A program made the translations under genes and the position numbers. A DNA stretch of 64,000 nucleotides from Candidatus Saccharimonadota bacterium (lineage in GTDB: Bacteria; Patescibacteriota; Saccharimonadia; Saccharimonadales; UBA4665), in contig JAQGGT010000004.1 in the NCBI GenBank assembly GCA_028289245.1, positions 124,001 through 188,000 of the forward strand, read 5' to 3'. The notes below the pieces were generated by a model. That model saw nothing but the letters and a program-made list of their open reading frames with translations. It ran no database searches and was not told the DNA's origin. This document shows positions 1 through 64,000 of this stretch, one piece after another. Each line of letters opens with the position of its first letter. Within the stretch, counting starts at the first letter, position 1.

Positions 1-1290
1 TTGCAGGGGCGCCGCCAGGCCGACTATTTATTTACCATCTCGCGCCGCTCTAGCTGGGTACTGGCAGTGTCGCAGCTCGCGTTATTGGGCTTGGCGTATG
101 GCTTGCTGCGGTTGCACCCGGCAGTGGCTGTCATGCCCTCTATCGCTGCCGCCAACCTCGTGGTGGCAGCAGTCGTGACGCTTGTGGCGCTGCGCCAATT
201 AATAAAAACCCGGCCTCCTAAGTTGGTTGAACCGTTCCCCCCGAGCCAGCTACCCAGCCTGACCGTTGCCATTCCTGCCCGCAACGAAACCGATAGCCTT
301 GAGGCTTGCTTACAGTCGCTGATTCAGAGCGATTATCCTAAGCTAGAAATTCTGGTGCTCGACGATTGCTCTCAGAATAAGCGGACGCCGCAGCTCATAA
401 AGAGCTTTGCGCAGGACGGTGTGCGCTTTATCGCCGGTAAGCCGGCGCCGGAAGCCTGGCTGGCTAAAAACTTCGCCTACCAGCAGCTAGCCGATGCCGC
501 GAGCGGTAGCCTACTACTGTTTTGTGGCGTCGACACTCGTTTTGAGAAGCAGACCCTGCGATTGCTGGTGGCCGATATGCTCGAAAAAAAGAAGACCATG
601 ATAAGTCTGATCCCAGCTAATCAAGTGCCACCGGCCGGCGAGTTTGAATCGTTACTGGTGCAACCAAGCCGTTACGCCTGGGAGCTGCTGCTGCCCCGCC
701 TCTGGACCAGCCGACCGCCCGTGCTCAGTACTTGCTGGATTATTAGCCAGCAGGTCCTCGAGGACGCTGGCGGCTTTGCCGCGGTCGCCCGAAACATCAC
801 GCCGGAGCGCTACTTAGCCAAACACGCGGCCCTGCAAAACGATGGCTACAGCTTCATGCAAAGTGCTACCACCACCGGCCTGACAAGTCATAAACCGTTC
901 GACGACCAACAGGCCACCGCCATCCGCAGCAAATATCCCCAGCTCCATCAACGGTTGGAGTATGCCGCTTTTGTGACATTGCTCGAAATCGGTCTGTTCG
1001 TACTACCCTTCGTGCTGGGACTTGGCGCCCTGGCAACCGGCTACTGGCTGGTAGCGGCGCTCAGCGGGGCCAGCCTGGTGCTGCTGACGTTTATCTACGT
1101 CCAAATTATGGCCGTTACCTATCGGCGCTTCTTATGGCGCAGCCTCTGGCTATTGCCCTTTGCGGCGCTGTATGACGTGGCCATCCTTAATTACTCGCTT
1201 TATAAATATGAATTCGATACGGTGATGTGGAAAGATCGCAACGTCTGCATTCCGGTCATGCGGGTGATTCCTACCCTGCCACCGGCATAG
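1..1290 (+). CDS. Family 2 glycosyltransferase, membrane-anchored (5' end possibly cut)
   Basis: Likely transfers a sugar from a nucleotide-sugar donor to a lipid or envelope acceptor at the membrane. A GT-A core begins near residue 86 (SLTVAIPARNE), followed by EILVLDDCS and a DxD-like CGVDTRF near residue 175. Two hydrophobic segments precede the core (about residues 17-35 and 43-63) and three follow it (about 320-395). The order resembles hydroxychlorobactene glucosyltransferase-like GT2 proteins, but the acceptor cannot be read. The reading frame is open from base 1, and TTG at position 1 may be internal, so the true start may lie outside the window. Confidence 0.75.
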   Translation: MQGRRQADYLFTISRRSSWVLAVSQLALLGLAYGLLRLHPAVAVMPSIAAANLVVAAVVTLVALRQLIKTRPPKLVEPFPPSQLPSLTVAIPARNETDSLEACLQSLIQSDYPKLEILVLDDCSQNKRTPQLIKSFAQDGVRFIAGKPAPEAWLAKNFAYQQLADAASGSLLLFCGVDTRFEKQTLRLLVADMLEKKKTMISLIPANQVPPAGEFESLLVQPSRYAWELLLPRLWTSRPPVLSTCWIISQQVLEDAGGFAAVARNITPERYLAKHAALQNDGYSFMQSATTTGLTSHKPFDDQQATAIRSKYPQLHQRLEYAAFVTLLEIGLFVLPFVLGLGALATGYWLVAALSGASLVLLTFIYVQIMAVTYRRFLWRSLWLLPFAALYDVAILNYSLYKYEFDTVMWKDRNVCIPVMRVIPTLPPA

Positions 1291-1329
1291 GCGCGCCAAA
1301 GAAAAAACCTCGAAGAACTATAGAACCAA

Positions 1330-1347
1330 ACAAATGGGCGAACCGAG
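1330..1347 (+). repeat. Direct repeat, copy 1 (partner 3476-3493)
   Basis: ACAAATGGGCGAACCGAG here and ACAAATGGCCGAACCGAG at 3476-3493 differ at one base of 18. Together they bracket the 51-codon ORF and the transglutaminase-like gene, as a recombination scar or target duplication would. Confidence 0.6.
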
Positions 1348-1389
1348 TGGCTCAAGCGAAGGTGTTTGGGTGGCTAGGAAGGAAATGAG

Positions 1390-1438
1390 GTGTGGCGCCG
1401 GGCTGCGGCCGGGGGAGGGGGCAACCCGACGCCACACG
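1390..1438 (-). terminator. Strong hairpin without U-tract after the 51-codon ORF
   Basis: GTGTGGCG at 1390-1397 pairs with CGCCACAC at the other end. The stem extends inward through a mismatch to CCGG/CCCG, around a very G-rich loop. No T-run follows on the minus strand. It sits just downstream of the small ORF and looks like the U-less terminators of high-GC bacteria. Confidence 0.5.
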
Positions 1439-1457
1439 TTCATGGGAGTGGTACTGG

Positions 1458-1613
1458 TTAGAGCATCTTCACGGGCGTGCGGTTGGGGTTGGGTGCTCCG
1501 TGACCGGGGCTGGGGTTGTCGGCGTCGAATGCCTTGAGCAGTTTGCGTCTGCTGACAGGCCCCAGCTTGGCGTCGCTGATGTACTTCTCGAGCTTTTCGC
1601 GCTCCGATGCCAT
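1458..1613 (-). CDS. 51-residue protein of unknown function, high-GC codon use
   Basis: A 51-codon ORF (begins MASEREKLEKYISDAKLG, ends NRTPVKML) preceded by AGGAAGG at good spacing, 13 nt downstream of the 610-residue gene on the same strand. The N-terminal half is charged and probably helical; the C-terminal half is rich in Pro, Asn and Gly. Nearly every codon ends in G or C (GAG, AAG, CTC, GCC, CCC), unlike its neighbours but like the cassette genes near 51.5 and 62 kb. I do not recognise the family. The ribosome-binding site, codon pattern and following hairpin argue that it is real. Confidence 0.55.
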   Translation of the reverse strand: MASEREKLEKYISDAKLGPVSRRKLLKAFDADNPSPGHGAPNPNRTPVKML

Positions 1614-1626
1614 GTGAATTACCTTC

Positions 1627-3459
1627 CTAGTCGGGTAGTTCTTCGAGGAACTTCTGTATTATGCTATGACTCTTCGAATAACGCAAGCGCGTCTTTGCGA
1701 GCAAGGTGGCCGTGTTGCGCTGGATGTACTCATCGGGGCGGTTTTCGTGCTGCCCGATTCGCTCAGTAACGGAGACATGGCTCGGCCAATAAGTCAGCCA
1801 AAAACTAGCGGGGATATCGCCACCGCAATAGATATCAAAGTCACTCAAAATGGCCGCACCAATCCGGTAAGCTGGCAGTCCGAGTTCTAAGGTGGCATGC
1901 GAGTAGCGGCCGCTACCATTAATTGCTTCATTACTGAGATCGCCTGTCAGCATCACAATGTACAGTAGAGGCGCTAGCAGTAGATCTTCGACGCGCCGTT
2001 CGAGGTAGGCGGGATCGCGTTTACAACGTGCTAAGCTGGCTGTCAAATCATCATTGTTGGCGTCCGGGAAGACGTACCTTCGAATTACATCTTGCATGTG
2101 GAGTTCAGGTACTCGGCCGGCCGAATCAGGTTTCTCCTTCCAGATGAAGCCATCGGTGTGGCGTTTGAGCTCCAGGCGCAGCGCCTGCGTGGTTGCATCA
2201 TTGTCCTCGGAGGAAAATAGCGGATCAATAAAGGTCTCGGCAAGCTCAGCTAGAGTCGCTGTGTCGTGCTCCAACAGATAGCTGCGAATCGCTTCTGGCG
2301 TCGGGGCAAATTGTTCGTGCAGCCGGTCATACAACATGCGCACAAAGGGCTGCTCCATGCCGGTATATAAGTCATACATATGCTCGAGGCTGGGGGCTAC
2401 CGGTTTGAGTTTAGTGAGCGTTTTGTATACCTCGCACAGCTCAAGACTTTCCTGTTTATAGTACATGCGGCAGGCGTTAAAGTTAGTGTCGATTTGCAGC
2501 CACTTAGTCGGTGTTATCTGCATGACGACCGCCGCGTGATAGCCATGGTCTTTGTAGAGTTCTTCCCGGGCATCACGAACGATGTCGGCAAAGCTTTCTC
2601 GGACTGCATCGGGGAATTTAATACCCATATCCATAGCGCGGACCATCACGTCGGCGATCGCATGAATGTAATCTTCGCGCGAGGCCTCCCCACTCGACTG
2701 GGCCACGCCGGCATGCAGGTAAGGTATGCCGGCTTTTTGGGCAAAGGCAGCAACGAGTACCGATACTCCGAGGCAAGTTGGATTGAACTCAATGTCCGGG
2801 AACTGGCCAATAAGTTTGGGTGACAAACGAGCGGGGTGATAAAAGTAGACCTCCTTGGCCACTTCATCTTCAGCGCCTGCCCCGGTCGGGCTAACTGCCT
2901 CAGTAGCGACATCTTCTGTGCGGGGGTCAGTGTGCCGTTGTATTTGGTCGACGCGTTTGGTCAGCCAGTTGATAATGTGCAGTTTTTGCTTAGCCCCGCG
3001 GGCAGACTGATATTCGCGGACTTTATCGAGGGCATCTTCACCGAGGCAAATGAAAGCCTCATCGAGCACGGCTTGGCCGAAGGCTTCGATTTTGCGCTGC
3101 ACATCACGATCGATGCGCCCACTAAAACGACTGGGGTGCATTATTGATGAGTCACCCAATAAAATGTCCTCTTGTAAGGGGTCACGCGAACCACCGCGGC
3201 CGGTAAAGCTGTCCGGGTAATGGTGCATCTCGTGCGCACTACGCACGCCCCAAAGGCCAAGTTTGGCGACTAGCTCAGCGTCGGCGGTGGGCGGCCTCTC
3301 GGCTGTCTTCAGTGCTTGTTCGTGCAGCTCCATTCGCCGTGGGGCGGTCAAACAGGTTTCGGCGGCCAGATTAACCAGCTCATCGAAAGCTGGTCGGGCG
3401 AGTATGTGCTGGATTTCTACCTCGGTCTCGTAACCGAATGCAGGTACGGGCTGCTCCAT
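1627..3459 (-). CDS. Transglutaminase-like (Cys-His-Asp) domain protein
   Basis: A 610-residue soluble protein without signal peptide. The middle has the layout of the transglutaminase/papain-like fold: PTCLGVSVLVAAFAQKAGIP (candidate nucleophile Cys on a helix), then GYHAAVVMQI (His) and WLQIDTNFN (Asp). The flanking regions are not recognised. Function could be peptidase-like or a non-catalytic family relative. The start is set by a leaderless promoter: -10 TATAAT lies 8 nt upstream of ATG. An 18-base direct repeat with one mismatch (1330-1347 and 3476-3493) flanks this gene and the small ORF downstream. Confidence 0.6.
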   Translation of the reverse strand: MEQPVPAFGYETEVEIQHILARPAFDELVNLAAETCLTAPRRMELHEQALKTAERPPTADAELVAKLGLWGVRSAHEMHHYPDSFTGRGGSRDPLQEDILLGDSSIMHPSRFSGRIDRDVQRKIEAFGQAVLDEAFICLGEDALDKVREYQSARGAKQKLHIINWLTKRVDQIQRHTDPRTEDVATEAVSPTGAGAEDEVAKEVYFYHPARLSPKLIGQFPDIEFNPTCLGVSVLVAAFAQKAGIPYLHAGVAQSSGEASREDYIHAIADVMVRAMDMGIKFPDAVRESFADIVRDAREELYKDHGYHAAVVMQITPTKWLQIDTNFNACRMYYKQESLELCEVYKTLTKLKPVAPSLEHMYDLYTGMEQPFVRMLYDRLHEQFAPTPEAIRSYLLEHDTATLAELAETFIDPLFSSEDNDATTQALRLELKRHTDGFIWKEKPDSAGRVPELHMQDVIRRYVFPDANNDDLTASLARCKRDPAYLERRVEDLLLAPLLYIVMLTGDLSNEAINGSGRYSHATLELGLPAYRIGAAILSDFDIYCGGDIPASFWLTYWPSHVSVTERIGQHENRPDEYIQRNTATLLAKTRLRYSKSHSIIQKFLEELPD

Positions 3460-3467
3460 TTGGGTAT

Positions 3468-3496
3468 ATTATATCACAAATGGCCGAACCGAGCAA
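3468..3496 (-). promoter_or_regulatory. Promoter of the transglutaminase-like gene
   Basis: On the minus strand, TTGCTC (3491-3496), a 17-nt spacer and TATAAT (3468-3473). The expected transcription start is only a few bases before ATG, so the mRNA would be leaderless. CCATTTG/CAAATGG (3456-3462 and 3477-3483) form an inverted repeat around the -10 and could be an operator. Confidence 0.6.
3476..3493 (+). repeat. Direct repeat, copy 2 (partner 1330-1347)
   Basis: Second copy of the 18-base repeat. It overlaps the spacer and -35 region of the 610-residue gene's promoter. Confidence 0.6.
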
Positions 3497-5125
3497 TTAG
3501 TCACCGAAGTTAGGGATGAAGATTGTGAAGGTCGAGCCTTTATTCAGCTCGCTTTCAATCGACACCTCAGCGTGGATTAGGCGCTGCAATTTCATAGTGA
3601 CGTATAGGCCGAGGCCGGTGCCGTTGCTCTGGCGGGTGCGAAAATCCTCGGAGCGGAAGAATTTGTCAAAGACGCGATCTTGGTCGGCCTTGCTGATGCC
3701 GATGCCGGTATCTTTAATGGAAAAGTTAACGCCCTTTTCGGCCGGTCGGGCAATAATGGTGACGCTGCCCTTTTCGGTGTATTTAATGGCGTTCGTGATG
3801 TAGTTCTGTAGAATTTCGCGTACGTACAGCTTGCTCGAATTGAGCTGCTGGAGCTTAGTATCGACATCGACTTTAAGAGTGAGGCCCTTGGCTTCGGCGC
3901 TGGCAGTGTAGTTACTCTGCAGCTCGCTACACAATGCCTGGACGTCGATCGGCTCGGCCTCAACTTCCAGTACACCGCGCTCCGCGCGGCTGAGCGTTGA
4001 CAAGTCGTTGATCATGTCAGCCAAGAATAGTACCTGGCGGTGTGATTCTGAAAGCGCTTTTTTGACGGCGCTGATGTCGCCGGTTTTTTCGACGATAAAT
4101 TCGGCGTTACTAATGTTGCCTTCGGTAATGGCGATTGGCGTGCGCAGCTCATGGCTGACGACGCTAATAAACTCATCGCGCTCCTCTTCGAGCGATTTTT
4201 CACGGGTGATGTCGCGCAGTAGCATGGTGTAGCCATTATTCTCGGATTTGCCGTAACCTAAGTAAATCGGTGCGATCGCGAGAAACAAATTAGAAGTACT
4301 ACCGTCGTTGTACTTAATCCGCAAATCGCGGTTGATAGTCGGCGCGGTGGTGTCTTTGAGGAGTTTAGCGATTGACACGGGCTGTGACTCGGGGTCGATT
4401 GGTTTAAAAATCCGGCTTAGCAGACGGCCCTTAATGTTGGTGTTGAGGTCGAGTACGTCGAGCGCCGCGCCGTTGTAGGTGGTTACTTTGTGGTGCTTAT
4501 CGATGGCAATTACGCCGTCGGTAATGTTGTTGATCAGCGAGTCAACTTGCTGGCGGTGCTGCAAAGCCTTAGCGGTGCTTTTTTGAACATCGGCAATCTC
4601 TTGCTGGGCGACGCGCACAAAAGTAATGGTGTAATACGTCATGACGGCGATGCCAATCAAGAATACCAGCACCGAACCGTCCTGATTCAGCAAGGAATAA
4701 TGCGTCTCAATGTGGGCCCGGTACAAAATAGCCGCAAAAATAATTGCCAAGCTGCCGATCATCGCCGAAATACCGAGGTCAAAGTAGACGAACATAGCGA
4801 TTAGAATGATGTAGATGTAATACGGCGATGGCATCGGCAATAGGAATAACGCCATCACGATGGCAATGGTGTGTAGCAGTACGTACTTTGCGACCATCAC
4901 CTGCTTAGAAGCGTTCGGCCAGTAGAGCTCACCGAGCATCAGCACAAAAATCCCGACCACGCAGACCAGCAGTGGCGCTAAGTGGACATCTGAAAAATAG
5001 GTGGTAAATAGCACCTGGCCAATAATCGAAAAGATAATGGCGCTGATGGGAACGGCAAGATGGACTTTGTGGCCAGCGCGATCCAGCGCTTGACGCATCG
5101 ATTCAGGAGAGTTCTCGGTAGCCAT
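3497..5125 (-). CDS. Membrane sensor histidine kinase with PAS domain
   Basis: A two-component sensor that would autophosphorylate on His and pass phosphate to a response regulator. About six transmembrane helices fill residues 20-170, followed by a short linker helix, a PAS domain (about 190-310), HisKA with SHELRTP (H325), and HATPase_c with the N-box (NAIKYTEKG), G1 box DTGIGIS, F-box (KFFR) and G2 box GTGLGLYV. All key kinase motifs are intact. No response regulator is adjacent, so it is an orphan here. A TATAAT at 5133-5138, 7 nt before ATG, suggests a leaderless mRNA starting inside the end of the upstream gene. Confidence 0.93.
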   Translation of the reverse strand: MATENSPESMRQALDRAGHKVHLAVPISAIIFSIIGQVLFTTYFSDVHLAPLLVCVVGIFVLMLGELYWPNASKQVMVAKYVLLHTIAIVMALFLLPMPSPYYIYIILIAMFVYFDLGISAMIGSLAIIFAAILYRAHIETHYSLLNQDGSVLVFLIGIAVMTYYTITFVRVAQQEIADVQKSTAKALQHRQQVDSLINNITDGVIAIDKHHKVTTYNGAALDVLDLNTNIKGRLLSRIFKPIDPESQPVSIAKLLKDTTAPTINRDLRIKYNDGSTSNLFLAIAPIYLGYGKSENNGYTMLLRDITREKSLEEERDEFISVVSHELRTPIAITEGNISNAEFIVEKTGDISAVKKALSESHRQVLFLADMINDLSTLSRAERGVLEVEAEPIDVQALCSELQSNYTASAEAKGLTLKVDVDTKLQQLNSSKLYVREILQNYITNAIKYTEKGSVTIIARPAEKGVNFSIKDTGIGISKADQDRVFDKFFRSEDFRTRQSNGTGLGLYVTMKLQRLIHAEVSIESELNKGSTFTIFIPNFGD

Positions 5126-5133
5126 AAGCAGTA

Positions 5134-5853
5134 TTATAGTATACCGGCGGCTTTTTCAACGACGGGTTTGTGCGCGTGGACTTGTTTGCGGACGAGTTTG
5201 TAGTGCGGCACGGTTTCGGCGACGCGTGCCCAGAACTGGTCACTGTGGTTGAGGTGCTCAGTATGGGCCAGCTCGTGTAGTAGTACGTAGTCGATCAGCG
5301 GGTCGTCGAGTTGCATTAGAAACAGATTGAGCACGATATTTTGATTCTGGTCGCAGCTACCCCAACGGCTCTTGAGCCGCTTGATCTGAACCGATTTGTA
5401 GCTAAAATCGTGTGCGGCCGCCAATACCGCTAGCCGTGGGGGCAAGCGGTCGTTGGCTTGCTTGCGGAGGGCCCGCTCGGCGGCTGCCTCGGCGACGGCC
5501 TGTACGACCGGGCTGTTGATGGTGAGCGACGACGGATAATTCACGATGATCTTGTTGTTGATCAACCGGCTGCCTAATTTGACATTTGGGCCTCGCTCTA
5601 CAAACTGTAAGGTATGCGATTTGCCGATTGGCTGGCCGTTACGCAAAAAGCCGCTCGGTACTACCTGCTGCTTGATCCAGCCGAGGCGTGACTCGGCAAA
5701 GGCCACGGCCGAGCGAAAACTCGACCACTTGGGAATGCTCACTAGTACCCGCCCGTCAGACTTGATGCTGAGACGCAGGTGACGGCTGGAGGAGCGTTTG
5801 ACAACGTCAATAACCGTCTGATTGTCAGAAAGCGTGAATTGTTTGGCCGGCAT
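5134..5853 (-). CDS. YgjP/DUF45-type zinc metallopeptidase
   Basis: A 239-residue predicted zinc peptidase of the WLM/DUF45 group. The motif HELAHTEHLNHSDQFW (H193, E194, H197 and probably H203) gives two zinc ligands and the catalytic Glu, with a third His in NHSDQFW. The conserved SRWGSC segment typical of the family is at residues 162-167. No signal peptide or membrane segment, so cytoplasmic. Two bases separate it from the upstream P-loop kinase gene, indicating an operon. Substrate unknown. Confidence 0.88.
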   Translation of the reverse strand: MPAKQFTLSDNQTVIDVVKRSSSRHLRLSIKSDGRVLVSIPKWSSFRSAVAFAESRLGWIKQQVVPSGFLRNGQPIGKSHTLQFVERGPNVKLGSRLINNKIIVNYPSSLTINSPVVQAVAEAAAERALRKQANDRLPPRLAVLAAAHDFSYKSVQIKRLKSRWGSCDQNQNIVLNLFLMQLDDPLIDYVLLHELAHTEHLNHSDQFWARVAETVPHYKLVRKQVHAHKPVVEKAAGIL

Positions 5854-5855
5854 AA

Positions 5856-6521
5856 TTAACGGATTCGGATATTGCGACGGGTCATGTCAACGCGACCACC
5901 TACACTACTGCTCGGTACGAGATTGACCATACCTGGTTTGGCGACGTGGTCGGTAGTGTCCCCGTGCGATAGTAAGCCGAGCTCGCGCAGCTTGCTAATG
6001 GCCGAATTTTGCTGGGTGTTATATAAGTGTTTGCCGCTGATTACGACATAATCTTCGGAAGGCATCGGGTTTTGCATGTAGCCGATCATTTTGTTGTAGG
6101 TTGGGCGATCCCAAGCGGTGGCGTATTTGTCGTCGGCGCGGCGACGGTCACGTTTTTGGGAGCGGGCAAAGGCCGTATCGGCATCTACCTGGAACCAAAC
6201 AACCACTGGCTGGACCTTGTGCTTACGAGCAAACTCGCGCAGTTGGTGGCGCTGGCTGGCGCGCATGGCATTGACGTCGTAAATAACGCTCAATCCGGCG
6301 CTCAAGAATTCTTCGGTCATGTAATCCATGAGTTGCGCCACGACCTCGTTTTCTTGCTTGTCATGGCGGGGATTCTCAAACAATTCATTGCGAATACGGT
6401 CGCTCTGGACGTGGGCAGCTTGGACATTTTCGGCAAATTGACGGGCAAAATAGGTCTTGCCGGCACCGGGGTAGCCGTACAACATTAATAGAAACGGTTT
6501 GATCGGTACAATTTTTGACAT
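5856..6521 (-). CDS. P-loop kinase, AAA_33/zeta-toxin-like
   Basis: A 221-residue P-loop NTPase with Walker A GYPGAGKT (residues 16-23) and a DxN-type site in SVIYDVNAMRASQRHQL. An Arg/Lys-rich lid (SQKRDRRRADDKYATAWDRP) is typical of small-molecule or polynucleotide kinases of the AAA_33 family. The C-terminal 40 residues are Gly/Arg-rich and unusual. The family phosphorylates nucleic-acid ends, nucleotides or sugars; the substrate cannot be told. No antitoxin-like partner is adjacent. It probably forms an operon with the DUF45 peptidase. Confidence 0.8.
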   Translation of the reverse strand: MSKIVPIKPFLLMLYGYPGAGKTYFARQFAENVQAAHVQSDRIRNELFENPRHDKQENEVVAQLMDYMTEEFLSAGLSVIYDVNAMRASQRHQLREFARKHKVQPVVVWFQVDADTAFARSQKRDRRRADDKYATAWDRPTYNKMIGYMQNPMPSEDYVVISGKHLYNTQQNSAISKLRELGLLSHGDTTDHVAKPGMVNLVPSSSVGGRVDMTRRNIRIR

Positions 6522-6621
6522 CTACAACTATGTATAGCAGATTTCAGCCTGTTTTGGAAGTTGAACTGCCATGCCGCTACTGCTTGCATGCATCTGGTGG
6601 CTGGGTAATAATTGAGGCACT

Positions 6622-7398
6622 ATGGGTTTGTCCAGTATGAACAACAATTACATCCTGTCGGAGTTACCTTCCTCGCCGGCAGAAGATGCCTTGTGGATGA
6701 TGGGCGTTACTCAGGCTGACGAAATACTCACCGAACGTGATCCCATCGATAATCTCAAAGAGTTTAGTGACAAGTTTGGCGTCGAATATTACCCGCGACG
6801 GTCAATGGAAGTCGAGGGCCACCGCGTCGCCTGGATGGGTATTAGCCAGCGGATGCAACGGCCACGAGTGGTAAATAACTCCCCCGATGCTTTGGGGGTG
6901 CGCCTGATGTGCGAATGCGATTTCCAGTATCGCTTTGTGCCCCTGCAAGATGGCAGAACAGAGGCTATAAAAATGCGCAATCCAAACTGCGTACCTAAAA
7001 AAGCGGCGCTCATTGCCCGCCAGATCGTACATAGTGAGATCTATGGTTTTGATGCCCGGACGCGTTTTCAGCCGGACTTTAAATTTATGGCTCACTACGG
7101 CCAGCCGGCGGTTGATACTGCGATTACGGCCATATTGCATCGTTTCCGCGAGGACCCAACTACCTGGCTGGGCAACACTGAGGCGGGCTATCTTGGTGCC
7201 GTTACGATTTTTAATATTCTCGGCTTCCCTCGGGGCGACGCTAGCTCGGAGCCGCGCTATCAAAAATGGCATGTCCTGCACGATCTAGCTGATCAAGGGC
7301 GTCTCGAAATTCTTCCAAACTGGGGGCTACGTCTCCCCGTTCAATCGACAGCCGCGAAATCCGTTTTGGTTAGTCAGCCCCAGACCCCACCCCTCTAA
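6622..7398 (+). CDS. Hypothetical protein, 258 aa
   Basis: A soluble 258-residue protein with no recognisable motif. It has a Cys pair near residue 95 (MCECDF) and an Arg/Trp-rich N-terminal half, but no signal peptide or membrane helix. Host-like codon use and divergent orientation from the kinase gene support a real gene. TTGCAT, 16 nt and TAATAA sit just upstream, leaving about 10 nt before ATG, in which GAGG could also serve as ribosome-binding site. Met6 is an alternative start. Confidence 0.6.
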   Translation: MGLSSMNNNYILSELPSSPAEDALWMMGVTQADEILTERDPIDNLKEFSDKFGVEYYPRRSMEVEGHRVAWMGISQRMQRPRVVNNSPDALGVRLMCECDFQYRFVPLQDGRTEAIKMRNPNCVPKKAALIARQIVHSEIYGFDARTRFQPDFKFMAHYGQPAVDTAITAILHRFREDPTTWLGNTEAGYLGAVTIFNILGFPRGDASSEPRYQKWHVLHDLADQGRLEILPNWGLRLPVQSTAAKSVLVSQPQTPPL

Positions 7399-7489
7399 AG
7401 TTTTGGCAAAACCATATTATTTTATTAGTGATAGAAGTACAACAAACTGTATATTGCTGCTATGAAATTACATCACAGTCTGCCCCGCC

Positions 7490-7518
7490 GTGACATTTTA
7501 ACCGTTTTCGAGTATCAT
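7490..7518 (+). promoter_or_regulatory. Promoter of tRNA-Trp
   Basis: GTGACA (7490-7495), a 17-nt spacer and TATCAT (7513-7518), about 20 nt before the mature tRNA 5' end. Confidence 0.6.
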
Positions 7519-7537
7519 TAAGCGGATCTAACACCGT

Positions 7538-7613
7538 AGGGGTGTAGCTCAGTTGGTAGAGCACTGGTCTCCAAAACCAGGTGTCGCAGGTTCAAGTCCT
7601 GTCTCCCCTGCCA
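7538..7613 (+). tRNA. tRNA-Trp (anticodon CCA)
   Basis: Cloverleaf with D arm AGCTCAGTTGGTAGAGC, anticodon stem-loop CTGGT-CTCCAAA-ACCAG (anticodon CCA) and T arm GCAGG-TTCAAGT-CCTGT. The acceptor stem has one U-U mismatch and CCA is encoded. The cognate synthetase trpS lies at 33.4-34.4 kb. Confidence 0.95.
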
Positions 7614-7651
7614 AGAAAAATGGATTAGCCAACGGCTAATCCATTTTTCTT
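7613..7651. terminator. Bidirectional terminator after tRNA-Trp
   Basis: An 18-bp perfect stem (7613-7630 with 7634-7651) with three-base loop, A-run on one side and T-run on the other. It ends tRNA-Trp on the plus strand and the giant flavoprotein gene on the minus strand. Confidence 0.9.
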
Positions 7652-7706
7652 GGGGGAGACTTCGCCGAAGCCCAGTCCTACTAGCCCGGCTTCGCTTTGG
7701 TACAGG

Positions 7707-10700
7707 TTACATCTTCTTCAGGCGAACGTTGCGAATCACCACGCTATAAGGATTGACGCCGTTGGGCGTAATGTCGAAGCTGACAACTTTTTTATAACCA
7801 CCGGGGGCAGCCAGGGTCAGCTTGTCGAAAGCGGCTCTAAACAGCTCGCTCTCCGTAATGGCTGTGCCCAGAGCTTCCGTACTGGTGCGTGTCATACCAG
7901 TTCCGGTGAACTCGTAGATAATGTCCTCTTTGCCGCCGGCTACTTGGACGCCTAAGGCACCAATTTCAAAGCTATAATCTTTGCCTAGCGTTGCAATCCG
8001 AGACTGGAGGCTAGCTACCAACGCGTAGGCGGCGATTTCGGCGCTATCGATGTCATATGGTAATTGCGGGATGGACGAGCTGGCGGTAGTAGCGAGGCCA
8101 TAGCGAGTCATCTTCTTTGTCGAATTTCCGATGGTAATGGGTTGGCGGAAGTCTGAAACAGTTTGGTCGATGTAGCCGACGCGAGCCGAGAGCAGCTCGG
8201 CGAGACGGCGATTGCGCGGCGTATAGCGGAAAATTGCCACGTTGTTTTCGGTGACATTGATTTGCTGTAAGCGGGCCGCTTCGCGATTGGACAATGGAAG
8301 TTGTGCGGCTGGACCGATGATGTAGATGTCTTCCCCTAATACACTCTTTGCCAGGGCGGTGCTCTCACCCATCAAGTCGGCAGTGACGTCGGACAAAATG
8401 AGCTTGCTTCGTGGAATTTTGATTGGCTGACCCGGGTTGGCCGGCCGGCGCCTCGAAAGGGTCGAAGGAGTTGTATCCTCGCGACGACTGGCCTCATTGG
8501 GTATCCGGAAGCTAATAGCGTATTCGCGGCCTCCTTGGCGTTCATACTTGTCAGATAAATCAGATATATATTCATTGACGGTACGGGTCTGCAGTGTAAA
8601 CAGTGGTAGGCGGTAGCCGTTGTCGTCAAAGCCAGCAAAATTGCTACTATCAATAAGCGTGATAGTATCGCCGTTACGCTCCAGAACTAGATTCACCCGA
8701 CGCTCATCTACTCTCGTCTTGTAGCTGATGCCAAAGCCGGGCTGGATACTGGCATTGAGCGCCCGGCGAGCGGCAGTATCTTCGTCCCGCAAATACTGCT
8801 TAAAGCGTTGGCTGATCTCCACCCCAACTTCGGCTTTTGGTACACTGACGGCGAACGCATCGGGATCCTGGGCATAGCTGCGAACCAGGGCGTATGCATA
8901 GGTTTCGTCAACTGACTGTTCTGCAAAGTCAAATGCCTCTGACCGAGCGTTAATTGTAGAAACTAAACGGGCATCGACATTCGTGTCCGTATCATCGGGC
9001 AGCTCGCGGAGCGTTCTAATAACTGTATTAGCAGGATCGAACACGATGATTTCGTTGCCGGCGGCTTGTTCGGTACGGATAAACCCGAGTAAATTTTCCA
9101 GTTCTGTGACCCGCTCAGAGAGGTAGGGTTTATTAGCGCGCGTTTCAGTGCGCGTTTCGGGACGCCCCTCTTCCAAGGCTTTAACGGTTGTATCGACGAG
9201 TCGGGCGACGGCGGTGTAGCGGTTGCCTCCTTGCGTGCGATAAGCCCGCACCAGCAACCCAACGAAGTCCTCATAGCTTTTTTCGAAAATCTCTACACCG
9301 CGACCTTCAAAAGATCTTGATCGGTCAATAAAACTCACCATATCATCCTGAACGTCGGTCACTATATAGACCAAAAATTCAGAGGAGGTTTGGATGGTAA
9401 TGCCGAATCCCGGCACGACGTACTCACGGAGCTCCTCGCCCACGCCTGGGCGGAGTAAGTTGAAGAGGCGCTGATTTTCTAGAGAGTCGTAGGGTTTAGC
9501 TACCGGCAAGCTAATGGTCGTATAGGTCGATACCCCGTCCAGTAACGCCAGAAGGTTCTCCGAGCTTTCAAGGCTACTGTCCGCACTCGAGCGCTGTACG
9601 GTGAAGAAATCGATACTGCCACCTCGCTGCACAAATGTTCTCACCGTCCTGTCCTCAGTAATACTCACTGGAATGCTCCGTATTTCCTGACGGGTGAGGG
9701 CCCATACTATGCGGTTTTGAGCTTGGGCCTCCCTAAAGAAGTCCCTCAAAGCCTCGGTACCCTGCCCCTTTTCGTATAGGGTAACGGCATCGCCGCTCGC
9801 AACCATTTCACCTTTGCCAATGGCTTGCACCGAGGCTACCTTGCCGCTGGCCAAAATTTTGAGGATGGCTTCCGAGCTATTGTCGGCGCCATAGGTGCGG
9901 TCAATGACTTGATTGCCAATAGTGTAGCGCAGGGTCAGCTGGTCATTGCCGGCGGGCAGCAATTCGATGAAGGTCTGGCCGCTGGCACCGGCTTCCAGAA
10001 TGATGCAGCTGCCCGGCTTGAGACCACTCGCCAGCTGCTCTTGGGCCTTTTGGTTGCCGTTGATCAAGCCGCCATCGATATCAGTGGGCTTGGCGATGGT
10101 GCTCAGGACGTCTTCCAACTCGCTCTCATAGCCTTTGGCGAGGATGGCAATGTCCGGCGTTCGACTGAATGTCACGGCGCCCTCTAGACACAGACGCGCA
10201 CTGTTCTCCTCATCTTCTTTAATAGTGCGAACCTTTTGCTCGATGATATCGAGACGGGCTTCGAAACTTGTCTGATTGCTGCGTGGGGCGTTTAAGGCAA
10301 TCAGGTTGTAGCGGGCGCGTAAATCTTGGCATAGCGCCTCTTTAGTAGTGCTGGTTTGGCCCCACCACTGTATTTTATCGACTTGATCGATCTGCGCCAC
10401 GCTGTCGCCCGACTGGACCTGTAGATTGAGAAGGGTTTCGATGACGGTCTTGGCAGAATCGCCAGCACCGACCACCGCCACTGTTTTACCGGCGAAGTCG
10501 GCTAGGGGGAACTGGCGCGACGGGTCGCCAACGCGGGCCAGGAAATCGTCGTAGGTCATAACTCTGGGCTTTTCGGCCTGACGCTCGCGGTCTATAAAGG
10601 CATCGCTGTCTTTGTTGCCGAGCTTGTACGATTCTTTGCCGAGGCCCGAGCCAATCACCAGCTTGTCGGTGGTGAGTTCGATGCGTCGCCCGTCTCGCTC

Positions 10701-11561
10701 GGTGAGTAAACGGTAGCGACCGGCTGAATCGGCCCGCCGGTTCGGGATGATACCCATAAGGCGGGTTTTGGTAGCTACGAGCGAGCTGTTTAAGTAGGTA
10801 TTTAGACCACTTGCCACCGCCAAGACGTTTTGTGTGGGGTAGACGGTGCTATCGAGATCAGCAACTTCTATAACGCCTGGTGATAACGAATTAAGGCCGC
10901 CCTTATCGCCCGGTAGCGGCGCTGGTTCGCCGGCTAAGGTTGGGCGGTTACGGCTATTGAGCCGGAACAGCGGCCGCTTGGCGGTGGCGAACTGGCCACC
11001 GAGGCCTGCAGCTTCGTCAATTGTCAGCAAGGCTTCGCCCGGTACCGATTCACGGCGCTGTGATACAAAGACGCTCGACGAAGGGCCACTGCCGACGACA
11101 ATTGTTGGCCAAAATTGGCCGCTCTGGAGTTTGCTGGCGTCTTCTTCGACGGCAGCTTGTAGGGCGGTATCGAGCAGACGGGGATTAGCGGCATATATAC
11201 CGGCAAACAGCGGTGTCATGACACGGTTACGACGGTTGCCAGGGGTCGTTTCGGTGTAGTCGCCGCTGCGGGCGCGTCCGAGAAAACCGGAGACGCGCTC
11301 CCAACTACTGCTGTCACTGCGCACTGTGCCGAGTAAGGCGCGCATACTGCCGGATTCGCGGACACGGCTGGCGCGGAAACGCTGGGCCGCAAAAGCACCG
11401 CCAACCATTCCCTGCCGTCCGGTTTCGGCACTTAGGAGTTCCGCGAGGAGGGCATCTTCACGAGCAATCTCAGCCTCGCTATTTTCGTCCTGAATCAGGA
11501 CATCATTTTCGGTGATATCCGGTATTTCGGGAATTTCAGGTGATCGCTTATTACCGGGCAT
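7707..11561 (-). CDS. Giant FAD/NAD(P)-binding protein with repeated C-terminal domains
   Basis: A 1284-residue protein. Residues about 150-490 look like an FMO/lysine-N-hydroxylase-type flavoprotein: FAD motif VVGSGPSSS (155-163), GLGGQF (186-191), NAD(P) motif VAVVGAGDSA (361-370) and the late AKGY (475-478). The remaining 800 residues are unrecognised. Two segments, about 678-790 and 900-1020, look like copies of one domain: PGFGI-T, then SFIDRS or TLIDSS, then QGG-x-x-Y. No signal peptide or membrane helix. Redox chemistry is inferred from the nucleotide-binding motifs only; the substrate is unknown. It is monocistronic with its own promoter and terminator. Confidence 0.75.
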   Translation of the reverse strand: MPGNKRSPEIPEIPDITENDVLIQDENSEAEIAREDALLAELLSAETGRQGMVGGAFAAQRFRASRVRESGSMRALLGTVRSDSSSWERVSGFLGRARSGDYTETTPGNRRNRVMTPLFAGIYAANPRLLDTALQAAVEEDASKLQSGQFWPTIVVGSGPSSSVFVSQRRESVPGEALLTIDEAAGLGGQFATAKRPLFRLNSRNRPTLAGEPAPLPGDKGGLNSLSPGVIEVADLDSTVYPTQNVLAVASGLNTYLNSSLVATKTRLMGIIPNRRADSAGRYRLLTERDGRRIELTTDKLVIGSGLGKESYKLGNKDSDAFIDRERQAEKPRVMTYDDFLARVGDPSRQFPLADFAGKTVAVVGAGDSAKTVIETLLNLQVQSGDSVAQIDQVDKIQWWGQTSTTKEALCQDLRARYNLIALNAPRSNQTSFEARLDIIEQKVRTIKEDEENSARLCLEGAVTFSRTPDIAILAKGYESELEDVLSTIAKPTDIDGGLINGNQKAQEQLASGLKPGSCIILEAGASGQTFIELLPAGNDQLTLRYTIGNQVIDRTYGADNSSEAILKILASGKVASVQAIGKGEMVASGDAVTLYEKGQGTEALRDFFREAQAQNRIVWALTRQEIRSIPVSITEDRTVRTFVQRGGSIDFFTVQRSSADSSLESSENLLALLDGVSTYTTISLPVAKPYDSLENQRLFNLLRPGVGEELREYVVPGFGITIQTSSEFLVYIVTDVQDDMVSFIDRSRSFEGRGVEIFEKSYEDFVGLLVRAYRTQGGNRYTAVARLVDTTVKALEEGRPETRTETRANKPYLSERVTELENLLGFIRTEQAAGNEIIVFDPANTVIRTLRELPDDTDTNVDARLVSTINARSEAFDFAEQSVDETYAYALVRSYAQDPDAFAVSVPKAEVGVEISQRFKQYLRDEDTAARRALNASIQPGFGISYKTRVDERRVNLVLERNGDTITLIDSSNFAGFDDNGYRLPLFTLQTRTVNEYISDLSDKYERQGGREYAISFRIPNEASRREDTTPSTLSRRRPANPGQPIKIPRSKLILSDVTADLMGESTALAKSVLGEDIYIIGPAAQLPLSNREAARLQQINVTENNVAIFRYTPRNRRLAELLSARVGYIDQTVSDFRQPITIGNSTKKMTRYGLATTASSSIPQLPYDIDSAEIAAYALVASLQSRIATLGKDYSFEIGALGVQVAGGKEDIIYEFTGTGMTRTSTEALGTAITESELFRAAFDKLTLAAPGGYKKVVSFDITPNGVNPYSVVIRNVRLKKM

Positions 11562-11598
11562 GAATTAACAGACTACTCTTACTCTTACAATTGACAGC

Positions 11599-11627
11599 AT
11601 TATATCATCAAATTGTTATAAACACAA
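11599..11627 (-). promoter_or_regulatory. Promoter of the giant flavoprotein gene
   Basis: TTGTGT (11622-11627), a 17-nt spacer and TATAAT (11599-11604) on the minus strand, about 37 nt before ATG. A TTGACA at 11591-11596 on the opposite strand may start a divergent transcript. Confidence 0.65.
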
Positions 11628-11762
11628 TATTAAGTCAGTATACTAACTTTGATGCACTTGTCGTATGTATTATCGAGTGCATAGTGATCATATTATGCGG
11701 CTCGGGGTTCATAAGAATTATCACATACCTGACCTACCTACAAACTGTTATGATAGAGTCAC

Positions 11763-12245
11763 ATGGAGAAGCAAAAGTCGACATACTTATTTGCGCTCGA
11801 GGTTACGCCTCTCAAAGTTGGTAAAACATATGATACCCTGCCCCTGCACTGCACGCTGATGCACCGCTTTCTTTCAGAAAAATCAGCCGACGAGCTTGTC
11901 AAACATACAGAAAAGTTGCTTGATAATACTAGCCAAATAGTACTAGTACCAGGTGATCATGTGCCGTTCGGGCCACGCCACAAACTAGCTAATCGGCTCA
12001 AGCTGACCAAGGAATTACTGGCGCTTCATATGGCACTGTATGATCTATTAATCGAAGTGGGTGTGCACTTTACCGAAGCCGATTGGGTAGGCAAAGGATA
12101 TACGCCGCACGTCTCGGACCAGAAAGGCGTCAGCCTACCGACTCGAGGCAGTACTGTGAGCAGCGCCGTGTATCTGATAGAAGTGGAGCATCCGCTCGAC
12201 GGGACTCATCGCTTCGTGCGGCACAAGTTTGGGCTGCGGCCATAA
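11763..12245 (+). CDS. 2H phosphoesterase / 2'-5' RNA ligase-like protein
   Basis: A 160-residue protein with the two signature motifs of the 2H superfamily: LHCTL (H29, T31) and YTPHVS (H116, S118), spaced as usual. The family hydrolyses or forms 2'-5' or 2',3'-cyclic phosphodiester bonds in RNA or nucleotides. Cytoplasmic. The 200-nt gap upstream has a 7-bp hairpin (ATGCACT/AGTGCAT, about 11652-11683) and TATGAT about 8 nt before ATG, without a clear -35. Confidence 0.8.
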   Translation: MEKQKSTYLFALEVTPLKVGKTYDTLPLHCTLMHRFLSEKSADELVKHTEKLLDNTSQIVLVPGDHVPFGPRHKLANRLKLTKELLALHMALYDLLIEVGVHFTEADWVGKGYTPHVSDQKGVSLPTRGSTVSSAVYLIEVEHPLDGTHRFVRHKFGLRP

Positions 12246-12299
12246 GACTATTTTTTAATAATATTGCGCATTCTGCCTGGTTATGGTACCGTCGGCTTT

Positions 12300-13154
12300 A
12301 TGAGCAAATCATCTTCACACGAGAGGCTAGATACCAGCCTCGAACCGCGCCGCGGCGGTACTCCGCAGCACGATCCCCGGTATGATACTCCGGAGATCCA
12401 CATTGATACCCGTAATACTGATAGTGACCTACGACCTAGTCTGTCATGGCGGGCTCGTGGCGTTGCTGCGTTGGCACTAGTCGGTGTTCTTGGCATTGGT
12501 GTGGGTTATTTTAAAGCTCGCAGTAACGACCAGGCCGCCGAAGCCGACCAAATCAATCGTGGCCTGGCAGCCACCGCCCAAGATATTGGCGCTACGCGTA
12601 CCCAGCCGGTAAAAGTCCAAAATCAAGTGTGCGTGCTGGAGCCGGGCGTCAAACTGCACAAGTCGCAGCTGCCGGTCGTTCATCACGGCCTCTTCAGCGG
12701 CGTTATGGGTCTTAAAGGTGATGTTGTGCAGACGCTTGACCACGAACTGCCGGTCTACCGCCCAATGATCTATACCGATCCTGATCCCACTATCGGTACT
12801 CGTTTTGGGTTTGTGATTAACGGCCAGACCGACAAACCAACTGCTGGCCCTGATGCCACGCCGGCCGAAATTACTTCAAGCCTAGTATGGGAAGACTTTT
12901 ACAAAGACTCCCAGAAGACTATTAAAAAAACTGAAAAGGTCGTCGGCAGCGACGGCAAAATCGTCGAACAGAAAGTTACTGTGCCAATGGTGCAGTGCGT
13001 AGATATCGATGGACAGCCATCGACTGCCAAGACCGTCGACACCCACTGGACTGACTCGGGCCACCTGATGGACGCCGGCGGTGCAACCGCCGCTTACGCT
13101 GTTGAAAATGCCAGTTACATCACATTTAGCCAGCTGCAGCACCCTAAAAACTAA
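12300..13154 (+). CDS. Single-pass membrane protein of unknown function
   Basis: A 284-residue protein with a basic, disordered cytoplasmic N-terminus, one transmembrane helix (about 53-71) and a predicted extracellular domain of about 210 residues with two Cys. ATG at 12300 is chosen over the in-frame ATG at 12264 because the extra residues do not fit the polar N-terminus; neither has a clear ribosome-binding site. It precedes the 387-residue and 1177-residue envelope genes on the same strand, so a cell-surface role is likely. No family recognised. Confidence 0.65.
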   Translation: MSKSSSHERLDTSLEPRRGGTPQHDPRYDTPEIHIDTRNTDSDLRPSLSWRARGVAALALVGVLGIGVGYFKARSNDQAAEADQINRGLAATAQDIGATRTQPVKVQNQVCVLEPGVKLHKSQLPVVHHGLFSGVMGLKGDVVQTLDHELPVYRPMIYTDPDPTIGTRFGFVINGQTDKPTAGPDATPAEITSSLVWEDFYKDSQKTIKKTEKVVGSDGKIVEQKVTVPMVQCVDIDGQPSTAKTVDTHWTDSGHLMDAGGATAAYAVENASYITFSQLQHPKN

Positions 13155-13159
13155 TAATG

Positions 13160-13188
13160 TTGACAGCCCTACTAGTGCATGGTAGTAT
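13160..13188 (+). promoter_or_regulatory. Promoter of the envelope/murein-hydrolase operon
   Basis: Consensus-like TTGACA (13160-13165), a 17-nt spacer and TAGTAT (13183-13188), about 115 nt before the start codon at 13302, leaving a structured 5' leader. Confidence 0.8.
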
Positions 13189-13223
13189 CCAGTTAATGAC
13201 CAAATAATTTGGCCGCAAAATAA

Positions 13224-13274
13224 ATAAAACTATTTACAGCCGAGGGTGGAAACCTTCGGTTGTATTTGTTTTAT
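13224..13274 (+). promoter_or_regulatory. Long stem-loop in the 5' leader
   Basis: ATAAAACTATTTACAGCCGAGG pairs with CCTTCGGTTGTATTTGTTTTAT across a six-base TGGAAA-like loop, giving about 20 pairs with a small internal mismatch. It lies between the promoter and the start codon and leaves the ribosome-binding site GGAAGGA free. It may be an mRNA stabiliser or attenuator; the 3' side has T-runs but no clean U-tract. Confidence 0.55.
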
Positions 13275-13301
13275 GAATGGGTAAAAACGGAAGGATAACC
13301 T

Positions 13302-14465
13302 ATGAAAACCTCACCAACCTTTAACCAAATCACCGATCAGATCGGGGCAGCGTACGCTGTAGAGATGGACGAAGCTACCCAGTTACCTGCTGTCGGTTTC
13401 GGCGATGTTGAACTAGCACCAGGCGAAGGCCATCACTTATTGAGCAGTGAAGAAGGCTCCGCCAAAGCCTGGCTTTTGGGCGCCATTGGCGCTGCCGCAG
13501 CCGGTGTTACCGCAGTGCTCATATGGCATGGTGGTGGCGGTAGTGCTCCTAAGGTGGCAGTCGAAAACCACGTCAAACAAGAGCCTTCCGAGGTTGCCTA
13601 TACATTTAATATGAATCGTGGCTGCTACTTCGGCTTCGATACCGACACCGGTACTAAGATTATCGCCGAGCCTCACTTTAAATCGGGGAATATTCCTGGC
13701 GTGAACACTCACCTGGGCTGGGATATTCACATAGGATTTTATGATATATGGACCAAAATTAACGGTACGGTAGAAACCCAAGTCTGCCAAAAAGAAGCCA
13801 ACGTGACTGCGATTTACACTCCCGCCTCAAACTCACTCGTAGTAGATGTACCGCGCAACGCAATAACCTTCGATGCGCACATGCTGGCTGAGGGTCGCCG
13901 CGTTGATCACGGCCACGGACGAGGCATCGCATTGACTAAATCAGTGGCTGATCTGCAGACGCTTATTACTAGTAAGGGCCTGCCAAACAAGATTACCGAT
14001 GTTAATTCCGCACAAGAAGACATCGCACAGGAGCTGGCCGAAGGCAAAGTCGTAGAGCAGTGTGCGACGGAAGTATCTACTAAATACCAGCAAGCATTCG
14101 CTGATGCCAATAAGGCAAACTGGTCGTACGCGTCGAAAGTCTTCGGTAAGCAGGTGCCGGTTGAAAACATCCAGTTCGAGTTTGTTGGAGACGAGACGCC
14201 ACAATACGACAATGAGGTTAAGTATAGCGAGAGCGACGTTACTAGCCACAACATGAAAGTGGAGTTTGATGGTGGTGGTAAATGTGTCGACAAGTCAGCC
14301 GCACCAACCAATATTGACGGCCAGCGCGCCGCTCCGAGCCCAACTACTAGCCCTAATGCCGCTTCTGAAACTGCGTTAAGTGAGCAAGGTCCTGCGGTGA
14401 CTCCGGTCCGTCCGGCAGAGGTACCTACTCCAGCACCAACAACCCTGGCAAAACTGGGTAACTAA
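13302..14465 (+). CDS. Single-pass membrane protein with extracellular domain
   Basis: 387 residues: cytoplasmic N-terminus (1-55), transmembrane helix (about 56-76), an extracellular domain (about 90-330) and a Pro/Ala/Thr-rich tail. The segment NGTVETQVC to LVVDVPRNAITFDAHM recalls the beta-strand pattern of DUF4230 proteins, but that is weak. ATG is preceded by GGAAGGA. One base separates its stop from the 1177-residue hydrolase, so the two are co-translated and may form a surface complex acting on cell walls. Confidence 0.65.
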   Translation: MKTSPTFNQITDQIGAAYAVEMDEATQLPAVGFGDVELAPGEGHHLLSSEEGSAKAWLLGAIGAAAAGVTAVLIWHGGGGSAPKVAVENHVKQEPSEVAYTFNMNRGCYFGFDTDTGTKIIAEPHFKSGNIPGVNTHLGWDIHIGFYDIWTKINGTVETQVCQKEANVTAIYTPASNSLVVDVPRNAITFDAHMLAEGRRVDHGHGRGIALTKSVADLQTLITSKGLPNKITDVNSAQEDIAQELAEGKVVEQCATEVSTKYQQAFADANKANWSYASKVFGKQVPVENIQFEFVGDETPQYDNEVKYSESDVTSHNMKVEFDGGGKCVDKSAAPTNIDGQRAAPSPTTSPNAASETALSEQGPAVTPVRPAEVPTPAPTTLAKLGN

Positions 14466-14466
14466 C

Positions 14467-17400
14467 ATGGGTGAAGGAATTAACGACACAAGCAGCGACC
14501 TAGCTGCTGATTCTTGGGACCTCGCCGACGAGGAATATGATCAAACTCGAGACTGGCGCTACGCTGGCGATGAGCCGGCTATTCCGGCACAGACCGGCGG
14601 CAGTGAACTTGAGGCGCTCGAAGCAGAATCTGAGCGTAGCCGCGAACGTGAGCGTAATTTTCAGACGGACTACCGAGCGGCGTTCCAGGCTATGGACAAC
14701 GACCCTGCCTTTGCCGAGTTGTTTGAAGCACGTCGTAACCAGGCCGTCGGCGAAGGTCGCAAGTTCTTTGAGTACAAGCTGCTGGTAGATATCTACCGGG
14801 GCTACGTTCGAGACGGCGACTACACGCTGCCGCCACTTAAGCCAGTCGCCGATTTGGTCGTCAAAAAGCCGTCCCAGCCACTGGTACTAGTGCCATCTCG
14901 TGCGCCGAGTTCTAACCATGGTCTGCGCGAGGATGTGCGCTTTATGCTCTATCGCTGGAAGAACAGTCATCAGCTCCGTAACCCGATCTTTCACCAGATG
15001 TTACAGTCGCTGACCGAAGCTGAGCTGACCCAACTGAATGAAAACATGACTGCTGAGCAACGCAACGCTTTCTTTGATGCGGTCTATAAAAAAGCTCGTA
15101 AAGCCCACCTTCAGAATCGGGCTGATGCCTTAGCAGCTCGGGCTCGCGCCGAGGCAGTGATTAAAGTAACGCCGGCAGCCGAGCGCCGTCACCGTCATGA
15201 GCCCCGCCACGCCGCCCAGCCAAAAGCTATCGAGGCAGCACACAATGCTGGCCACAGCGCCGTGGAGATGGCCAAGACCGTAAAAACTATCGAACCCCGC
15301 AAGGTGGTTACTGGCACCATCGGCGCGAGTGTTATGCTTGGCGTCGCGATGAATGCCGCCCCTGTCGCAGCGAGCACACTGCGCGAACCGGCCAATGATA
15401 AAACTCGGGCGCTAGCTACCTCGCTGTATATCCACCAGGCTCCGACTAGCCAGCTGAGGTATATCAACGGCGTCTTTAAGCAAGTTATCGAAGCCAAGCC
15501 AGCCCACAAAACTGATGAAACACCAGAAACTCAGAACGTTGCTGCCGCTCGTGACGCGCTTAAAGCCCAGATTGAAGCCGATAAAGTAGTCGTCGAGAAG
15601 AGTACCTTCAGCCAGCAAGAAAAAGAGACTTTTGCAGCTGGCGCCGCTGCGGCCGAAAAGCTTATCGAAAATCCTGACCTCCAAGTGCCCGGCCTCACCT
15701 TTGCCGACAAGCCTAGTAACGACCAACTGTCCACGCTTTCTGCCCTACTCGGTAAATCACCTGAAGAGCTCCAGCTGATCGCCAACATTTTGAATATGGT
15801 TAGCCAAACCGCCGCTCAGGCGGCCGAGACTCCGGCGCCAGAAGTTGCTCAGCCTACAGCAGTGACACCCGTGGCAGCCCCTACTCATGTAGCCCCGGCC
15901 ACTAATGATCCCAGCACAAAGATTACGCCACCAGTAACTGCTAAACCAGAAGCGGCAGCTCCAAAACTAGCTGCCACGCTCAGCGAGGCCGACCGCAATG
16001 CCATCATCGATCCGCTCCACATGCCTGCCGAACACAAGGCATTTCTAAAAGTTATGACATTGCTTACGGTACAGGCTCGTCTGGACGGCGCCAAGATTAA
16101 CCCAGCGGCAACCACAGCGCTGGCTATCAAACAGACTGGTTGGGGTGAGAGCACGCTTGCCAAAGAAGCTAACAACTACTTTGCACTGCCAGTCGTTCCC
16201 GGCTGGAAAGGCGAAACCATCGTCGTTGATATGACGGCACCCGATGGCACCAAGACACCAATGTACTTCAAAAAATACGATTCACCGCAAGCTTCAATCG
16301 CTGACTTTGCGGCCCAAATTGAGAGCCGATCGCAGTACGCCGACACCGCCCGCAATGCCGATGACAGTGCTGCATTTATACTCGGCTTGTTCAACAAACT
16401 GCGCGCTGATAACAGCGTCGAGGCTGCGCCCGGTCAAAAAGGGGCCATGAGTTTCGCCGCTTCTTCATCGTATGCTGCCGAGCTCACCCGAATCATGCAA
16501 CAGTATAACCTGGATAAACTTGCCGGCGTCGGCGTTGCAGCTGCTCACACGACGCATGCGCCAGCACCTACTCACGCCGTGCCTCTATCTCCCGTTACGC
16601 AAGCACCAACGACGTCTGCTCCTCCAGCGACGCCGCTCGCCCCGGTCACCGTAGCGCCGGCTGCGCCAGGAGCAACGCCTGCCGTGCCGTTGGCACCCGT
16701 CACTCCGCCCGCAGCCGAGGCCCCCGTTACTCCAGCCGCACCAAATAAACTGGCCGGAGTTAACATTGCAGCCATTAACAAGCCTGGCGGTTTCAATAGC
16801 GAGCTCGTCCAGGGTGTAGTAAATCACTTAATTACCGTTAACGGCCTGACACCGATGGGTGCGGCTTATATGGCCGGTAATTTCTTACAGGAATCTGGCC
16901 TTCGCCCCGAGGCAGTCGGCGATCACGGTGAGGCCCACGGCATCGGCCAGTGGCACGCGCCCCGAGATACAGGCCTGCCAGCCGATCTGATGGGTCAACT
17001 CGACTTTGCAGTCAACGTTGATGCTCCTCATTCCGGCGGTGCCGCTCTCCTCAAAGCGGCTCGCGACCCGCACGCCACCGAAGCCGATTTTGCCAAAGGC
17101 GACCAAGCGTATGAGCGCTACGGCCCGGGCAAAGAAGGTAGGCGTGTTGAGTATGGCCGCATTATCTACCAACAGATGATGACGCCAGCAGCTGCCGCGC
17201 CTGCGCCAGCCCCGGCACCGGCCGCACCGGTTGCCCCAGCCCCGGCACCCGCGGCACCCGCGGCATCGGTTGCTCCTGTTAAACCACCGGCTGCAGCTAC
17301 TCCTGCTGCGCCTGTAACCCCGGTTAAAACCCCGGTTGCTAAACCCCCCGTAGCGGTTGCCCCAGCCCCAGCCCCAGCACCGGCGGCGCCTCCGGCTGCA

Positions 17401-18000
17401 CCAGTAGCACCTGCCGCCCCTGCGGCGCCAAAGCCGCAAACTCCAGAAAAGCCCACTAGCCTAGAAGGCGCTCGTGATCTCGGTACGCACGAAGTCTATG
17501 TCAATGGTAAAAAAGCGCAGAAGCGTCTCTACGCTATCACTGGCATTCCCAGTAGTAGTGAAGAGAGCAACCCGAAGAGCCAGTGGTATGTCCAAGGTTC
17601 TAACGGCGAAATTATTGTTTCAGAAGATATCGCCCCCAAAGTTGTCCAACTCAAGAACGAAGCCGACGCCGCTGGCGTCAAGCTGCGCGCTGTCAGCTCC
17701 TTACGCACGTATGTGCATCAACAACAACTGTTTGATGCCGCTAACCACGACCGCAATCGCGTAGCTAGTCCCGGTGACTCAGCTCACAACAGCGGTGAAG
17801 CCATCGATTTTGTGCTGGACGGCTATGCCAATAACACGCCAAACGCCTTTGCTACCGAACACCATGGTGCCCGTACCACGAGCAACCCGCGTATTGCGCC
17901 TCACAGCCAGGTTTGGAACTTCTTAAAAACTCATGCTCCCCAGCTTGGTCTCAACCAGTACAGTAATGAGCCCTGGCACTGGGATCCCTGGCACCACTAG
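14467..18000 (+). CDS. Multi-domain peptidoglycan hydrolase (GH73-like, tail-lysozyme-like, VanY-like)
   Basis: An 1177-residue surface enzyme. The N-terminal 275 residues are charged and helical, then a hydrophobic segment (about 279-302). A GH73-like glucosaminidase domain spans about 504-685 (TGWGESTLAKEANNYFALP), a phage tail lysozyme-like domain about 783-904 (NFLQESGLRPEAVG, HGIGQWH), and a VanY/M15 D-Ala-D-Ala carboxypeptidase-like domain about 1070-1177 (SSLRTY, SAHNSGEAID, EPWHWDPWHH). Pro/Ala-rich linkers join them. In GH73 the usual ES of ESGWG reads QT here. Together the domains could cut both glycan and peptide, plausibly for self-remodelling or attack on a host cell wall. Confidence 0.85.
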   Translation: MGEGINDTSSDLAADSWDLADEEYDQTRDWRYAGDEPAIPAQTGGSELEALEAESERSRERERNFQTDYRAAFQAMDNDPAFAELFEARRNQAVGEGRKFFEYKLLVDIYRGYVRDGDYTLPPLKPVADLVVKKPSQPLVLVPSRAPSSNHGLREDVRFMLYRWKNSHQLRNPIFHQMLQSLTEAELTQLNENMTAEQRNAFFDAVYKKARKAHLQNRADALAARARAEAVIKVTPAAERRHRHEPRHAAQPKAIEAAHNAGHSAVEMAKTVKTIEPRKVVTGTIGASVMLGVAMNAAPVAASTLREPANDKTRALATSLYIHQAPTSQLRYINGVFKQVIEAKPAHKTDETPETQNVAAARDALKAQIEADKVVVEKSTFSQQEKETFAAGAAAAEKLIENPDLQVPGLTFADKPSNDQLSTLSALLGKSPEELQLIANILNMVSQTAAQAAETPAPEVAQPTAVTPVAAPTHVAPATNDPSTKITPPVTAKPEAAAPKLAATLSEADRNAIIDPLHMPAEHKAFLKVMTLLTVQARLDGAKINPAATTALAIKQTGWGESTLAKEANNYFALPVVPGWKGETIVVDMTAPDGTKTPMYFKKYDSPQASIADFAAQIESRSQYADTARNADDSAAFILGLFNKLRADNSVEAAPGQKGAMSFAASSSYAAELTRIMQQYNLDKLAGVGVAAAHTTHAPAPTHAVPLSPVTQAPTTSAPPATPLAPVTVAPAAPGATPAVPLAPVTPPAAEAPVTPAAPNKLAGVNIAAINKPGGFNSELVQGVVNHLITVNGLTPMGAAYMAGNFLQESGLRPEAVGDHGEAHGIGQWHAPRDTGLPADLMGQLDFAVNVDAPHSGGAALLKAARDPHATEADFAKGDQAYERYGPGKEGRRVEYGRIIYQQMMTPAAAAPAPAPAPAAPVAPAPAPAAPAASVAPVKPPAAATPAAPVTPVKTPVAKPPVAVAPAPAPAPAAPPAAPVAPAAPAAPKPQTPEKPTSLEGARDLGTHEVYVNGKKAQKRLYAITGIPSSSEESNPKSQWYVQGSNGEIIVSEDIAPKVVQLKNEADAAGVKLRAVSSLRTYVHQQQLFDAANHDRNRVASPGDSAHNSGEAIDFVLDGYANNTPNAFATEHHGARTTSNPRIAPHSQVWNFLKTHAPQLGLNQYSNEPWHWDPWHH

Positions 18001-18066
18001 GACACCTAGCTAGTTTACCGAGTCAACTACCCCTGAGAAATGTGACGAAAATCGCGCTGATAGCGG

Positions 18067-18095
18067 TTGTGTTTACGAATGCTTACGGTTATACT
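18067..18095 (+). promoter_or_regulatory. Promoter of the glucan-metabolism operon
   Basis: TTGTGT (18067-18072), a 17-nt spacer and TATACT (18090-18095). The leader of about 35 nt contains GAGGGACATG, with the ribosome-binding site just before ATG at 18137. Confidence 0.65.
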
Positions 18096-18136
18096 GGGGT
18101 ATAAGTTAACACCAAAGAGAGAGACAAAAGAGGGAC

Positions 18137-19345
18137 ATGAAGGTATTGATGCTCGGGTGGGAGTTGCCTCCCCACAACAGCGGTGGACTCGGCATTGCAT
18201 GCTACCAGCTCTGTAAAGCTCTCTCAAAAAAAGACCTTGCTATCGAGTTTGTGCTGCCCTATAAAGCAGATCACGGCATTGATTTTATGGACATCACTGC
18301 CGCCCATCCCCAGGGCGTAACAGAGGTGATCCGCTCGGGCATTGCCTACGACAGTTACAAATATGTGCTCGAGGACGGCTCCGAAGAGTACTTAGACATC
18401 TACGCCCAGCAGCAACTGTATGAGCACGCTGTTGCTAAATTAGTCGAAGAAACAGATTACGACATCGTGCACGCCCATGACTGGCTGACCTTCCGAGCGG
18501 CCTTACGTGCCAAGGAAGCCAAAGGCTGCCCAATTATTTTACACGTCCACTCTGTTGAGGCCGACCGGGCCGCCAATGACAATGGTGGTAACCCCTTGGT
18601 TCGTGAAATCGAAGCTATCTCAATGCATGTCGCCGACCGAGTGATCGCTGTTAGCGAGCATACTAAGCGCACCATCCACCGCGAGTATGGTGTACCACTC
18701 GACAAGATCGAGGTCGTTCACAATAGTATCGACATCGATACCATGGTGCCGCTCGATGATAACAACTCCTATCGCTACTTATCATCACTTAAAGCCCAGG
18801 GCTGGCGGGTGGTCACCAACATCGGTCGCTTAACGGTCCAAAAAGGCTTGCCTAACCTGTTACAAGCTGCCGCCAAAGTCATCGCCAAGCACCCTAAAAC
18901 GATGTTTTTGATCGTTGGCAGCGGCGAGCAATACTACGAGTTACTTACCTTGGCGGCTGAGCTCGGCATTGGCAAAAATGTCATCTTCACCGGCTTTCAG
19001 CGTGGCAAGCAGTGGCGCGATGCCTACGGTATCGCCGATTTGTTTGTAATGCCCTCCGTATCTGAGCCATTTGGCCTAACGCCACTCGAAGCGGTCGGGT
19101 ACGGCACGCCTTCGCTCGTAAGCTTCCAGTCCGGCGTGAGCGAAGTGCTCAAGAACTGCTTGAAGGTCGACTTCTGGGACATCGACGAAATGGCCAACCA
19201 GATCACCGCCGTAGTCCAAAACGATGCCCTGCGCGATGTTTTGCATGCGAACGCCTACCGCGAATACGAAAAACTCAGCTGGGAAGCCGCGAGCGATCAG
19301 ATCGAGCAGTTGTATAACCGCCACCTAGAAGGAGTTGCTGTATGA
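18137..19345 (+). CDS. GT-B glycosyltransferase, GT4/GT5 (glycogen synthase-like)
   Basis: 402 residues with an N-terminal starch-synthase-like motif (GWELPPHNSGGLG), an HAHDWLT segment, a linker and a C-terminal GT-B half carrying IGRLTVQKG and the EX7E signature in SEPFGLTPLEA. It probably extends or makes an alpha-glucan from a nucleotide-sugar. It is short for a classical GT5 synthase, so GT4 with another acceptor is possible. Its stop overlaps the next start by 4 nt, and a GH57 and a GH15 enzyme follow, which supports a role in storage-glucan turnover. Confidence 0.85.
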   Translation: MKVLMLGWELPPHNSGGLGIACYQLCKALSKKDLAIEFVLPYKADHGIDFMDITAAHPQGVTEVIRSGIAYDSYKYVLEDGSEEYLDIYAQQQLYEHAVAKLVEETDYDIVHAHDWLTFRAALRAKEAKGCPIILHVHSVEADRAANDNGGNPLVREIEAISMHVADRVIAVSEHTKRTIHREYGVPLDKIEVVHNSIDIDTMVPLDDNNSYRYLSSLKAQGWRVVTNIGRLTVQKGLPNLLQAAAKVIAKHPKTMFLIVGSGEQYYELLTLAAELGIGKNVIFTGFQRGKQWRDAYGIADLFVMPSVSEPFGLTPLEAVGYGTPSLVSFQSGVSEVLKNCLKVDFWDIDEMANQITAVVQNDALRDVLHANAYREYEKLSWEAASDQIEQLYNRHLEGVAV

Positions 19346-20550
19346 GTAAGTCGATAGTGCTCTATATGCACGTCCATCAGCCCTACCGCATTCGGCACTA
19401 CACCGTATTCGATACGGCTACTAATCACGATTACTTTGATGCCGCCTACGAAGACCAAGAAAGCAACGAGCGCATCCTCCAAAAAGTGGCCGAGAAGTCC
19501 TACTTGCCGACTAACAAGCGTCTGTTGCAACTCCTTAACGACAACCCTGGCTTTAAGCTGAGTTTATCGATCACCGGCACTGTTATTGAGCAACTTGAGA
19601 AGTGGTCGCCTGAGGCGCTGGCCTCATTCCAGGAGCTCTGCGCAACAGGCCGGGTCGAGATTGTAGCCGAAACCTATCACCACAGTTTGGCCTTTTTCTA
19701 CTCACGGGCGGAGTTTGAGATGCAGGTTGAGATGCACAAGCGTAAAGTGCAAGAGGTCTTTGGCCAAACGCCGCAGGTCTTCCGTAACACAGAGCTCTGC
19801 TACAATAATGACCTAGCCGTCTGGGCCGACCGGGCCGGCTACAAGGGAATTTTGGCCGAAGGCTGGGACCCCGTGCTTGGTTGGCGCAGTCCAAACTTTG
19901 TGTACCGGCCATCGTATACTAATAACATCCGGCTACTTATGAAAAACTATAAGCTGAGCGATGACATTGCGTTCCGCTTTGGCGACCAAAACTGGTCTGA
20001 ATGGCCACTGACTGCTGATAAATTTGCCGGCTGGCTGGGGGCTGACCAAAAAGCTACCAACTTTAACCTATTTATGGATTACGAAACCTTTGGTGAGCAC
20101 CAGTGGGAAGAGTCGGGTATCTTTGGTTTTTTGAGCCACTTACCGGGTGAATGGCTCAAAGATGAGCACCACAGTTTTATGACAGTATCAGAGGTGATCG
20201 ATAACAACGAGCCGGTCGATAGCATTGACGTACCCAATACTATCACCTGGGCTGACACCGAGCGCGATCTGTCGGCATGGCTGGGAAACGCGCTCCAGAC
20301 GACTGCCATCCAAGCCTTGTATGATCTCCAGGACGAGATCGTCAAAACGGGTGACTTTGCCCTCATTGAAGACTGGCGTCGGATGCAAACTAGCGACCAC
20401 TTCTATTATATGTGTACCAAATACTTTAACGACGGCGATATTCACGCCTACTTTAGCCCCTACAAAACGCCCTACGAGGCATACATTAACTTTATGAACG
20501 CCTACCACGACCTGAAGTTTCGACTCAGCGAACGCGGAGTGCAAGTTTAA
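19342..20550 (+). CDS. GH57 family alpha-glucan hydrolase/transferase
   Basis: 402 residues with the GH57 signatures: HVHQPYR near the N-terminus, RNTELCYNNDL with candidate nucleophile E151, GILAEGWD, and FMDYETFGEH with candidate acid/base D246. The family includes alpha-amylase, amylopullulanase, 4-alpha-glucanotransferase and branching enzyme; which one cannot be told, but the length fits the short alpha-amylase-like group. No signal peptide, so it acts on an internal polymer. Translationally coupled to the GT gene (ATGA) and 21 nt ahead of the GH15 gene. Confidence 0.88.
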   Translation: MSKSIVLYMHVHQPYRIRHYTVFDTATNHDYFDAAYEDQESNERILQKVAEKSYLPTNKRLLQLLNDNPGFKLSLSITGTVIEQLEKWSPEALASFQELCATGRVEIVAETYHHSLAFFYSRAEFEMQVEMHKRKVQEVFGQTPQVFRNTELCYNNDLAVWADRAGYKGILAEGWDPVLGWRSPNFVYRPSYTNNIRLLMKNYKLSDDIAFRFGDQNWSEWPLTADKFAGWLGADQKATNFNLFMDYETFGEHQWEESGIFGFLSHLPGEWLKDEHHSFMTVSEVIDNNEPVDSIDVPNTITWADTERDLSAWLGNALQTTAIQALYDLQDEIVKTGDFALIEDWRRMQTSDHFYYMCTKYFNDGDIHAYFSPYKTPYEAYINFMNAYHDLKFRLSERGVQV

Positions 20551-20571
20551 TATGAAAGCGGTGGGGTAATC

Positions 20572-22494
20572 ATGGGTCGACCTGTTGTACTAAGTAATGG
20601 CCAGTTATTCGTGGGGCTCGATGAGAGCGGCCTGGTTCACGACTTTTATTATCCGTACGTAGGCCTCGAAAACCTGACGAATGCCCGCTCGAGCCAACAC
20701 AAAATCGGTGTTTGGGTCGACGGCCAATTTAGCTGGACCAACGACGGTATGTGGTCAACCGAGGTTACCTTTGAGGACGGCGCGCTAATAAGTGCGATTA
20801 CGCTGCATTCGGACAGCTTACAGTTGCAGCTCGAACTGCATGACTACATAGATGCCGAGCACAATGCCCTCGTACGCCACATCACGATTAGCAACCAAGC
20901 CGATCACGACCGAGATATTCGGCTGTTTATGCATCAAGTTTTCGAAATATCGCGCAATGGCCGGGCGGATACAGCGCTCTATGTACCTGATGATCATTAC
21001 CTACTCGATTATAAAGGCCGCTATAGCCTGCTGATCGCTGGTAAGTTCGATGATGGCACGAAATTCGATCAATACGCCGTCGGCAACTACAAGATTGAGG
21101 GCAAAGCCGGTACCTTTAAAGACGCCGAAGACGGCGAACTTTCCGATAATCCGGTTGAGCATGGCGGCGTGGACAGTGTGATTCGCTTCCAAAAGCAGAT
21201 TGGCGCCGGCCATTCGGCCACGCTTGACTACTGGATCGTGGCCGCCAGCAGCCAGAATGATGCTCAGAGAGTCCATACGGCCTTCAGTGAACAAGATATG
21301 AATAATCGCTTAGAAGCAGCTCGAAACCACTGGACGCGCTGGCTCGAGGAGGGGAGCGGCGAAATCGACCTACCCGATGTACTGCGTGCTCCCCTGCAGC
21401 ATAGCCTGCTGGTCGTCAAAGCCCACTGTGATGTCCGGGGCTCGGTCCTGGCTAGCGGCGATTCGAGCATCTTTAACTTTGGCCGTGATTATTACTGCTA
21501 CTGTTGGCCGCGTGATGCCGCCTATGCGTTATGGCCACTGATTCGCCTGGGGCACTTCGGTGAAGCCCGGCGCTTCTTTGACTTTGCGCGGGACACGATG
21601 CACAAAGACGGCTACCTAATGCACAAATACCAGCCGGATCGCGCCATCGGCAGTACCTGGCACCCACTCGTCCACGGTAAAAACCGTGAGTTAGCCATCC
21701 AGGAAGACGAAACGGCCTGTGTACTGTTTATGATGTACGAATACGTCCAAGCCAGCCAAGATGAACACTTCGTCGAAAGCTTCTACCACAGTTTTATTGT
21801 ACCGTGCGCCAACTTCATGATGCACTTCATCGACGAGCAGACCGGTTTGCCGCACGCCAGTTACGACCTCTGGGAGGAGAAGTTCTTAACCTCCACTTAC
21901 ACCGTCACGACGGTGATCGCCGGTCTCTTGGCGGCCGCCAAATTCGCCAAGCTGGCCGACGCTCCCGATGACGCTATGCGCTGGAAGGCTGCTGCCGAAG
22001 CTATCCGGGCCAACCTCGATAAGCTCTACCATGACGATGGTTACTTCGTGAAAGGCTTTTTACTCGAAGAAGATGGCTCGTTGACCTATGATACAACGCT
22101 CGATATCTCTAGCCTGTACGGACCGTACATGTATGCCGGCCTGGCTCTGGACGATCACCGCATTGCCAGTACCGCGCAGGCTATTGAGGCCCGGATACTT
22201 AACCAATCACCGGCCGGTGGCGTATTACGCTACGAAAATGATAACTACTTCCTCACCAAGCGCCAGTTTAAAGGTAATCCCTGGATTGTGAGCACTTTGT
22301 GGCTGGCTCAATACCAGCTGAGCATCGGTCAGAAAGAAAAGGCTCAAGACCTACTGCGCTGGGCTCTCGAGCATCAGCTGCCAAGTGGTGCGCTTTCGGA
22401 GCAGTTCGACCCTGAGAATGGTGAGTCGCTCGGTGTCACGCCACTGGTATGGAGTCATGCCGAAATGATCAACACCATCCTCGACCTTAGTTAG
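20572..22494 (+). CDS. GH15 glucoamylase-like enzyme
   Basis: 640 residues: an N-terminal beta-sandwich (VLSNGQLFVGLDESGLVHDFYYP) and a C-terminal (alpha/alpha)6 barrel beginning near FNFGRDYYCYCWPRDAAYALWPL. Candidate catalytic acids are E435 in YDLWEEK and E631 in TPLVWSHAE, as in bacterial glucoamylases. It releases glucose from non-reducing ends of alpha-glucans. No signal peptide, so intracellular. It would pass glucose to the sugar kinase encoded convergently just downstream (8 nt overlap of the coding ends). Confidence 0.92.
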   Translation: MGRPVVLSNGQLFVGLDESGLVHDFYYPYVGLENLTNARSSQHKIGVWVDGQFSWTNDGMWSTEVTFEDGALISAITLHSDSLQLQLELHDYIDAEHNALVRHITISNQADHDRDIRLFMHQVFEISRNGRADTALYVPDDHYLLDYKGRYSLLIAGKFDDGTKFDQYAVGNYKIEGKAGTFKDAEDGELSDNPVEHGGVDSVIRFQKQIGAGHSATLDYWIVAASSQNDAQRVHTAFSEQDMNNRLEAARNHWTRWLEEGSGEIDLPDVLRAPLQHSLLVVKAHCDVRGSVLASGDSSIFNFGRDYYCYCWPRDAAYALWPLIRLGHFGEARRFFDFARDTMHKDGYLMHKYQPDRAIGSTWHPLVHGKNRELAIQEDETACVLFMMYEYVQASQDEHFVESFYHSFIVPCANFMMHFIDEQTGLPHASYDLWEEKFLTSTYTVTTVIAGLLAAAKFAKLADAPDDAMRWKAAAEAIRANLDKLYHDDGYFVKGFLLEEDGSLTYDTTLDISSLYGPYMYAGLALDDHRIASTAQAIEARILNQSPAGGVLRYENDNYFLTKRQFKGNPWIVSTLWLAQYQLSIGQKEKAQDLLRWALEHQLPSGALSEQFDPENGESLGVTPLVWSHAEMINTILDLS

Positions 22495-23569
22495 AGGCGT
22501 ACAGGGCGGCGATGGCTGAACCGTCTAGGCAGGCATTAGAATCGGCAGCGCCGAAATCCTTGGTCATGAGTAGTTCGATGGCTTGATCATTGTGTGCGGC
22601 CAAAATCTGGGCGATTCGCTCGCCGTAATGAGGAAACTTAAAGGCCCCGCCGTGCGCGACAATAGCTGTTTTGCCGTCGACCAGTGACATGCCTTGGTTA
22701 TCGGCAATACCTTGGATAATGTGGGCCACGACCTCGGCTGAGTGCTCGTACAAGTCGGCCGCCAGTTGATTACCTTCCTTATAGCGGTCTTCAATGTCAC
22801 GAGCCCGCATGTAACTGCCTGTTTCGGCCTGCCACTGCGCCTCAATGCCTGCCTTGTTGGCGCCGAGCCGCTCGAGACAGACGTAGGTTGCATTATAGAC
22901 GCCGCACGGTTCGGTTTGGTGATAGGTGTTGAGCGCCTCGATGCCTTCAACATGGCCGGCTTCGGCCGCATAGAGTGTGCCGTTTAAGATAATACTAGAG
23001 CCGAGCCCACCGCCGTTGATGACAAAGATCACGTTATCAGCCCCCGTTTGCTGATAGGCCGCCATAGCCCCAGCGATGGCACCGGCCGGACCATCGTTCA
23101 CTACCGAAGTAATGGACGGCGAAATTGCCGCCATGTCGCCGCCGAATTCGGCCTGTAACTCTTCTAAAAACGTTTTGGCTTTGGGGTGGTACAACGGCTT
23201 AGTGCCATCAAGTGGCGCTCCCCAGGATATGCCCAAAGGAATTCCTTGTTCGGCTGCGAAGGCGGCTGCTCGCTTGATGGTATCTAGGTAACCCGCGCCA
23301 TTATCGCCCTGGATGTCATCTTTATAATCGTCTTGAGTTACCAGCTGACCATTCTGGATTTTGAAGAGGCGCACTGCGCCTTTATCGCCGCCAAAATCGG
23401 CGCCCAGCAGTCGCGTACCTTCAGCAATCCCCAGGCGCTCGGCAGCCTTTTCCGGAATGAATTCCATCACCGGCTGTACGTGCATCGCCTCTGTCGTAAA
23501 ATATCGTAACTGCTCCTCCAGTAGAGGAGTTACAGGTCTGTCGGTAAGTGGTTCTACTGTTGGTTGCAT
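22487..23569 (-). CDS. ROK-type sugar kinase (probable glucokinase)
   Basis: 360 residues with a sugar-kinase fold: phosphate-1 loop GADFGGDKGAVRLF, NDGPAGAIAGA, the glycine-rich INGGGLGSSIILNG followed by AEAGHVEGI, and a C-terminal HGGAFKFP adenosine loop. It probably phosphorylates glucose freed by the GH57/GH15 enzymes encoded next to it. The typical ROK zinc-binding Cys cluster is not evident; one Cys pair-like segment (TEPCGVYNATYVC) lies near the expected place. The 3' end overlaps the GH15 gene tail to tail. Confidence 0.8.
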   Translation of the reverse strand: MQPTVEPLTDRPVTPLLEEQLRYFTTEAMHVQPVMEFIPEKAAERLGIAEGTRLLGADFGGDKGAVRLFKIQNGQLVTQDDYKDDIQGDNGAGYLDTIKRAAAFAAEQGIPLGISWGAPLDGTKPLYHPKAKTFLEELQAEFGGDMAAISPSITSVVNDGPAGAIAGAMAAYQQTGADNVIFVINGGGLGSSIILNGTLYAAEAGHVEGIEALNTYHQTEPCGVYNATYVCLERLGANKAGIEAQWQAETGSYMRARDIEDRYKEGNQLAADLYEHSAEVVAHIIQGIADNQGMSLVDGKTAIVAHGGAFKFPHYGERIAQILAAHNDQAIELLMTKDFGAADSNACLDGSAIAALYASN

Positions 23570-23627
23570 AGCCCTATGCTACCATAAATAATTTGATAAT
23601 GCTTACCGAAGCAGAAGAGCTGGGGTG

Positions 23628-23831
23628 TTACTTCTTTTTTGGAGCTTCATTGCGACCGAGGTTCTTTTTAGTCTCGGTGAAGACTACGTGCTTGCGCAGC
23701 TTGGGGCTGTACTTTTTGAGGCTCAGCTTATCAGGCGTGTTCATGGTGTTTTTGGTAGTGTAATAAATACGCTCGCCGCTTTCTTCGCTAAGCATACCGA
23801 TAATTTTGCGCTTGTCGCCTTTTTTTGCCAT
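23628..23831 (-). CDS. rpmG: 50S ribosomal protein L33
   Basis: 67 residues; the core [31 protein letters not shown] is clear L33. The four zinc-binding Cys of the C+ form are absent, so this is the zinc-independent form, with short charged extensions at both ends. A promoter (TTTACT, 17 nt, TAGGAT) lies 40-68 nt upstream. Confidence 0.95.
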
Positions 23832-23870
23832 CGAGATATTCCTGAAACTTTCTAAAACTTAATCTAATCT

Positions 23871-23899
23871 ATCCTAACAGATACAAACAGATAAGTAAA
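23871..23899 (-). promoter_or_regulatory. Promoter of rpmG
   Basis: TTTACT (23894-23899), a 17-nt spacer and TAGGAT (23871-23876) on the minus strand, downstream of the terminator-like hairpin at 23917-23946. Confidence 0.6.
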
Positions 23900-23916
23900 C
23901 CCTCAGCGACCACAAA

Positions 23917-23946
23917 CAAAAATGACTGGTGATCAGCCAGTCATTT
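23917..23946 (-). terminator. Intrinsic terminator
   Basis: A nine-pair stem AATGACTGG/CCAGTCATT with a seven-base loop, followed on the minus strand by a T-rich tract. Confidence 0.75.
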
Positions 23947-24010
23947 AAGTTTTTCTTCTTGCAAGAAAAGAAATTTTCACATAAGGTAATTCTTTTGGTT
24001 TTACGCTTAT
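23917..24010 (-). ncRNA. Candidate small RNA or attenuated leader upstream of rpmG
   Basis: A strong promoter (24017-24045) is followed by about 95 nt without an ORF. The stretch contains a small hairpin around TTCTTGCAAGAA and ends in an intrinsic terminator (AATGACTGG/CCAGTCATT stem followed by TTTTTG). Because rpmG has another promoter beyond the terminator, an independent small RNA is as likely as an rpmG attenuator. No known RNA family is recognised. Confidence 0.45.
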
Positions 24011-24016
24011 ACGGAC

Positions 24017-24045
24017 ATAGTATAGCGCTTACGCTATGCTGTCAA
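24017..24045 (-). promoter_or_regulatory. Strong promoter of the candidate small RNA
   Basis: Perfect TTGACA (24040-24045), a 17-nt spacer and TACTAT (24017-24022). The spacer contains the inverted repeat AGCATAGCG/CGCTATACT, a possible operator or a PspC-gene terminator stem. Confidence 0.75.
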
Positions 24046-24050
24046 GCATT

Positions 24051-24272
24051 TTATACGTCGATCACGTCGTCGTGCTTGCGGTCCCCTGTTGGCGCGATGG
24101 GCATGACGATCCAGAGCACGAAATATGGCAGCGCACTAACGCCGCCAGGCAGCAGTAAGATAACGAAAATAATCCTGAAGATTACCGGGTCTACATCGAA
24201 ATATTCACCGAGTCCACCGGCGACGCCGGCGATCATGCGGTCGGTACTGGATCTGTGGAGTTTCTTAGCCAT
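24051..24272 (-). CDS. PspC-domain membrane protein
   Basis: 73 residues from ATG at 24272, which is preceded by AGGGG; the longer ORF adds five unlikely residues. LHRSSTDRMIAGVAGGLGEYFDVDPVIFRIIFV is the classic PspC signature, followed by a hydrophobic helix. PspC proteins sense or respond to membrane stress in other bacteria; no pspA-like partner is nearby. Confidence 0.93.
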   Translation of the reverse strand: MAKKLHRSSTDRMIAGVAGGLGEYFDVDPVIFRIIFVILLLPGGVSALPYFVLWIVMPIAPTGDRKHDDVIDV

Positions 24273-24302
24273 ACCCCTATGGTACAACGCTTGGCGCCAT
24301 AC

Positions 24303-24328
24303 AAAAACCCCAGCCGGAGCTGGGGTTT
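24303..24328 (-). terminator. Terminator of tRNA-Thr(GGT)
   Basis: A perfect AACCCCAGC/GCTGGGGTT stem with TCCG loop followed by T-run, just past the tRNA 3' end on the minus strand. Confidence 0.9.
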
Positions 24329-24339
24329 ACCAATTCGAT

Positions 24340-24414
<75 letters not shown>

Positions 24415-24427
24415 TTATATCCGTACG

Positions 24428-24456
24428 ATTGTACCAAAAAGCTACGTTAAAACCAA
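24428..24456 (-). promoter_or_regulatory. Promoter of tRNA-Thr(GGT)
   Basis: TTGGTT (24451-24456), a 17-nt spacer and TACAAT (24428-24433) on the minus strand, 13 nt before the tRNA 5' end. Confidence 0.6.
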
Positions 24457-24662
24457 GGCACGGTTGCGATGGCGGCCAGATTTTCTTTGAGGCTGTGGCG
24501 GTCTTTGCTTAAGAGTAGTATCAGGCCTGTCACTAGCAGTGAGACGGCGAAGGCTAAAACGGCCAGCGTCGCCGGAAGGATGAGGCGAGTGGCAGCGCAG
24601 AGCCACACTAAGGCTCCGGCTAGCAATAATACGAAGATGCCGAGAATTCTGAATCCAATCAT
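24447..24662 (-). CDS. Small two-helix membrane protein, 71 aa
   Basis: 71 residues, nearly all hydrophobic: helix 1 about residues 4-24, helix 2 about 28-50, then a short polar tail. No family recognised. Its start overlaps the stop of the 29-codon ORF (ATGA), making it the last gene of the dioxygenase/glycosyltransferase cluster. Confidence 0.6.
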   Translation of the reverse strand: MIGFRILGIFVLLLAGALVWLCAATRLILPATLAVLAFAVSLLVTGLILLLSKDRHSLKENLAAIATVPWF

Positions 24663-24748
24663 ACGTCCACCATTAGACTGCCGCTGGCTACCGCCCGTTT
24701 AACACCGAGAATCACCGCGGCAGTGCGAAGACCATCGATCCTTTTCAT
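24659..24748 (-). CDS. 29-residue ORF coupled on both sides
   Basis: A 29-codon ORF (MKRIDGLRTAAVILGVKRAV...) whose ATG overlaps the Nudix stop (ATGA) and whose TGA overlaps the ATG of the small membrane protein (ATGA). Double coupling suggests it is translated, as a peptide or just to carry ribosomes forward. Amphipathic, no known family. Confidence 0.45.
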   Translation of the reverse strand: MKRIDGLRTAAVILGVKRAVASGSLMVDV

Positions 24749-25236
24749 AATGAGTGTACGTAGCCAAGTTCAGTAAAGAAGTCGAACCAGACAGGTTCTA
24801 AACCGGGGTTAGCTTCCCAGTCTTTTTGGCTTAGTTGGCCTGCTTGAAAGGCTTTTGTTCGGTCGGCCAGGGCCTGCAGCTGGTCTGGGGCGTACCAGTT
24901 GGCACCTCGTGTTTCCTCGGCATCTGGTACTAAATTGCCGCTATATTTAGTAGCTTCGTAGATCCACCAACTGTGATGCGTGCCACCGGGTCGACGGCAC
25001 TGATTATTCACTCTCCTACCCTGGATGACAGTGTTTTGGAGCCCGTTCAGGGCGATTACAAGTCCAAGCTCTTCTTGCACTTCATTCACGGCAGCCTGTT
25101 CGGGCTGGCCGTGCTCATCGATATGGCCGGCCGGCGGAGCAATCCCAATAGGAAATCGAGCCCGCTCCAGCAGGGCAAATGCACCTTCGGGACTCTGAAT
25201 AATGACTCCAACGCTCATATTGTCACAATTTTTCAT
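24745..25236 (-). CDS. Nudix hydrolase-like protein with altered Nudix box
   Basis: 163 residues. The Nudix box region is GHIDEHGQPEQAAVNEVQEELGL: the final E-x-x-E-E-x-G is intact, but the first conserved Glu is Gly and the Arg is Asn. A nucleotide or nucleotide-sugar pyrophosphatase with changed activity is likely. ATG is preceded by GGAG and lies 3 nt after the glycosyltransferase stop. Confidence 0.8.
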   Translation of the reverse strand: MKNCDNMSVGVIIQSPEGAFALLERARFPIGIAPPAGHIDEHGQPEQAAVNEVQEELGLVIALNGLQNTVIQGRRVNNQCRRPGGTHHSWWIYEATKYSGNLVPDAEETRGANWYAPDQLQALADRTKAFQAGQLSQKDWEANPGLEPVWFDFFTELGYVHSL

Positions 25237-25239
25237 AAT

Positions 25240-26352
25240 TTAGGCTCCTGTGCTGCTTAAAAACTGTTGCTCGATAAAGTCCATAATCGCGTGCTGACCA
25301 TCACCTCGCAGTAAGAATTTGGTGTCTGTCTTGATATTGTCAGCATACTGCGTGAGGTTGGTAATGAATTGGTTCAGTACCTCAGGTGTGAGCGACGGCG
25401 AAGACAAGCCGAACTGACCGAGGCGTATGATTTTGGCATTCATTTGTTGCTCATAGAGCGGTAGCGGTAATGCCAGCACCGGTACACCTAGGTACATCGC
25501 TTCCGACAATAAGCTGTGGCCGGCTGTGGTAACTATACCACCGCATGTCTCTAGCAAGAATTTGAAGCTATCGTCGCCATGGTGGTATAGTCTAACGTTT
25601 CTGGAAGGCACCAACGGCAGACTTGCATTCTTGGGGAGAAAAACATGAAAAATAGTGCTGCTTTCTTGGGCCAAGACGTTAATCAGTGAGGCATGATTTT
25701 GGTGTAACCCCTGCTGTGCTGAGAGATAGACTAGCAGCTCATTGGGTTTGCGCTCTTCATGGCGCCTAAAATCACTTCTTAGTACTGGCGGGAAAAGGTA
25801 GACTTTCTGGCTGCCCGGTCGCTGCGGTACTTTGAAGAATGAACAAGCGATTCGAGCCGCAGCCGTCGGAAAAAACATCTGTAGGCGGACTACTTCATCG
25901 ACGTAGGTGGTTCCCTGCAATTCGTCGGGGAAGGCGCCAGATAAATATTTACTCTGCTGGTCAATCGTTACGAGCGGCACCCCATGGGCGTAGGCATACT
26001 GAGCCGTGGTAGGTTCGTAGTCGCTAATAGCCAGATCTGCTTGCCCTAGGTACTCGTCCGCTGCGGCCAAGGCGTGGCTGTTAATGGCGGTATAATTAAT
26101 GCCCGACTCTTCTATGAGCTTGGCACTGGCCTCAAAATCAATCCCCGACCGGATACCGACGTAATACGGCACAGCGACTTCAGCAATCCGTACATTGGCA
26201 TGGTCGGCAAAGTACGCGGAAAAGAATTTCAAACTATCGCCATAGGCAAAAATCATTATTTTGTGTGACTGCGCAAGGTAGCTAAGCATCGGGAGTTGCC
26301 GATAAATGTGGCCGTTACCGATGCCACAAACGCCGTACAGAATCTTTTTCAT
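25240..26352 (-). CDS. GT-B glycosyltransferase (GT1/GT28-like)
   Basis: 370 residues with the MurG/MGT-type start (MKKILYGVCGIGNGHIYRQLPM) and a C-terminal donor site in GGIVTTAGHSLLSEAMYLGVPVLALP followed by YEQQMNA. Cytoplasmic or peripheral. It probably glycosylates a small molecule or lipid. Overlaps the upstream HPr-kinase-like gene by 4 nt (ATGA) and is part of the cluster led by the PhyH dioxygenase. Confidence 0.82.
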   Translation of the reverse strand: MKKILYGVCGIGNGHIYRQLPMLSYLAQSHKIMIFAYGDSLKFFSAYFADHANVRIAEVAVPYYVGIRSGIDFEASAKLIEESGINYTAINSHALAAADEYLGQADLAISDYEPTTAQYAYAHGVPLVTIDQQSKYLSGAFPDELQGTTYVDEVVRLQMFFPTAAARIACSFFKVPQRPGSQKVYLFPPVLRSDFRRHEERKPNELLVYLSAQQGLHQNHASLINVLAQESSTIFHVFLPKNASLPLVPSRNVRLYHHGDDSFKFLLETCGGIVTTAGHSLLSEAMYLGVPVLALPLPLYEQQMNAKIIRLGQFGLSSPSLTPEVLNQFITNLTQYADNIKTDTKFLLRGDGQHAIMDFIEQQFLSSTGA

Positions 26353-27245
26353 AGAGCAGCAACTTTCTCGGCTAAGAACGGCGCAGTTCCCATGCCGCTT
26401 AGTACGGACACGTTTGCTAGCGCCAGCCCTAGTTTTACCGTCAGCTGTTGGCGGGCAGCCGGTGGAGTATCACCAAGGTAGACCGCGCCTCCTTGACCAA
26501 CGATACAGTCGGCGTACTCGGTGTCGAGGAAGTAGGGGTAGAGTGTATGGAGCGCACTTGCTGGCGACAGCGTAGTCCACGCGCTACGACCGTCGCTGAG
26601 ACGTACTAAGGCTATGCGACCGATACTCTGTGGTGCTTCTGCCTGCTGATCAGACGGTACTTCAAAGGCGGTCCGGTTGCCGTATTCCACGCTTCGGACG
26701 GATGCATATTCCCCACGCTCAAAATCCTCAGTCTGGAGCGTCATAGTCTTCGTGCCGGCAATAGCCTGGACGTCACCGATTTCATTAAACTGGATTAAGG
26801 TGGTGTTACCGGATAGAAGTTTTTGATTGTAATGAGTTACAGCTTCCAGGGCAGTACTAGTTTTACCAACGCCGCTATGCCCTGGCATAAGGGCGTACGT
26901 GTCACTACCAACGCAAGCTGCATGGGTAGGAAAGTAGCCACGCTGCAGCCATAGCGTCCGGGCGACACTATAGAGCAGATGAGGTAGATCACCCGGAAAA
27001 GATGTGCCCCAGCTATCGTGAATTTCCATTTCATCAGCACCGACTGACAGATGCATATCGGCTGATTCGATGTGATGTATTGCCATGGCAATAGTGCTAG
27101 GGGCAGCATCGAGTACCCTCACATCGGGCAGGTATGCACCGAGTAGTAGCGCTTCTTTCTCTCCCAAGGGCAGCTCACGGTCGCTAGTCAGCGCTATGTG
27201 CAGGTCTCCGGGTAAACTCAGATAATGTTCACTTTGTACCGACAT
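26349..27245 (-). CDS. HPr-kinase-like ATPase
   Basis: 298 residues. Residues about 110-127 (HAACVGSDTYALMPGHSGVGKTS) match the HPrK/P P-loop region, including the conserved His and Walker A. The rest is divergent and lacks a clear HPrK C-terminal signature. Such stand-alone HprK-like proteins occur in natural-product and glycan clusters, where they may phosphorylate a small substrate. Its start overlaps the preceding gene by 17 nt. Confidence 0.72.
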   Translation of the reverse strand: MSVQSEHYLSLPGDLHIALTSDRELPLGEKEALLLGAYLPDVRVLDAAPSTIAMAIHHIESADMHLSVGADEMEIHDSWGTSFPGDLPHLLYSVARTLWLQRGYFPTHAACVGSDTYALMPGHSGVGKTSTALEAVTHYNQKLLSGNTTLIQFNEIGDVQAIAGTKTMTLQTEDFERGEYASVRSVEYGNRTAFEVPSDQQAEAPQSIGRIALVRLSDGRSAWTTLSPASALHTLYPYFLDTEYADCIVGQGGAVYLGDTPPAARQQLTVKLGLALANVSVLSGMGTAPFLAEKVAAL

Positions 27246-28365
27246 ACGTCCTACTTTCTACATGCTGTGCGATGGCGCTCGCGATGTCGATAGCGCCATC
27301 GCTGCCAAACAACTGAAGCAAATTTTTGGCATTACTATTTTGGTGCGTACTGAGCGCCTGAAATTTTTGCGAAGATAATCTAGAAAGCTGCTGTCTGAGG
27401 TTTTTGCTATGTGTTACTGCCTGTAAGGCGTGGGTAATTGCTTGTACTACCACTGTCTGGGGCGCTCGATAGTCGATGGCACCGGTGAGCTCGCTCCAAT
27501 CAAGGCTTTCATCGCAACAGCCGTTTTCTGCTAACAGCATGGATTGCTGACCTTGGCTATCGTTAGCCGGTGGTAACCACAGAGTCGGGACATTAAAAGA
27601 CGCGGCATCATATATATTACCCAATCCCGGAGTCATAATTGCCGTCTTTGCTCGCCGCAAAGCGTCGATCATACTTTGCCGCGAGAGCGTGCTAACTCTA
27701 GGGTCATGTAAGGCTTTGGCAATTGTTGCGCTGGTAGTCACGATAAGTGTTTCAGTCTCGGGGAGTGCAGCGCTCACCGCGTTCAGCATGAGCTGCGCAT
27801 ACGCGACCGCATCATGGAAATCCCAGTACGGGTTCTGGAGTCCACCCATGTTCAACAATACGTGCTGCTTTTCTGCGCCCTCGTTGGCAGCCACAATCGG
27901 CGGCACTACTGCATAAGCCGGAAAAGCGCTTGCTTCCAGCGCAAGTCGTTCTTGGACGCCAAAGAATTGTTGGGCTATATAGAGGTCGGCATGTTTAATC
28001 GCCGGATGAATCTGGGGCCAGTACCAGGTGAGTGCGTCATATATAACCGTGGGCATAGCTGCTGCTTCGGCTATCTCAGCCATGCTGAAATCCATGGCGG
28101 TCACGAACAGATCGTACCGAGTGGCAAGCTGATTCATGAGAATACGTTTTTCGTGGCTTGTCATACTGGTCGTGTCATACATAGCCTCATAGGCCAAGTG
28201 TTTTTGGAGGTCGAGCGTATGGGTTTCGCCAATGTAAGAAATCTGCATGCCGCGTTCCTGCAGTAGTGGGGTTAGGCAGGCTATTGCGGCGGCTGGGCCA
28301 AAACCAAAAGGCTCAGCATTGAGGAGGAGGCGTGGTTTAGACTGAGTCATAGTGCTCCTGACCAT
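27229..28365 (-). CDS. GT-B glycosyltransferase-like protein
   Basis: 378 residues with GT-B organisation: N-terminal LLLNAEPFGFGPAAAIACLTPLLQERG and a C-terminal half with VLLNMGGLQNP and AIMTPGLGNIYDAASFNVPTLWLPP, like the donor-binding part of GT1/GT28 enzymes. It is distantly similar in layout to the other GT of the cluster. The start at 28365 overlaps the dioxygenase end; MTQSKPRL at residue 6 is an alternative start with overlap of 14 nt. Confidence 0.7.
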   Translation of the reverse strand: MVRSTMTQSKPRLLLNAEPFGFGPAAAIACLTPLLQERGMQISYIGETHTLDLQKHLAYEAMYDTTSMTSHEKRILMNQLATRYDLFVTAMDFSMAEIAEAAAMPTVIYDALTWYWPQIHPAIKHADLYIAQQFFGVQERLALEASAFPAYAVVPPIVAANEGAEKQHVLLNMGGLQNPYWDFHDAVAYAQLMLNAVSAALPETETLIVTTSATIAKALHDPRVSTLSRQSMIDALRRAKTAIMTPGLGNIYDAASFNVPTLWLPPANDSQGQQSMLLAENGCCDESLDWSELTGAIDYRAPQTVVVQAITHALQAVTHSKNLRQQLSRLSSQKFQALSTHQNSNAKNLLQLFGSDGAIDIASAIAQHVESRTYVGTK

Positions 28366-29485
28366 ACAAAAGTTTGCCTAGAAGGCTGAGTTGCTCGGGT
28401 CTGCGCACTCGCGCAGCGGCTGCTTGATCGGTATACCGAGGACGTTTACTGGCGTGCATAAGCGCATCGCGGACGTTACTACCAAGTCCGGTTGCATAGG
28501 CTTCCGCCCTGACAGCCACAGCTGCGGCGTTATCTTCGCGAGCTACACCAGCCGCAATCAACGCTATGAAGCGAGTTAGTTCAGAGATGTTAGCCGTATT
28601 GGCGTGGGTCGTGCGGCTGTCCCAGCTCACAAGGTCGCCTTGGCGTAAGGGGATCGGCTGGGCATGATCGGTGAGTATTTCGCCTATCGGGCTGTCTACC
28701 TCTAATTCGACGTACTCTCCGCGTTGAGGAGCCATTGGTAAGTAATCGGTGAAACAAGCTTTGGAGCCGGGAACGGCGAGTAAGGTACCGCGCTCGACCG
28801 GACAGTCATCAAGAGCGAGAACACCTTGCACAGTCCGAAAATCGGGATGCTCTTTAGGATTTTGGTCGACATGGAGGGGTAAGGCTGCCGACTCTTGGTG
28901 GCCGGCCAGTTTAACGCCAAAACGGTCATAGGTTGTCCATAAATCGGCGCGCCCCCAGAGTACGACATGATGTAAGTAAGCTTTTAGGGACTGGCGCAGT
29001 TGGGCGAGGCTGTCATCGTGGTAGATCTCAAAAAAGCCACGGGTAAGTATCGGCACGCCTTGTGTATCGACCGGTAAATTATCATAGCTGTCAGGTTTAT
29101 CTACAGCGCAGGTTTCGCTGCTCAGGTCTGCCACTACTGATTTGACATACCCGATCGCATTCGTACAAAGCTCTCGTGGCGCGACGCTTTTCCCGACGAC
29201 TACGCCGAATCTGCCCCAATGTTCAAACAGCTCTGCTTCCTGGCTGAGCACATCAAATGACTGCGCAAACCCATCGCTCATTAAAGGATAGGCACCTAGT
29301 CCCTCACCAAGGAAGCTGTACCCAGCATATTTTGCCTGAATGGCAGGATCGGCGCATCGTAGCGTCAGGTGGCCCACGAGTTGCTGCGTATACACCTCTG
29401 CGTCATGCGCATCGTACGGCAAGCTTTCCTCGATGTTGGCCACGAGTTCACGCGTTTCATTGGTAATAATGGTGGGGACGCTCAT
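28337..29485 (-). CDS. Phytanoyl-CoA dioxygenase (PhyH)-like Fe(II)/2-oxoglutarate enzyme
   Basis: 382 residues from ATG at 29485, chosen because the promoter TATAAT (minus strand, near 29522) excludes the longer ORF. The facial triad is visible as H205-x-D207 (LHVDQNP) and H294 (SRTTHANTAN), with a downstream Arg for 2-oxoglutarate. The family hydroxylates unactivated carbons of small molecules or lipids. It leads a compact operon with two glycosyltransferases, an HprK-like ATPase and a Nudix protein, suggesting a modified glycolipid or small metabolite. Confidence 0.8.
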   Translation of the reverse strand: MSVPTIITNETRELVANIEESLPYDAHDAEVYTQQLVGHLTLRCADPAIQAKYAGYSFLGEGLGAYPLMSDGFAQSFDVLSQEAELFEHWGRFGVVVGKSVAPRELCTNAIGYVKSVVADLSSETCAVDKPDSYDNLPVDTQGVPILTRGFFEIYHDDSLAQLRQSLKAYLHHVVLWGRADLWTTYDRFGVKLAGHQESAALPLHVDQNPKEHPDFRTVQGVLALDDCPVERGTLLAVPGSKACFTDYLPMAPQRGEYVELEVDSPIGEILTDHAQPIPLRQGDLVSWDSRTTHANTANISELTRFIALIAAGVAREDNAAAVAVRAEAYATGLGSNVRDALMHASKRPRYTDQAAAARVRRPEQLSLLGKLLYGQEHYDSV

Positions 29486-29498
29486 ACGCTTACTATCT

Positions 29499-29517
29499 GT
29501 AACCACCTGGTAGTTAC
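29499..29517. promoter_or_regulatory. Palindrome at the start of the PhyH operon transcript
   Basis: GTAACCACCTGGTAGTTAC is an imperfect 19-bp palindrome (one mismatch pair) just downstream of TATAAT and just upstream of the PhyH start. It is well placed for a repressor operator; as RNA it would form a short hairpin at the 5' end. Confidence 0.5.
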
Positions 29518-29565
29518 AATATATTATACCATAATAATTCGGGGTTATAAAACTTTCCGGCATAC

Positions 29566-29584
29566 AAAAAGCCTCCGAAGAGGC
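29566..29584 (-). terminator. Terminator of the tRNA-Thr/tRNA-Tyr unit
   Basis: AGCCTC/GAGGCT stem with TTCG-type loop followed by TTTTTG on the minus strand, 14 nt past tRNA-Tyr. Confidence 0.85.
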
Positions 29585-29597
29585 TGTAATGTCGAAA

Positions 29598-29682
29598 TGG
29601 TGCGGGGTGTAGGATTCGAACCTACGAACTCGGAGAGGGCAGATTTACAGTCTGCTGTGTTTGACCGCTTCACTAACCCCGC
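29598..29682 (-). tRNA. tRNA-Tyr (anticodon GTA)
   Basis: 85 nt with a long variable arm (class II). Acceptor GCGGGGT/ACCCCGC, anticodon stem GCAGA/TCTGC around loop CTGTAAA (anticodon GTA), T arm CGTAG-GTTCGAAT-CCTAC, encoded CCA. Confidence 0.95.
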
Positions 29683-29696
29683 ATAATGGTATTGTT

Positions 29697-29773
29697 TGGA
29701 GCCACCTGTCGGATTCGAACCGACGACCTGCTGTTTACAAAACAGCTGCTCTAACCAGCTGAGCTAAGGTGGC
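29697..29773 (-). tRNA. tRNA-Thr (anticodon TGT)
   Basis: Acceptor GCCACCT/AGGTGGC, anticodon stem GCTGT/ACAGC with loop TTTGTAA (anticodon TGT), T arm GTCGG-TTCGAAT-CCGAC, discriminator T, encoded CCA. Co-transcribed with tRNA-Tyr 14 nt downstream. Confidence 0.95.
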
Positions 29774-29800
29774 AAGCCAGTGGCGTAAATTAACCTGATC

Positions 29801-29829
29801 AGTGTACCAAAACAGAGGTTAAACTACAA
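29801..29829 (-). promoter_or_regulatory. Promoter of tRNA-Thr/tRNA-Tyr
   Basis: TTGTAG (29824-29829), a 17-nt spacer and TACACT (29801-29806) on the minus strand. Confidence 0.65.
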
Positions 29830-29865
29830 GCCAGTACTGCAACCGTTGCGGTATAATAAGAGTCC

Positions 29866-30528
29866 ATGTCTCGCGCGCTGCACTTCCTTGCCAAACATAA
29901 AGTCTCGCTACTGCTGCTTGTGGTAATTGGGGCGGCGCTCAGCTTTGGGCCAATTACGTATACGGTACTGGCGACACGCGGCGAACGCTATGATCTGTCA
30001 CGGCAAGCAACGAGTGCGGTGCCGAAACGCCAAGTAGCTATGGTGTTCGGGGCCGGTGTCTTTCCTGACGGCACGCCAACGCCATACCTGAAGGGGCGGA
30101 TCCAGACTGCAGTCACGCTCTACAAGGCCGGTCGCGTCAAGATTATACTGATGACCGGCGACAATAGCTCGAGCCACTACAACGAGCCACTGGCTATGCG
30201 CCGCTACGCTGAGCAGTTGGGCATACCTCCCAAGGCAATCGTGCTTGATTACGCCGGCTTTAACACCTACGACAGCTGCTACCGCGCTGCCCACATCTTC
30301 CAAATTCACCAGGCGATTATTGTGACTCAGGCCTATCACCTGCCCCGCGCCATGGCGACCTGTAGCGGGTTGGGCGTCAAAACGCTCGGCGTTGAGGCAC
30401 AGCACGCCAGCCGCGACTGGACGGTGAGTTATCTGCTGCGCGAAGTGCTGTCAACCGATAAAATGGTGATTCAAAACGTTTTCAAGCCGCAACCAACGGT
30501 GCTCGGCAAGCCTGAGCCGATTAACTAG
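29866..30528 (+). CDS. SanA/YdcF-like DUF218 membrane protein
   Basis: 220 residues with an N-terminal membrane anchor (about 11-33) and an extracytoplasmic DUF218 domain: VAMVFGAGVFPDGTPTPYLKGRIQTAVTLY, ILMTGDNSS, NEPLAMRRYAEQLGIP, FNTYDSCYRA and TQAYHLPRA are the conserved family blocks. Relatives (SanA, ElyC) affect envelope integrity and vancomycin sensitivity. TATAAT at 29852-29857 is 8 nt before ATG, so the mRNA is probably leaderless. The end overlaps the convergent gene by 8 nt. Confidence 0.88.
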   Translation: MSRALHFLAKHKVSLLLLVVIGAALSFGPITYTVLATRGERYDLSRQATSAVPKRQVAMVFGAGVFPDGTPTPYLKGRIQTAVTLYKAGRVKIILMTGDNSSSHYNEPLAMRRYAEQLGIPPKAIVLDYAGFNTYDSCYRAAHIFQIHQAIIVTQAYHLPRAMATCSGLGVKTLGVEAQHASRDWTVSYLLREVLSTDKMVIQNVFKPQPTVLGKPEPIN

Positions 30529-30934
30529 CGACGGGTTCGGTTTCTGACTCGTCGGCTGCGCAGATCATTATCACTGTTCCGCCGATTAAGCCGCCGACGC
30601 CCCAGGCGAGCAGCCCGGCTGGGTTATAATGATCGGCGCTATGTTGCTTCTCGGCTTCGTAATTCTGGAGCAAAATTACGCTATCGCCGACTTTGAACTT
30701 ATTAATCTTGGGATTGCTACCAGCGCCGCGCTCCAGACAGTTTTCTATATCGGCGGTGACGTTAGTAGCCTTTTGATCGGTAGCTAGGCATGTCGCGACG
30801 GTATTGGCGCTATCGTGGTCCTGATTGTTGTGCTTGGCTTCAAGTGCGAAGCCAAATCCGGTCGCGGCCATGGTAACCAGCGTGACGCCCGCTAAAAATT
30901 CTTTTCCGGTCATTGATTCAGCCACTTCGGTCAC
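30521..30934 (-). CDS. Small membrane protein, 137 aa, unknown function
   Basis: 137 residues: hydrophobic segment about 13-31, a polar loop of about 70 residues with two Cys (CLATD..ENCLERG), and a second hydrophobic segment about 107-126 (LLAWGVGGLIGGTVIMICA). The loop would be extracytoplasmic with a possible disulfide. Start preceded by AGGAGTGACC. No family recognised. Confidence 0.6.
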   Translation of the reverse strand: MTEVAESMTGKEFLAGVTLVTMAATGFGFALEAKHNNQDHDSANTVATCLATDQKATNVTADIENCLERGAGSNPKINKFKVGDSVILLQNYEAEKQHSADHYNPAGLLAWGVGGLIGGTVIMICAADESETEPVAS

Positions 30935-30974
30935 TCCTAATTAATTATTGAGTGATAATACATAAATAGGCTAT

Positions 30975-31628
30975 TTATACAACTACCCGACGGGGGCGCA
31001 GGATGCGCTTGGCGCGGCCGGCAGGAACGACAAGCTTCTTGAGGCGATCTTGGACGATGTCGGCCTCGGCTTCCATGCCGTGGCTCAAATACGCTTTGTG
31101 CAGAAGGGTGAAGGTTTCTTTGTTTGGCTCGAGGTCGGCGGCCTTTTCGAGTTCGGCGAACATCAGTTTGTCGTTACCGAGCTTTTCCTGGACTTTGGCA
31201 TAGGCGACGTGACGGGCGGCCAGGTTGTCTTCTAGCTTGAGGGCCTGTTCGAAGGCGACGGAAGCCTTCTCGTAGTTTTCAGTTTCGTAATAAATGAGGC
31301 CGAGATTGTGCAGGCTGGACGGCGTGGCTTCGATAGAGCTGGCGATCTCAAAGCAGTCGATGGCGTCGCGGTACTCTTTTTGCTTGGCATAGAGAATGCC
31401 GAGCCGGTTGTAGGCGGCGGCGTTCTTTTCGTCAATTTTGAGGATGGTCAGGAGGGCTTTTTCGGCGCGCAAGAAGCGGTTCTCGCGCATGCCTTGGTGG
31501 GCGATGTCCCAGAGCTTGCCCAAGCGGTCACCGACTTTGCGGGAGACATTGGCAAACTCGTCGTCGTGGACTTTAGAGTTGCGGTAAGCCATAACTCCGA
31601 AACCAGCTACGATAAGTAACTCGTACAT
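30975..31628 (-). CDS. Membrane-anchored TPR protein
   Basis: 217 residues: a short N-terminal hydrophobic anchor (MYELLIVAGFGVMAY) and then three to four tetratricopeptide repeats (for example AAAYNRLGILYAKQKEYRDAIDCFEIA and PSSLHNLGLIYYETENYEKASVAFEQAL). A scaffolding or assembly role is typical. TATACT at 31636-31641 is 7 nt before ATG, suggesting a leaderless mRNA. Confidence 0.85.
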   Translation of the reverse strand: MYELLIVAGFGVMAYRNSKVHDDEFANVSRKVGDRLGKLWDIAHQGMRENRFLRAEKALLTILKIDEKNAAAYNRLGILYAKQKEYRDAIDCFEIASSIEATPSSLHNLGLIYYETENYEKASVAFEQALKLEDNLAARHVAYAKVQEKLGNDKLMFAELEKAADLEPNKETFTLLHKAYLSHGMEAEADIVQDRLKKLVVPAGRAKRILRPRRVVV

Positions 31629-31646
31629 GTCTGTTAGTATAGCACT

Positions 31647-32507
31647 TTAGCCTAAACTTACCATAAGCTTGTCGAGCACTAATTTGGTCTGCGCATTGCG
31701 AGTCAGCGCCTCGGCGGCCTCGTAGCTGGAGCGCAGAATCTGCTGCCAGCGCTCGGCTTGAGCGCCATCGACAGTTTGCAGGCGGGCGTGGGCCATTTGC
31801 TGCATGATAAACAGTGCGCCTTCCACAAGAGTTTTTTGCTTGGTGAGCTCATCAACCCGCAGTAAACGTTGGTACATGGTGTCCTGGAGTAGCTGACGAG
31901 CCAAAGCCGTGGCGGCTTGCAAGGGGTGGTCGTCGCTCCTCAGCAGGCCGCTGGCTAGGCCAGGCAAACCGCCGCTGATGGCGAGCGCTTGGCCGATGTC
32001 CTTCGCGGCGTGATTTTGGGCTTCTAGATGAGCTTTGAGGGCCGCAACTGCCGGCCGCTTGACGTTGATGGTCTGTAATCGAGAGCGTACGGTGAGTAAT
32101 AGGGCTTCCTCGGTATCGGTGAGGAGAATAATGGCCGTAGCGGCTGGCGGTTCTTCGAGGGTCTTGAGGAGGGCGTTTTGGGCCTCCAGGCCCAGCAGAT
32201 GGGCCGATTCAATTAAGACAACCCTATTAATCACGCCGGGGCGCGGCACTTTAAGGCTCAAAAACTGCTCGAGCGCACGGACAGACTCAATGCTGATGGC
32301 CCTGCCGTCATCAGATCGGATAGTCCGGATATAGGGATAGGTCTCCAGAGCGTCAATCTCAATGCCCAGAACACCTGCGGCTATGAGTTGGCCAAGCGAC
32401 CATTTCCCGGCCCCGACTGGACCGCTCAGTAGTAGGCCATGGCTCGGCGCGGCCAGGTAATGCTGCAATTGACGTTCGGTGATCGGGTTTAGAACGAGCT
32501 GGCTCAT
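31647..32507 (-). CDS. holB: DNA polymerase III delta' subunit-like ATPase
   Basis: 286 residues with an AAA+ clamp-loader core: P-loop LSGPVGAGKWS, sensor-type VVLIESAHLLGLEAQNALLKTLEEPPAATAIILLTD and RLQTI. The length and the SRC-like region (VRSRLQ, with Cys lost) fit delta' rather than DnaX. Overlaps the RluD-like gene by 4 nt (ATGA). Confidence 0.85.
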   Translation of the reverse strand: MSQLVLNPITERQLQHYLAAPSHGLLLSGPVGAGKWSLGQLIAAGVLGIEIDALETYPYIRTIRSDDGRAISIESVRALEQFLSLKVPRPGVINRVVLIESAHLLGLEAQNALLKTLEEPPAATAIILLTDTEEALLLTVRSRLQTINVKRPAVAALKAHLEAQNHAAKDIGQALAISGGLPGLASGLLRSDDHPLQAATALARQLLQDTMYQRLLRVDELTKQKTLVEGALFIMQQMAHARLQTVDGAQAERWQQILRSSYEAAEALTRNAQTKLVLDKLMVSLG

Positions 32508-33388
32508 GAAGCCGCCATAAACTCCGCAAAGCTGGGAGGCGTGTCGACGGTGAAGACCTTGCGCTCGCGGTTTGGTAAGGTAACTTCTAGGATATGGGCA
32601 TGCAGGTAGAGGCGGTCGGCCGGTTCACCGCCATAGAGTGCGTCGCCGACAATTGGATGGCCCAGTTCTTCGAGATGGACGCGCAGCTGGTGGGTACGGC
32701 CGGTGGTGGGGTTGAGCTTAAGTAGGCTGTGGTGCTCACTTTCCTGCACTACCAGGTACTCGGTCTGGGCGGTTTTGCCATTGATGCCGACCCGAAATGT
32801 TTGGGGTTTACGGGGGTTACGCTCGATGGCCATATCGATCAGAGCTTGGGGTTGCTTGAGGTGGCCGCCGACGATAGCCATGTAGGTTTTTTTGACACGG
32901 CGCTGGGAGAACTGCTTTTGCAGCCATTTGGTAGCGGTGATGTTCTTGGCACAAATCATGACGCCACTGGTCGCACGGTCTAAACGATGGACGATACCGA
33001 CCCGTTGGTCGACGACGCCTTTGATGTCCTCAAGGTCTTCCGGTGCATAGCGATCGAGGAGCCAGGTGCCGACAGTAGCTTCGGGGTTATAGACGCCCTT
33101 GCTGTGAGTGAGGATGCCGGCTGGCTTATTAATGACCACGCAGTCGTCGTCCTCATAGAGTACTTCTAGTTCGATCTTGGGGATGATGTCGAGGGTATCA
33201 GCATCAAAATCAATCACGATGGTGTCGCTGACGCGGAGCTTCGTACCGGCTTTGGTAGCGAGGACGTCGTTGACCATCACTTTGCCATCGGCAATCAGCT
33301 TAACGGCGTAAGCCCGACTGATGCGTGGCAAGGCACTGGCTACGTATTGGTCGAGCCGGGGACCCTGGCTGAGTTCAATATTGCTCAT
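32504..33388 (-). CDS. rluD: RluD-family 23S rRNA pseudouridine synthase
   Basis: 294 residues: N-terminal S4 RNA-binding domain (RLDQYVASALPRISRAYAVKLIADGKVMVND) and a pseudouridine synthase catalytic domain with HRLDRATSG (catalytic Asp) and the C-terminal GRTHQLRVHLEELGHPIVGDALYGG. It belongs to the RluA/C/D class; the exact target uridine is inferred. Coupled to trpS upstream (TAATG overlap). Confidence 0.92.
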   Translation of the reverse strand: MSNIELSQGPRLDQYVASALPRISRAYAVKLIADGKVMVNDVLATKAGTKLRVSDTIVIDFDADTLDIIPKIELEVLYEDDDCVVINKPAGILTHSKGVYNPEATVGTWLLDRYAPEDLEDIKGVVDQRVGIVHRLDRATSGVMICAKNITATKWLQKQFSQRRVKKTYMAIVGGHLKQPQALIDMAIERNPRKPQTFRVGINGKTAQTEYLVVQESEHHSLLKLNPTTGRTHQLRVHLEELGHPIVGDALYGGEPADRLYLHAHILEVTLPNRERKVFTVDTPPSFAEFMAAS

Positions 33389-34422
33389 TATGGCCTCAGG
33401 CCGACGGCTTGTTGTATGCGGTAGAGACGCTGCAAGGCAACATCGCGCATCAAGAACTCGCTGGACTCAAGCTTGCGCATTAGTTCGGCTTCATCGATGG
33501 CATCGAGTTTTTTCTGGAAGGCGGTGAGGAAGACTTTAACCTCGCTGGCGACAGCGGTTTTGAGATCGCCGTAGTTGGTTTTACCTTCCCATTTCTTAGT
33601 AACTTCGTCGACGGGTTCACCAATGAGTAAGGCTAAGATCTGCAGCAGGTTGCTCACTCCCGGTTGTGCCTTGAGGTCAAAATGGATTTCACCTTGTGAA
33701 TCGGTGGTAGCTGACATGATTTTCTTGGCAGCAGCTTCGGGAGTATCACTTAACAATATAGTGCCAGCAGGATCATCGATGGATTTACTCATCTTTTTCT
33801 CGGGATTGCGGAGGGAGCGAATGCGAACGCCGTCGCCGCGACCGGCGAATTCGACCTGCTTTTTCCATTCGGCGGGCACGGTCAGCAGCTCTTCACCAAA
33901 TTTGTTATTAATGCGCAGGGCGACGTCACGGGTCAGCTCAATGTGCTGGCGTTGATCTTCGCCGACTGGTACCCACTCGGCGCCGTAAAGCAAAATATCA
34001 GCCGCCATCAGGACTGGATAGTCGTAGAGGCCGGCGCTAATACTGGTGTCTTTGGCGCCATCAGACTTTTCTTTGAATTGGGTCATGCGCTGTAGCTCGC
34101 CGTAGTACACGAAGTTGTTGAGAATGATGGTTAGCTCACTGTGGGCGGCCACGTAGCTCTGCCGATAGATGTAGGTATCTTCATTATCGAGATCGAGGCC
34201 ACCGGCAACATATTTCTTAAGGTTTTGGACGATCTGGAGGTAGAGCTTGTCGTGCTCAATTGGGGTGGTGAAGCTATGCAAGTCGGGTACGAACATATTG
34301 AGCTGGTACTTGCCGGCGTACTTTTTTTGCAGCTCAATCATCGGCAAAATCGCGCCGAGATAATTGCCAAGGTGCAGCTCGCCATTGGCGCGCAGGCCGG
34401 TGAGGATAACAGGTTTACTCAT
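33388..34422 (-). CDS. trpS: Tryptophanyl-tRNA synthetase
   Basis: 344 residues, class I synthetase. The HIGH-type motif is in LRANGELHLGNYLG and the KMSKS loop is present. It charges the tRNA-Trp encoded at 7.5 kb. TATACT at 34430-34435, 7 nt before ATG, suggests its own leaderless start in addition to read-through from the upstream racemase unit. Confidence 0.96.
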   Translation of the reverse strand: MSKPVILTGLRANGELHLGNYLGAILPMIELQKKYAGKYQLNMFVPDLHSFTTPIEHDKLYLQIVQNLKKYVAGGLDLDNEDTYIYRQSYVAAHSELTIILNNFVYYGELQRMTQFKEKSDGAKDTSISAGLYDYPVLMAADILLYGAEWVPVGEDQRQHIELTRDVALRINNKFGEELLTVPAEWKKQVEFAGRGDGVRIRSLRNPEKKMSKSIDDPAGTILLSDTPEAAAKKIMSATTDSQGEIHFDLKAQPGVSNLLQILALLIGEPVDEVTKKWEGKTNYGDLKTAVASEVKVFLTAFQKKLDAIDEAELMRKLESSEFLMRDVALQRLYRIQQAVGLRP

Positions 34423-34427
34423 TGCTA

Positions 34428-35010
34428 CTAGTATACCCTACCTTGCCGGCTCACGGAGTAGAATCGCTGTATGACGGCTTCAGAAAGTACTTCGGCAATT
34501 AATTACTGGCAACGAGAAGCGGTGATCGTCGAAGGCCAGCGGCAGCTCAGTGCAGCCCAGCAGTATGGCGTCGCAGTCAACCTGCTGCTCGGCCATCGCC
34601 GTCGCGTAGAGTCCGGTGGCAATGGTGGTTGGTGAAGCTAGTAGTCCGATTTTTTGGACGCAGGTGCGCCGGCACGCGGCGATCACGGCATCGATCATCG
34701 ACACAAAGCTGAAGTCTAAGAACATCGGCACTAATGGTACAAGTAAATGAGCCGTGTTGCAGGCCAGCACCGTTACTGCGGGCTGTAGCTGTCCCACTAC
34801 TTGGCTTAGGTTATTTATCTGGGAAACGGCTGCCGTGGCCTTGGCACGGTCAGATATAAAGTCTTCGATGGGCAGCGAGCAGTGCATGATACCGGGGTAT
34901 TCATGCCCTTGCCCGCTATGAAAAGGCTCGGATTTTTGGAGCAATAGGCCGTGGAGGCGGTGTGATGCCTGCGGCCCCATTCCACCGATGATGACAATTG
35001 GGTTATGCAT
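34428..35010 (-). pseudogene. Asp/Glu racemase family remnant (internal deletion, C-terminal frameshift)
   Basis: The intact ORF (34480-35010) has 176 residues against about 230 for the family. VIIGGMGPQAS, VLACNTAH and ILLGCTELP are present, so both catalytic Cys motifs survive. About 45 residues are missing between GLY and ATAMAEQQ. After LPVIN the frame runs into CRSTF-stop, while an alternative frame reads AEVLSEAVIQRF..., which looks like the normal C-terminus and ends at 34428. This suggests a decaying gene, though a sequencing error could explain the frameshift alone. Confidence 0.6.
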
Positions 35011-35035
35011 AGTAGTTCTCCTAAAGGTTTGTAAA

Positions 35036-35058
35036 TAAAAAATCGCCCGGTGGCGATC
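35036..35058 (-). terminator. Intrinsic terminator in the racemase leader
   Basis: ATCGCC/GGCGAT stem with a short loop followed by TTTTTTATTT on the minus strand, between the structured leader and the racemase start. It is suited to act as an attenuator. Confidence 0.7.
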
Positions 35059-35083
35059 TTTTCAACATCTTCAGCAGTAGATT

Positions 35084-35155
35084 TTAAAACACACAGAACA
35101 GACCGTCACGAGCAGTGTCGGTCAGCCAATATTGCTGGCGCTGTGTGGTTTTCAT
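35084..35155 (-). CDS. 23-codon leader ORF
   Basis: ATG to TAA, 23 codons (MKTTQRQQYWLTDTARDGLF...), starting 7 nt after TATAGT, so probably the very 5' end of the transcript. One Trp codon and no run of a single amino acid, so classical attenuation is not obvious. The same bases fold into a three-way junction (separate entry), so the ORF may be incidental. Confidence 0.35.
   Translation of the reverse strand: MKTTQRQQYWLTDTARDGLFCVF
35086..35153 (-). promoter_or_regulatory. Three-way-junction leader RNA (riboswitch-like)
   Basis: Read by eye on the minus strand. P1: AAAACCACACAG with CTGTGTGTTTT (11 pairs, one bulged C). P2: GCCA/TGGC. P3: GACCG-A-CAC/GTG-A-CGGTC. It is followed by an intrinsic terminator and the racemase remnant/trpS genes. 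The architecture (aptamer-like junction plus terminator) suits a riboswitch or protein-binding leader. No known class is recognised. Confidence 0.45.
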
Positions 35156-35162
35156 AATTCGA

Positions 35163-35191
35163 ACTATAGTATACAAAAACGCTAATGTCAA
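35163..35191 (-). promoter_or_regulatory. Strong promoter of the structured leader
   Basis: Perfect TTGACA (35186-35191), a 17-nt spacer and TATAGT (35163-35168) on the minus strand. Confidence 0.85.
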
Positions 35192-35197
35192 TGGTGC

Positions 35198-36178
35198 TTA
35201 TGGCTCTTCGCGGACCGCAAAGTCGTGGAGCGCTTTAAAGGGGATGTGGACGACATGCTCATCTTCATCCCCTTCAAAATAGGCAGTCATGGCCAGGGCT
35301 GGAATTTGACGGCCGGTCGGAAGCGCAATTTTGCTCTCGTGATTATAGACTAGATCATCAACCATAATTAGGTCACGAGCTTGACCCATAAAAAGATCAG
35401 CGGTGGTAGAGAGTTCACGCCTACCGCCGTAGGGTTTGAGGTCGATTGCGTACTCACACAACACCGACAGCCGCCGGTTTTGGACGCCCAGCTTCGCATT
35501 GAGATAGTTAAGATAGGTTGTGACATAGTCGGGAGTGTTTGTTTGTATCTCGTCGATCAAGTCGGCTAGTCCCTGGAAATCAGGATAAATCATGCCGTGC
35601 AGGAGCGTGTTAGTTGTCTCGAACCACTGCTCCGTGGGGAGTTGGGCGCTTAGTTCTCGCTGGGTGTCGCAGATGCGCAGATAATCGGTAACTTCGGATA
35701 ATCTGATCTGGCTCTGACTGACCGGGCCGCTGGTTTTGAGTACGCCCTCGAAACCGATCATCGTGCCGTGATAAGCGGTGCCCCGCAACACGCCGTGGTG
35801 ATAAAAGGTTACGTCGACTGATTCCGGGATAACCTCGCCGTCTGCACCCTGCTTGGCTCCAAGATTGGCGTAAAAACCCAGCGACCGAATGCGCCGTTCG
35901 CCAACTTCTTCATAGTGCCGAACGACTAGGTCGTCGCCGATCTCTTCGAGCCGTGGCACGTTATAGCGCCCCGATAGATCGACCTCACTATTAAATATCG
36001 TCTCGAGGGCTCGGTGATTGAGGTCCGATAAGGCGTCCTGAATAAATTCGGTGGCATCTGCAACGCCTTGCGCCTCTTGTGAGGCTACTTCGTAGTCGAT
36101 GGCGTCGGCACAGAGGGCTTTAGTTTGCTGGTCGAGCTCTGCTAGGCGATCCGGTAAGGCGAACTCCTCGGTGTTCAT
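35198..36178 (-). CDS. Hypothetical protein, 326 aa
   Basis: A soluble acidic 326-residue protein with no recognised motif, signal peptide or membrane helix. The first 60 residues look helical. Host-like codons. TATACT (36185-36190) is 6 nt before ATG, again suggesting a leaderless mRNA. It sits alone between the ribosomal block and the racemase/trpS operon. Confidence 0.6.
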   Translation of the reverse strand: MNTEEFALPDRLAELDQQTKALCADAIDYEVASQEAQGVADATEFIQDALSDLNHRALETIFNSEVDLSGRYNVPRLEEIGDDLVVRHYEEVGERRIRSLGFYANLGAKQGADGEVIPESVDVTFYHHGVLRGTAYHGTMIGFEGVLKTSGPVSQSQIRLSEVTDYLRICDTQRELSAQLPTEQWFETTNTLLHGMIYPDFQGLADLIDEIQTNTPDYVTTYLNYLNAKLGVQNRRLSVLCEYAIDLKPYGGRRELSTTADLFMGQARDLIMVDDLVYNHESKIALPTGRQIPALAMTAYFEGDEDEHVVHIPFKALHDFAVREEP

Positions 36179-36203
36179 GGCTTGAGTATACTATATTCCC
36201 TCA

Positions 36204-36228
36204 GAAAAACAGCCCCTTGCGGGGCTGT
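36204..36228 (-). terminator. Terminator of the secY-alpha-rpsI region
   Basis: ACAGCCCC/GGGGCTGT stem followed by TTTTTC on the minus strand, about 50 nt past the rpsI stop. A perfect palindrome GAGAAACGTTTCTC (36264-36277) overlaps the rpsI stop. Confidence 0.9.
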
Positions 36229-36276
36229 CTGCCGGTGGGTCTCTTGTGCCCAAAAGACGTGTCGAGAAACGTTTCT

Positions 36277-36672
36277 CTAGCGTTTGGTGAACTGGCGTTG
36301 CTTGCGGGCGCCCTTAAGACCGAACTTCTTACGTTCTTTCTCGCGGGAGTCGCGGCCGAGCAAGTCGGCGCGCTTTAGTGTACTCTTGAGGTTCTCGTCC
36401 ATGACGACGAGGGCCTTGGCAATGCCAAGACGAATGGCCTCGATCTGGCCGTCGTGACCGCCACCAGAGACGACGACACTGACGTCAAACTTGTTCTCTT
36501 GGTCGAGGACGGTGAACGGCTGCTGTAGCTTGCCGAGCAAGTAGGCACTGTCGGCGAAGTATTCGCTGGCCGGCTTGGCATTGACGGTGATAGCGCCCTT
36601 GCCGGTCATCAGGCGGACACGGGCAGTCGCGCTTTTGCGGCGACCGAGTGCGTAAAAGTATGAACTAGCCAT
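36277..36672 (-). CDS. rpsI: 30S ribosomal protein S9
   Basis: 131 residues. FYALGRRKSATARVRL at the N-terminus and the basic tail ending QRQFTKR are the S9 signatures; the tail reaches the P-site tRNA. Its start overlaps the L13 stop by one base. Last gene of the long ribosomal transcript. Confidence 0.97.
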   Translation of the reverse strand: MASSYFYALGRRKSATARVRLMTGKGAITVNAKPASEYFADSAYLLGKLQQPFTVLDQENKFDVSVVVSGGGHDGQIEAIRLGIAKALVVMDENLKSTLKRADLLGRDSREKERKKFGLKGARKQRQFTKR

Positions 36673-37112
36673 TATTTAACATCCTTAATCGAAATAGTTT
36701 CGGGTTGCTGGGCGGCGTGTTTGTGCTCACTGCCGTTATAAACCTTGAGGCGGGCCAGACGTTCGTCGCGCAGCTTGTTGACGGGCAACATGCCACGGAT
36801 GGCGTGAATGATCGCCTTGGAGGCGTCACGCTCAATTTGGTCGGACAGTGTGGTCTCTTTGAGTCCGCCGGGGAAATGACTGTGGTGGTAATACATTTTC
36901 TGATCGAGCTTTTTGCCGGTAGCCTTCAGCTGATCGGCGTTAATCACGATGACAAAGTCGCCGCAGTCGATGTGCTTGGTGAACTGGGGCTTGCCTTTGC
37001 CGGTGAGCAACGTGGCAACCCGAGTCGCTACGCGGCCGATTGGTGCCTCGGCGGCGTCGATAACGTACCATTTGCGGACGACGTCGGTGGGTTTGGCGCT
37101 GTAGGTCTTCAT
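36672..37112 (-). CDS. rplM: 50S ribosomal protein L13
   Basis: 146 residues with the L13 core (KWYVIDAAEAPIGRVATRVATLLTGKGKP, YHHSHFPGGLK, IRGMLPVNKLRDERLARLKVY). L13 is an early 23S-binding protein. The L17-L13-S9 order is common in bacteria. Confidence 0.97.
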   Translation of the reverse strand: MKTYSAKPTDVVRKWYVIDAAEAPIGRVATRVATLLTGKGKPQFTKHIDCGDFVIVINADQLKATGKKLDQKMYYHHSHFPGGLKETTLSDQIERDASKAIIHAIRGMLPVNKLRDERLARLKVYNGSEHKHAAQQPETISIKDVK

Positions 37113-37558
37113 TAGTTGGTCTCCTTGATGGCTGGCTTAGCGGCCGGCTTCTTGGCGGCTGGCGCTGGCGTTGCGGCTGCCGCTACAGGCGCTGCCGCCA
37201 AATCGTCAACGAAGCTGACGCGAGCCAATTGGGCGTTATCGCCACGACGCAGCGCCGTCTTCTCGATGCGCAGGTGACCGCTGTTACGACCGCCGAGCTT
37301 GGGAGCGATTTCGTCGACTAGCTTGTGAGCGCTGGCGACGGTTTGCAGGCCTGAAATTACCTGACGACGGTTGTGCAAATCGGCCTTTTTGGCTTTAGTA
37401 ATGAGTTTTTCAACGTATGGAACCACCTCTTTGGCCTTGGGCAGCGTCGTCTCAATGCTCTCGTACTTTACGAGTGAGTCGGCTAAGCCTTTGACCAATG
37501 CGCGACGCTGATCGGTCTCGCGGTGGAACTTGCGTCCTTTATATCCGTGCCTGTGCAT
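37112..37558 (-). CDS. rplQ: 50S ribosomal protein L17
   Basis: 148 residues from ATG at 37558, one base after rpoA; the longer ORF overlaps rpoA and lacks L17 similarity. Core MHRHGYKGRKFHRETDQRRALVKGLADSLV is typical. A 25-residue Ala/Pro/Lys tail extends beyond the usual end. Confidence 0.96.
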   Translation of the reverse strand: MHRHGYKGRKFHRETDQRRALVKGLADSLVKYESIETTLPKAKEVVPYVEKLITKAKKADLHNRRQVISGLQTVASAHKLVDEIAPKLGGRNSGHLRIEKTALRRGDNAQLARVSFVDDLAAAPVAAAATPAPAAKKPAAKPAIKETN

Positions 37559-37559
37559 A

Positions 37560-38516
37560 TTAGAGCTCCAACTCCGCCAGTTTTTCTTTGACTTCGTCGA
37601 GGGCTTTGCTACCAAAACCTTTGAGGTCGCGCAGCTCGGCATCATTCAAGGCGAACAAATCGCGGATGGTGTGAATATCGTTGTTGATGAGCGCGTTAGT
37701 GGTACGGGCTGACAGGTTAAGGTCTTCGATAGATGTGTTGAGCGCAGTTGGCTCATCACCCAGCAGGTCGCTCGACAATTCGCTTGAGCCGGCAGGCATA
37801 GCAGTGGCTTGCGGTTCGTTCTGAGCCACACGGGTTTTACCGGCGAGCGCAGTGTACTGGTTTACAAGAATTGCTGCTGCTTCTTCGAAAGCATCTTGTG
37901 GGGTGATCGAGCCATCGGTATCGACAGTGAGCAACAACTTATCGAGGTCGGTGATTTGGCCGACACGGGTGTTTTCAATCTTGTAACGTACGCGGAGAAC
38001 TGGGCTGAAAATGGCGTCGAGCGCAATGCTGTCGCTGGCTTTCTTGGCAGCACCTTCTTCGATGGTGCGGTAGCCGCGACCGACTTCGACAACGAGGTCC
38101 ATAGTCAGCGTCGCTTTGTCATCGTCGATAGTGGCAATAACGTGGTCGGGATTAACGATTTCGACATCAGCGTTGGTCTGAATGTCTTTCGCGGTAACCG
38201 GGCCCTTGCCTTTTTTGACAATACGCAGCGTCTGGCTATCTTGGCCGTAGACGCGGAAACGTACGCTCTTGAGGTTCAGCATGATGTCAACGACATCTTC
38301 TTTAACACCGGGAACGGATGTGAACTCGTGGCTGACGCCGTCAATACGGAACGAAGTAATCGCGGCACCTGAGATGCTCGAGAGTAAGACGCGGCGAATC
38401 GAGTTTCCGAGGGTCATGCCGTAGCCGTTGTGCAGGGGCTCCACTGTAAAAGTGGCACTGGTAGCGCTGTGCTCGTCAACGTTGACGAGGCCTGGGGTGT
38501 GAATCATGTTTGACAT
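37560..38516 (-). CDS. rpoA: RNA polymerase alpha subunit
   Basis: 318 residues with both domains: the assembly domain (VEPLHNGYGMTLGNSIRRVLLSSISG) and the helix-hairpin-helix C-terminal domain (LSARTTNALINNDIHTIRDL, LKGFGSKALDEVKEKL), which contacts UP elements and activators. Confidence 0.98.
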   Translation of the reverse strand: MSNMIHTPGLVNVDEHSATSATFTVEPLHNGYGMTLGNSIRRVLLSSISGAAITSFRIDGVSHEFTSVPGVKEDVVDIMLNLKSVRFRVYGQDSQTLRIVKKGKGPVTAKDIQTNADVEIVNPDHVIATIDDDKATLTMDLVVEVGRGYRTIEEGAAKKASDSIALDAIFSPVLRVRYKIENTRVGQITDLDKLLLTVDTDGSITPQDAFEEAAAILVNQYTALAGKTRVAQNEPQATAMPAGSSELSSDLLGDEPTALNTSIEDLNLSARTTNALINNDIHTIRDLFALNDAELRDLKGFGSKALDEVKEKLAELEL

Positions 38517-38535
38517 ACTCTATTTCTTTCCTTCC

Positions 38536-39162
38536 TTAGCGCGAGTAGTACTCTACGATTAATTGTTCGCTGATATCGAGTTCGGCGTCTTCGCGAGTCG
38601 GCAAGCCGGTCACGGTAACTTGAACTTTTTTACGATCGACTTTAATCCAACCCGGTACCTCTGGAGGTGCGGGGCTTACTTCATCAAGCTTCTTGAAGTA
38701 CTCGGTCTGCTGGCTGTGGGGGCGAACAGTTAAAGTATCACCAGGCTTGAGACGGATTGAAGGGATGTCAACACGGGTGCCATTGAGCATGAAGTGACCA
38801 TGGGTCATCAGCTGGCGGGAAGCGCGGCGACTGGTTGCGAAGCCGGCGCGGTAGACGACATTGTCGGCACGCTGCTCGAGGAACTGCAATAGTACGGTAC
38901 CGGATTGGCCCTCTTTGCGGTTTGCTTCCTTCATGAGGTTGCTAAACTGCTTCTCGAGCAAGCCGTACAGGCGCTTTACCTTCTGCTTTTCACGCAGTTG
39001 GCGGGCGTACTGGCTGACCTTAGCGCCACCGCGAGGACCACGGCTGTTAGCGGCCTGGCCGGGTGGCGTGCTGCGTTTGACGAGGGCTTTGTGGGCCTTA
39101 GGGTGAAGAGCGTAGCCTTCACGGCGGCTCATCTTAACGATAGATTGGGTATCACGTGCCAT
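38536..39162 (-). CDS. rpsD: 30S ribosomal protein S4
   Basis: 208 residues: N-terminal RNA-binding part, then the S4 domain (ASRRASRQLMTHGHFMLNGTRVDIPS). No zinc-binding Cys cluster at the N-terminus (C-minus form). Often an autoregulator of the alpha operon. Confidence 0.97.
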   Translation of the reverse strand: MARDTQSIVKMSRREGYALHPKAHKALVKRSTPPGQAANSRGPRGGAKVSQYARQLREKQKVKRLYGLLEKQFSNLMKEANRKEGQSGTVLLQFLEQRADNVVYRAGFATSRRASRQLMTHGHFMLNGTRVDIPSIRLKPGDTLTVRPHSQQTEYFKKLDEVSPAPPEVPGWIKVDRKKVQVTVTGLPTREDAELDISEQLIVEYYSR

Positions 39163-39164
39163 GC

Positions 39165-39569
39165 TTAGACCCTCCGAGCTTTCTTAGGACGGACGCCACC
39201 GTGTGGAACACCGGTAACGTCTTTGATAGATTCCACCTGGATCTCGAGACCCGAGAGGGCGCGCACAGCGGCATCACGGCCCAGGCCGATGCCCTTGATA
39301 ATCACATCGGCGCGGCTAAAGCCGTACTGCTGCTTGGCAATCTGGCCAGCACGTTCGGCGGCTACCTGGGCGGCGTAAGCCGTACCCTTCTTGGAGCCGC
39401 GGAAACCGCAGGCACCGGCGCTAGAAGCAGCGAGGGCATTACCGCTGGTGTCGCTAAAGGTGATGATGGTGTTATTGAAGGTAGCCAAAACGTGCACTTG
39501 CCCGGAAGCAACGGTTCGTTTAGCTTTCTTACGCTTGTTGGCGGTGGTTTTAGTCGTAGTATCTGCCAT
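39165..39569 (-). CDS. rpsK: 30S ribosomal protein S11
   Basis: 134 residues. GQVHVLATFNNTIITFSDTSGN and GVRPKKARRV are the S11 signatures; the basic N-terminal extension (KTTANKRKKAKRTV) is usual. Confidence 0.97.
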   Translation of the reverse strand: MADTTTKTTANKRKKAKRTVASGQVHVLATFNNTIITFSDTSGNALAASSAGACGFRGSKKGTAYAAQVAAERAGQIAKQQYGFSRADVIIKGIGLGRDAAVRALSGLEIQVESIKDVTGVPHGGVRPKKARRV

Positions 39570-39577
39570 ATATATCC

Positions 39578-39964
39578 TTAAGTCTTAGACGCGACCTTCT
39601 TCGCGGTGCCACCTACTGTTGTCTTACGACCACGGCGGGTGCGGGCGTTTGTCTTGGTGCGCTGACCTTTTGAGGGCAAGTTAGCTGAGTGGCGTAGGCC
39701 ACGGTAAGCCTTGATGTCCTTAAGGCGCTTGATGTTACCGCTGACAATGCGCTGAAGCTCACCTTCGACAGTGTAGTCGGTGTTGATGACTTCCTGAATG
39801 CGGGCAACTTCACCGTCGGTGAGGTTCTTAACGCGCTCGGTCGGTTCTACCTTGGCGCGGGTCAGGATGTCCTGACTGCTCTTAGGGCCGATACCGTAGA
39901 CGTACGTCAAAGCGACCCAAATCTGTTTCTCGGCTGGAATAGTAATTCCTGAAATTCTAGCCAT
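39578..39964 (-). CDS. rpsM: 30S ribosomal protein S13
   Basis: 128 residues. ARISGITIPAEKQIWVALTYVYGIG at the N-terminus and YRGLRHSANLPSKGQRTKTNARTRRG near the C-terminus identify S13, which contacts 16S helices and P-site tRNA. Confidence 0.97.
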   Translation of the reverse strand: MARISGITIPAEKQIWVALTYVYGIGPKSSQDILTRAKVEPTERVKNLTDGEVARIQEVINTDYTVEGELQRIVSGNIKRLKDIKAYRGLRHSANLPSKGQRTKTNARTRRGRKTTVGGTAKKVASKT

Positions 39965-39966
39965 GC

Positions 39967-40083
39967 TTAACCCTGCCTCTGCTTGTGCTTAGGTTTTAAT
40001 TTGTTGATAACGTAAATCCTCCCCTTACGGCGAACGATTTTATCGTCTGGACTAATCTTTTTGACACTGGCACGCACTTTCAT
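39967..40083 (-). CDS. rpmJ: 50S ribosomal protein L36 (zinc-free form)
   Basis: 38 residues ([21 protein letters not shown]..., ending HKQRQG). Length, position before S13 and sequence fit L36. All zinc-binding Cys of the C+ form are replaced. Confidence 0.93.
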
Positions 40084-40203
40084 GCGGATCACGCTACCTT
40101 TCGCAATGACACACTGCTCTTAAAAATTGTTAATAAATCAGCTCTGTCTCAAACCTTTACGTGGTAGTGCAAACTGGGATTCCCTGTGCTGCCAAGTAGA
40201 GGT

Positions 40204-40425
40204 TCAGGACTTTCTGTAGGTGATGCGGCCTTTGGTAAGGTCGTACGGCGTCAGTTCGACGGTGACGCTATCACCCGGCACGATGCGGATAAAGTGCTTG
40301 CGCATTTTGCCCGCTACGTGAGCTATAATTTGATGGCCATTTTCGAGTTCTACTCGAAATTGAGTACCCGGTAAGGTCTCAATAATAGTTCCTGTAAGTT
40401 CGATTACTTCCTTATTAACAGCCAT
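40204..40425 (-). CDS. infA: Translation initiation factor IF-1
   Basis: 73 residues, S1-like OB fold ([44 protein letters not shown]). adk and map, which often lie between secY and infA, are absent here. Confidence 0.97.
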
Positions 40426-40442
40426 AAATATAACAACTTACG

Positions 40443-40472
40443 ATTATAGCAGGCTCTACAACGATTTGTAAA
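40443..40472 (-). promoter_or_regulatory. Promoter of the infA-rpmJ-alpha transcript
   Basis: TTTACA (40467-40472), an 18-nt spacer and perfect TATAAT (40443-40448) in the secY-infA gap. Confidence 0.75.
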
Positions 40473-40508
40473 GTGTTTTTATTGCTAACGGCCGGCAAAT
40501 TCAACAAA

Positions 40509-42014
40509 TTATTTGGCCACTTTAGAAGCGTTCTTGTTCCGACGTCGGAACCGGAGTCGGCGACCACCGCTCACCGAGTCGGCAGGCGTGTCGGAATCGT
40601 AAAAGAAGTCTGGCTGTGAGTACTGGTCGTAGGTGACCATCAGGGCCCTTGATTCAAGCGAGCGTAGCGTTTGGAGGGCTACCGACACCAAGATGAGGAT
40701 GCTGGTGCCGCCAATGGTGATGTTGCTACTAATAAACACCTGGCCAATGATCGGTAGCATGGCGAGCAAACCAAGACTGAAAGCGCCGAATAGCGTCAGT
40801 CGGTTGACGATCTGGGCGAGGTGCTTCTCGGTTTGAACACCGGAACGAACGCCATCAAGAAAGCCGCCCTGCTTATGCAAGTTCTCGGCGATTTCTTTGG
40901 AGTTGAAGGTAATACTGGTGTAGAAGAATGTAAAAACAAAGACCAGCAAGAAATAGCTCACCGGATAGATGTAAGCTTCCCATCCGCCGGTCGAGAAGGT
41001 GGTCGCCGACGGCGTCTGGAACCAGGTGGCCAGATGGGTGCCGAGCTCGGCTAAACGGGCGCTGTGCGAGCTGGTGAGCAACTGGCCGACAAAGCTTGGC
41101 ACGCTCAAAAAGGCGACGGCAAAAATGATCGGGACGACGCCGGCAGTAATTAGCTTGATCGGCAGCTTGGTGGTAACGCCGCCATAGGTTCGATTACCTT
41201 GGACACGTTTGGCGTAGTTGACCGTGAGGTTGCGCGAGGCTTCATTGAGCATTACCACTAGATAAGTCACCAGTAGCACCACGAACGCAATAATCACTCC
41301 GTATATCAACGACTTGGTGTTGATCGGCAGCGACTGCCCAAAGATGTGCCAGCGGCTCTTGCCGTCAAATACGGAGTTGGCAATGGAAGAGATGGTCGAA
41401 GGAAGACTGCTGACAATACCGACTGTAATGAGTAGTGAAATACCGTTACCAATGCTCTGCTCGGTGACCAGTTCACCCATCCACATCAGCAGCATCGAAC
41501 CACCGGTAAGGGCGGCCACCATCAGCACCCACTGCGCGAGCGAAGTGTTAGCGGTAATGTCACCAATACCGCCGATGCTCTGGGCGGCCTGCCGTATCAG
41601 ATAGATGGAGCCAACAGATTGGACAATGGCTAACGGGAACGTCAGAACACGGGTGTACTGGTTGATCTTCTTCTGGCCAAACTCACCTTCTTTATGGAGC
41701 GCTTCGAGTTGCGGAATGGCTTTGGTGAGCAACTGCATGATGATCGAAGCGTTAATGTAGGGGCCTAGGCCGGCGATCATAATCGAGAAGTTAGCGAGCG
41801 CACCGCCGGAAAGGACGTTAATAAAGCTCAGCAACTGCGGCGTATTCTCGGACTTAAAGAGGTTATTTAGAACCTGCTTAAGGGTTTCCGGATCGGCCAG
41901 CGGCACAGGAATGTGGGCTAAGATACGGAAGACCAGCAGGATGCCGAGCACGGCAAAGATACGCGTCCGCATATCTTTTTGCGTCAGGGATTTGGCTATA
42001 ATTTTCCAGTTCAT
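40509..42014 (-). CDS. secY: Protein translocase subunit SecY
   Basis: 501 residues, about ten transmembrane helices. KDMRTRIFAVLGILLVFRILAHIPVP (first helix), PYINASIIMQLLTKAIP (plug/TM2 region) and the C-terminal GQVFISSNITIGGTSILILVSV are typical. The channel subunit of the Sec translocon. Confidence 0.97.
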   Translation of the reverse strand: MNWKIIAKSLTQKDMRTRIFAVLGILLVFRILAHIPVPLADPETLKQVLNNLFKSENTPQLLSFINVLSGGALANFSIMIAGLGPYINASIIMQLLTKAIPQLEALHKEGEFGQKKINQYTRVLTFPLAIVQSVGSIYLIRQAAQSIGGIGDITANTSLAQWVLMVAALTGGSMLLMWMGELVTEQSIGNGISLLITVGIVSSLPSTISSIANSVFDGKSRWHIFGQSLPINTKSLIYGVIIAFVVLLVTYLVVMLNEASRNLTVNYAKRVQGNRTYGGVTTKLPIKLITAGVVPIIFAVAFLSVPSFVGQLLTSSHSARLAELGTHLATWFQTPSATTFSTGGWEAYIYPVSYFLLVFVFTFFYTSITFNSKEIAENLHKQGGFLDGVRSGVQTEKHLAQIVNRLTLFGAFSLGLLAMLPIIGQVFISSNITIGGTSILILVSVALQTLRSLESRALMVTYDQYSQPDFFYDSDTPADSVSGGRRLRFRRRNKNASKVAK

Positions 42015-42054
42015 GTATTTTCTGTCACCCTAAACAATATAAGTAATCCCAACT

Positions 42055-42222
42055 AGTATACAAGATATGGCAGCCAAGGGCTAGCGCGACCAATTGTGAT
42101 AACTACAGCGGCCGCGGCTTCGGGCTATTTTAGCTTCAAAAATGTCCCGAACATCAATGCATCATCGCATCATGATGACTGCATCAAAATGTCAAAACAG
42201 CAAGATGCTTTGATGCGCGACG
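42055..42222. promoter_or_regulatory. secY upstream region with repeated GCATC/GATGC motifs
   Basis: The 270-nt gap before secY holds three GCATC and two GATGC copies within about 70 nt (about 42150-42222). An inverted pair GCATCAAA/TTTGATGC could form a hairpin, and CATCATGATG is palindromic. On the minus strand a TTGACA occurs among them and TATACT (42055-42060) lies closer to secY. Probably the secY promoter and a regulatory leader. Confidence 0.4.
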
Positions 42223-42237
42223 ACTTAATTGACAAGA

Positions 42238-42268
42238 AAAAAGCCGCTCTCGAGAGCGGCTTTTTGGC
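42238..42268 (-). terminator. Terminator after rplO
   Basis: AAAGCCGCTCTC/GAGAGCGGCTTT perfect stem followed by T-run on the minus strand, 16 nt past the L15 stop. It separates the L3-L15 transcript from secY. Confidence 0.92.
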
Positions 42269-42283
42269 AGCAGTCCGGAGAGA

Positions 42284-42778
42284 CTACTTTTTGGCGTCGG
42301 CTTTGGCTTCAGCACGTTTGGTGTTAACGATGGGACGGCCGAGGACGGCGGTCTTCTCGAAACTGCCGCCAGCGGCTTCGAGAGCGGCAATTGCCGACTT
42401 GCTGGCGTGGGGCAGCTTAACGGTGACGGCTTTGGTAAGCTCGCCCTTAGTTAGAAGCTTAACGCGAACGAAGGGGTTCGAAATGAGGTGTGCCTGAGCG
42501 AGCACTTCTGCATCAACGACTTTTGCGCCGAGGCTTTCCAGCTGCGCAGTGGAGACGTTTTCGGCCTTAACCTTGAGGCTACGGAAACCAGGCAGCTTTG
42601 GCAGTTTCTGCATGAGGGGGTTCTGGCCGCCGGCAAAACCTGGCTTGGCGCTTGAACCGGTACGAGCTTTTTGACCTTTGGTACCACGGCCAGCGGTCTT
42701 ACCCTGCCCAGCGGCAATACCGCGTCCTAGGCGTTTCGCCTGCTTCTTGGGTGCGGTTTGGAGTTCGTGATATTTCAT
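42284..42778 (-). CDS. rplO: 50S ribosomal protein L15
   Basis: 164 residues with the Gly-rich N-terminal (KRLGRGIAAGQGKTAGRGTKGQKAR) and a C-terminal extension (KRAEAKADAKK). Its start overlaps the S5 stop, leaving no room for rpmD (L30), a CPR trait. Confidence 0.97.
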   Translation of the reverse strand: MKYHELQTAPKKQAKRLGRGIAAGQGKTAGRGTKGQKARTGSSAKPGFAGGQNPLMQKLPKLPGFRSLKVKAENVSTAQLESLGAKVVDAEVLAQAHLISNPFVRVKLLTKGELTKAVTVKLPHASKSAIAALEAAGGSFEKTAVLGRPIVNTKRAEAKADAKK

Positions 42779-43398
42779 TATTTGGCCTCTTTCTTGGCAG
42801 CAGCTTTTTTAGGAGCAGCGGCTTTTTTTTCAACGCTCGTGATCCACTTGCTGGCTGGTACTAAGTGCTCGAGGGCCGCCAAGGTAGCGTAGGCCGTGTT
42901 AGTCTTGTTGGTTGAACCAAGCGATTTGCTGAGGGCGTTCTGGACACCGGCAACTTCGAGGATGGTCCGGACAACACCACCGGCGATTAGACCAGTACCG
43001 GCGCTGGCAGGTTTGAGTAGAATGTGAGCGCCGGAAACTTTTTGCTCGACCTCATGCGGCAATGTGCCCTTGTAGAGTGAGACGGTTACAAAGTTCTTTT
43101 TAGCGACTTCAACGGCTTTGGTAACAGCGGCGGTAACATCGGCGCCTTTGGCGCTACCGATACCGACTTTGTGCTTGCGGTCGCCGACTACGACGAGAGC
43201 GCGGAAACGGAAACGGCGGCCGCCTTTGACGACGCGGGCAACGCGGTCGATGTGCAAGGTACGCTCATCAAACTGCTTTTCTTCGGGTTGAATCTCCGGG
43301 CGACGGTTGCGACGGTCTTGCTGACCGCGGCCGCCACCATCACGACCACCTTGTGGTGCGCGAGTGGCTTGGGGAGCGGGGGTAGGTGCATCAGCCAT
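42778..43398 (-). CDS. rpsE: 30S ribosomal protein S5
   Basis: 206 residues from ATG at 43398, one base after L18's stop; the longer ORF overlaps L18. The S5 core (FDERTLHIDRVARVVKGGRRFRFRALVVVGD) is flanked by a 45-residue Gly/Arg/Gln-rich N-terminal extension and a Lys/Ala tail. Confidence 0.96.
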   Translation of the reverse strand: MADAPTPAPQATRAPQGGRDGGGRGQQDRRNRRPEIQPEEKQFDERTLHIDRVARVVKGGRRFRFRALVVVGDRKHKVGIGSAKGADVTAAVTKAVEVAKKNFVTVSLYKGTLPHEVEQKVSGAHILLKPASAGTGLIAGGVVRTILEVAGVQNALSKSLGSTNKTNTAYATLAALEHLVPASKWITSVEKKAAAPKKAAAKKEAK

Positions 43399-43399
43399 G

Positions 43400-43753
43400 T
43401 TAGAACTCCAATCCTGCTTTACGAGCAGCGTCTGCCAAAGCGGCGACGCGGCCATGATATAGTTTACCGTTTCGGTCGAAGACAACAGTGGTGATCTTGA
43501 GGGCTTTAGCCTTCTTGGCAATGTCCTCGCCGACCTTAGTGGCTTTCTCGGTCATTGTGCCGGTGGCTTTCTGACCAACGGTTGTGACGTAAGCCAGGGT
43601 TTTGCCATTGGTGTCGTCGATCAGCTGGGCGGTGACGTGCAGGTTGCTGATGAAAACGCTAAGGCGGGGACGCTCGGCGGTGCCGCTGACGACTGAACGA
43701 ATGCGGGCTTTGCGGAGTGTGCGGTTCTGTAGTTTTTTAGCTAGAATATTCAT
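43400..43753 (-). CDS. rplR: 50S ribosomal protein L18
   Basis: 117 residues. [31 protein letters not shown] and the ending [19 protein letters not shown] identify L18, a 5S rRNA-binding protein. Confidence 0.97.
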
Positions 43754-43755
43754 GA

Positions 43756-44295
43756 TTACTTGTCCTTACCGCTCTTACCGCTCTTGCGGATAATGCGTTC
43801 ACCTTCGTATTTAATACCCTTACCCTTGTAAGGTTCTGGTTTCTTGAGCGCCCGGATTTCGGCAGCCACCTGGCCGACCTGCTGCTTGCTGATGCCAGAG
43901 ACCGTAATGGTATTCTGTTCGGTGGTAGCAGTAATGCCGGCGGGGACCTTAAAGATCACGTCGTGCGAGAAGCCGAGGTTTAATTTGAGGTCGGCACCTT
44001 GGGTCGCAACACGATAACCAACACCGTTGATTTCGAGTTTCTTACTAAATCCGGTGCTTACACCGACAACCATGTTGTTGATGAGGGCGCGCATCAGGCC
44101 GTGCTTGGCGCGGTTCTTGGGCTCATCGTTGATGCGTGTCACGGTGAGAACACCGTCAGCTTGCGTGACATCGACACCCGGCATGGTGAACTGCGACAGC
44201 GTGCCCTTAGAGCCCGCGACCGTAATTTCTTCGGGAGTGATAGTGATTGTCACACCGCTCGGGATGGCGATCGGCAGTTTTCCTATACGACTCAT
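43756..44295 (-). CDS. rplF: 50S ribosomal protein L6
   Basis: 179 residues, [19 protein letters not shown] at the start and the C-terminal [15 protein letters not shown] block typical of L6, which sits near the sarcin-ricin loop. Confidence 0.97.
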
Positions 44296-44314
44296 AGTAT
44301 TAAATCCTTAATCC

Positions 44315-44716
44315 TTAATAAACTTTACAAATTAATTCGCCGCCGATTTTGGCTTGCTTGGCAGCAGCGCCGGTCATGAGACCTTTGGAGGTCGAAACAA
44401 TGACCAAACCGCGACCGCGCATCACGACCGGAATGGCCTGTGAGTTAACGTAGTGTCGACGACCAGGCTTGCTCAAGCGAACGATTTCGGTAATGCGGGC
44501 GTTGCTGTCTTCTGGGAAGAGCGACAAAGTCATCTTCTTGCCGATAGTGGCGTCGTCGACTTGGACGCCGTCGATGAAATTGTTCTCCTTAAGGAGTTCG
44601 GCAACGGCCTGCTTAATATTGCTATGCGGCAGCGTGATCTCGTTCTTGCGAACGGCGATAGCGTTGCGGATGCGGCTGAGCATGTCAGCGATTGGGTCAG
44701 TTGAGGTTGTGCTCAT
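44315..44716 (-). CDS. rpsH: 30S ribosomal protein S8
   Basis: 133 residues. DPIADMLSRIRNAIAVRK, and the C-terminal GLVIVSTSKGLMTGAAAKQAKIGGELICKVY are S8 hallmarks. In other bacteria S8 represses the spc operon; no S8-type site was identified here. Confidence 0.97.
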   Translation of the reverse strand: MSTTSTDPIADMLSRIRNAIAVRKNEITLPHSNIKQAVAELLKENNFIDGVQVDDATIGKKMTLSLFPEDSNARITEIVRLSKPGRRHYVNSQAIPVVMRGRGLVIVSTSKGLMTGAAAKQAKIGGELICKVY

Positions 44717-44717
44717 A

Positions 44718-44987
44718 TTACCAGCTCGCTTTCGTTACGCCCGGGATTTCGCCCTTGCTGGCGTGCTCGCGGAATGAGATACGGCTCAGACCAAACTGGC
44801 GCATGTAGCCACGCGGGCGACCAGTCTCGATGCAGCGGTTAGTGAGCCGCGTGCGCGAGCTATTGCGTGGTAATTTGGCCAGACCTTCGAGATCACCCAG
44901 CTCTTTGAGTTCAGCACGCTTGGCGGCGTACTTGATGATCATGCGCTTGCGCTTTTCATCGCGGGCTATAATTGATTTCTTAGCCAT
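44718..44987 (-). CDS. rpsN: 30S ribosomal protein S14 (long, zinc-free form)
   Basis: 89 residues, the long C-minus form: [36 protein letters not shown]. One Cys only, so no zinc ribbon. Confidence 0.97.
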
Positions 44988-45571
44988 TAGTTGTTCTCCT
45001 TCTCAAATGGCATGCCGAATTTCTCTAAGAGAACGCGGGCATGTGCCTTATCTTGGCATTTAACGACAAATACTACTTGCATACCGTGCACCGTGGTAGT
45101 TTCCTCAAAAGTTAACTCTGGGAATACCGACTGGTCAATCATACCGAGGCTGTAGTTACCCTGTTGGTCAAAAGCCTTGGCACTGACACCGTGAAAGTCA
45201 CGGAGACGGGGAATGACGATGGTGATCAGGCGATCAGCAAATTCGTACATACGGTCGCCGCGGAGTGTGACTTTGAGACCAATTTTGTTACCTTCGCGGA
45301 GCTTAAAGCCGGCAATGGAGTTCTTGGCGGTTGTCTGGACCGGTTCCTGACCGGTAATCTTGCGCAAGGTGTTAGTGGCAACTTCCATGATCTTCTTGTC
45401 GTCCTTGGCTTGACCAAGACCGACGTTGACAACAATCTTTTCGAGCTTTGGTACCTGGTGCGGGTTGTCGAGCGACAATTCCTTCAGAAGATCTTTGGCG
45501 ATCGTGTCGTTGTAGGCGGCGCGCAAGCGTACGGTCAACGGAGCGGCTGCTTTTTTAGTTGCGGTAGCCAT
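44987..45571 (-). CDS. rplE: 50S ribosomal protein L5
   Basis: 194 residues. [25 protein letters not shown] and [21 protein letters not shown] are conserved L5 blocks. Binds 5S rRNA and contacts P-site tRNA. Confidence 0.97.
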
Positions 45572-45918
45572 TACTTGATCTCCTTTCCGGTGCGCTTAAA
45601 CACCCGTGTTTTCTTACCATCTTCGGTGAGGTTGTAGCCGATGCGCGAAGCTTTTTTACTAGTTGGCTCCACGATGCTTACTTTGCTCACCCAGATCGGC
45701 TTAGTTAGTTCAACAATGGCGCCTTGGGGGTGGCTTTGGCTTGGCTTAACGTGCTTCTTGGCGATGTTCAAGCCCTCGACGGTAACTTTGTTGAGCAAGG
45801 GGTGAACGGCCAAAATAGTACCGGTCTTGCCCTTGTCTTTGCCGGCGCGAACGACGACAGTGTCGCCTTTCTTGAGGCGAATCTTGAATGGCTTCGTGTT
45901 CTTCACTTTTAGGCTCAT
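45571..45918 (-). CDS. rplX: 50S ribosomal protein L24
   Basis: 115 residues with the KOW motif (LKKGDTVVVRAGKDKGKTGTIL). Initiator protein of 50S assembly. Confidence 0.97.
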   Translation of the reverse strand: MSLKVKNTKPFKIRLKKGDTVVVRAGKDKGKTGTILAVHPLLNKVTVEGLNIAKKHVKPSQSHPQGAIVELTKPIWVSKVSIVEPTSKKASRIGYNLTEDGKKTRVFKRTGKEIK

Positions 45919-46286
45919 TAGAGGACCTCCGGTGCCAGCGAGATGATCTTGGCGTAGCCTTGGTCACGCAGTTCACGAGGAACTGGGCCAAAGATACGAG
46001 TCGCGCGTGGCAATTTATCTTCACCGATGATAACGGCAGCGTTGTCGTCGAACTTAATCGTCGAGCCATCTTTGCGGCGGATCTGGTCGCGGGTGCGAAC
46101 AACCACGGCGCGGACGACGGATTTCTTCTTAACGTTACCACTCGGATTAGCTTCTTTAACGGTGGCAACAATAACGTCACCAACGCGAGCGTAGCGGCGG
46201 CGGGTGCCACCAAGGACGCGGATGCACAAGATTTCCTTGGCACCACTGTTGTCACAGACGGTCAGGCGTGATTCTTGCTGGATCAT
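45918..46286 (-). CDS. rplN: 50S ribosomal protein L14
   Basis: 122 residues, [27 protein letters not shown] start and [26 protein letters not shown] end are unmistakable L14. Confidence 0.98.
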
Positions 46287-46612
46287 TATGCTTCCTCGCC
46301 TTCTTCCGCATCAGCTTTTGGCTTCTTGACGGCGGCGGCTGTTTTGAGAGCTTCTAGGGCATCTTCTCGCAAGGCGGGCTTCTCTAGAATTTCGCTGAGC
46401 TTAAAGTGCTTGCGGGCGCTGATGGGGCGAGTCTCGACAATAGCGACCTTGTCGCCAGTCTGAGCTTCATTGTTCTCATCGTGGGCCATGAACTTAGAGC
46501 TCACCGTGTACTGTTTGCGGTACAACGGATGAGTCTTACGAGTCTGGACCGTCACGACGATGGTCTTGTCACCCTTGCTGGATGACACGGTACCGATAAT
46601 AGTTCGTGGCAT
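46286..46612 (-). CDS. rpsQ: 30S ribosomal protein S17
   Basis: 108 residues. OB-fold core ([29 protein letters not shown]) plus an acidic/Ala-rich C-terminal extension of about 25 residues. Confidence 0.96.
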
Positions 46613-46812
46613 TAGATGTTCTCCTTAATCAGCTGCTCGCTGAGCACAGTCAGGACGCGAGCTAGATCTTTGCGCTTAGTGCGGATGATTCGAACGTTCT
46701 GGACTTCGCCCATGTGCAGGCGACGTTTCAGCTCGGTAATCTCCTCGCGCAGTTTATTACTTTCGTCGGCAAGTTCCGAAGTTGATAGTTTGCGGATTTC
46801 AGCAATTTTCAT
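46612..46812 (-). CDS. rpmC: 50S ribosomal protein L29
   Basis: 66 residues: two-helix protein (IRKLSTSELADESNKLREEITELKRR, VRIIRTKRKDLARVLTVLSEQ). Lies at the peptide exit tunnel. Confidence 0.96.
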   Translation of the reverse strand: MKIAEIRKLSTSELADESNKLREEITELKRRLHMGEVQNVRIIRTKRKDLARVLTVLSEQLIKENI

Positions 46813-46814
46813 GA

Positions 46815-47228
46815 CTATGACTCCTCTCGAACCAGGAACTTGGTTTTAACAGGCAGCTTGTGGGCCGCAAGACGCATGGCTTCACGGGCAACTTCTTCGC
46901 TCACACCTTGCATTTCAAACATGATGGTGCCGGGGCGAACTTTGGCGACGAAGAATTCCGGTGAACCCTTACCAGAACCCATTTTAACGTCCAGTGGCTT
47001 GCGGGTAACGGCAATGTGCGGGAAGATACGGATCCAGATTTTACCGCCACGCTTAATGTAGCGGGTCATGGCCTGACGAGAAGCTTCAATTTGGCGCGAG
47101 GTGATGCGCTCGTGGCCTTGCGCCTGAAGGGCGTAGTCACCAAAGGCGATGTAGTTGCCACTGGTAGCAACGCCTCGGATTTTGCCCTTGCGGATGCGGC
47201 GGAATTTAGTGCGTTTTGGCATTAACAT
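46815..47228 (-). CDS. rplP: 50S ribosomal protein L16
   Basis: 137 residues. [19 protein letters not shown] start (the usual L16 form, so 47228 rather than the internal Met) and [22 protein letters not shown] are typical. Confidence 0.97.
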
Positions 47229-47229
47229 C

Positions 47230-47859
47230 TTAGAGTACCTCGCCCTTGTAGATCCAGACCTTTACACCGATAATGCCGGCGACGGTCTGGGCGTTAACCT
47301 GTGCGTAGTCAATGTCGGCACGGATAGTGTGCAGTGGCACTGATCCTTGGACTTCTTTTTCGGTGCGGCTCATTTCAGCGCCGTTCAAACGACCGGCGAC
47401 CTGGATACGAATACCGAGAGCGCCACCGCGCATGGTAGCTGCCGAAGCAGACTTGATAGCCCGGCGGAAGCTCATGCGGCGCTCCAGCTGGTGCGCGATG
47501 TTCTCGGCGACCAATTTGGCGTACATGTCCGGCTTCTTAACTTCTTCGATGTTGACCCGGACAGGTGTCTGGTAAATTTTCTCGATAGCTTGCTTGAGCT
47601 CGGTAGCACCGGCACCGCCGCGACCGATCACAACGCCGGCCTTAGCGGTAGCGATAGTCACGGTAACGAGGTTTGGTGTGCGCGAGATGTCTACCTTGTT
47701 GATAGCGGCACGGCTGCCAAGCTTCTTAGAGATCAAGCGGCGAACGGCGAGATCATCCTTAAGATAGGCGGCGTAGTTGCGCTTGTCGGCGAACCAACGG
47801 CTGCGCCAGTCTTTGTTGACCTGGAGACGCATGCTGATTGGATTTACTTTCTGACCCAT
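47230..47859 (-). CDS. rpsC: 30S ribosomal protein S3
   Basis: 209 residues: KH domain with [14 protein letters not shown] and the C-terminal [38 protein letters not shown] block. Slightly shorter than the E. coli protein, lacking its tail. Confidence 0.97.
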
Positions 47860-48251
47860 TACTTTGTCTCCTTTTCTACTACTGGTTTAGCCGCAGCGGC
47901 TGGTTTCTTAGTCTCGCGGAGTTCGCCGTCGACGACAACCCGGATGTGGCTACTACGCTTCATGAACGGCAGTGCACGGCCGTGGGCGGCGGGACGGTAA
48001 CGCTTGAGGCGAGGACCGTGCGTAACGCTGATCTCAACGATGCGGAGGGTGTTTGGCTTGTAACCGTGGTTGTGATCGGCGTTGGCCTTGGCACTTGCGA
48101 TAACCTTAATAACTGGTGAGGCACTACGACGGGGCGTGTGCTCGAGAATGGTGAGCGCGTCTTCGACGGTGCGGCCACGAACAAGCGCAGCAACGACTGC
48201 GACTTTTCGGGGGCTCATCTGGACGCCTTTGGCGACTGCTTTAACTGACAT
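47859..48251 (-). CDS. rplV: 50S ribosomal protein L22
   Basis: 130 residues. VQMSPRKVAVVAALVRGRTVEDALTIL and the beta-hairpin region RLKRYRPAAHGRALPFMKRSSHIRVVV that lines the exit tunnel. Short Lys/Ala tail. Confidence 0.97.
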   Translation of the reverse strand: MSVKAVAKGVQMSPRKVAVVAALVRGRTVEDALTILEHTPRRSASPVIKVIASAKANADHNHGYKPNTLRIVEISVTHGPRLKRYRPAAHGRALPFMKRSSHIRVVVDGELRETKKPAAAAKPVVEKETK

Positions 48252-48254
48252 GGT

Positions 48255-48527
48255 CTACTTCCCCTTCGCTAACTTACCGCCGTGCGAGCGGAATTTACGG
48301 GTGGGACTAAATTCGCCAAGCTTGTGACCAACCATGTTCTCGGTGACGAATACTGGCACGTGGACTTTACCGTTGTGAACGGCGATGGTACGACCGACAA
48401 ACTCAGGCGAGATTGTGCTAGCACGGGCCCAGGTCTTGATGATGGTACGATCGTCACTCCCAAGGGCGTTAACCTTCTTGGAAAGTTTGAAATCGATAAA
48501 TGGTCCTTTTTTTAGTGAACGACTCAT
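48255..48527 (-). CDS. rpsS: 30S ribosomal protein S19
   Basis: 90 residues from ATG at 48527; the longer ORF overlaps rpl[20 protein letters not shown] and [16 protein letters not shown] are S19 signatures. Confidence 0.97.
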
Positions 48528-48529
48528 AC

Positions 48530-49384
48530 TTATTTCCTCTTCGCCGAGTGACGGCTTCTTACGATCATATTGTTGGTGCTCTTGCGGCGACGAGTCTTGA
48601 AACCAAGTGTCTTCTGACCCCAAGGAGTCTTTGGTGCCGAACCGTGGTTCTTACCACCACCGATACCGTGACGGCCACCATCACCACCACCATGTGGGTG
48701 ATCGGCGGCGTTCATGACGACACCACGGACGCCGGGGCGCTTACCGAGGTGACGGTTGCGGCCGGCTTTACCGATCTTGATGTTTTGGTGCTGCTCGTTA
48801 CCGAGGACACCGATGCTGGCGCTACAGTTCTCATTAATCAGGCGGACTTCCCCGCTCGGCAAACGAACCTGAGCGTAGCCGTTTTCGCGGCCCATCAGCT
48901 GAGCGCTGTTGCCAGCCGAACGAACCATCTGGGCACCTTTGCCGAGGTGGATCTCGATGGCGTGGATGGTACTACCAATTGGGATGTTCTTGATGGGCAG
49001 ACGATTACCGATTTCGATAGCGGCTTCGGCGCCACTGGTCATAGTTTGGCCAATCTGGATACCCTTGGGGGCTAAGATGTAGTGGTAGACGCCGTTAGCT
49101 TCTTTGACACGAGCGATACGAGCGGCACGGTTTGGATCGTATTCGATGTGCTCGACGGTAACGGTAGTGCCGGCAGCCAGATTGAAGTTAACGATTCGGT
49201 AAAACTTCTTGGCACCGCCACCCTTGTGGCGAGTGGTAATGCGGCCTTGGTTGTTGCGGCCGTTACCGCGGCGCTTGGCGACGAGGAGCGAGCGCAGGGG
49301 CTTCTTGGTAGTGATACCATCGAAGTCCTGGCTGGTCATACCACGGCGGCCAGGGGTAGTTGGGTTATATTGCTTGAGTGGCAT
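48530..49384 (-). CDS. rplB: 50S ribosomal protein L2
   Basis: 284 residues. [41 protein letters not shown]-type block and DHPHGGGDG (peptidyl-transferase-proximal His) identify L2. Confidence 0.97.
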
Positions 49385-49386
49385 GG

Positions 49387-49821
49387 CTACTTGTCCTCTT
49401 CTTTCTTAGCGGTTCGGCGAAGACCGCGGCGGGCGGGCTTAGCCTCTTTGGCGGCTTGCTTTTCAGTGACCTTGGCGATTTTTTCTTGGGTCTCTTGCTC
49501 TTGAGCGGCCGCTTCGTCAATGGCAGCAAACAGCGGCAGGCTAAAACCTTCGGCTAAGGTGACATAGGCCTTCTTGACGTCGGAGCGCTTACCGGTAGCG
49601 TTCATCGAGCGCTTACCGTTGATACTGATGGTGCGCTTGGCTTTACCTTCTTGGTTGGTAATGTTGACGGCGGTAACCTTAACCTCAAATTGAGCTTCGA
49701 CGGCCCGTGCCACCGAGTGCTTGTTGACGTCGCTAGGAACAATGAAGGCGTACACGCGCTTTTCACTCATGGCGTAGGTCTTTTCGCTGAGATGCGGTTT
49801 GAGAGCGATAGTTTTACTCAT
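49387..49821 (-). CDS. rplW: 50S ribosomal protein L23
   Basis: 144 residues: usual core (LKPHLSEKTYAMSEKRVYAFIVPSDVNKHSVARAVEAQFEVKV) plus a 45-residue charged C-terminal tail rich in Gln/Glu/Lys. L23 is the SRP and trigger-factor docking site. Confidence 0.95.
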   Translation of the reverse strand: MSKTIALKPHLSEKTYAMSEKRVYAFIVPSDVNKHSVARAVEAQFEVKVTAVNITNQEGKAKRTISINGKRSMNATGKRSDVKKAYVTLAEGFSLPLFAAIDEAAAQEQETQEKIAKVTEKQAAKEAKPARRGLRRTAKKEEDK

Positions 49822-50457
49822 CTATTTCTCCTCTCCGAGCCAGTCTTTAATAATATCGAGCGACGGCTTAGTGATTAGCACTGTGTCGGCGTTGAGGACA
49901 TTGAATACGTTGATGTACTTGGCCGAAACAACAATGACGTTGCTGAGGTTTTGGGAAGCCTGGATCAGCTCGGGGGTCTTCGCGTCGGTAACAATGAGAA
50001 CATTACGCACAGCGCCGACTTTCGTAAGCAGGCTGGCTAGTTCGTTCGTCTTGCCACTCGACGGCAGTGACTCGATAACCGTAACTTTGTTGTCGGCAGC
50101 GCTTAAGCTGAGCGCTTGGCGAATAGCTAGGCGCTTGGCCTTGGTGTTGAGCTGCTTAACATAGTTTTCTTGGCCGGTTGGGCCAAACGCAATACCACCA
50201 CCGCGCCAGATTGGGTTACGGGATGAACCGAAACGTGCTCGGCCGGTACCCTTTTGCTTCCAAGGCTTGCGGCCACCACCGCTGACCAGACCGCGGGTCT
50301 TGGTGACGGCGAGGTTCTCACGGCTGTTGCTTAGGTAGGTATCATAGGCAAGCTTGAGGAGCTCGTGGTTCTTGGGGGTAACGCTAAAGACGCTGGCGTC
50401 GAGCTTAGCGGCAGTCGTGGCCTTGGCGCCAGCTTTGGTAAAGGTTGCAATAGCCAT
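49822..50457 (-). CDS. rplD: 50S ribosomal protein L4
   Basis: 211 residues. The tunnel loop is present as GGGRKPWKQKGTGRARFGSSRNPIWRGGG. L4 is the classical autoregulator of the S10 operon in proteobacteria. Confidence 0.97.
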   Translation of the reverse strand: MAIATFTKAGAKATTAAKLDASVFSVTPKNHELLKLAYDTYLSNSRENLAVTKTRGLVSGGGRKPWKQKGTGRARFGSSRNPIWRGGGIAFGPTGQENYVKQLNTKAKRLAIRQALSLSAADNKVTVIESLPSSGKTNELASLLTKVGAVRNVLIVTDAKTPELIQASQNLSNVIVVSAKYINVFNVLNADTVLITKPSLDIIKDWLGEEK

Positions 50458-51071
50458 TACTTGACCCCTTTCAAAATAACAATGCTCTTGCGTGGACCTG
50501 GTACGGCACCGGTAACGCCGATGACGTTGTGCTCGAGGTCGACAAGAGCGATTTTTAGATTCTGGACGGTAACTTGGACGTTGCCCATCTGGCCGGCCAT
50601 TTTCTTACCCTTAAAGATGTGCTGCGGATACATCGAACCGATAGAACCAACTTTACGGGTGTTACCCTTACCGCCGTGCGTTTTGCGCTGGCGGTGGAAG
50701 TTGTGGCGCTTGATAGTACCGGCCCAACCCTTACCCTTGCTCGTGCCGGTAACATCGACGACATCACCAACACTAAAAACGTCGGCGCTTAATTTTGCAC
50801 CGACGCTTAATTCTTCTTCGATTTCGTCCACGCGGACTTCGCGGATAATCTTGGGCATAGCACCAGAGGCCTTCACGTGGCCGGCGACACTCTTAGAGAC
50901 ATGCTTCGCCACTTCCGTACCGAGCTGTACGGCGGTATAGCCGTCTTTTTCGTCTGTTTTGTGGCTGATGACAGTATGGTCACCGACCGAAAGTAAGGTA
51001 ATAGCCTGCATAGCGCCATCTTCTGCGATGGTGCTGAGCATGCCAACTTTACGAGTAATAAGTGTTTTCAT
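50457..51071 (-). CDS. rplC: 50S ribosomal protein L3
   Basis: 204 residues. VGDVVDVTGTSKGKGWAGTIKRHNF, THGGKGNTRKVGSIG and MAGQMGN are conserved L3 blocks. First gene of this transcript because rpsJ (S10) is displaced 3.4 kb upstream by inserted genes. Confidence 0.97.
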   Translation of the reverse strand: MKTLITRKVGMLSTIAEDGAMQAITLLSVGDHTVISHKTDEKDGYTAVQLGTEVAKHVSKSVAGHVKASGAMPKIIREVRVDEIEEELSVGAKLSADVFSVGDVVDVTGTSKGKGWAGTIKRHNFHRQRKTHGGKGNTRKVGSIGSMYPQHIFKGKKMAGQMGNVQVTVQNLKIALVDLEHNVIGVTGAVPGPRKSIVILKGVK

Positions 51072-51223
51072 GGGGTCCTTTTATTAGTTAGTGGTCAGCT
51101 TGTTCGCCCGCTTGCACGCCGAAGGCTGACATAAAAATGCTTGGTGACTGCTGGTTTCTACCTCTGTTGCGGAGGTGACCTTTGCTAGTACGCCAAGTCT
51201 TGTTCTCAAAAAGATACCTTAAC
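51072..51223 (-). promoter_or_regulatory. Structured 5' leader of the L3 transcript
   Basis: About 150 nt between promoter and rplC. By eye it holds a hairpin of the GTCAGC/GCTGAC type and a CCTC/GAGG hairpin. Ribosome-binding site AAAGGA precedes ATG. A ribosomal-protein autoregulatory site is possible but no known class is matched. Confidence 0.4.
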
Positions 51224-51253
51224 AGATTACCATGCGGATGTTACTCCTGTCAA
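51224..51253 (-). promoter_or_regulatory. Promoter of the L3 (S10-spc) transcript
   Basis: Perfect TTGACA (51248-51253), an 18-nt spacer and TAATCT (51224-51229) on the minus strand. It replaces the usual promoter upstream of S10. Confidence 0.75.
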
Positions 51254-51303
51254 TGTGTTGCAAATATTACTTTTACGTTCGCCCTTCTCCTGCATAAGAA
51301 CTA

Positions 51304-51332
51304 TTGATAAAGATCACAGTTTGTGTTATAAT
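51304..51332 (+). promoter_or_regulatory. Plus-strand promoter upstream of the lipoprotein cassette
   Basis: TTGATA (51304-51309), a 17-nt spacer and perfect TATAAT (51327-51332). It lies outside the cassette, 46 nt before the left inverted repeat, and can drive the lipoprotein gene. Confidence 0.75.
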
Positions 51333-51397
51333 CTAGCGACCGCTTCGAGGCAGTTTTGCATCGGCGGCATTGAACCTTGACAGTTAGATGCGCCACT

Positions 51398-51445
51398 GAG
51401 GTAAGAACTGCTTTGTTTATATATAGACCACGCAGCTCTTACCTC
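51398..51445 (+). repeat. Hairpin at the head of cassette 1
   Basis: GAGGTAAGAACTGC and GCAGCTCTTACCTC form a 14-bp stem with one mismatch and a 20-base AT-rich loop, just inside the left terminal repeat. Confidence 0.7.
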
Positions 51446-51496
51446 AATTTGGTGAGAAACGCAGCCCCGCCCCTCCTCCTTCAGAATGGATGCATC

Positions 51497-52381
51497 ATGC
51501 GACCCAGAAAGCTCAAGACGATCCTCGGCATCGGCTTAGCCCTTGCTCTCGCGCTCAGCACGAGTGCCTGTGGCTCCTCCGGTGTCAACGAGAAGAACGC
51601 CCAGCAGTGCATGACCCAGCTGACTCCCGACCAGAAGACCCAGTACGAGAACGCACAACTGGCCGAGGGCAACCAGGTCCAGAGCACCACGAACAACCCC
51701 GACGGGACCCAGGACGTCTGCGTCATCGATCCCACCACGGGCCAGATGCACAACTACAACAGCAGCTTCGCGGACTACGCGCTGTACGCGGGGATGACCG
51801 GTCGCTACAACTCGTTCGGCTCCATCGGCCTGATCACCGGCAACCTCAGCTTCACCGAGGCGTTCCTCCTGGACCACATGCTCGGCATCACGTCCAGCGG
51901 TTCCGTGTTCAACCCGTACTCGCACACCTACGGCAACGCCTACCAGCGTCAGCCGGTGATCGTCCAGCACGTCCACGTCACGTCGGTCACCTACGGCAAC
52001 TCGGCCCCGATCAGCTACAAGGCCTACAAGAAGCAGACGCCGCCTCTGGGCTACGCCAAGCCGCCGGTCGTCCCGAAGAAGACCAACACGGTCGCGACGG
52101 CATCCGCCGGCAGCAGCACCCTGACCCCGGTCAAGGGAGCCACGCCGAAGTCGTACATCAAGCAGAACAAGAGCTCGCTCACGCCGCTCAAGTCGAGCTC
52201 GAACAGCACCACGGGCAACCTGACCAACCCCGGCAAGTCCGGCACCACCAGTGGTGGCGGATCATCCGGTACCTCCGGTTCCAGCAAGTCCGGTACCTCC
52301 GGTTCCAGCAAGTCCGGTTCATCGGGATCCAAGTCGGGCGGCAGCAGCCACTCGAGCTCACACAGCAGTTCGCACCACTAG
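51497..52381 (+). CDS. Predicted lipoprotein with Ser/Gly/His-rich tail
   Basis: 294 residues from ATG at 51497 (MRPRKLKTILGIGLALALAL). A type II signal peptide ends at LSTSAC, so the mature protein would be anchored by Cys. A middle domain (about 90-190) has Tyr/Phe-rich segments; the C-terminal 110 residues are Thr/Ser/Gly/Lys-rich with short tandem repeats (GTSGSSKS twice) and end in Ser/His. Codons are overwhelmingly G/C-ending, suggesting transfer from a high-GC, perhaps actinobacterial, source. Earlier in-frame ATG at 51377 would ruin the signal peptide. Function unknown. Confidence 0.75.
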   Translation: MRPRKLKTILGIGLALALALSTSACGSSGVNEKNAQQCMTQLTPDQKTQYENAQLAEGNQVQSTTNNPDGTQDVCVIDPTTGQMHNYNSSFADYALYAGMTGRYNSFGSIGLITGNLSFTEAFLLDHMLGITSSGSVFNPYSHTYGNAYQRQPVIVQHVHVTSVTYGNSAPISYKAYKKQTPPLGYAKPPVVPKKTNTVATASAGSSTLTPVKGATPKSYIKQNKSSLTPLKSSSNSTTGNLTNPGKSGTTSGGGSSGTSGSSKSGTSGSSKSGSSGSKSGGSSHSSSHSSSHH

Positions 52382-52411
52382 GACGGCTCGGCTTCGCCAG
52401 CAGATCACGCA

Positions 52412-52446
52412 TGACCCCTTGGTCAGAACTATCGACCAAGGGGTCA
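52412..52446 (+). terminator. 13-bp hairpin after the lipoprotein gene
   Basis: TGACCCCTTGGTC (52412-52424) and GACCAAGGGGTCA (52434-52446) form a perfect stem with a nine-base loop and no U-tract, in the style of high-GC bacteria. It lies inside the right terminal repeat. Confidence 0.7.
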
Positions 52447-52518
52447 GCGTGGTCGCTCAGCGATCTTCTCCACCACGCATCTAACTGTCATTTACCCTTC
52501 ATTTATAATTAGGAAACT

Positions 52519-53358
52519 ATGGGAATATTTAAAGACAACTCACCAGAAGAAAATTGGCAGTCGGCCGCAGAAGTCGACAGCTATCAGGCGGCCGCGATTG
52601 ATCCTAAGACGGTTGCCCCGCAAGTTATTATGGATAATCTTCTGGATTTTCAGATTTCTCAGATCCACCCCTGGCAGGCCAGCGATTTTCGATTAATCCA
52701 AATGGCCGGCATGTGTATTGCCTATGCGAACGACCGCTTAGCCGAAATATTAATCGATGAAGGCATCCGCACTTCAGGCCGCAAAGATAAACGTGAGCTC
52801 CCGGCCGACATCAACTATTTTGCCGGTGGCCTGTCGCAAAATGCCCATAACATCCTTACGGAAAGCCGCAAGCTTAACAAATATTCGGATGTTGGCTTCA
52901 CTGAAGAATCTATTGATAATCTGTCGCCTGATCAAATGACGCCGTGGTGGCCGTACTTTGAGGGCCGTGAACTTGAGTCATGGCAACGAGTAGAGGCGGG
53001 CGTGGTCAGCATGCCATTTATTCGTGGCGTTGCTCGGGCCACCCGCGAACTTATGGGTGACACGGAGTTTCACATTCAGCAGCTAAAGGATAGGGCAGTT
53101 GTTGCAGTGCCTCGGCAGTACAAAAATAACCAGGCCGATCTACTACGCGATGTCATCGACGCTCAACTACTTATGCCGGCCCGTGTCGACATCGAGACTG
53201 CCGAAGGCATGCTTGATGGTACGCGCGAGCTCACCGAAGGTTCAAAAGTATTTGCGTACAACAACGCCCATGATGCCTACGTCCGTACCATGGCCGCCTT
53301 CACGGGGATCTACTGCCCGCCAGCGCTCGGTATAGACTTTATTCCTGAGCGTAGCTAA
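52519..53358 (+). CDS. Hypothetical protein, 279 aa
   Basis: A soluble 279-residue protein with host-like codons and no recognised motif. TATAAT (52504-52509) is 9 nt before ATG, with AGGA between. The cognate -35 position falls within the right end of cassette 1; a TTGAAC lies immediately left of the cassette, so insertion may have split this promoter. Confidence 0.6.
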   Translation: MGIFKDNSPEENWQSAAEVDSYQAAAIDPKTVAPQVIMDNLLDFQISQIHPWQASDFRLIQMAGMCIAYANDRLAEILIDEGIRTSGRKDKRELPADINYFAGGLSQNAHNILTESRKLNKYSDVGFTEESIDNLSPDQMTPWWPYFEGRELESWQRVEAGVVSMPFIRGVARATRELMGDTEFHIQQLKDRAVVAVPRQYKNNQADLLRDVIDAQLLMPARVDIETAEGMLDGTRELTEGSKVFAYNNAHDAYVRTMAAFTGIYCPPALGIDFIPERS

Positions 53359-53370
53359 GCCAGGCCACAA

Positions 53371-53393
53371 AAAAACGGCCGCTTGGCCGTGGT
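53371..53393 (-). terminator. Terminator for the K+ channel transcript
   Basis: ACGGCC/GGCCGT stem followed by seven T on the minus strand, just outside the left end of cassette 4. Confidence 0.8.
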
Positions 53394-53418
53394 ATGCATC
53401 GTGCAACAGGTGGTACAG

Positions 53419-54005
53419 CAAGCAGACGGAAAATAGGATTATGGGCCGGATCGGCTCATACCTCCTGCCCCTTCGGCCGGCTGCACCATAGTGCCAGTCC
53501 GCATGATGCTCAAGCAGCATCTATGGCAACACCATCGACTGGAGGGAGCTCAGTGGCATCCCCTGGTAAGGTGCCAAGAGCCTTCTCGATCCGAAGATTG
53601 GAGGCCTTCATGCGCTCTTGCTCATCGTTGGTGAAGATGTGCTTGTTCTCGAGCACGGCGGCTGTGACGTTGGCGCTAAAGAAAATCATCAGTAAGGTGT
53701 TGCTGATCATCAAGAATGCGCCCACGCAACGCCCACCGGTTGTAGCTGGGTAGACATCGCCATAACCGACAGTGGTTGCCGTGACAATGACCCACCAGAA
53801 TGATCTGATCATGCCGCGATTCTCAATGAGAGAGAAGATGATAGCGCACACGATGTATTCAGTGATGATTACACCGAGCAGCCACTTAATGCGGTTGGCG
53901 AGTGTTCTGAAAAGCTTGGGCAGATTGTACTTGGTTGTTTCCAGGGTGGCAGTAGTCATGATCGGCCCGTTTCGTGGGGAGGAGGAGTAATCTTCCGTCT
54001 GCTTG
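53419..54005 (-). mobile_element. Inverted-repeat cassette 4 (K+ channel)
   Basis: Perfect 13-bp inverted repeats CAAGCAGACGGAA (53419-53431 and 53993-54005) bound the K+ channel gene. A palindrome-like hairpin at 53439-53460 (TATG-GCCG/CGGC-CATA) follows the gene. The repeat core ACAAGCAGA is shared with cassette 3. No transposase. Confidence 0.55.
53510..53959 (-). CDS. Two-helix potassium channel
   Basis: 149 residues: TM1 (about 24-47), pore helix and selectivity filter TTVGYGDVYP, TM2 (about 80-103), then a 45-residue cytoplasmic C-terminus without an RCK domain. This is the minimal KcsA-like fold, likely a homotetramer conducting K+. It lies alone inside an inverted-repeat cassette. 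Codon use is only mildly different from the surroundings. Confidence 0.9.
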   Translation of the reverse strand: MTTATLETTKYNLPKLFRTLANRIKWLLGVIITEYIVCAIIFSLIENRGMIRSFWWVIVTATTVGYGDVYPATTGGRCVGAFLMISNTLLMIFFSANVTAAVLENKHIFTNDEQERMKASNLRIEKALGTLPGDATELPPVDGVAIDAA

Positions 54006-54038
54006 TGAAGGTGCTTTGGAGTTGTATAGTCTCAACAA

Positions 54039-54075
54039 AACTAGCTACATTATAGAATAATGTAGCTAGTTTATC
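54039..54075 (-). terminator. Terminator of the YtxH-like gene
   Basis: A 16-bp perfect stem AAACTAGCTACATTAT/ATAATGTAGCTAGTTT followed by TTGTT on the minus strand. Confidence 0.88.
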
Positions 54076-54090
54076 AAATGAATGATTATG

Positions 54091-54393
54091 TTACTTTTCT
54101 GACCAGGTCTTTTTTACGACCTGCTTGATATCATCAGGTCCGCCGTCAGCATCAACCTTTTTAACCTTATCTTTGACTTGTTCGGTGGTTTCTTTGGCTT
54201 TATCGGCTACGTCTTCTTTAGTCGTCTTCATCTTTGACTTTGCTTTGGCGGCGCTATCTTTAATAAGCGCGCGGGTTTCGGCACCTGATTTGGGAGCAAG
54301 CACCGTAGCGACAGCAGCGCCAACCGTCGCTGCCAACAAGGTGACACCGATAAGTTGACCGGGGTTTTCAGTGATTGAGTGCGAGTGTGCCAT
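54091..54393 (-). CDS. YtxH-like protein
   Basis: 100 residues. One hydrophobic segment (VTLLAATVGAAVATVLAPKSGAETRALI, about 16-43) with the YtxH-type LAPKSGxETR motif, then a Lys/Asp-rich helix. Such proteins are often general-stress-linked. Inserted between S10 and the K+ channel cassette. Confidence 0.82.
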   Translation of the reverse strand: MAHSHSITENPGQLIGVTLLAATVGAAVATVLAPKSGAETRALIKDSAAKAKSKMKTTKEDVADKAKETTEQVKDKVKKVDADGGPDDIKQVVKKTWSEK

Positions 54394-54423
54394 ATAAGCT
54401 CCTTTATTAGTATGCTCTGCATT

Positions 54424-54475
54424 ATAAAAGCCCTCTGCGAATCAGTATATTAAATACTTCACAGAGGGCTTTATT
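54424..54475 (-). terminator. Terminator of rpsJ
   Basis: AAAGCCCTCTG/CAGAGGGCTTT stem (11 bp) with an inner AGTAT/ATACT hairpin, followed by TTTTAT on the minus strand. S10 is therefore transcribed apart from L3. Confidence 0.85.
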
Positions 54476-54489
54476 GGAGAAGGTGTCAA

Positions 54490-54816
54490 TTACATCTTAA
54501 TTTCGACGTCGCAGCCAGCCGGCAAGCTGAGGTTCATCAGCGAGTCGATGGTCTTCGGCGTTGGCTCAAAGACGTCAATCAGGCGCTTATGCACGCGCAT
54601 CTCAAACTGCTCACGGCCTTTTTTGTAGACGTGCGGGCTTTTGATAACCGTAAAGGTGCTGCGGCGAGTGGGCAATGGGATGGGGCCGGCGAGGCTGGCA
54701 CCGGTGCGCAGCGCGGTGTCGACGATCTGCTTGGCGGCTTGGTCGATTACTTTGTGGTCGTAAGCCTTGAGGCGAATACGAATACGTTGTTTGGCGTCTG
54801 GTTTGACTTCGGCCAT
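54490..54816 (-). CDS. rpsJ: 30S ribosomal protein S10
   Basis: 108 residues. [38 protein letters not shown] and RTHKRLID-type [14 protein letters not shown] are S10 blocks; it also serves as NusE in antitermination. It has its own terminator and probably its own promoter (TATAAG near 54930, minus strand). Confidence 0.97.
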
Positions 54817-54950
54817 ATAATTCTCCTACCGACGTTATTCGGCGTGGTACTGTAACATCTTTAGCGGTCCGAGCGGCCGACAATGACTTTTAGTCAGTAC
54901 AATTAGATTAGTAAGCCAATCTTATACTATTTGGGCTGTTAGCGCAAGCA

Positions 54951-55178
54951 CTACTGGTTGGTCTGCTTGGCAGCCTGTCCCTCTTTGGTCGCGTCTTCCA
55001 GTTCTGCTTTTGCCACTTCGGACAGATCGGCGGCTAGTTCAGGCCGGTAGGCGGCGGCACTCAGCTCATCCGGCCGTTCTATATAATACTTCAGTATGTC
55101 CTTGGCCCTTACCCTTACGAAGTCCGGATCCCGCTCCAAGCTAATCGGCAACGGAGCTAAAGTATCTGGTGAGGTCAT
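54951..55178 (-). CDS. Hypothetical protein, 75 aa
   Basis: 75 residues, acidic and Ala-rich (helical C-terminal half: SAAAYRPELAADLSEVAKAELEDATKEG). No motif recognised. It lies between the EF-Tu and S10 genes. Confidence 0.5.
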   Translation of the reverse strand: MTSPDTLAPLPISLERDPDFVRVRAKDILKYYIERPDELSAAAYRPELAADLSEVAKAELEDATKEGQAAKQTNQ

Positions 55179-55240
55179 GATAATCCTTATGCTTAATAAT
55201 TCGGATTATACGCCTCCTCCTGCCGGCTGCAATCTAGTAA

Positions 55241-55480
55241 TTAGGCGGCGGTAGTTTCTAATTCTATCGGCGTTTCGTGGATCAATTTAGCAACAAAGTC
55301 AGCCGCATTGGCGCCTCGCGCTTCACAGCTCTCAAAATCCACATGTTCCTGCAAGCACCCCGTCAAGAGCTTTGCTGCCTGCGTCGCCGTTGTCTCTTCG
55401 ATAGCTTCGGCCTCCGGGTAGCTAACGCGCGCTTTAACAGCCTTACCTGCTCCTGGTAAGCTTACTTCTACTGACACCAT
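55241..55480 (-). CDS. Hypothetical protein, 79 aa
   Basis: 79 residues beginning MVSVEVSLPGAGKAVKARVSYPEAEAIEE; two Cys. Ribosome-binding site AAGGAGAG precedes ATG. No family recognised. It is downstream of the 21-codon ORF with the sequestered ribosome-binding site. Confidence 0.55.
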   Translation of the reverse strand: MVSVEVSLPGAGKAVKARVSYPEAEAIEETTATQAAKLLTGCLQEHVDFESCEARGANAADFVAKLIHETPIELETTAA

Positions 55481-55502
55481 TTGTCTCTCCTTGTGTTTTT
55501 AG

Positions 55503-55568
55503 CTAACATAACCAGTATACACCCCCGTCAACCCCTTCGGCTAGCCGCGCGCAGGTATTTCCTTCCAT
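55503..55568 (-). CDS. 21-codon ORF with near-perfect Shine-Dalgarno
   Basis: ATG to TAG encodes MEGNTCARLAEGVDGGVYWL plus Cys. AAAGGAGGTGA ends 7 nt upstream of ATG, far better than most sites in the window. It could be a leader peptide for the 79-residue gene, whose start lies 23 nt beyond its stop. The upstream arm of the ribosome-binding site is in a hairpin. Confidence 0.45.
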   Translation of the reverse strand: MEGNTCARLAEGVDGGVYWLC

Positions 55569-55579
55569 ACGGCCTCACC

Positions 55580-55613
55580 TCCTTTTGTATATACATTTGT
55601 GCATACAAAAGGA
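55580..55613 (-). promoter_or_regulatory. Hairpin sequestering a Shine-Dalgarno
   Basis: TCCTTTTGTAT (55603-55613 as RNA 5' arm) pairs perfectly with ATACAAAAGGA (55580-55590) over 11 bp with a 12-base loop. The 3' arm contains the AAGGA of the downstream AAGGAGGTGA. It could act as a thermosensor or regulated translational switch. Confidence 0.5.
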
Positions 55614-55628
55614 TGCTCTCTCTCCAGT

Positions 55629-55657
55629 CTGTTACCCGGGAACCAGTAGGCAGCCAA
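55629..55657 (-). promoter_or_regulatory. Possible promoter between tuf and the 21-codon ORF
   Basis: TTGGCT (55652-55657), a 17-nt spacer and TAACAG (55629-55634), partly overlapping the tuf terminator tail. Confidence 0.35.
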
Positions 55658-55687
55658 AGAAAAAAGGACTCCAGAGGAGTCCTTTTT
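55656..55687 (-). terminator. Terminator of tuf
   Basis: AAAGGACTCC/GGAGTCCTTT stem with AGA-type loop followed by T-run on the minus strand, 18 nt past the EF-Tu stop. Confidence 0.9.
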
Positions 55688-55704
55688 CGGGAAAAGAATC
55701 GTCG

Positions 55705-56889
55705 CTATTTAACGATCTTAGTAACGACGCCGGCACCAACGGTGCGTCCACCTTCGCGGATAGCGAAGCGTAGACCCTGCTCCATAGCAATCGGAGCAAG
55801 CAACTTAACCTTAAAGGTAACAGTGTCACCAGGCATGACCATTTCTTTGTCAGCTGGTAGCTCAACTTCACCAGTTACGTCCGTAGTGCGGAAGTAGAAC
55901 TGAGGCTTGTAGCCCTTGAAGAATGGCGTGTGTCGGCCACCCTCTTCTTTGGTGAGGATGTAGACTTCAGAGTCAAACTCGGTGTGAGGAGTGATCGAAC
56001 CGGGCTTAGCCAAGACTTGGCCGCGCTCAATGTCGTCGCGCTCAATGCCGCGAAGGAGTAAACCGGCGTTGTCGCCAGCTTGCCCTTGGTCAAGAGACTT
56101 CTTGAAGGCTTCGATACCAGTCACTACGGTTTGCTTGGTGTCGTGAATACCGACGATTTCAACAGGATCGTTAATCTTAACGATACCAGTTTCCACACGA
56201 CCGGTAGCGACGGTGCCGCGACCCTTAATTGAGAAGACGTCTTCGATAGGCATCAGGAATGGCTTGTCGAGTTCGCGCTTTGGCTCTTCGATGTAGTCAT
56301 CCATAGCCTTGACGAGTTCCATAACAGCATCTTCGTTGGCGGCATCGCCTTCGAGGGCTTTAGTAGCCGAACCCTTGATGATTGGGCAGTCGCGGTCGAA
56401 ACCGTTCTTCTCAAGGAGTTCGCGGATTTCTTCTTCGACGAGCTCAACGAGATCGGCGTCGGCGATGTCCATCTTGTTCATGAAAACTACGATCTTTGGC
56501 ACACCAACTTGGCGGGCCAGCAGTACGTGCTCACGAGTCTGTGGCAACGGACCATCGTTGGCACCTACGACGAGGATGGCACCGTCGATCTGAGCCGCAC
56601 CGGTAATCATGTTCTTGACGTAGTCGGCGTGACCAGGCATGTCGACGTGAGCGTAGTGACGCTTCTCTGACTCATACTCCTGGTGAGAGGTAGCGATGGT
56701 AATACCACGAGCGCGCTCTTCTGGGGCGTTATCGATCTGGTCGTACGCAATTGGCTTGTTTACGGCGCTCGGAAGTCGCTTAGCCAGGACTGCGGTAATT
56801 GCAGCAGTTAATGTGGTCTTACCGTGGTCGACGTGACCCATGGTGCCGACGTTGACGTGTGGTTTGGTACGGTCGAATTGATCTGCCAT
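55705..56889 (-). CDS. tuf: Elongation factor Tu
   Basis: 394 residues, all GTPase motifs: [21 protein letters not shown] (DCPGH in most species) and NKMD; then domains 2 and 3 ([13 protein letters not shown]). Delivers aminoacyl-tRNA to the ribosome. Has its own promoter and terminator. Confidence 0.98.
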
Positions 56890-56969
56890 ATTGGAAAACT
56901 CCTTAAATATTATGTATCGTAATAATCGTTTGCATAAGAGTAATAGGACTCATACAAAGTGACTAACAA

Positions 56970-56998
56970 AGTATAGGGGACGCTAAGAAGTTTGTAAA
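56970..56998 (-). promoter_or_regulatory. Promoter of tuf
   Basis: TTTACA (56993-56998), a 17-nt spacer and TATACT (56970-56975), about 80 nt before the start. Confidence 0.8.
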
Positions 56999-57013
56999 GG
57001 GTTATTGCCCCTA

Positions 57014-57664
57014 TTAGCTGTCGACTTTAGAAACCGAGGCACGAAGTTTAGTCAGGCGGCCATATGGCTTGCCGAGAACTTCCCAGGCGGCTTCGATGCT
57101 ACGCCGACGAGCGTCTTTGGAAATAACGTATTCGTAGCGCGAGCGTGTGTGCAGGCTGACGTACTCTCTAAATAGCTGACCGCTAATTGCTCGTTGATCA
57201 GTATCGAAGACTCTAACAGCCACCGGTATGGTTTCTTCATGCAGCGCTAGCGCTAAGACGCCGTCGATGAGCTTATCGTAGGCACCTTCCATGTGTTCGG
57301 GAATAAAAGCACCCGATACGGCCATGCGTCCGCCAAGCGTCACTAATGCGCTGCGGGCACTGCAAAGCACATCGTGTGACGTGATGGGTCGTCCTGAAGA
57401 TGAATCTTCTCGGCCAACAAGCCCGGCCAACCAGGTGACACCATCGGATACCGTACACGGTTTCATCCCTACGGGTCGGTAGCCCTCACCACTAATAAAC
57501 TCGGCCTGAGAGGTGAGCACTGCCTTATCAGTAAGCACTTTATCGCTCTGGCGGAGCGCCTCGACGTGTGCCGCATTGCCGGGCTCATCAACTACGGTTA
57601 TGAGGTCGTTGAGGTACTGGGTCAATGGTTCATAGGTATAGAATGGTTCGGCTTTCAAAATCAT
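57014..57664 (-). CDS. Hypothetical protein, 216 aa
   Basis: 216-residue soluble protein without recognised motif; C-terminal part is basic (KDARRRSIEAAWEVLGKPYGRLTKLRASVSK). Inserted between fusA and tuf. TATAAT (57671-57676) lies 6 nt before ATG, so leaderless, and a perfect 10-bp inverted repeat surrounds the -10, suggesting tight control. Confidence 0.6.
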   Translation of the reverse strand: MILKAEPFYTYEPLTQYLNDLITVVDEPGNAAHVEALRQSDKVLTDKAVLTSQAEFISGEGYRPVGMKPCTVSDGVTWLAGLVGREDSSSGRPITSHDVLCSARSALVTLGGRMAVSGAFIPEHMEGAYDKLIDGVLALALHEETIPVAVRVFDTDQRAISGQLFREYVSLHTRSRYEYVISKDARRRSIEAAWEVLGKPYGRLTKLRASVSKVDS

Positions 57665-57694
57665 AGCGCAATTATAACATATAGTTGCGCTATG
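57662..57694. promoter_or_regulatory. Promoter/operator palindrome upstream of the 216-aa gene
   Basis: CATAGCGCAA (57662-57671) and TTGCGCTATG (57685-57694) are perfect inverted repeats with a 13-bp centre containing TATAAT of the minus strand. -35 TTTTTC lies 17 nt upstream. It may be an operator; as RNA it could also end the fusA transcript. Confidence 0.6.
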
Positions 57695-57712
57695 AAAAAT
57701 ATTCTATTTATA

Positions 57713-59800
57713 TTACTTGGCGTTTTTGGCAATGATGGCTTCGGTCACATGGCTCGGCACATCAGCGTAGTGGTCGAGTTCCATGCTGGAGCTGGCGCGG
57801 CCCTTGGTGGCCGAGCGGATTTCGGTGGTGTAGCCGAACATTTCGCCGAGCGGAACGAAGGCGGTAATCTCTTTGACGTTGCCGCTGAGATCTTCCATGC
57901 TTTCGATGCGGCCACGCTTCGCGTTGAGGCCACCGATGATGTCACCCATGTTTTCTTCTGGTGTCACGACAACCACCTTCATGACCGGTTCGAGCAGAAC
58001 GGGCTTGGCTCGCTTGACGCCTTCTTTGAGGGCCATTGAACCAGCCACCTTAAAGGCCATTTCGTTGGAGTCGACTTCGTGGTAGCTGCCATCGTACAGC
58101 TCAGCGACGACATCGACAACGGGGTAGCCGGCCAGAACGCCACCGGCCATTGCTTCGATGATTCCCTGCTCGACTGGCTTAATGTACTCAGTCGGAACGG
58201 CGCCACCCTTGATGGAGTTGATGAATTCAAAGCCCTTACCTTCTTCGTTGGCGGACAGGCGGAGCCAGACGTCACCGTACTGACCGCGACCACCAGATTG
58301 ACGGACAAATTTACCCTGGACTTCGACGTCTTTGCCGCGAATCGTTTCACGGTAGGCGACTTGCGGCTGACCGATGTTAGCTTCGACATTAAATTCGCGC
58401 TTCATACGGTCAACGAGGATCTCTAGGTGGAGCTCACCCATACCGGAGATGATGGTCTGGCCGGTTTCGTCGTCGACTTTGACGCGGAAGGTCGGGTCTT
58501 CTTCGGCGAGGCGCTGGAGGGCAATACCCATCTTTTCTTGGTCGGCTTTGGTCTTCGGCTCAATCGCGATCGAGACAGGTGGTTCGGGGAAGGTAATGTT
58601 CTCGAGGACAATCGGGTGGGCTGGGTCACAGAGCGTGTGACCGGTCGTCGTGCCCTTCAGGCCGACGATTGCAGCAATGTCGCCGGCAGAGACTTCGGTG
58701 ACGTCTTCGCGCTTGTCGGCTTGGAGGCGGACAATACGGCCGACGCGCTCTTTTTCACCGGTTGAGCTGTTAAGCACATATGAACCAGCCACGATAGTGC
58801 CGGAGTAAACACGGAAATAGGCTAGCTTGCCGACAAAGGGGTCGCTGGTGATCTTGAAGGCCAAGGCCGAGAATGGCTCAGAGGCGTCGTGCTTGCGCTC
58901 AATTTCTTCGCCGGTCTTGGGGTGGGTACCCCACACATTGCTACGGTCATTCGGTGCCGGCAAGTAGTCATTGACGAGGTCGAGAACTTTTTCGACCATC
59001 ACGCCACGGCCATCACCACCGGTTACCGGGAAAAACTTACCGGTGAGGGTAGCAGCGCGAATGGCTTGCTTAATTTCTTCGATGCTTAGACCCTCTTCGC
59101 CAACTTCAAAGTACTTTTCGAGCAAAGTTTCATCTTCGGCAACGGCGTTTTCGACGAGCAGACTACGATACCGCTTAACTTCATCCAGCATATCGGCCGG
59201 GATCTCAGCCTCAACCATTGCGTGGTCGGTGAACTCTTTGTAGGTGTAGGCCTTCATTTCGACCAGATCGACAATACCATTAATGCTCTGCTCAAAACCA
59301 ATCGGTAGCTGGACCGGGAAAGCTCGCTTGCTGAGGCGGTTGTGAATTGACTCAAGTGACTTATAGAAATCGCCACCGGTTTGGTTGATCTTGTTGATAA
59401 AGCACATACGCGGCGTGCCGTACTTATCGGCTTGGCGCCAGACCGTCTCAGACTGCGATTCGACACCCATTTTGCCGTCGAAAACGACGACGGCGCCATC
59501 GAGGACACGCAGTGAGCGCTCGACTTCAGCGGTGAAGTCGATGTGGCCGGGCGTATCAATGATGTTGATCTGGTGACCCTTCCAGTAACAAGTCACCGAA
59601 GCGGCCACAATCGTAATACCGCGCTCTCGTTCCTGAGCCATCCAGTCGGTGGTGGTTTCGCCATCGTGCACGGCGCCGATCTTGTGGTTCAGGCCAGTAC
59701 GGTACAGAATGCCTTCAGTAGTAGTGGTTTTACCGGCATCGATGTGAGCAATGATGCCCAGGTTACGAATGTCTTTCATTGCAGTTTTCTTGTCGGCCAT
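57713..59800 (-). CDS. fusA: Elongation factor G
   Basis: 695 residues: G domain with AHIDAGKTTTTE, RGITI, DTPGHIDF and NKINQTG (Met of NKMD replaced by Ile), then domains II-V including the domain IV tip region VAYRETIRGK. Catalyses translocation. Confidence 0.98.
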   Translation of the reverse strand: MADKKTAMKDIRNLGIIAHIDAGKTTTTEGILYRTGLNHKIGAVHDGETTTDWMAQERERGITIVAASVTCYWKGHQINIIDTPGHIDFTAEVERSLRVLDGAVVVFDGKMGVESQSETVWRQADKYGTPRMCFINKINQTGGDFYKSLESIHNRLSKRAFPVQLPIGFEQSINGIVDLVEMKAYTYKEFTDHAMVEAEIPADMLDEVKRYRSLLVENAVAEDETLLEKYFEVGEEGLSIEEIKQAIRAATLTGKFFPVTGGDGRGVMVEKVLDLVNDYLPAPNDRSNVWGTHPKTGEEIERKHDASEPFSALAFKITSDPFVGKLAYFRVYSGTIVAGSYVLNSSTGEKERVGRIVRLQADKREDVTEVSAGDIAAIVGLKGTTTGHTLCDPAHPIVLENITFPEPPVSIAIEPKTKADQEKMGIALQRLAEEDPTFRVKVDDETGQTIISGMGELHLEILVDRMKREFNVEANIGQPQVAYRETIRGKDVEVQGKFVRQSGGRGQYGDVWLRLSANEEGKGFEFINSIKGGAVPTEYIKPVEQGIIEAMAGGVLAGYPVVDVVAELYDGSYHEVDSNEMAFKVAGSMALKEGVKRAKPVLLEPVMKVVVVTPEENMGDIIGGLNAKRGRIESMEDLSGNVKEITAFVPLGEMFGYTTEIRSATKGRASSSMELDHYADVPSHVTEAIIAKNAK

Positions 59801-59919
59801 AAAAAAGTCGTGTCCTCGTCGTCTTAAAATTTAGTTATTTGCTCTCGCGTGTGGCTGGGCCACAAGGAGCATAGAGCACTTGTCAATATTGTAGCATATT
59901 TCCCTGTTGGGGACCAGGT

Positions 59920-60411
59920 TTAGCGGCGTTCGCCCGGGACGTTGATAGCTTGATATACCGCTTCGGCAACGAGCTCCCGTAACAACTCTTGCGCTGCATC
60001 GGGCTCGGTAGGAACCTGCTCGTCAAAACTGACGATCGAAAGCATAGGACGAAGGTCCAGCAGGCTGCGCATAAAGTTGCCGTGCGGGATCGTCAGCATC
60101 CGGACCTCGGTTCGATCGGTGTCGCCCCGATCGTACACAGCGACCTGGCCGACGTTGGTGTCCGAGATGGCAGCCACTTGCCCAACCGTACGGCGTGCCA
60201 AATCAAAGGCTTGAACCAGGCGGCGAGCCGGTAAATTACGGTCTTGATTGGCTTTAATCAGGTATGGGTCGTAGAAGTGAACGTCGCTAATCCATTGCCG
60301 CGGAACGGTCGGTAAGTCATCACCGCGGAGTGGATGCAAGGTAAGTTGACTGTCGACGTCAGCAATAGAGCGGGGAGCGAAACGATTTGGGATGATAGAT
60401 CTGTTTGCCAT
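59920..60411 (-). CDS. Hypothetical protein, 163 aa
   Basis: 163 residues from ATG at 60411 (MANRSIIPNRFAPRSI); the longer ORF adds 11 residues overlapping the S7 leader gap. Soluble, no recognised motif; central part DTNVGQVAVYDRGDTDRTEVRM looks beta-rich. It lies between rpsG and fusA, interrupting the str operon. Confidence 0.55.
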   Translation of the reverse strand: MANRSIIPNRFAPRSIADVDSQLTLHPLRGDDLPTVPRQWISDVHFYDPYLIKANQDRNLPARRLVQAFDLARRTVGQVAAISDTNVGQVAVYDRGDTDRTEVRMLTIPHGNFMRSLLDLRPMLSIVSFDEQVPTEPDAAQELLRELVAEAVYQAINVPGERR

Positions 60412-60481
60412 AAATGTAATTTTCCATGTCGTAAAGAGATGCAAGCCGTATGGCTTACATCCCCTCTGTTATTCAAATATC

Positions 60482-60961
60482 TTAGGTTCGAGCAAAGTGG
60501 GCGAACGCACGGTTGGCTTCGGCCATTTTGTGGGTGTCTTCGCGCTTCTTTACCGCGGCACCTTGGCCGTTGTAAGCGTCTTGTAGTTCGGCGGCAATGC
60601 GGTCAGCCATGCTGATACCCTTGCGGGCGCGGCAGGCGGCTACAAACCACATGGTAGTCAGGTGGTTCTGGCGCTGGCCTTTGACCTCGAAGGGAATTTG
60701 GTAGTTGGCACCACCGACCCGACGAGAGCGAGTCTCGACGTGGGGCATGATGTTCTTGAAGGCCTGCTCAAAGACCTCGAGCGGGTTCTCTACCTTGAGG
60801 CGGTCGGCGGCCTTAGTCATGCCGTCGTAGACGAGGCGTTCGGCAATCTGCTTTTTACCATCTTGCATAACGCGGTTGATAAGCTTTTGCACTTGTGAGC
60901 TATCGTAAATGCGGTCACCAGGGACTTCACGAACGAGGGCTTTGGTTTTCTTGCGTGGCAT
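60482..60961 (-). CDS. rpsG: 30S ribosomal protein S7
   Basis: 159 residues. DPVYNSxLVxKxIN-type RIYDSSQVQKLINRVMQDGKKQIAE and the long helix AEANRAFAHFA identify S7. Start overlaps S12's stop by one base. Confidence 0.97.
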   Translation of the reverse strand: MPRKKTKALVREVPGDRIYDSSQVQKLINRVMQDGKKQIAERLVYDGMTKAADRLKVENPLEVFEQAFKNIMPHVETRSRRVGGANYQIPFEVKGQRQNHLTTMWFVAACRARKGISMADRIAAELQDAYNGQGAAVKKREDTHKMAEANRAFAHFART

Positions 60962-61374
60962 TATTTGCTCGCTTTCTTGGTACCGTACTTGGAACGGCCT
61001 TGCTTACGGTCGTTGACGCCCTGAAGGTCGAGGCTGCCACGAACGATGTGATAGCGCACACCCGGAAGATCCTTAACGCGTCCACCACGGATCAGCACCA
61101 CGGCGTGTTCCTGGAGGTTGTGGCCTTCACCGCCAATGTAGGCCCAGACTTCGTAGCCGTTAGTCAGGCGCACGCGGGCAACCTTACGGAGGGCCGAGTT
61201 CGGCTTCTTTGGAGTCTTGGTGGTGACCTTTACGCAGACGCCGCGCTTAAAGGGCGCTGGCTTCTCGTAGTTCTTAGTCTTTAAGTTGTTGACCACGCGC
61301 TGCATGGCTGGCGACTTGCTTTTGACAGTCGCACGGGTACGCGGTTTACGGACCAATTGGTTAATAGTTGGCAT
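60961..61374 (-). CDS. rpsL: 30S ribosomal protein S12
   Basis: 137 residues. [31 protein letters not shown], the [32 protein letters not shown] block and tail GRSKYGTKK are typical; decoding-site Lys residues are conserved. Confidence 0.98.
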
Positions 61375-61455
61375 AATTCTCCTTCACGGTGCAATCTACT
61401 GCGACTTGGGCGGCATGCCAACCTGCCCGGCTCGGATTGCTTAATTAATGTCCCA

Positions 61456-61484
61456 ATTGTAACAGATGAGCGCTCTCTGTTCAA
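61456..61484 (-). promoter_or_regulatory. Promoter of rpsL-rpsG
   Basis: TTGAAC (61479-61484), a 17-nt spacer and TACAAT (61456-61461) on the minus strand. Confidence 0.75.
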
Positions 61485-61602
61485 TAGGGTTTCGCTTTTC
61501 GCTGTTTACAGCTCGTCAGCACGACTATGATTCGTGGAAGCGAACGTGACAAGTAAACAGAGAGAGGGTAGTGATTGGTGGAGATTACTCTCTGCCTACT
61601 TG

Positions 61603-61638
61603 CCACGTCCACTCGGACATCGTTGTCCGCTAACGTGG
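61603..61638 (-). terminator. Nested hairpin after the cassette 2 gene
   Basis: CCACGT/ACGTGG outer stem (61603-61608, 61633-61638) and CGGACA/TGTCCG inner stem (61614-61619, 61624-61629). No U-tract. Confidence 0.55.
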
Positions 61639-61647
61639 TGGCTCACT

Positions 61648-62511
61648 TCACTTGGCGATGAACGTCAGCACGTAGAAGCCGTAGCACGCGAGGACGAAGC
61701 CGATGAGCGCAGCGATGCGAATGAACCAGTCGGTGAACTTGCCGTGCTGCACTGCTTCGGTTGCCCCCGACGTCTTGACGTCATTGTACGTGGCCTGCCA
61801 GGTCGGCGGCCAGTACTTGGGAAGCGGCTTGCCGCTGAGCACCTTCTGTTCGGCGACGTAGAGCTGCAGGTCGTCGAAGACGCCCTTTGCTGGTCGTCGA
61901 CCGGCGAAAAACGCAGCGGACAGACCGATGAGCTTGTCCGGCCAGGCGGCGATCGCGGTGTCCTTGGCCTTGTCCTCGAGGGATCTGGCGTGAGCTGCCG
62001 CGTCACTGTTGCTGGTGTTGTGCATGATGCCGTGGCGGATGCCGTAGACGACGCCGAGGGCGATCACGTAGCCAGCGACCGAGTACAACAGCACCAGTGG
62101 CACTGTTGCGAGGCCTTGCTTCCACGACAACCGGACGTCGTCCTTGACGTTGGAGATGCCGTGGTCGATCTCCCATTTGTCGAACTTGTTGATCGGCTTG
62201 AGCTTCTTGTAGCGGTTGCGAACCATGCAGACGCCAAGCAGTCCACCGAGCAGACCTTCCGCTTGGTCGCGGAGGCTGTGACGAACACCGTCCCAGGGAA
62301 CGCGGGCATGCCACTGGTGGTTGACCCAGCCGATCTTTTGGAAGATCAGGTAGTACAGGGCCGAGACGATCAGCGTGCCGATGTATGCGAACACGACCGC
62401 GTAGAACAGCAGCCAGATCTTGTTCTTGGCGAACTGGATCGGGTGCTTGATCGTGGTGAGCGGGGGCGGGAGGACGGGCTTGGCCTTTCCAGACTGAACA
62501 GTGGCTGTCAT
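61648..62511 (-). CDS. Multi-pass membrane protein of unknown function
   Basis: 287 residues from ATG at 62511 with AAGGGA upstream; a GTG at 62538 is less likely. About four hydrophobic segments: about 34-57, a weaker one near 80-95, about 128-152, and about 263-285 at the C-terminus. Long soluble loop between the last two contains KGVFDDLQLYVAEQKVLSGKPLPKYWPP. Codon use is strongly G/C-ending, unlike rpsL or rpoC on either side, so probably acquired. No family recognised. Confidence 0.7.
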   Translation of the reverse strand: MTATVQSGKAKPVLPPPLTTIKHPIQFAKNKIWLLFYAVVFAYIGTLIVSALYYLIFQKIGWVNHQWHARVPWDGVRHSLRDQAEGLLGGLLGVCMVRNRYKKLKPINKFDKWEIDHGISNVKDDVRLSWKQGLATVPLVLLYSVAGYVIALGVVYGIRHGIMHNTSNSDAAAHARSLEDKAKDTAIAAWPDKLIGLSAAFFAGRRPAKGVFDDLQLYVAEQKVLSGKPLPKYWPPTWQATYNDVKTSGATEAVQHGKFTDWFIRIAALIGFVLACYGFYVLTFIAK

Positions 62512-62578
62512 GAGACAGTCCCTTCTGTGTCGACTCACTCAACTGTGGTGTTGACGCGCAAACCCGAGTAGTGGATTC

Positions 62579-62629
62579 ACACAAAGTGAGATGCAAAGGC
62601 AGAGCGTGCGCTTGCATCTCACTTTGTGT
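62579..62629 (-). repeat. 18-bp perfect hairpin at the head of cassette 2
   Basis: ACACAAAGTGAGATGCAA (62579-62596) pairs perfectly with TTGCATCTCACTTTGTGT (62612-62629), 15-base loop. It lies between the terminal repeat and the gene start. Confidence 0.85.
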
Positions 62630-62700
62630 AGCGATGTATTCTCTGTTTACTTGTCAAAGTACCTTGGAGTCCGGCCAGAATGGCAGCTCACAAAGTACCA

Positions 62701-62714
62701 TTATAATAACATAA
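62701..62714 (+). repeat. Direct repeat flanking cassette 3, copy 1
   Basis: TTATAATAACATAA, identical to 63265-63278 on the other side of cassette 3. A/T-only sequence raises the chance of coincidence. Confidence 0.45.
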
Positions 62715-62759
62715 AAATAGAAGAAAACAAGCAGATTGCACGATGGGAAGAAGGTCAGA

Positions 62760-62810
62760 CCGAGGCGCGGCTATCCGAGTAGAATCACTCGATGGGCAGC
62801 CGCGCCTCGG
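62760..62810 (-). terminator. 13-bp hairpin after the cassette 3 gene
   Basis: CCGAGGCGCGGCT (62760-62772) pairs with AGCCGCGCCTCGG (62798-62810), with an inner CGAGT/ACTCG stem; no U-tract. Confidence 0.75.
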
Positions 62811-62828
62811 TTCACTGACCCTGCCGGT

Positions 62829-63176
62829 TCAGACCTTGGTGAGCTTCTTCTGCCGCCGGCTCTGGTGGAACTGCTGTCCGACCAGGTCTTTGACGAGGAG
62901 TAGCGGCCAGCCGAACGCTTGCGCGCTCTTCTTGGAGTCGAGCGTGCCGGCGACGGATCCGAAGAACAGGCGGATGACCACCATGATCAGGTAGACGGTC
63001 GCGGCGATCTTGAACGATGCCAGGAACAGCTTGGCGAAGCACCACACCAGGTAGAAGACCAGTGCGGCGAGGACGACGAGGAAGAGCAACCCGTAGGCGG
63101 CGCGTTCCTTCTTGCTGAGGTTCTTCGGTGGCTTGACGGGCATTCCCTGCTGGTCGATGATCGGCGTGGTTGTCAC
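62829..63176 (-). CDS. Small membrane protein with two helices, 115 aa
   Basis: 115 residues starting at GTG (MTTTPIIDQQGMPVKPPKNL). Two hydrophobic segments, about 28-48 (YGLLFLVVLAALVFYLVWCF) and about 52-75, then a basic tail (SRRQKKLTKV). The central SKKSAQAFGWPLLLVKDLVGQQ is amphipathic. Codons are mostly G/C-ending. No family recognised. Confidence 0.65.
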   Translation of the reverse strand: MTTTPIIDQQGMPVKPPKNLSKKERAAYGLLFLVVLAALVFYLVWCFAKLFLASFKIAATVYLIMVVIRLFFGSVAGTLDSKKSAQAFGWPLLLVKDLVGQQFHQSRRQKKLTKV

Positions 63177-63264
63177 TTCTGTCTCACTTTCGTGTAGGCG
63201 ACATCGGTATAGTGCAATCTGCTTGTTAAATTGCCCTTGTCGAACTCTACGTTACAAGAGAAGT

Positions 63265-63278
63265 TTATAATAACATAA
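63265..63278 (+). repeat. Direct repeat flanking cassette 3, copy 2
   Basis: Second copy of TTATAATAACATAA, 38 nt outside the right terminal repeat of cassette 3. Confidence 0.45.
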
Positions 63279-63320
63279 TTATAAATATAAACAATAGATC
63301 AAGCCGAGAGTTTCCCAGAT

Positions 63321-63352
63321 AAAACGACCCACCTATTTTGGGTGGGTCGTTT
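63321..63352 (-). terminator. Terminator of rpoC
   Basis: ACGACCCACC/GGTGGGTCGT stem followed by TTTTAT on the minus strand, 24 nt past the rpoC stop. Confidence 0.92.
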
Positions 63353-63375
63353 GTGAATGTGTTGGTGTGGGAGGG

Positions 63376-64000
63376 CTAGGCAGCGACTTCTTCGCCGATG
63401 ATCTCGTTGGCTTCAGCCTCGAGTGAATCGGTGGCATCATCGTCGTCGGCCCTCCAACCAGTACCAACCGGGATCTTGCGGCCGAGAATCACGTTCTCTT
63501 TGAGGCCATAGAGGCGGTCGACCTTGCCGGAAGTACTGGCAGCGATCAGCACACGGGTAGTGTCCTGGAAGCTGGCGGCGCTCAGGAAGGAGTCGGTACT
63601 CAGCGAGGCCTTAGTGATGCCGAGTAGCAACTGGCTGTACTGCGCTGGCTCTTTGCCTGCCGCGACGAGGGCATCATTAGCCTCAACGGCAGCGAGCTTG
63701 GAGACTACATCACCGGTTACAAATTCGCTATCACCGGCGTCTTCGATTTGGACGCGGCTGAACATCTGACGCACGATGATTTCCAGGTGCTTGTCAGCGA
63801 TGTTCTGGCCTTGACCGGCGAAGATACCAAGGATCTCGTTCATGATGTAGCGCTGCGTAGCTTCTACACTCTGCAGTACCATCAAGTCTTGGAGGTTCAT
63901 CGAACCGTTGGTCAGGCGCTGACCGGCTATAACCTTGGCACCGTCGGTGACTTGGATCTGCTTAAAGCCGGGGATTTCGTAGCGAACAACGCTCTGCTTG
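63376..64000 (-). CDS. rpoC: RNA polymerase beta' subunit, C-terminal part
   Basis: Runs off the right edge; about 208 residues are seen. The frame continues upstream of the internal Met with VVRYEIPGFKQIQVTDGAKVIAG. VQSVEATQRYIMNEILGIFAGQGQNIADKHLEIIVRQM-like sequence and ASLSTDSFLSAASFQDTTRVL are the hallmark beta' C-terminal blocks (trigger-loop-side and clamp anchor). Short acidic tail. Confidence 0.97.
   Translation of the reverse strand, partial: KQSVVRYEIPGFKQIQVTDGAKVIAGQRLTNGSMNLQDLMVLQSVEATQRYIMNEILGIFAGQGQNIADKHLEIIVRQMFSRVQIEDAGDSEFVTGDVVSKLAAVEANDALVAAGKEPAQYSQLLLGITKASLSTDSFLSAASFQDTTRVLIAASTSGKVDRLYGLKENVILGRKIPVGTGWRADDDDATDSLEAEANEIIGEEVAA

Follow-up and report, generated by a model that had tools for sequence, protein, structure and literature searches.

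The stretch of 64,000 nt from a Candidatus Saccharimonadota bacterium that was analysed here (the window, taken at its full length) contains an Asp/Glu racemase-family gene and trpS, and a first-pass annotation had placed a consensus promoter, a three-way-junction leader and a terminator in front of this pair. We confirm that this feature exists: 5' of the two genes lie a promoter close to consensus, a leader that folds and a terminator, and both genes are recognised by protein family models (Table 1). The promoter (TTGACA, a 17-nt spacer, TATAGT) matches 11 of 12 consensus bases in a promoter scan. Note that promoter-like sites are not in excess in the region (two, against 2.6 expected by chance), so it is solely the quality of the match that stands out. 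For the racemase-family gene the NCBIfam model that scores best is cysteate racemase, though far under the cut-off, and a scan of viral contigs returned no relative of it. A racemase-family gene is found directly 5' of trpS in several families (the window and loci L057, L058, L060 and L063). Between ribosomal-protein genes and the leader lies an open reading frame of 326 amino acids (35198-36178, minus strand).

Table 1. Parts of the leader and of the unit downstream of it, in window coordinates
Feature	Position	Strand	Evidence or remark
-35 hexamer TTGACA	35186..35191	(-)	Promoter scan
-10 hexamer TATAGT	35163..35168	(-)	Promoter scan; ends 7 nt 5' of the leader ATG
Leader peptide ORF MKTTQRQQYWLTDTARDGLFCVF	35084..35155	(-)	23 codons, single UGG; predicted leaderless
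P1 5' arm AAAACCACACAG	35141..35152, partner 35096-35086	(-)	Fold
P2 hairpin GCCAGCAAUAUUGGC	35125..35139	(-)	Fold
Control codon UGG (Trp)	35126..35128	(-)	Trp here in 64/67 leaders
Segment 1 ACCGACAC (P3 5' arm)	35115..35122	(-)	Covarying pairing with segment 2
Segment 2 GUGACGGUCUGUUCUGUGUG (P3 3' arm, then P1 3' side)	35090..35109	(-)	Pairs with segment 1 or 3
Segment 3 AGAUGUUGAAAAGAUCGCCAC	35050..35070	(-)	Antiterminator partner of segment 2; contains terminator 5' arm
Intrinsic terminator and U-tract	35037..35061	(-)	Fold; in nearly all leaders
Shine-Dalgarno AGGAG of first gene	35018..35022	(-)	
Asp/Glu racemase-family gene, first of controlled unit	34480..35010	(-)	PF01177
trpS, tryptophan--tRNA ligase	33388..34422	(-)	TIGR00233 above cut-off; PF00579

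The leader RNA of the window has a folding energy of -39.4 kcal/mol (z = -4.1; none of 200 shuffles as good) and forms P1 (11 bp, bulged), P2 and P3, followed by an 11-bp terminator with a U-tract. Since it is conserved in relatives, this fold is not a product of chance. Four other genomes carry the leader at 72-81% identity by blastn, and a model of its 58-nt core finds it in at least 23 of 93 genomes within the family and at least 47 of 393 within the order. With a refined core model, matches rise to at least 57 of 393 genomes in a sample of the class; in a sample of the phylum, matches occur exclusively in members of the same order. These large searches scored just the best candidates per genome, so that absence counts from them represent lower bounds; searching by DNA pattern added two members that the model had missed (G133 and G199). 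We analysed 68 core matches, or 67 once one near-duplicate was dropped, from 15 families of one order (Saccharibacteria). Most of them have trpS on their 3' side, usually past one variable gene, and where no trpS was seen either the contig ended or the stretch examined contained none. Searches of Rfam 15 (Trp_leader and all other families) gave no match at the gathering threshold for the window or its relatives, the window yielding only sub-threshold noise at E values up to 10. The earlier statement that the leader matches no known class thus holds for sequence families but not for the mechanism, which, as we argue below, is already known.

What the first-pass annotation missed is the key element, a long antiterminator in which the 3' side of P3 and P1 pairs with the 5' side of the terminator. 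Segment 2, with the family consensus GUGGCGGUYUGUUC, has two partners, segment 1 and, over about 20 nt, segment 3. Its pairing with segment 1 (ACCGACAC with GUGGCGGU), which forms P3, comprises 92.9% standard pairs and 23 cells in which both sides have changed, a level reached in none of 500 shuffles. The alignment behind the 92.9% figure was fitted to this very helix, and an ungapped count gives 86% standard pairs, compared to 25-45% in slid registers. The alternative pairing of segment 2 with segment 3 (GUGGCGGUYUGUUCYGUG with AYAUUGAARAGACCGCCAC, about 20 nt) shows 86% standard pairs across the 67 leaders and 51 compensatory double changes at 13 of the 16 pairs scored, a set that excludes positions that are usually mismatched. 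Slid registers reach at most 55% and 26 double-change cells. The conserved CCGCC of segment 3 served to fix its register, so the invariant pairs carry no weight here.

Could the terminator alone account for this covariation? One pair of the antiterminator is G-C in 36 leaders, C-G in 10 and T-A in 6 and usually lies outside the terminator stem, so that the terminator cannot be the cause of its covariation. The covariation counts ignore phylogeny, with the G-C, C-G and T-A states spread over several families. Segments 1 and 3 differ chiefly at one base, which is paired in 18% of cases with segment 2 in the protector but in 91% in the antiterminator. Owing to this mismatch the antiterminator is able to prevail as soon as segment 1 is covered. 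Segment 3 continues into the terminator, which is present in nearly all leaders, and the protector, antiterminator and terminator helices are mutually exclusive, as in ribosome-mediated transcription attenuators. We also considered whether the conserved UGUUCUGUG might be an RNA-polymerase pause site; pairing with segment 3 explains its conservation at least as well.

The open reading frame, mentioned only in passing in the first-pass annotation, is the putative sensor. An ATG located 8-13 codons 5' of the UGG and followed by an open frame is found in frame in 66 of 67 leaders and in none of the 67 in either other frame, and Trp occupies the control position in 64. Its 5' neighbour is in most cases a Tyr or Phe codon and its 3' neighbour a Phe or Tyr codon (a Tyr/Phe-Trp-Phe triad). 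In most leaders segment 1 begins 3 nt past the UGG, and a stop codon lies 10-19 nt past segment 2 in 58 of 67, whereas in the other frames this holds for 16 of 134. Between relatives, single-base differences in the P3 loop shift the frame downstream of the UGG, and the conserved GGCGGUYUGUUC is read in two main frames, as GLF[CR]VF or AVCSV[CR]S. Two readings with a fixed stop position imply that the nucleotides, the frame at the UGG and the stop are kept, while the peptide as such is not; conservation of the stretch for its coding content alone, which would have told against the annotation, is thereby ruled out. A short frame with a control codon ahead of a terminator is what a ribosome-mediated attenuator would be expected to have. 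The single Trp codon counts against such a model: classical trp leaders mostly have two or more.

Translation of this frame is predicted to be leaderless, as first proposed for the 23-codon window ORF with its one Trp codon. The prediction follows from the position of the ATG about 7 nt past the -10 box, a spacing that recurs in relatives: among 66 leaders whose ATGs were picked blind to the promoter, strong -10 matches are most frequent at 7 nt 5' of the ATG (21 leaders), with 10 each at 6 and 9. Shine-Dalgarno-like 4-mers precede 5 of the 66 leader ATGs, compared to 49 of 62 first genes, the latter figure being inflated since first genes were picked partly by this signal. At loci L102, L103 and L104, from genomes that have no attenuator, a TATACT-type box lies a few bases 5' of the trpS ATG, and in the window a similar-looking box region is found at 36178-36200, beside the gene at 35198-36178 (minus strand). 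It may be that many genes of this lineage are leaderless.

Of the three helices claimed around the junction, P3 is kept across the family, with covariation. P1 has moderate support in a shifting register. A P1-type helix joining the 5' portion of the ORF to segment 2 in its 3' half has 8.8 expected pairs compared to 6.6 in shuffles, with a mean energy z of -1.2 and 35 of 67 leaders below -1, and its sequences differ among leaders (L013, L025, L052 and L080, for example). Support remains moderate because swapping P1 partners between genomes has little effect. P2 is restricted to part of the family, where it mostly occurs in a different register, and does not hold as a general element. We read P1-P3 as a protector conformation.

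To model the stalled state, the RNA was masked as far as 11 nt beyond the first base of the UGG, a mask size that is assumed. So placed, the control codon would have a stalled ribosome cover segment 1. With this mask the mean probability of the antiterminator is intermediate at 0.59 (0.53 in the window), versus 0.29 in unmasked RNA (about 0 in the window). For window RNA cut 5' of the 3' arm of the terminator, the antiterminator reaches 0.83 in the stalled case and about 0 otherwise. With a ribosome placed on the stop codon, masked folding gives the terminator in 66 of 66 leaders. Against the model count the intermediate mean of the stalled state and the 18 of 66 leaders whose unmasked RNA yields the antiterminator.

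Taking the conservation, the reading frame, the covarying alternative pairings, the leaderless spacing and the gene linkage together, we suggest, with a probability of roughly 0.88, that the leader acts as a transcription attenuator, mediated by the ribosome, through which charged tRNA-Trp is sensed; Tyr and Phe may also evoke some response. We infer the start of transcription and the translation, stalling and read-through of the leader as follows. Transcription would begin at or beside the AUG of the leader peptide, and the mRNA would be translated without a leader. Given ample Trp-tRNA, the ribosome would pass the UGG and arrive at the stop just past segment 2, leaving segment 3 free to form the terminator and keeping the racemase gene and trpS off. 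Ribosome-free RNA, where P1-P3 hold segment 2, would have the same outcome. Were Trp-tRNA scarce, the ribosome would stall at the UGG, cover segment 1 and break up P1 and P2; segment 2 would then pair with segment 3 into the long antiterminator and the unit would be transcribed. Arguing against this model, a few leaders have no recognised trpS in their neighbourhood, and the element is absent from many genomes of the order. When we scanned up to 1.5 kb upstream of trpS in 27 genomes, mostly picked as negatives, only the known G009 leader was found, and the trpS genes inspected have their own promoter immediately 5'.

The first-pass annotation left the choice between riboswitch and attenuator open. 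In a metabolite riboswitch the three-way junction would bind tryptophan or a related compound and steer the terminator, the ORF being incidental. Such a device would fit the junction fold with its terminator, the recurrence of P3 and of a P1-type helix, and a terminated state that needs no ribosome in folding. We nonetheless consider it improbable: the reading frame, the UGG and the stop position are all conserved, whereas P2 and the register of P1 are not, so that the relatives do not share the frame-independent aptamer fold of a riboswitch. If the junction were a binding site, we would also expect conserved unpaired pocket bases; none were found, and the invariant stretches are explained by pairing with segment 1 or 3. 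The attenuator half of the earlier alternative is what stands.

Slightly less probable again is that the peptide, or the short terminated RNA acting as an sRNA, works in trans and that its effect on trpS is a secondary matter. One would indeed expect a short terminated transcript, and in Sinorhizobium meliloti both the trpL peptide and the attenuator RNA work in trans (PMC7298713). Here, however, the C-terminal half of the peptide is encoded in two main frames by conserved nucleotides and is hence not conserved as a peptide, the covariation sits in mutually exclusive helices, and the leader is linked to trpS, points that weigh more on a peptide function than on an additional sRNA role. Least probable of all is a T-box-like device in which uncharged tRNA-Trp stabilises the antiterminator by direct binding to the leader, since, for all that the target is Trp-tRNA synthetase, the anticodon CCA could read UGG as a base-paired specifier and a terminator/antiterminator architecture is present, neither window nor relatives match the Rfam T-box covariance model, no T-box bulge was recognised by eye, and a specifier requires no start codon, frame or stop, yet all three are conserved.

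Returning to the attenuator, its codons vary among relatives in a manner that suggests tuning to the target gene. Rare copies have Phe codons in place of Trp or alongside it. Locus L024 has two leaders (1570-1627 and 781-833, minus strand). The upstream one (HHFFFTGS), with Phe codons and no Trp, precedes a gene of no assigned family and is likely a codon-swapped attenuator; the downstream one has Trp, and the gene after it shares a blast cluster with two DAHP-synthase matches, that of L084, which exceeds the Pfam cut-off, and that of L016, which narrowly misses it. In L084 itself the leader NWFFFTDT is followed by DAHP synthase, and in L089 FFYFWFT is followed by prephenate dehydratase. Tandem attenuators, each complete with Trp codon and terminator, occur in L088 (2286-2343 and 2153-2210, minus strand) and L039 (1143-1200 and 1501-1559). 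In L073 (1501-1559, minus strand) TCG replaces the Trp codon (NSSYSFTGT) and the Tyr codon before it remains; the first gene there has no clear family match, an assignment by eye to prephenate dehydrogenase finding no support in Pfam, NCBIfam or PDB. We tentatively put forward, at somewhat less than even odds, that these leaders make up a new family of attenuators found in Saccharibacteria alone. In it a leaderless ORF and a three-way-junction protector would be combined with a Tyr/Phe-Trp-Phe triad reading all three aromatic amino acids, and codon replacement and tandem copies would have re-tuned it for trpS and aromatic-pathway genes.

Gene regulation in Patescibacteria is largely unknown, and inducible expression systems are said to be absent in the group (PMC11665869). 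If our reading is true, it would imply that RNA polymerase and ribosome are closely coupled and that leaderless initiation is efficient in these reduced epibionts, and it would provide a native amino-acid-responsive switch for this group. The Phe-codon copies would amount to natural experiments on codon specificity.

Enterobacterial trpL (Rfam Trp_leader) has a leader peptide that contains one or more Trp codons, three pairings that exclude one another (1:2, 2:3 and 3:4) and an intrinsic terminator. The Saccharibacteria leader would work alike, but trpL controls biosynthesis and has tandem Trp codons in an ORF led by a Shine-Dalgarno sequence, whereas the leader described here is linked to trpS, has one UGG in an aromatic triad, is predicted to be leaderless and has an additional P1. 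In the literature searched, which covers few subscription journals, we found no attenuator in Saccharibacteria or other Patescibacteria; the mechanism is classical, and what appears new is the family, its host lineage, the leaderless peptide and the architecture. The nearest precedents found are two. In Actinobacteria, classical attenuators with conserved complementary triples have been predicted before trp operons and a tryptophanyl-tRNA synthetase gene; in the trp-operon leaders UGG occurs two or three times and the core reads gGCC-rGCy-GGCC (PMC1262725). They belong to another phylum, and no sequence relation was apparent. In the alphaproteobacterium S. meliloti, the trpL RNA (rnTrpL) starts with the AUG of the leader ORF and is thus leaderless, and acts by transcription attenuation (PMC7298713); it controls trpE(G), and no sequence relation to the Saccharibacteria leader was recognised.
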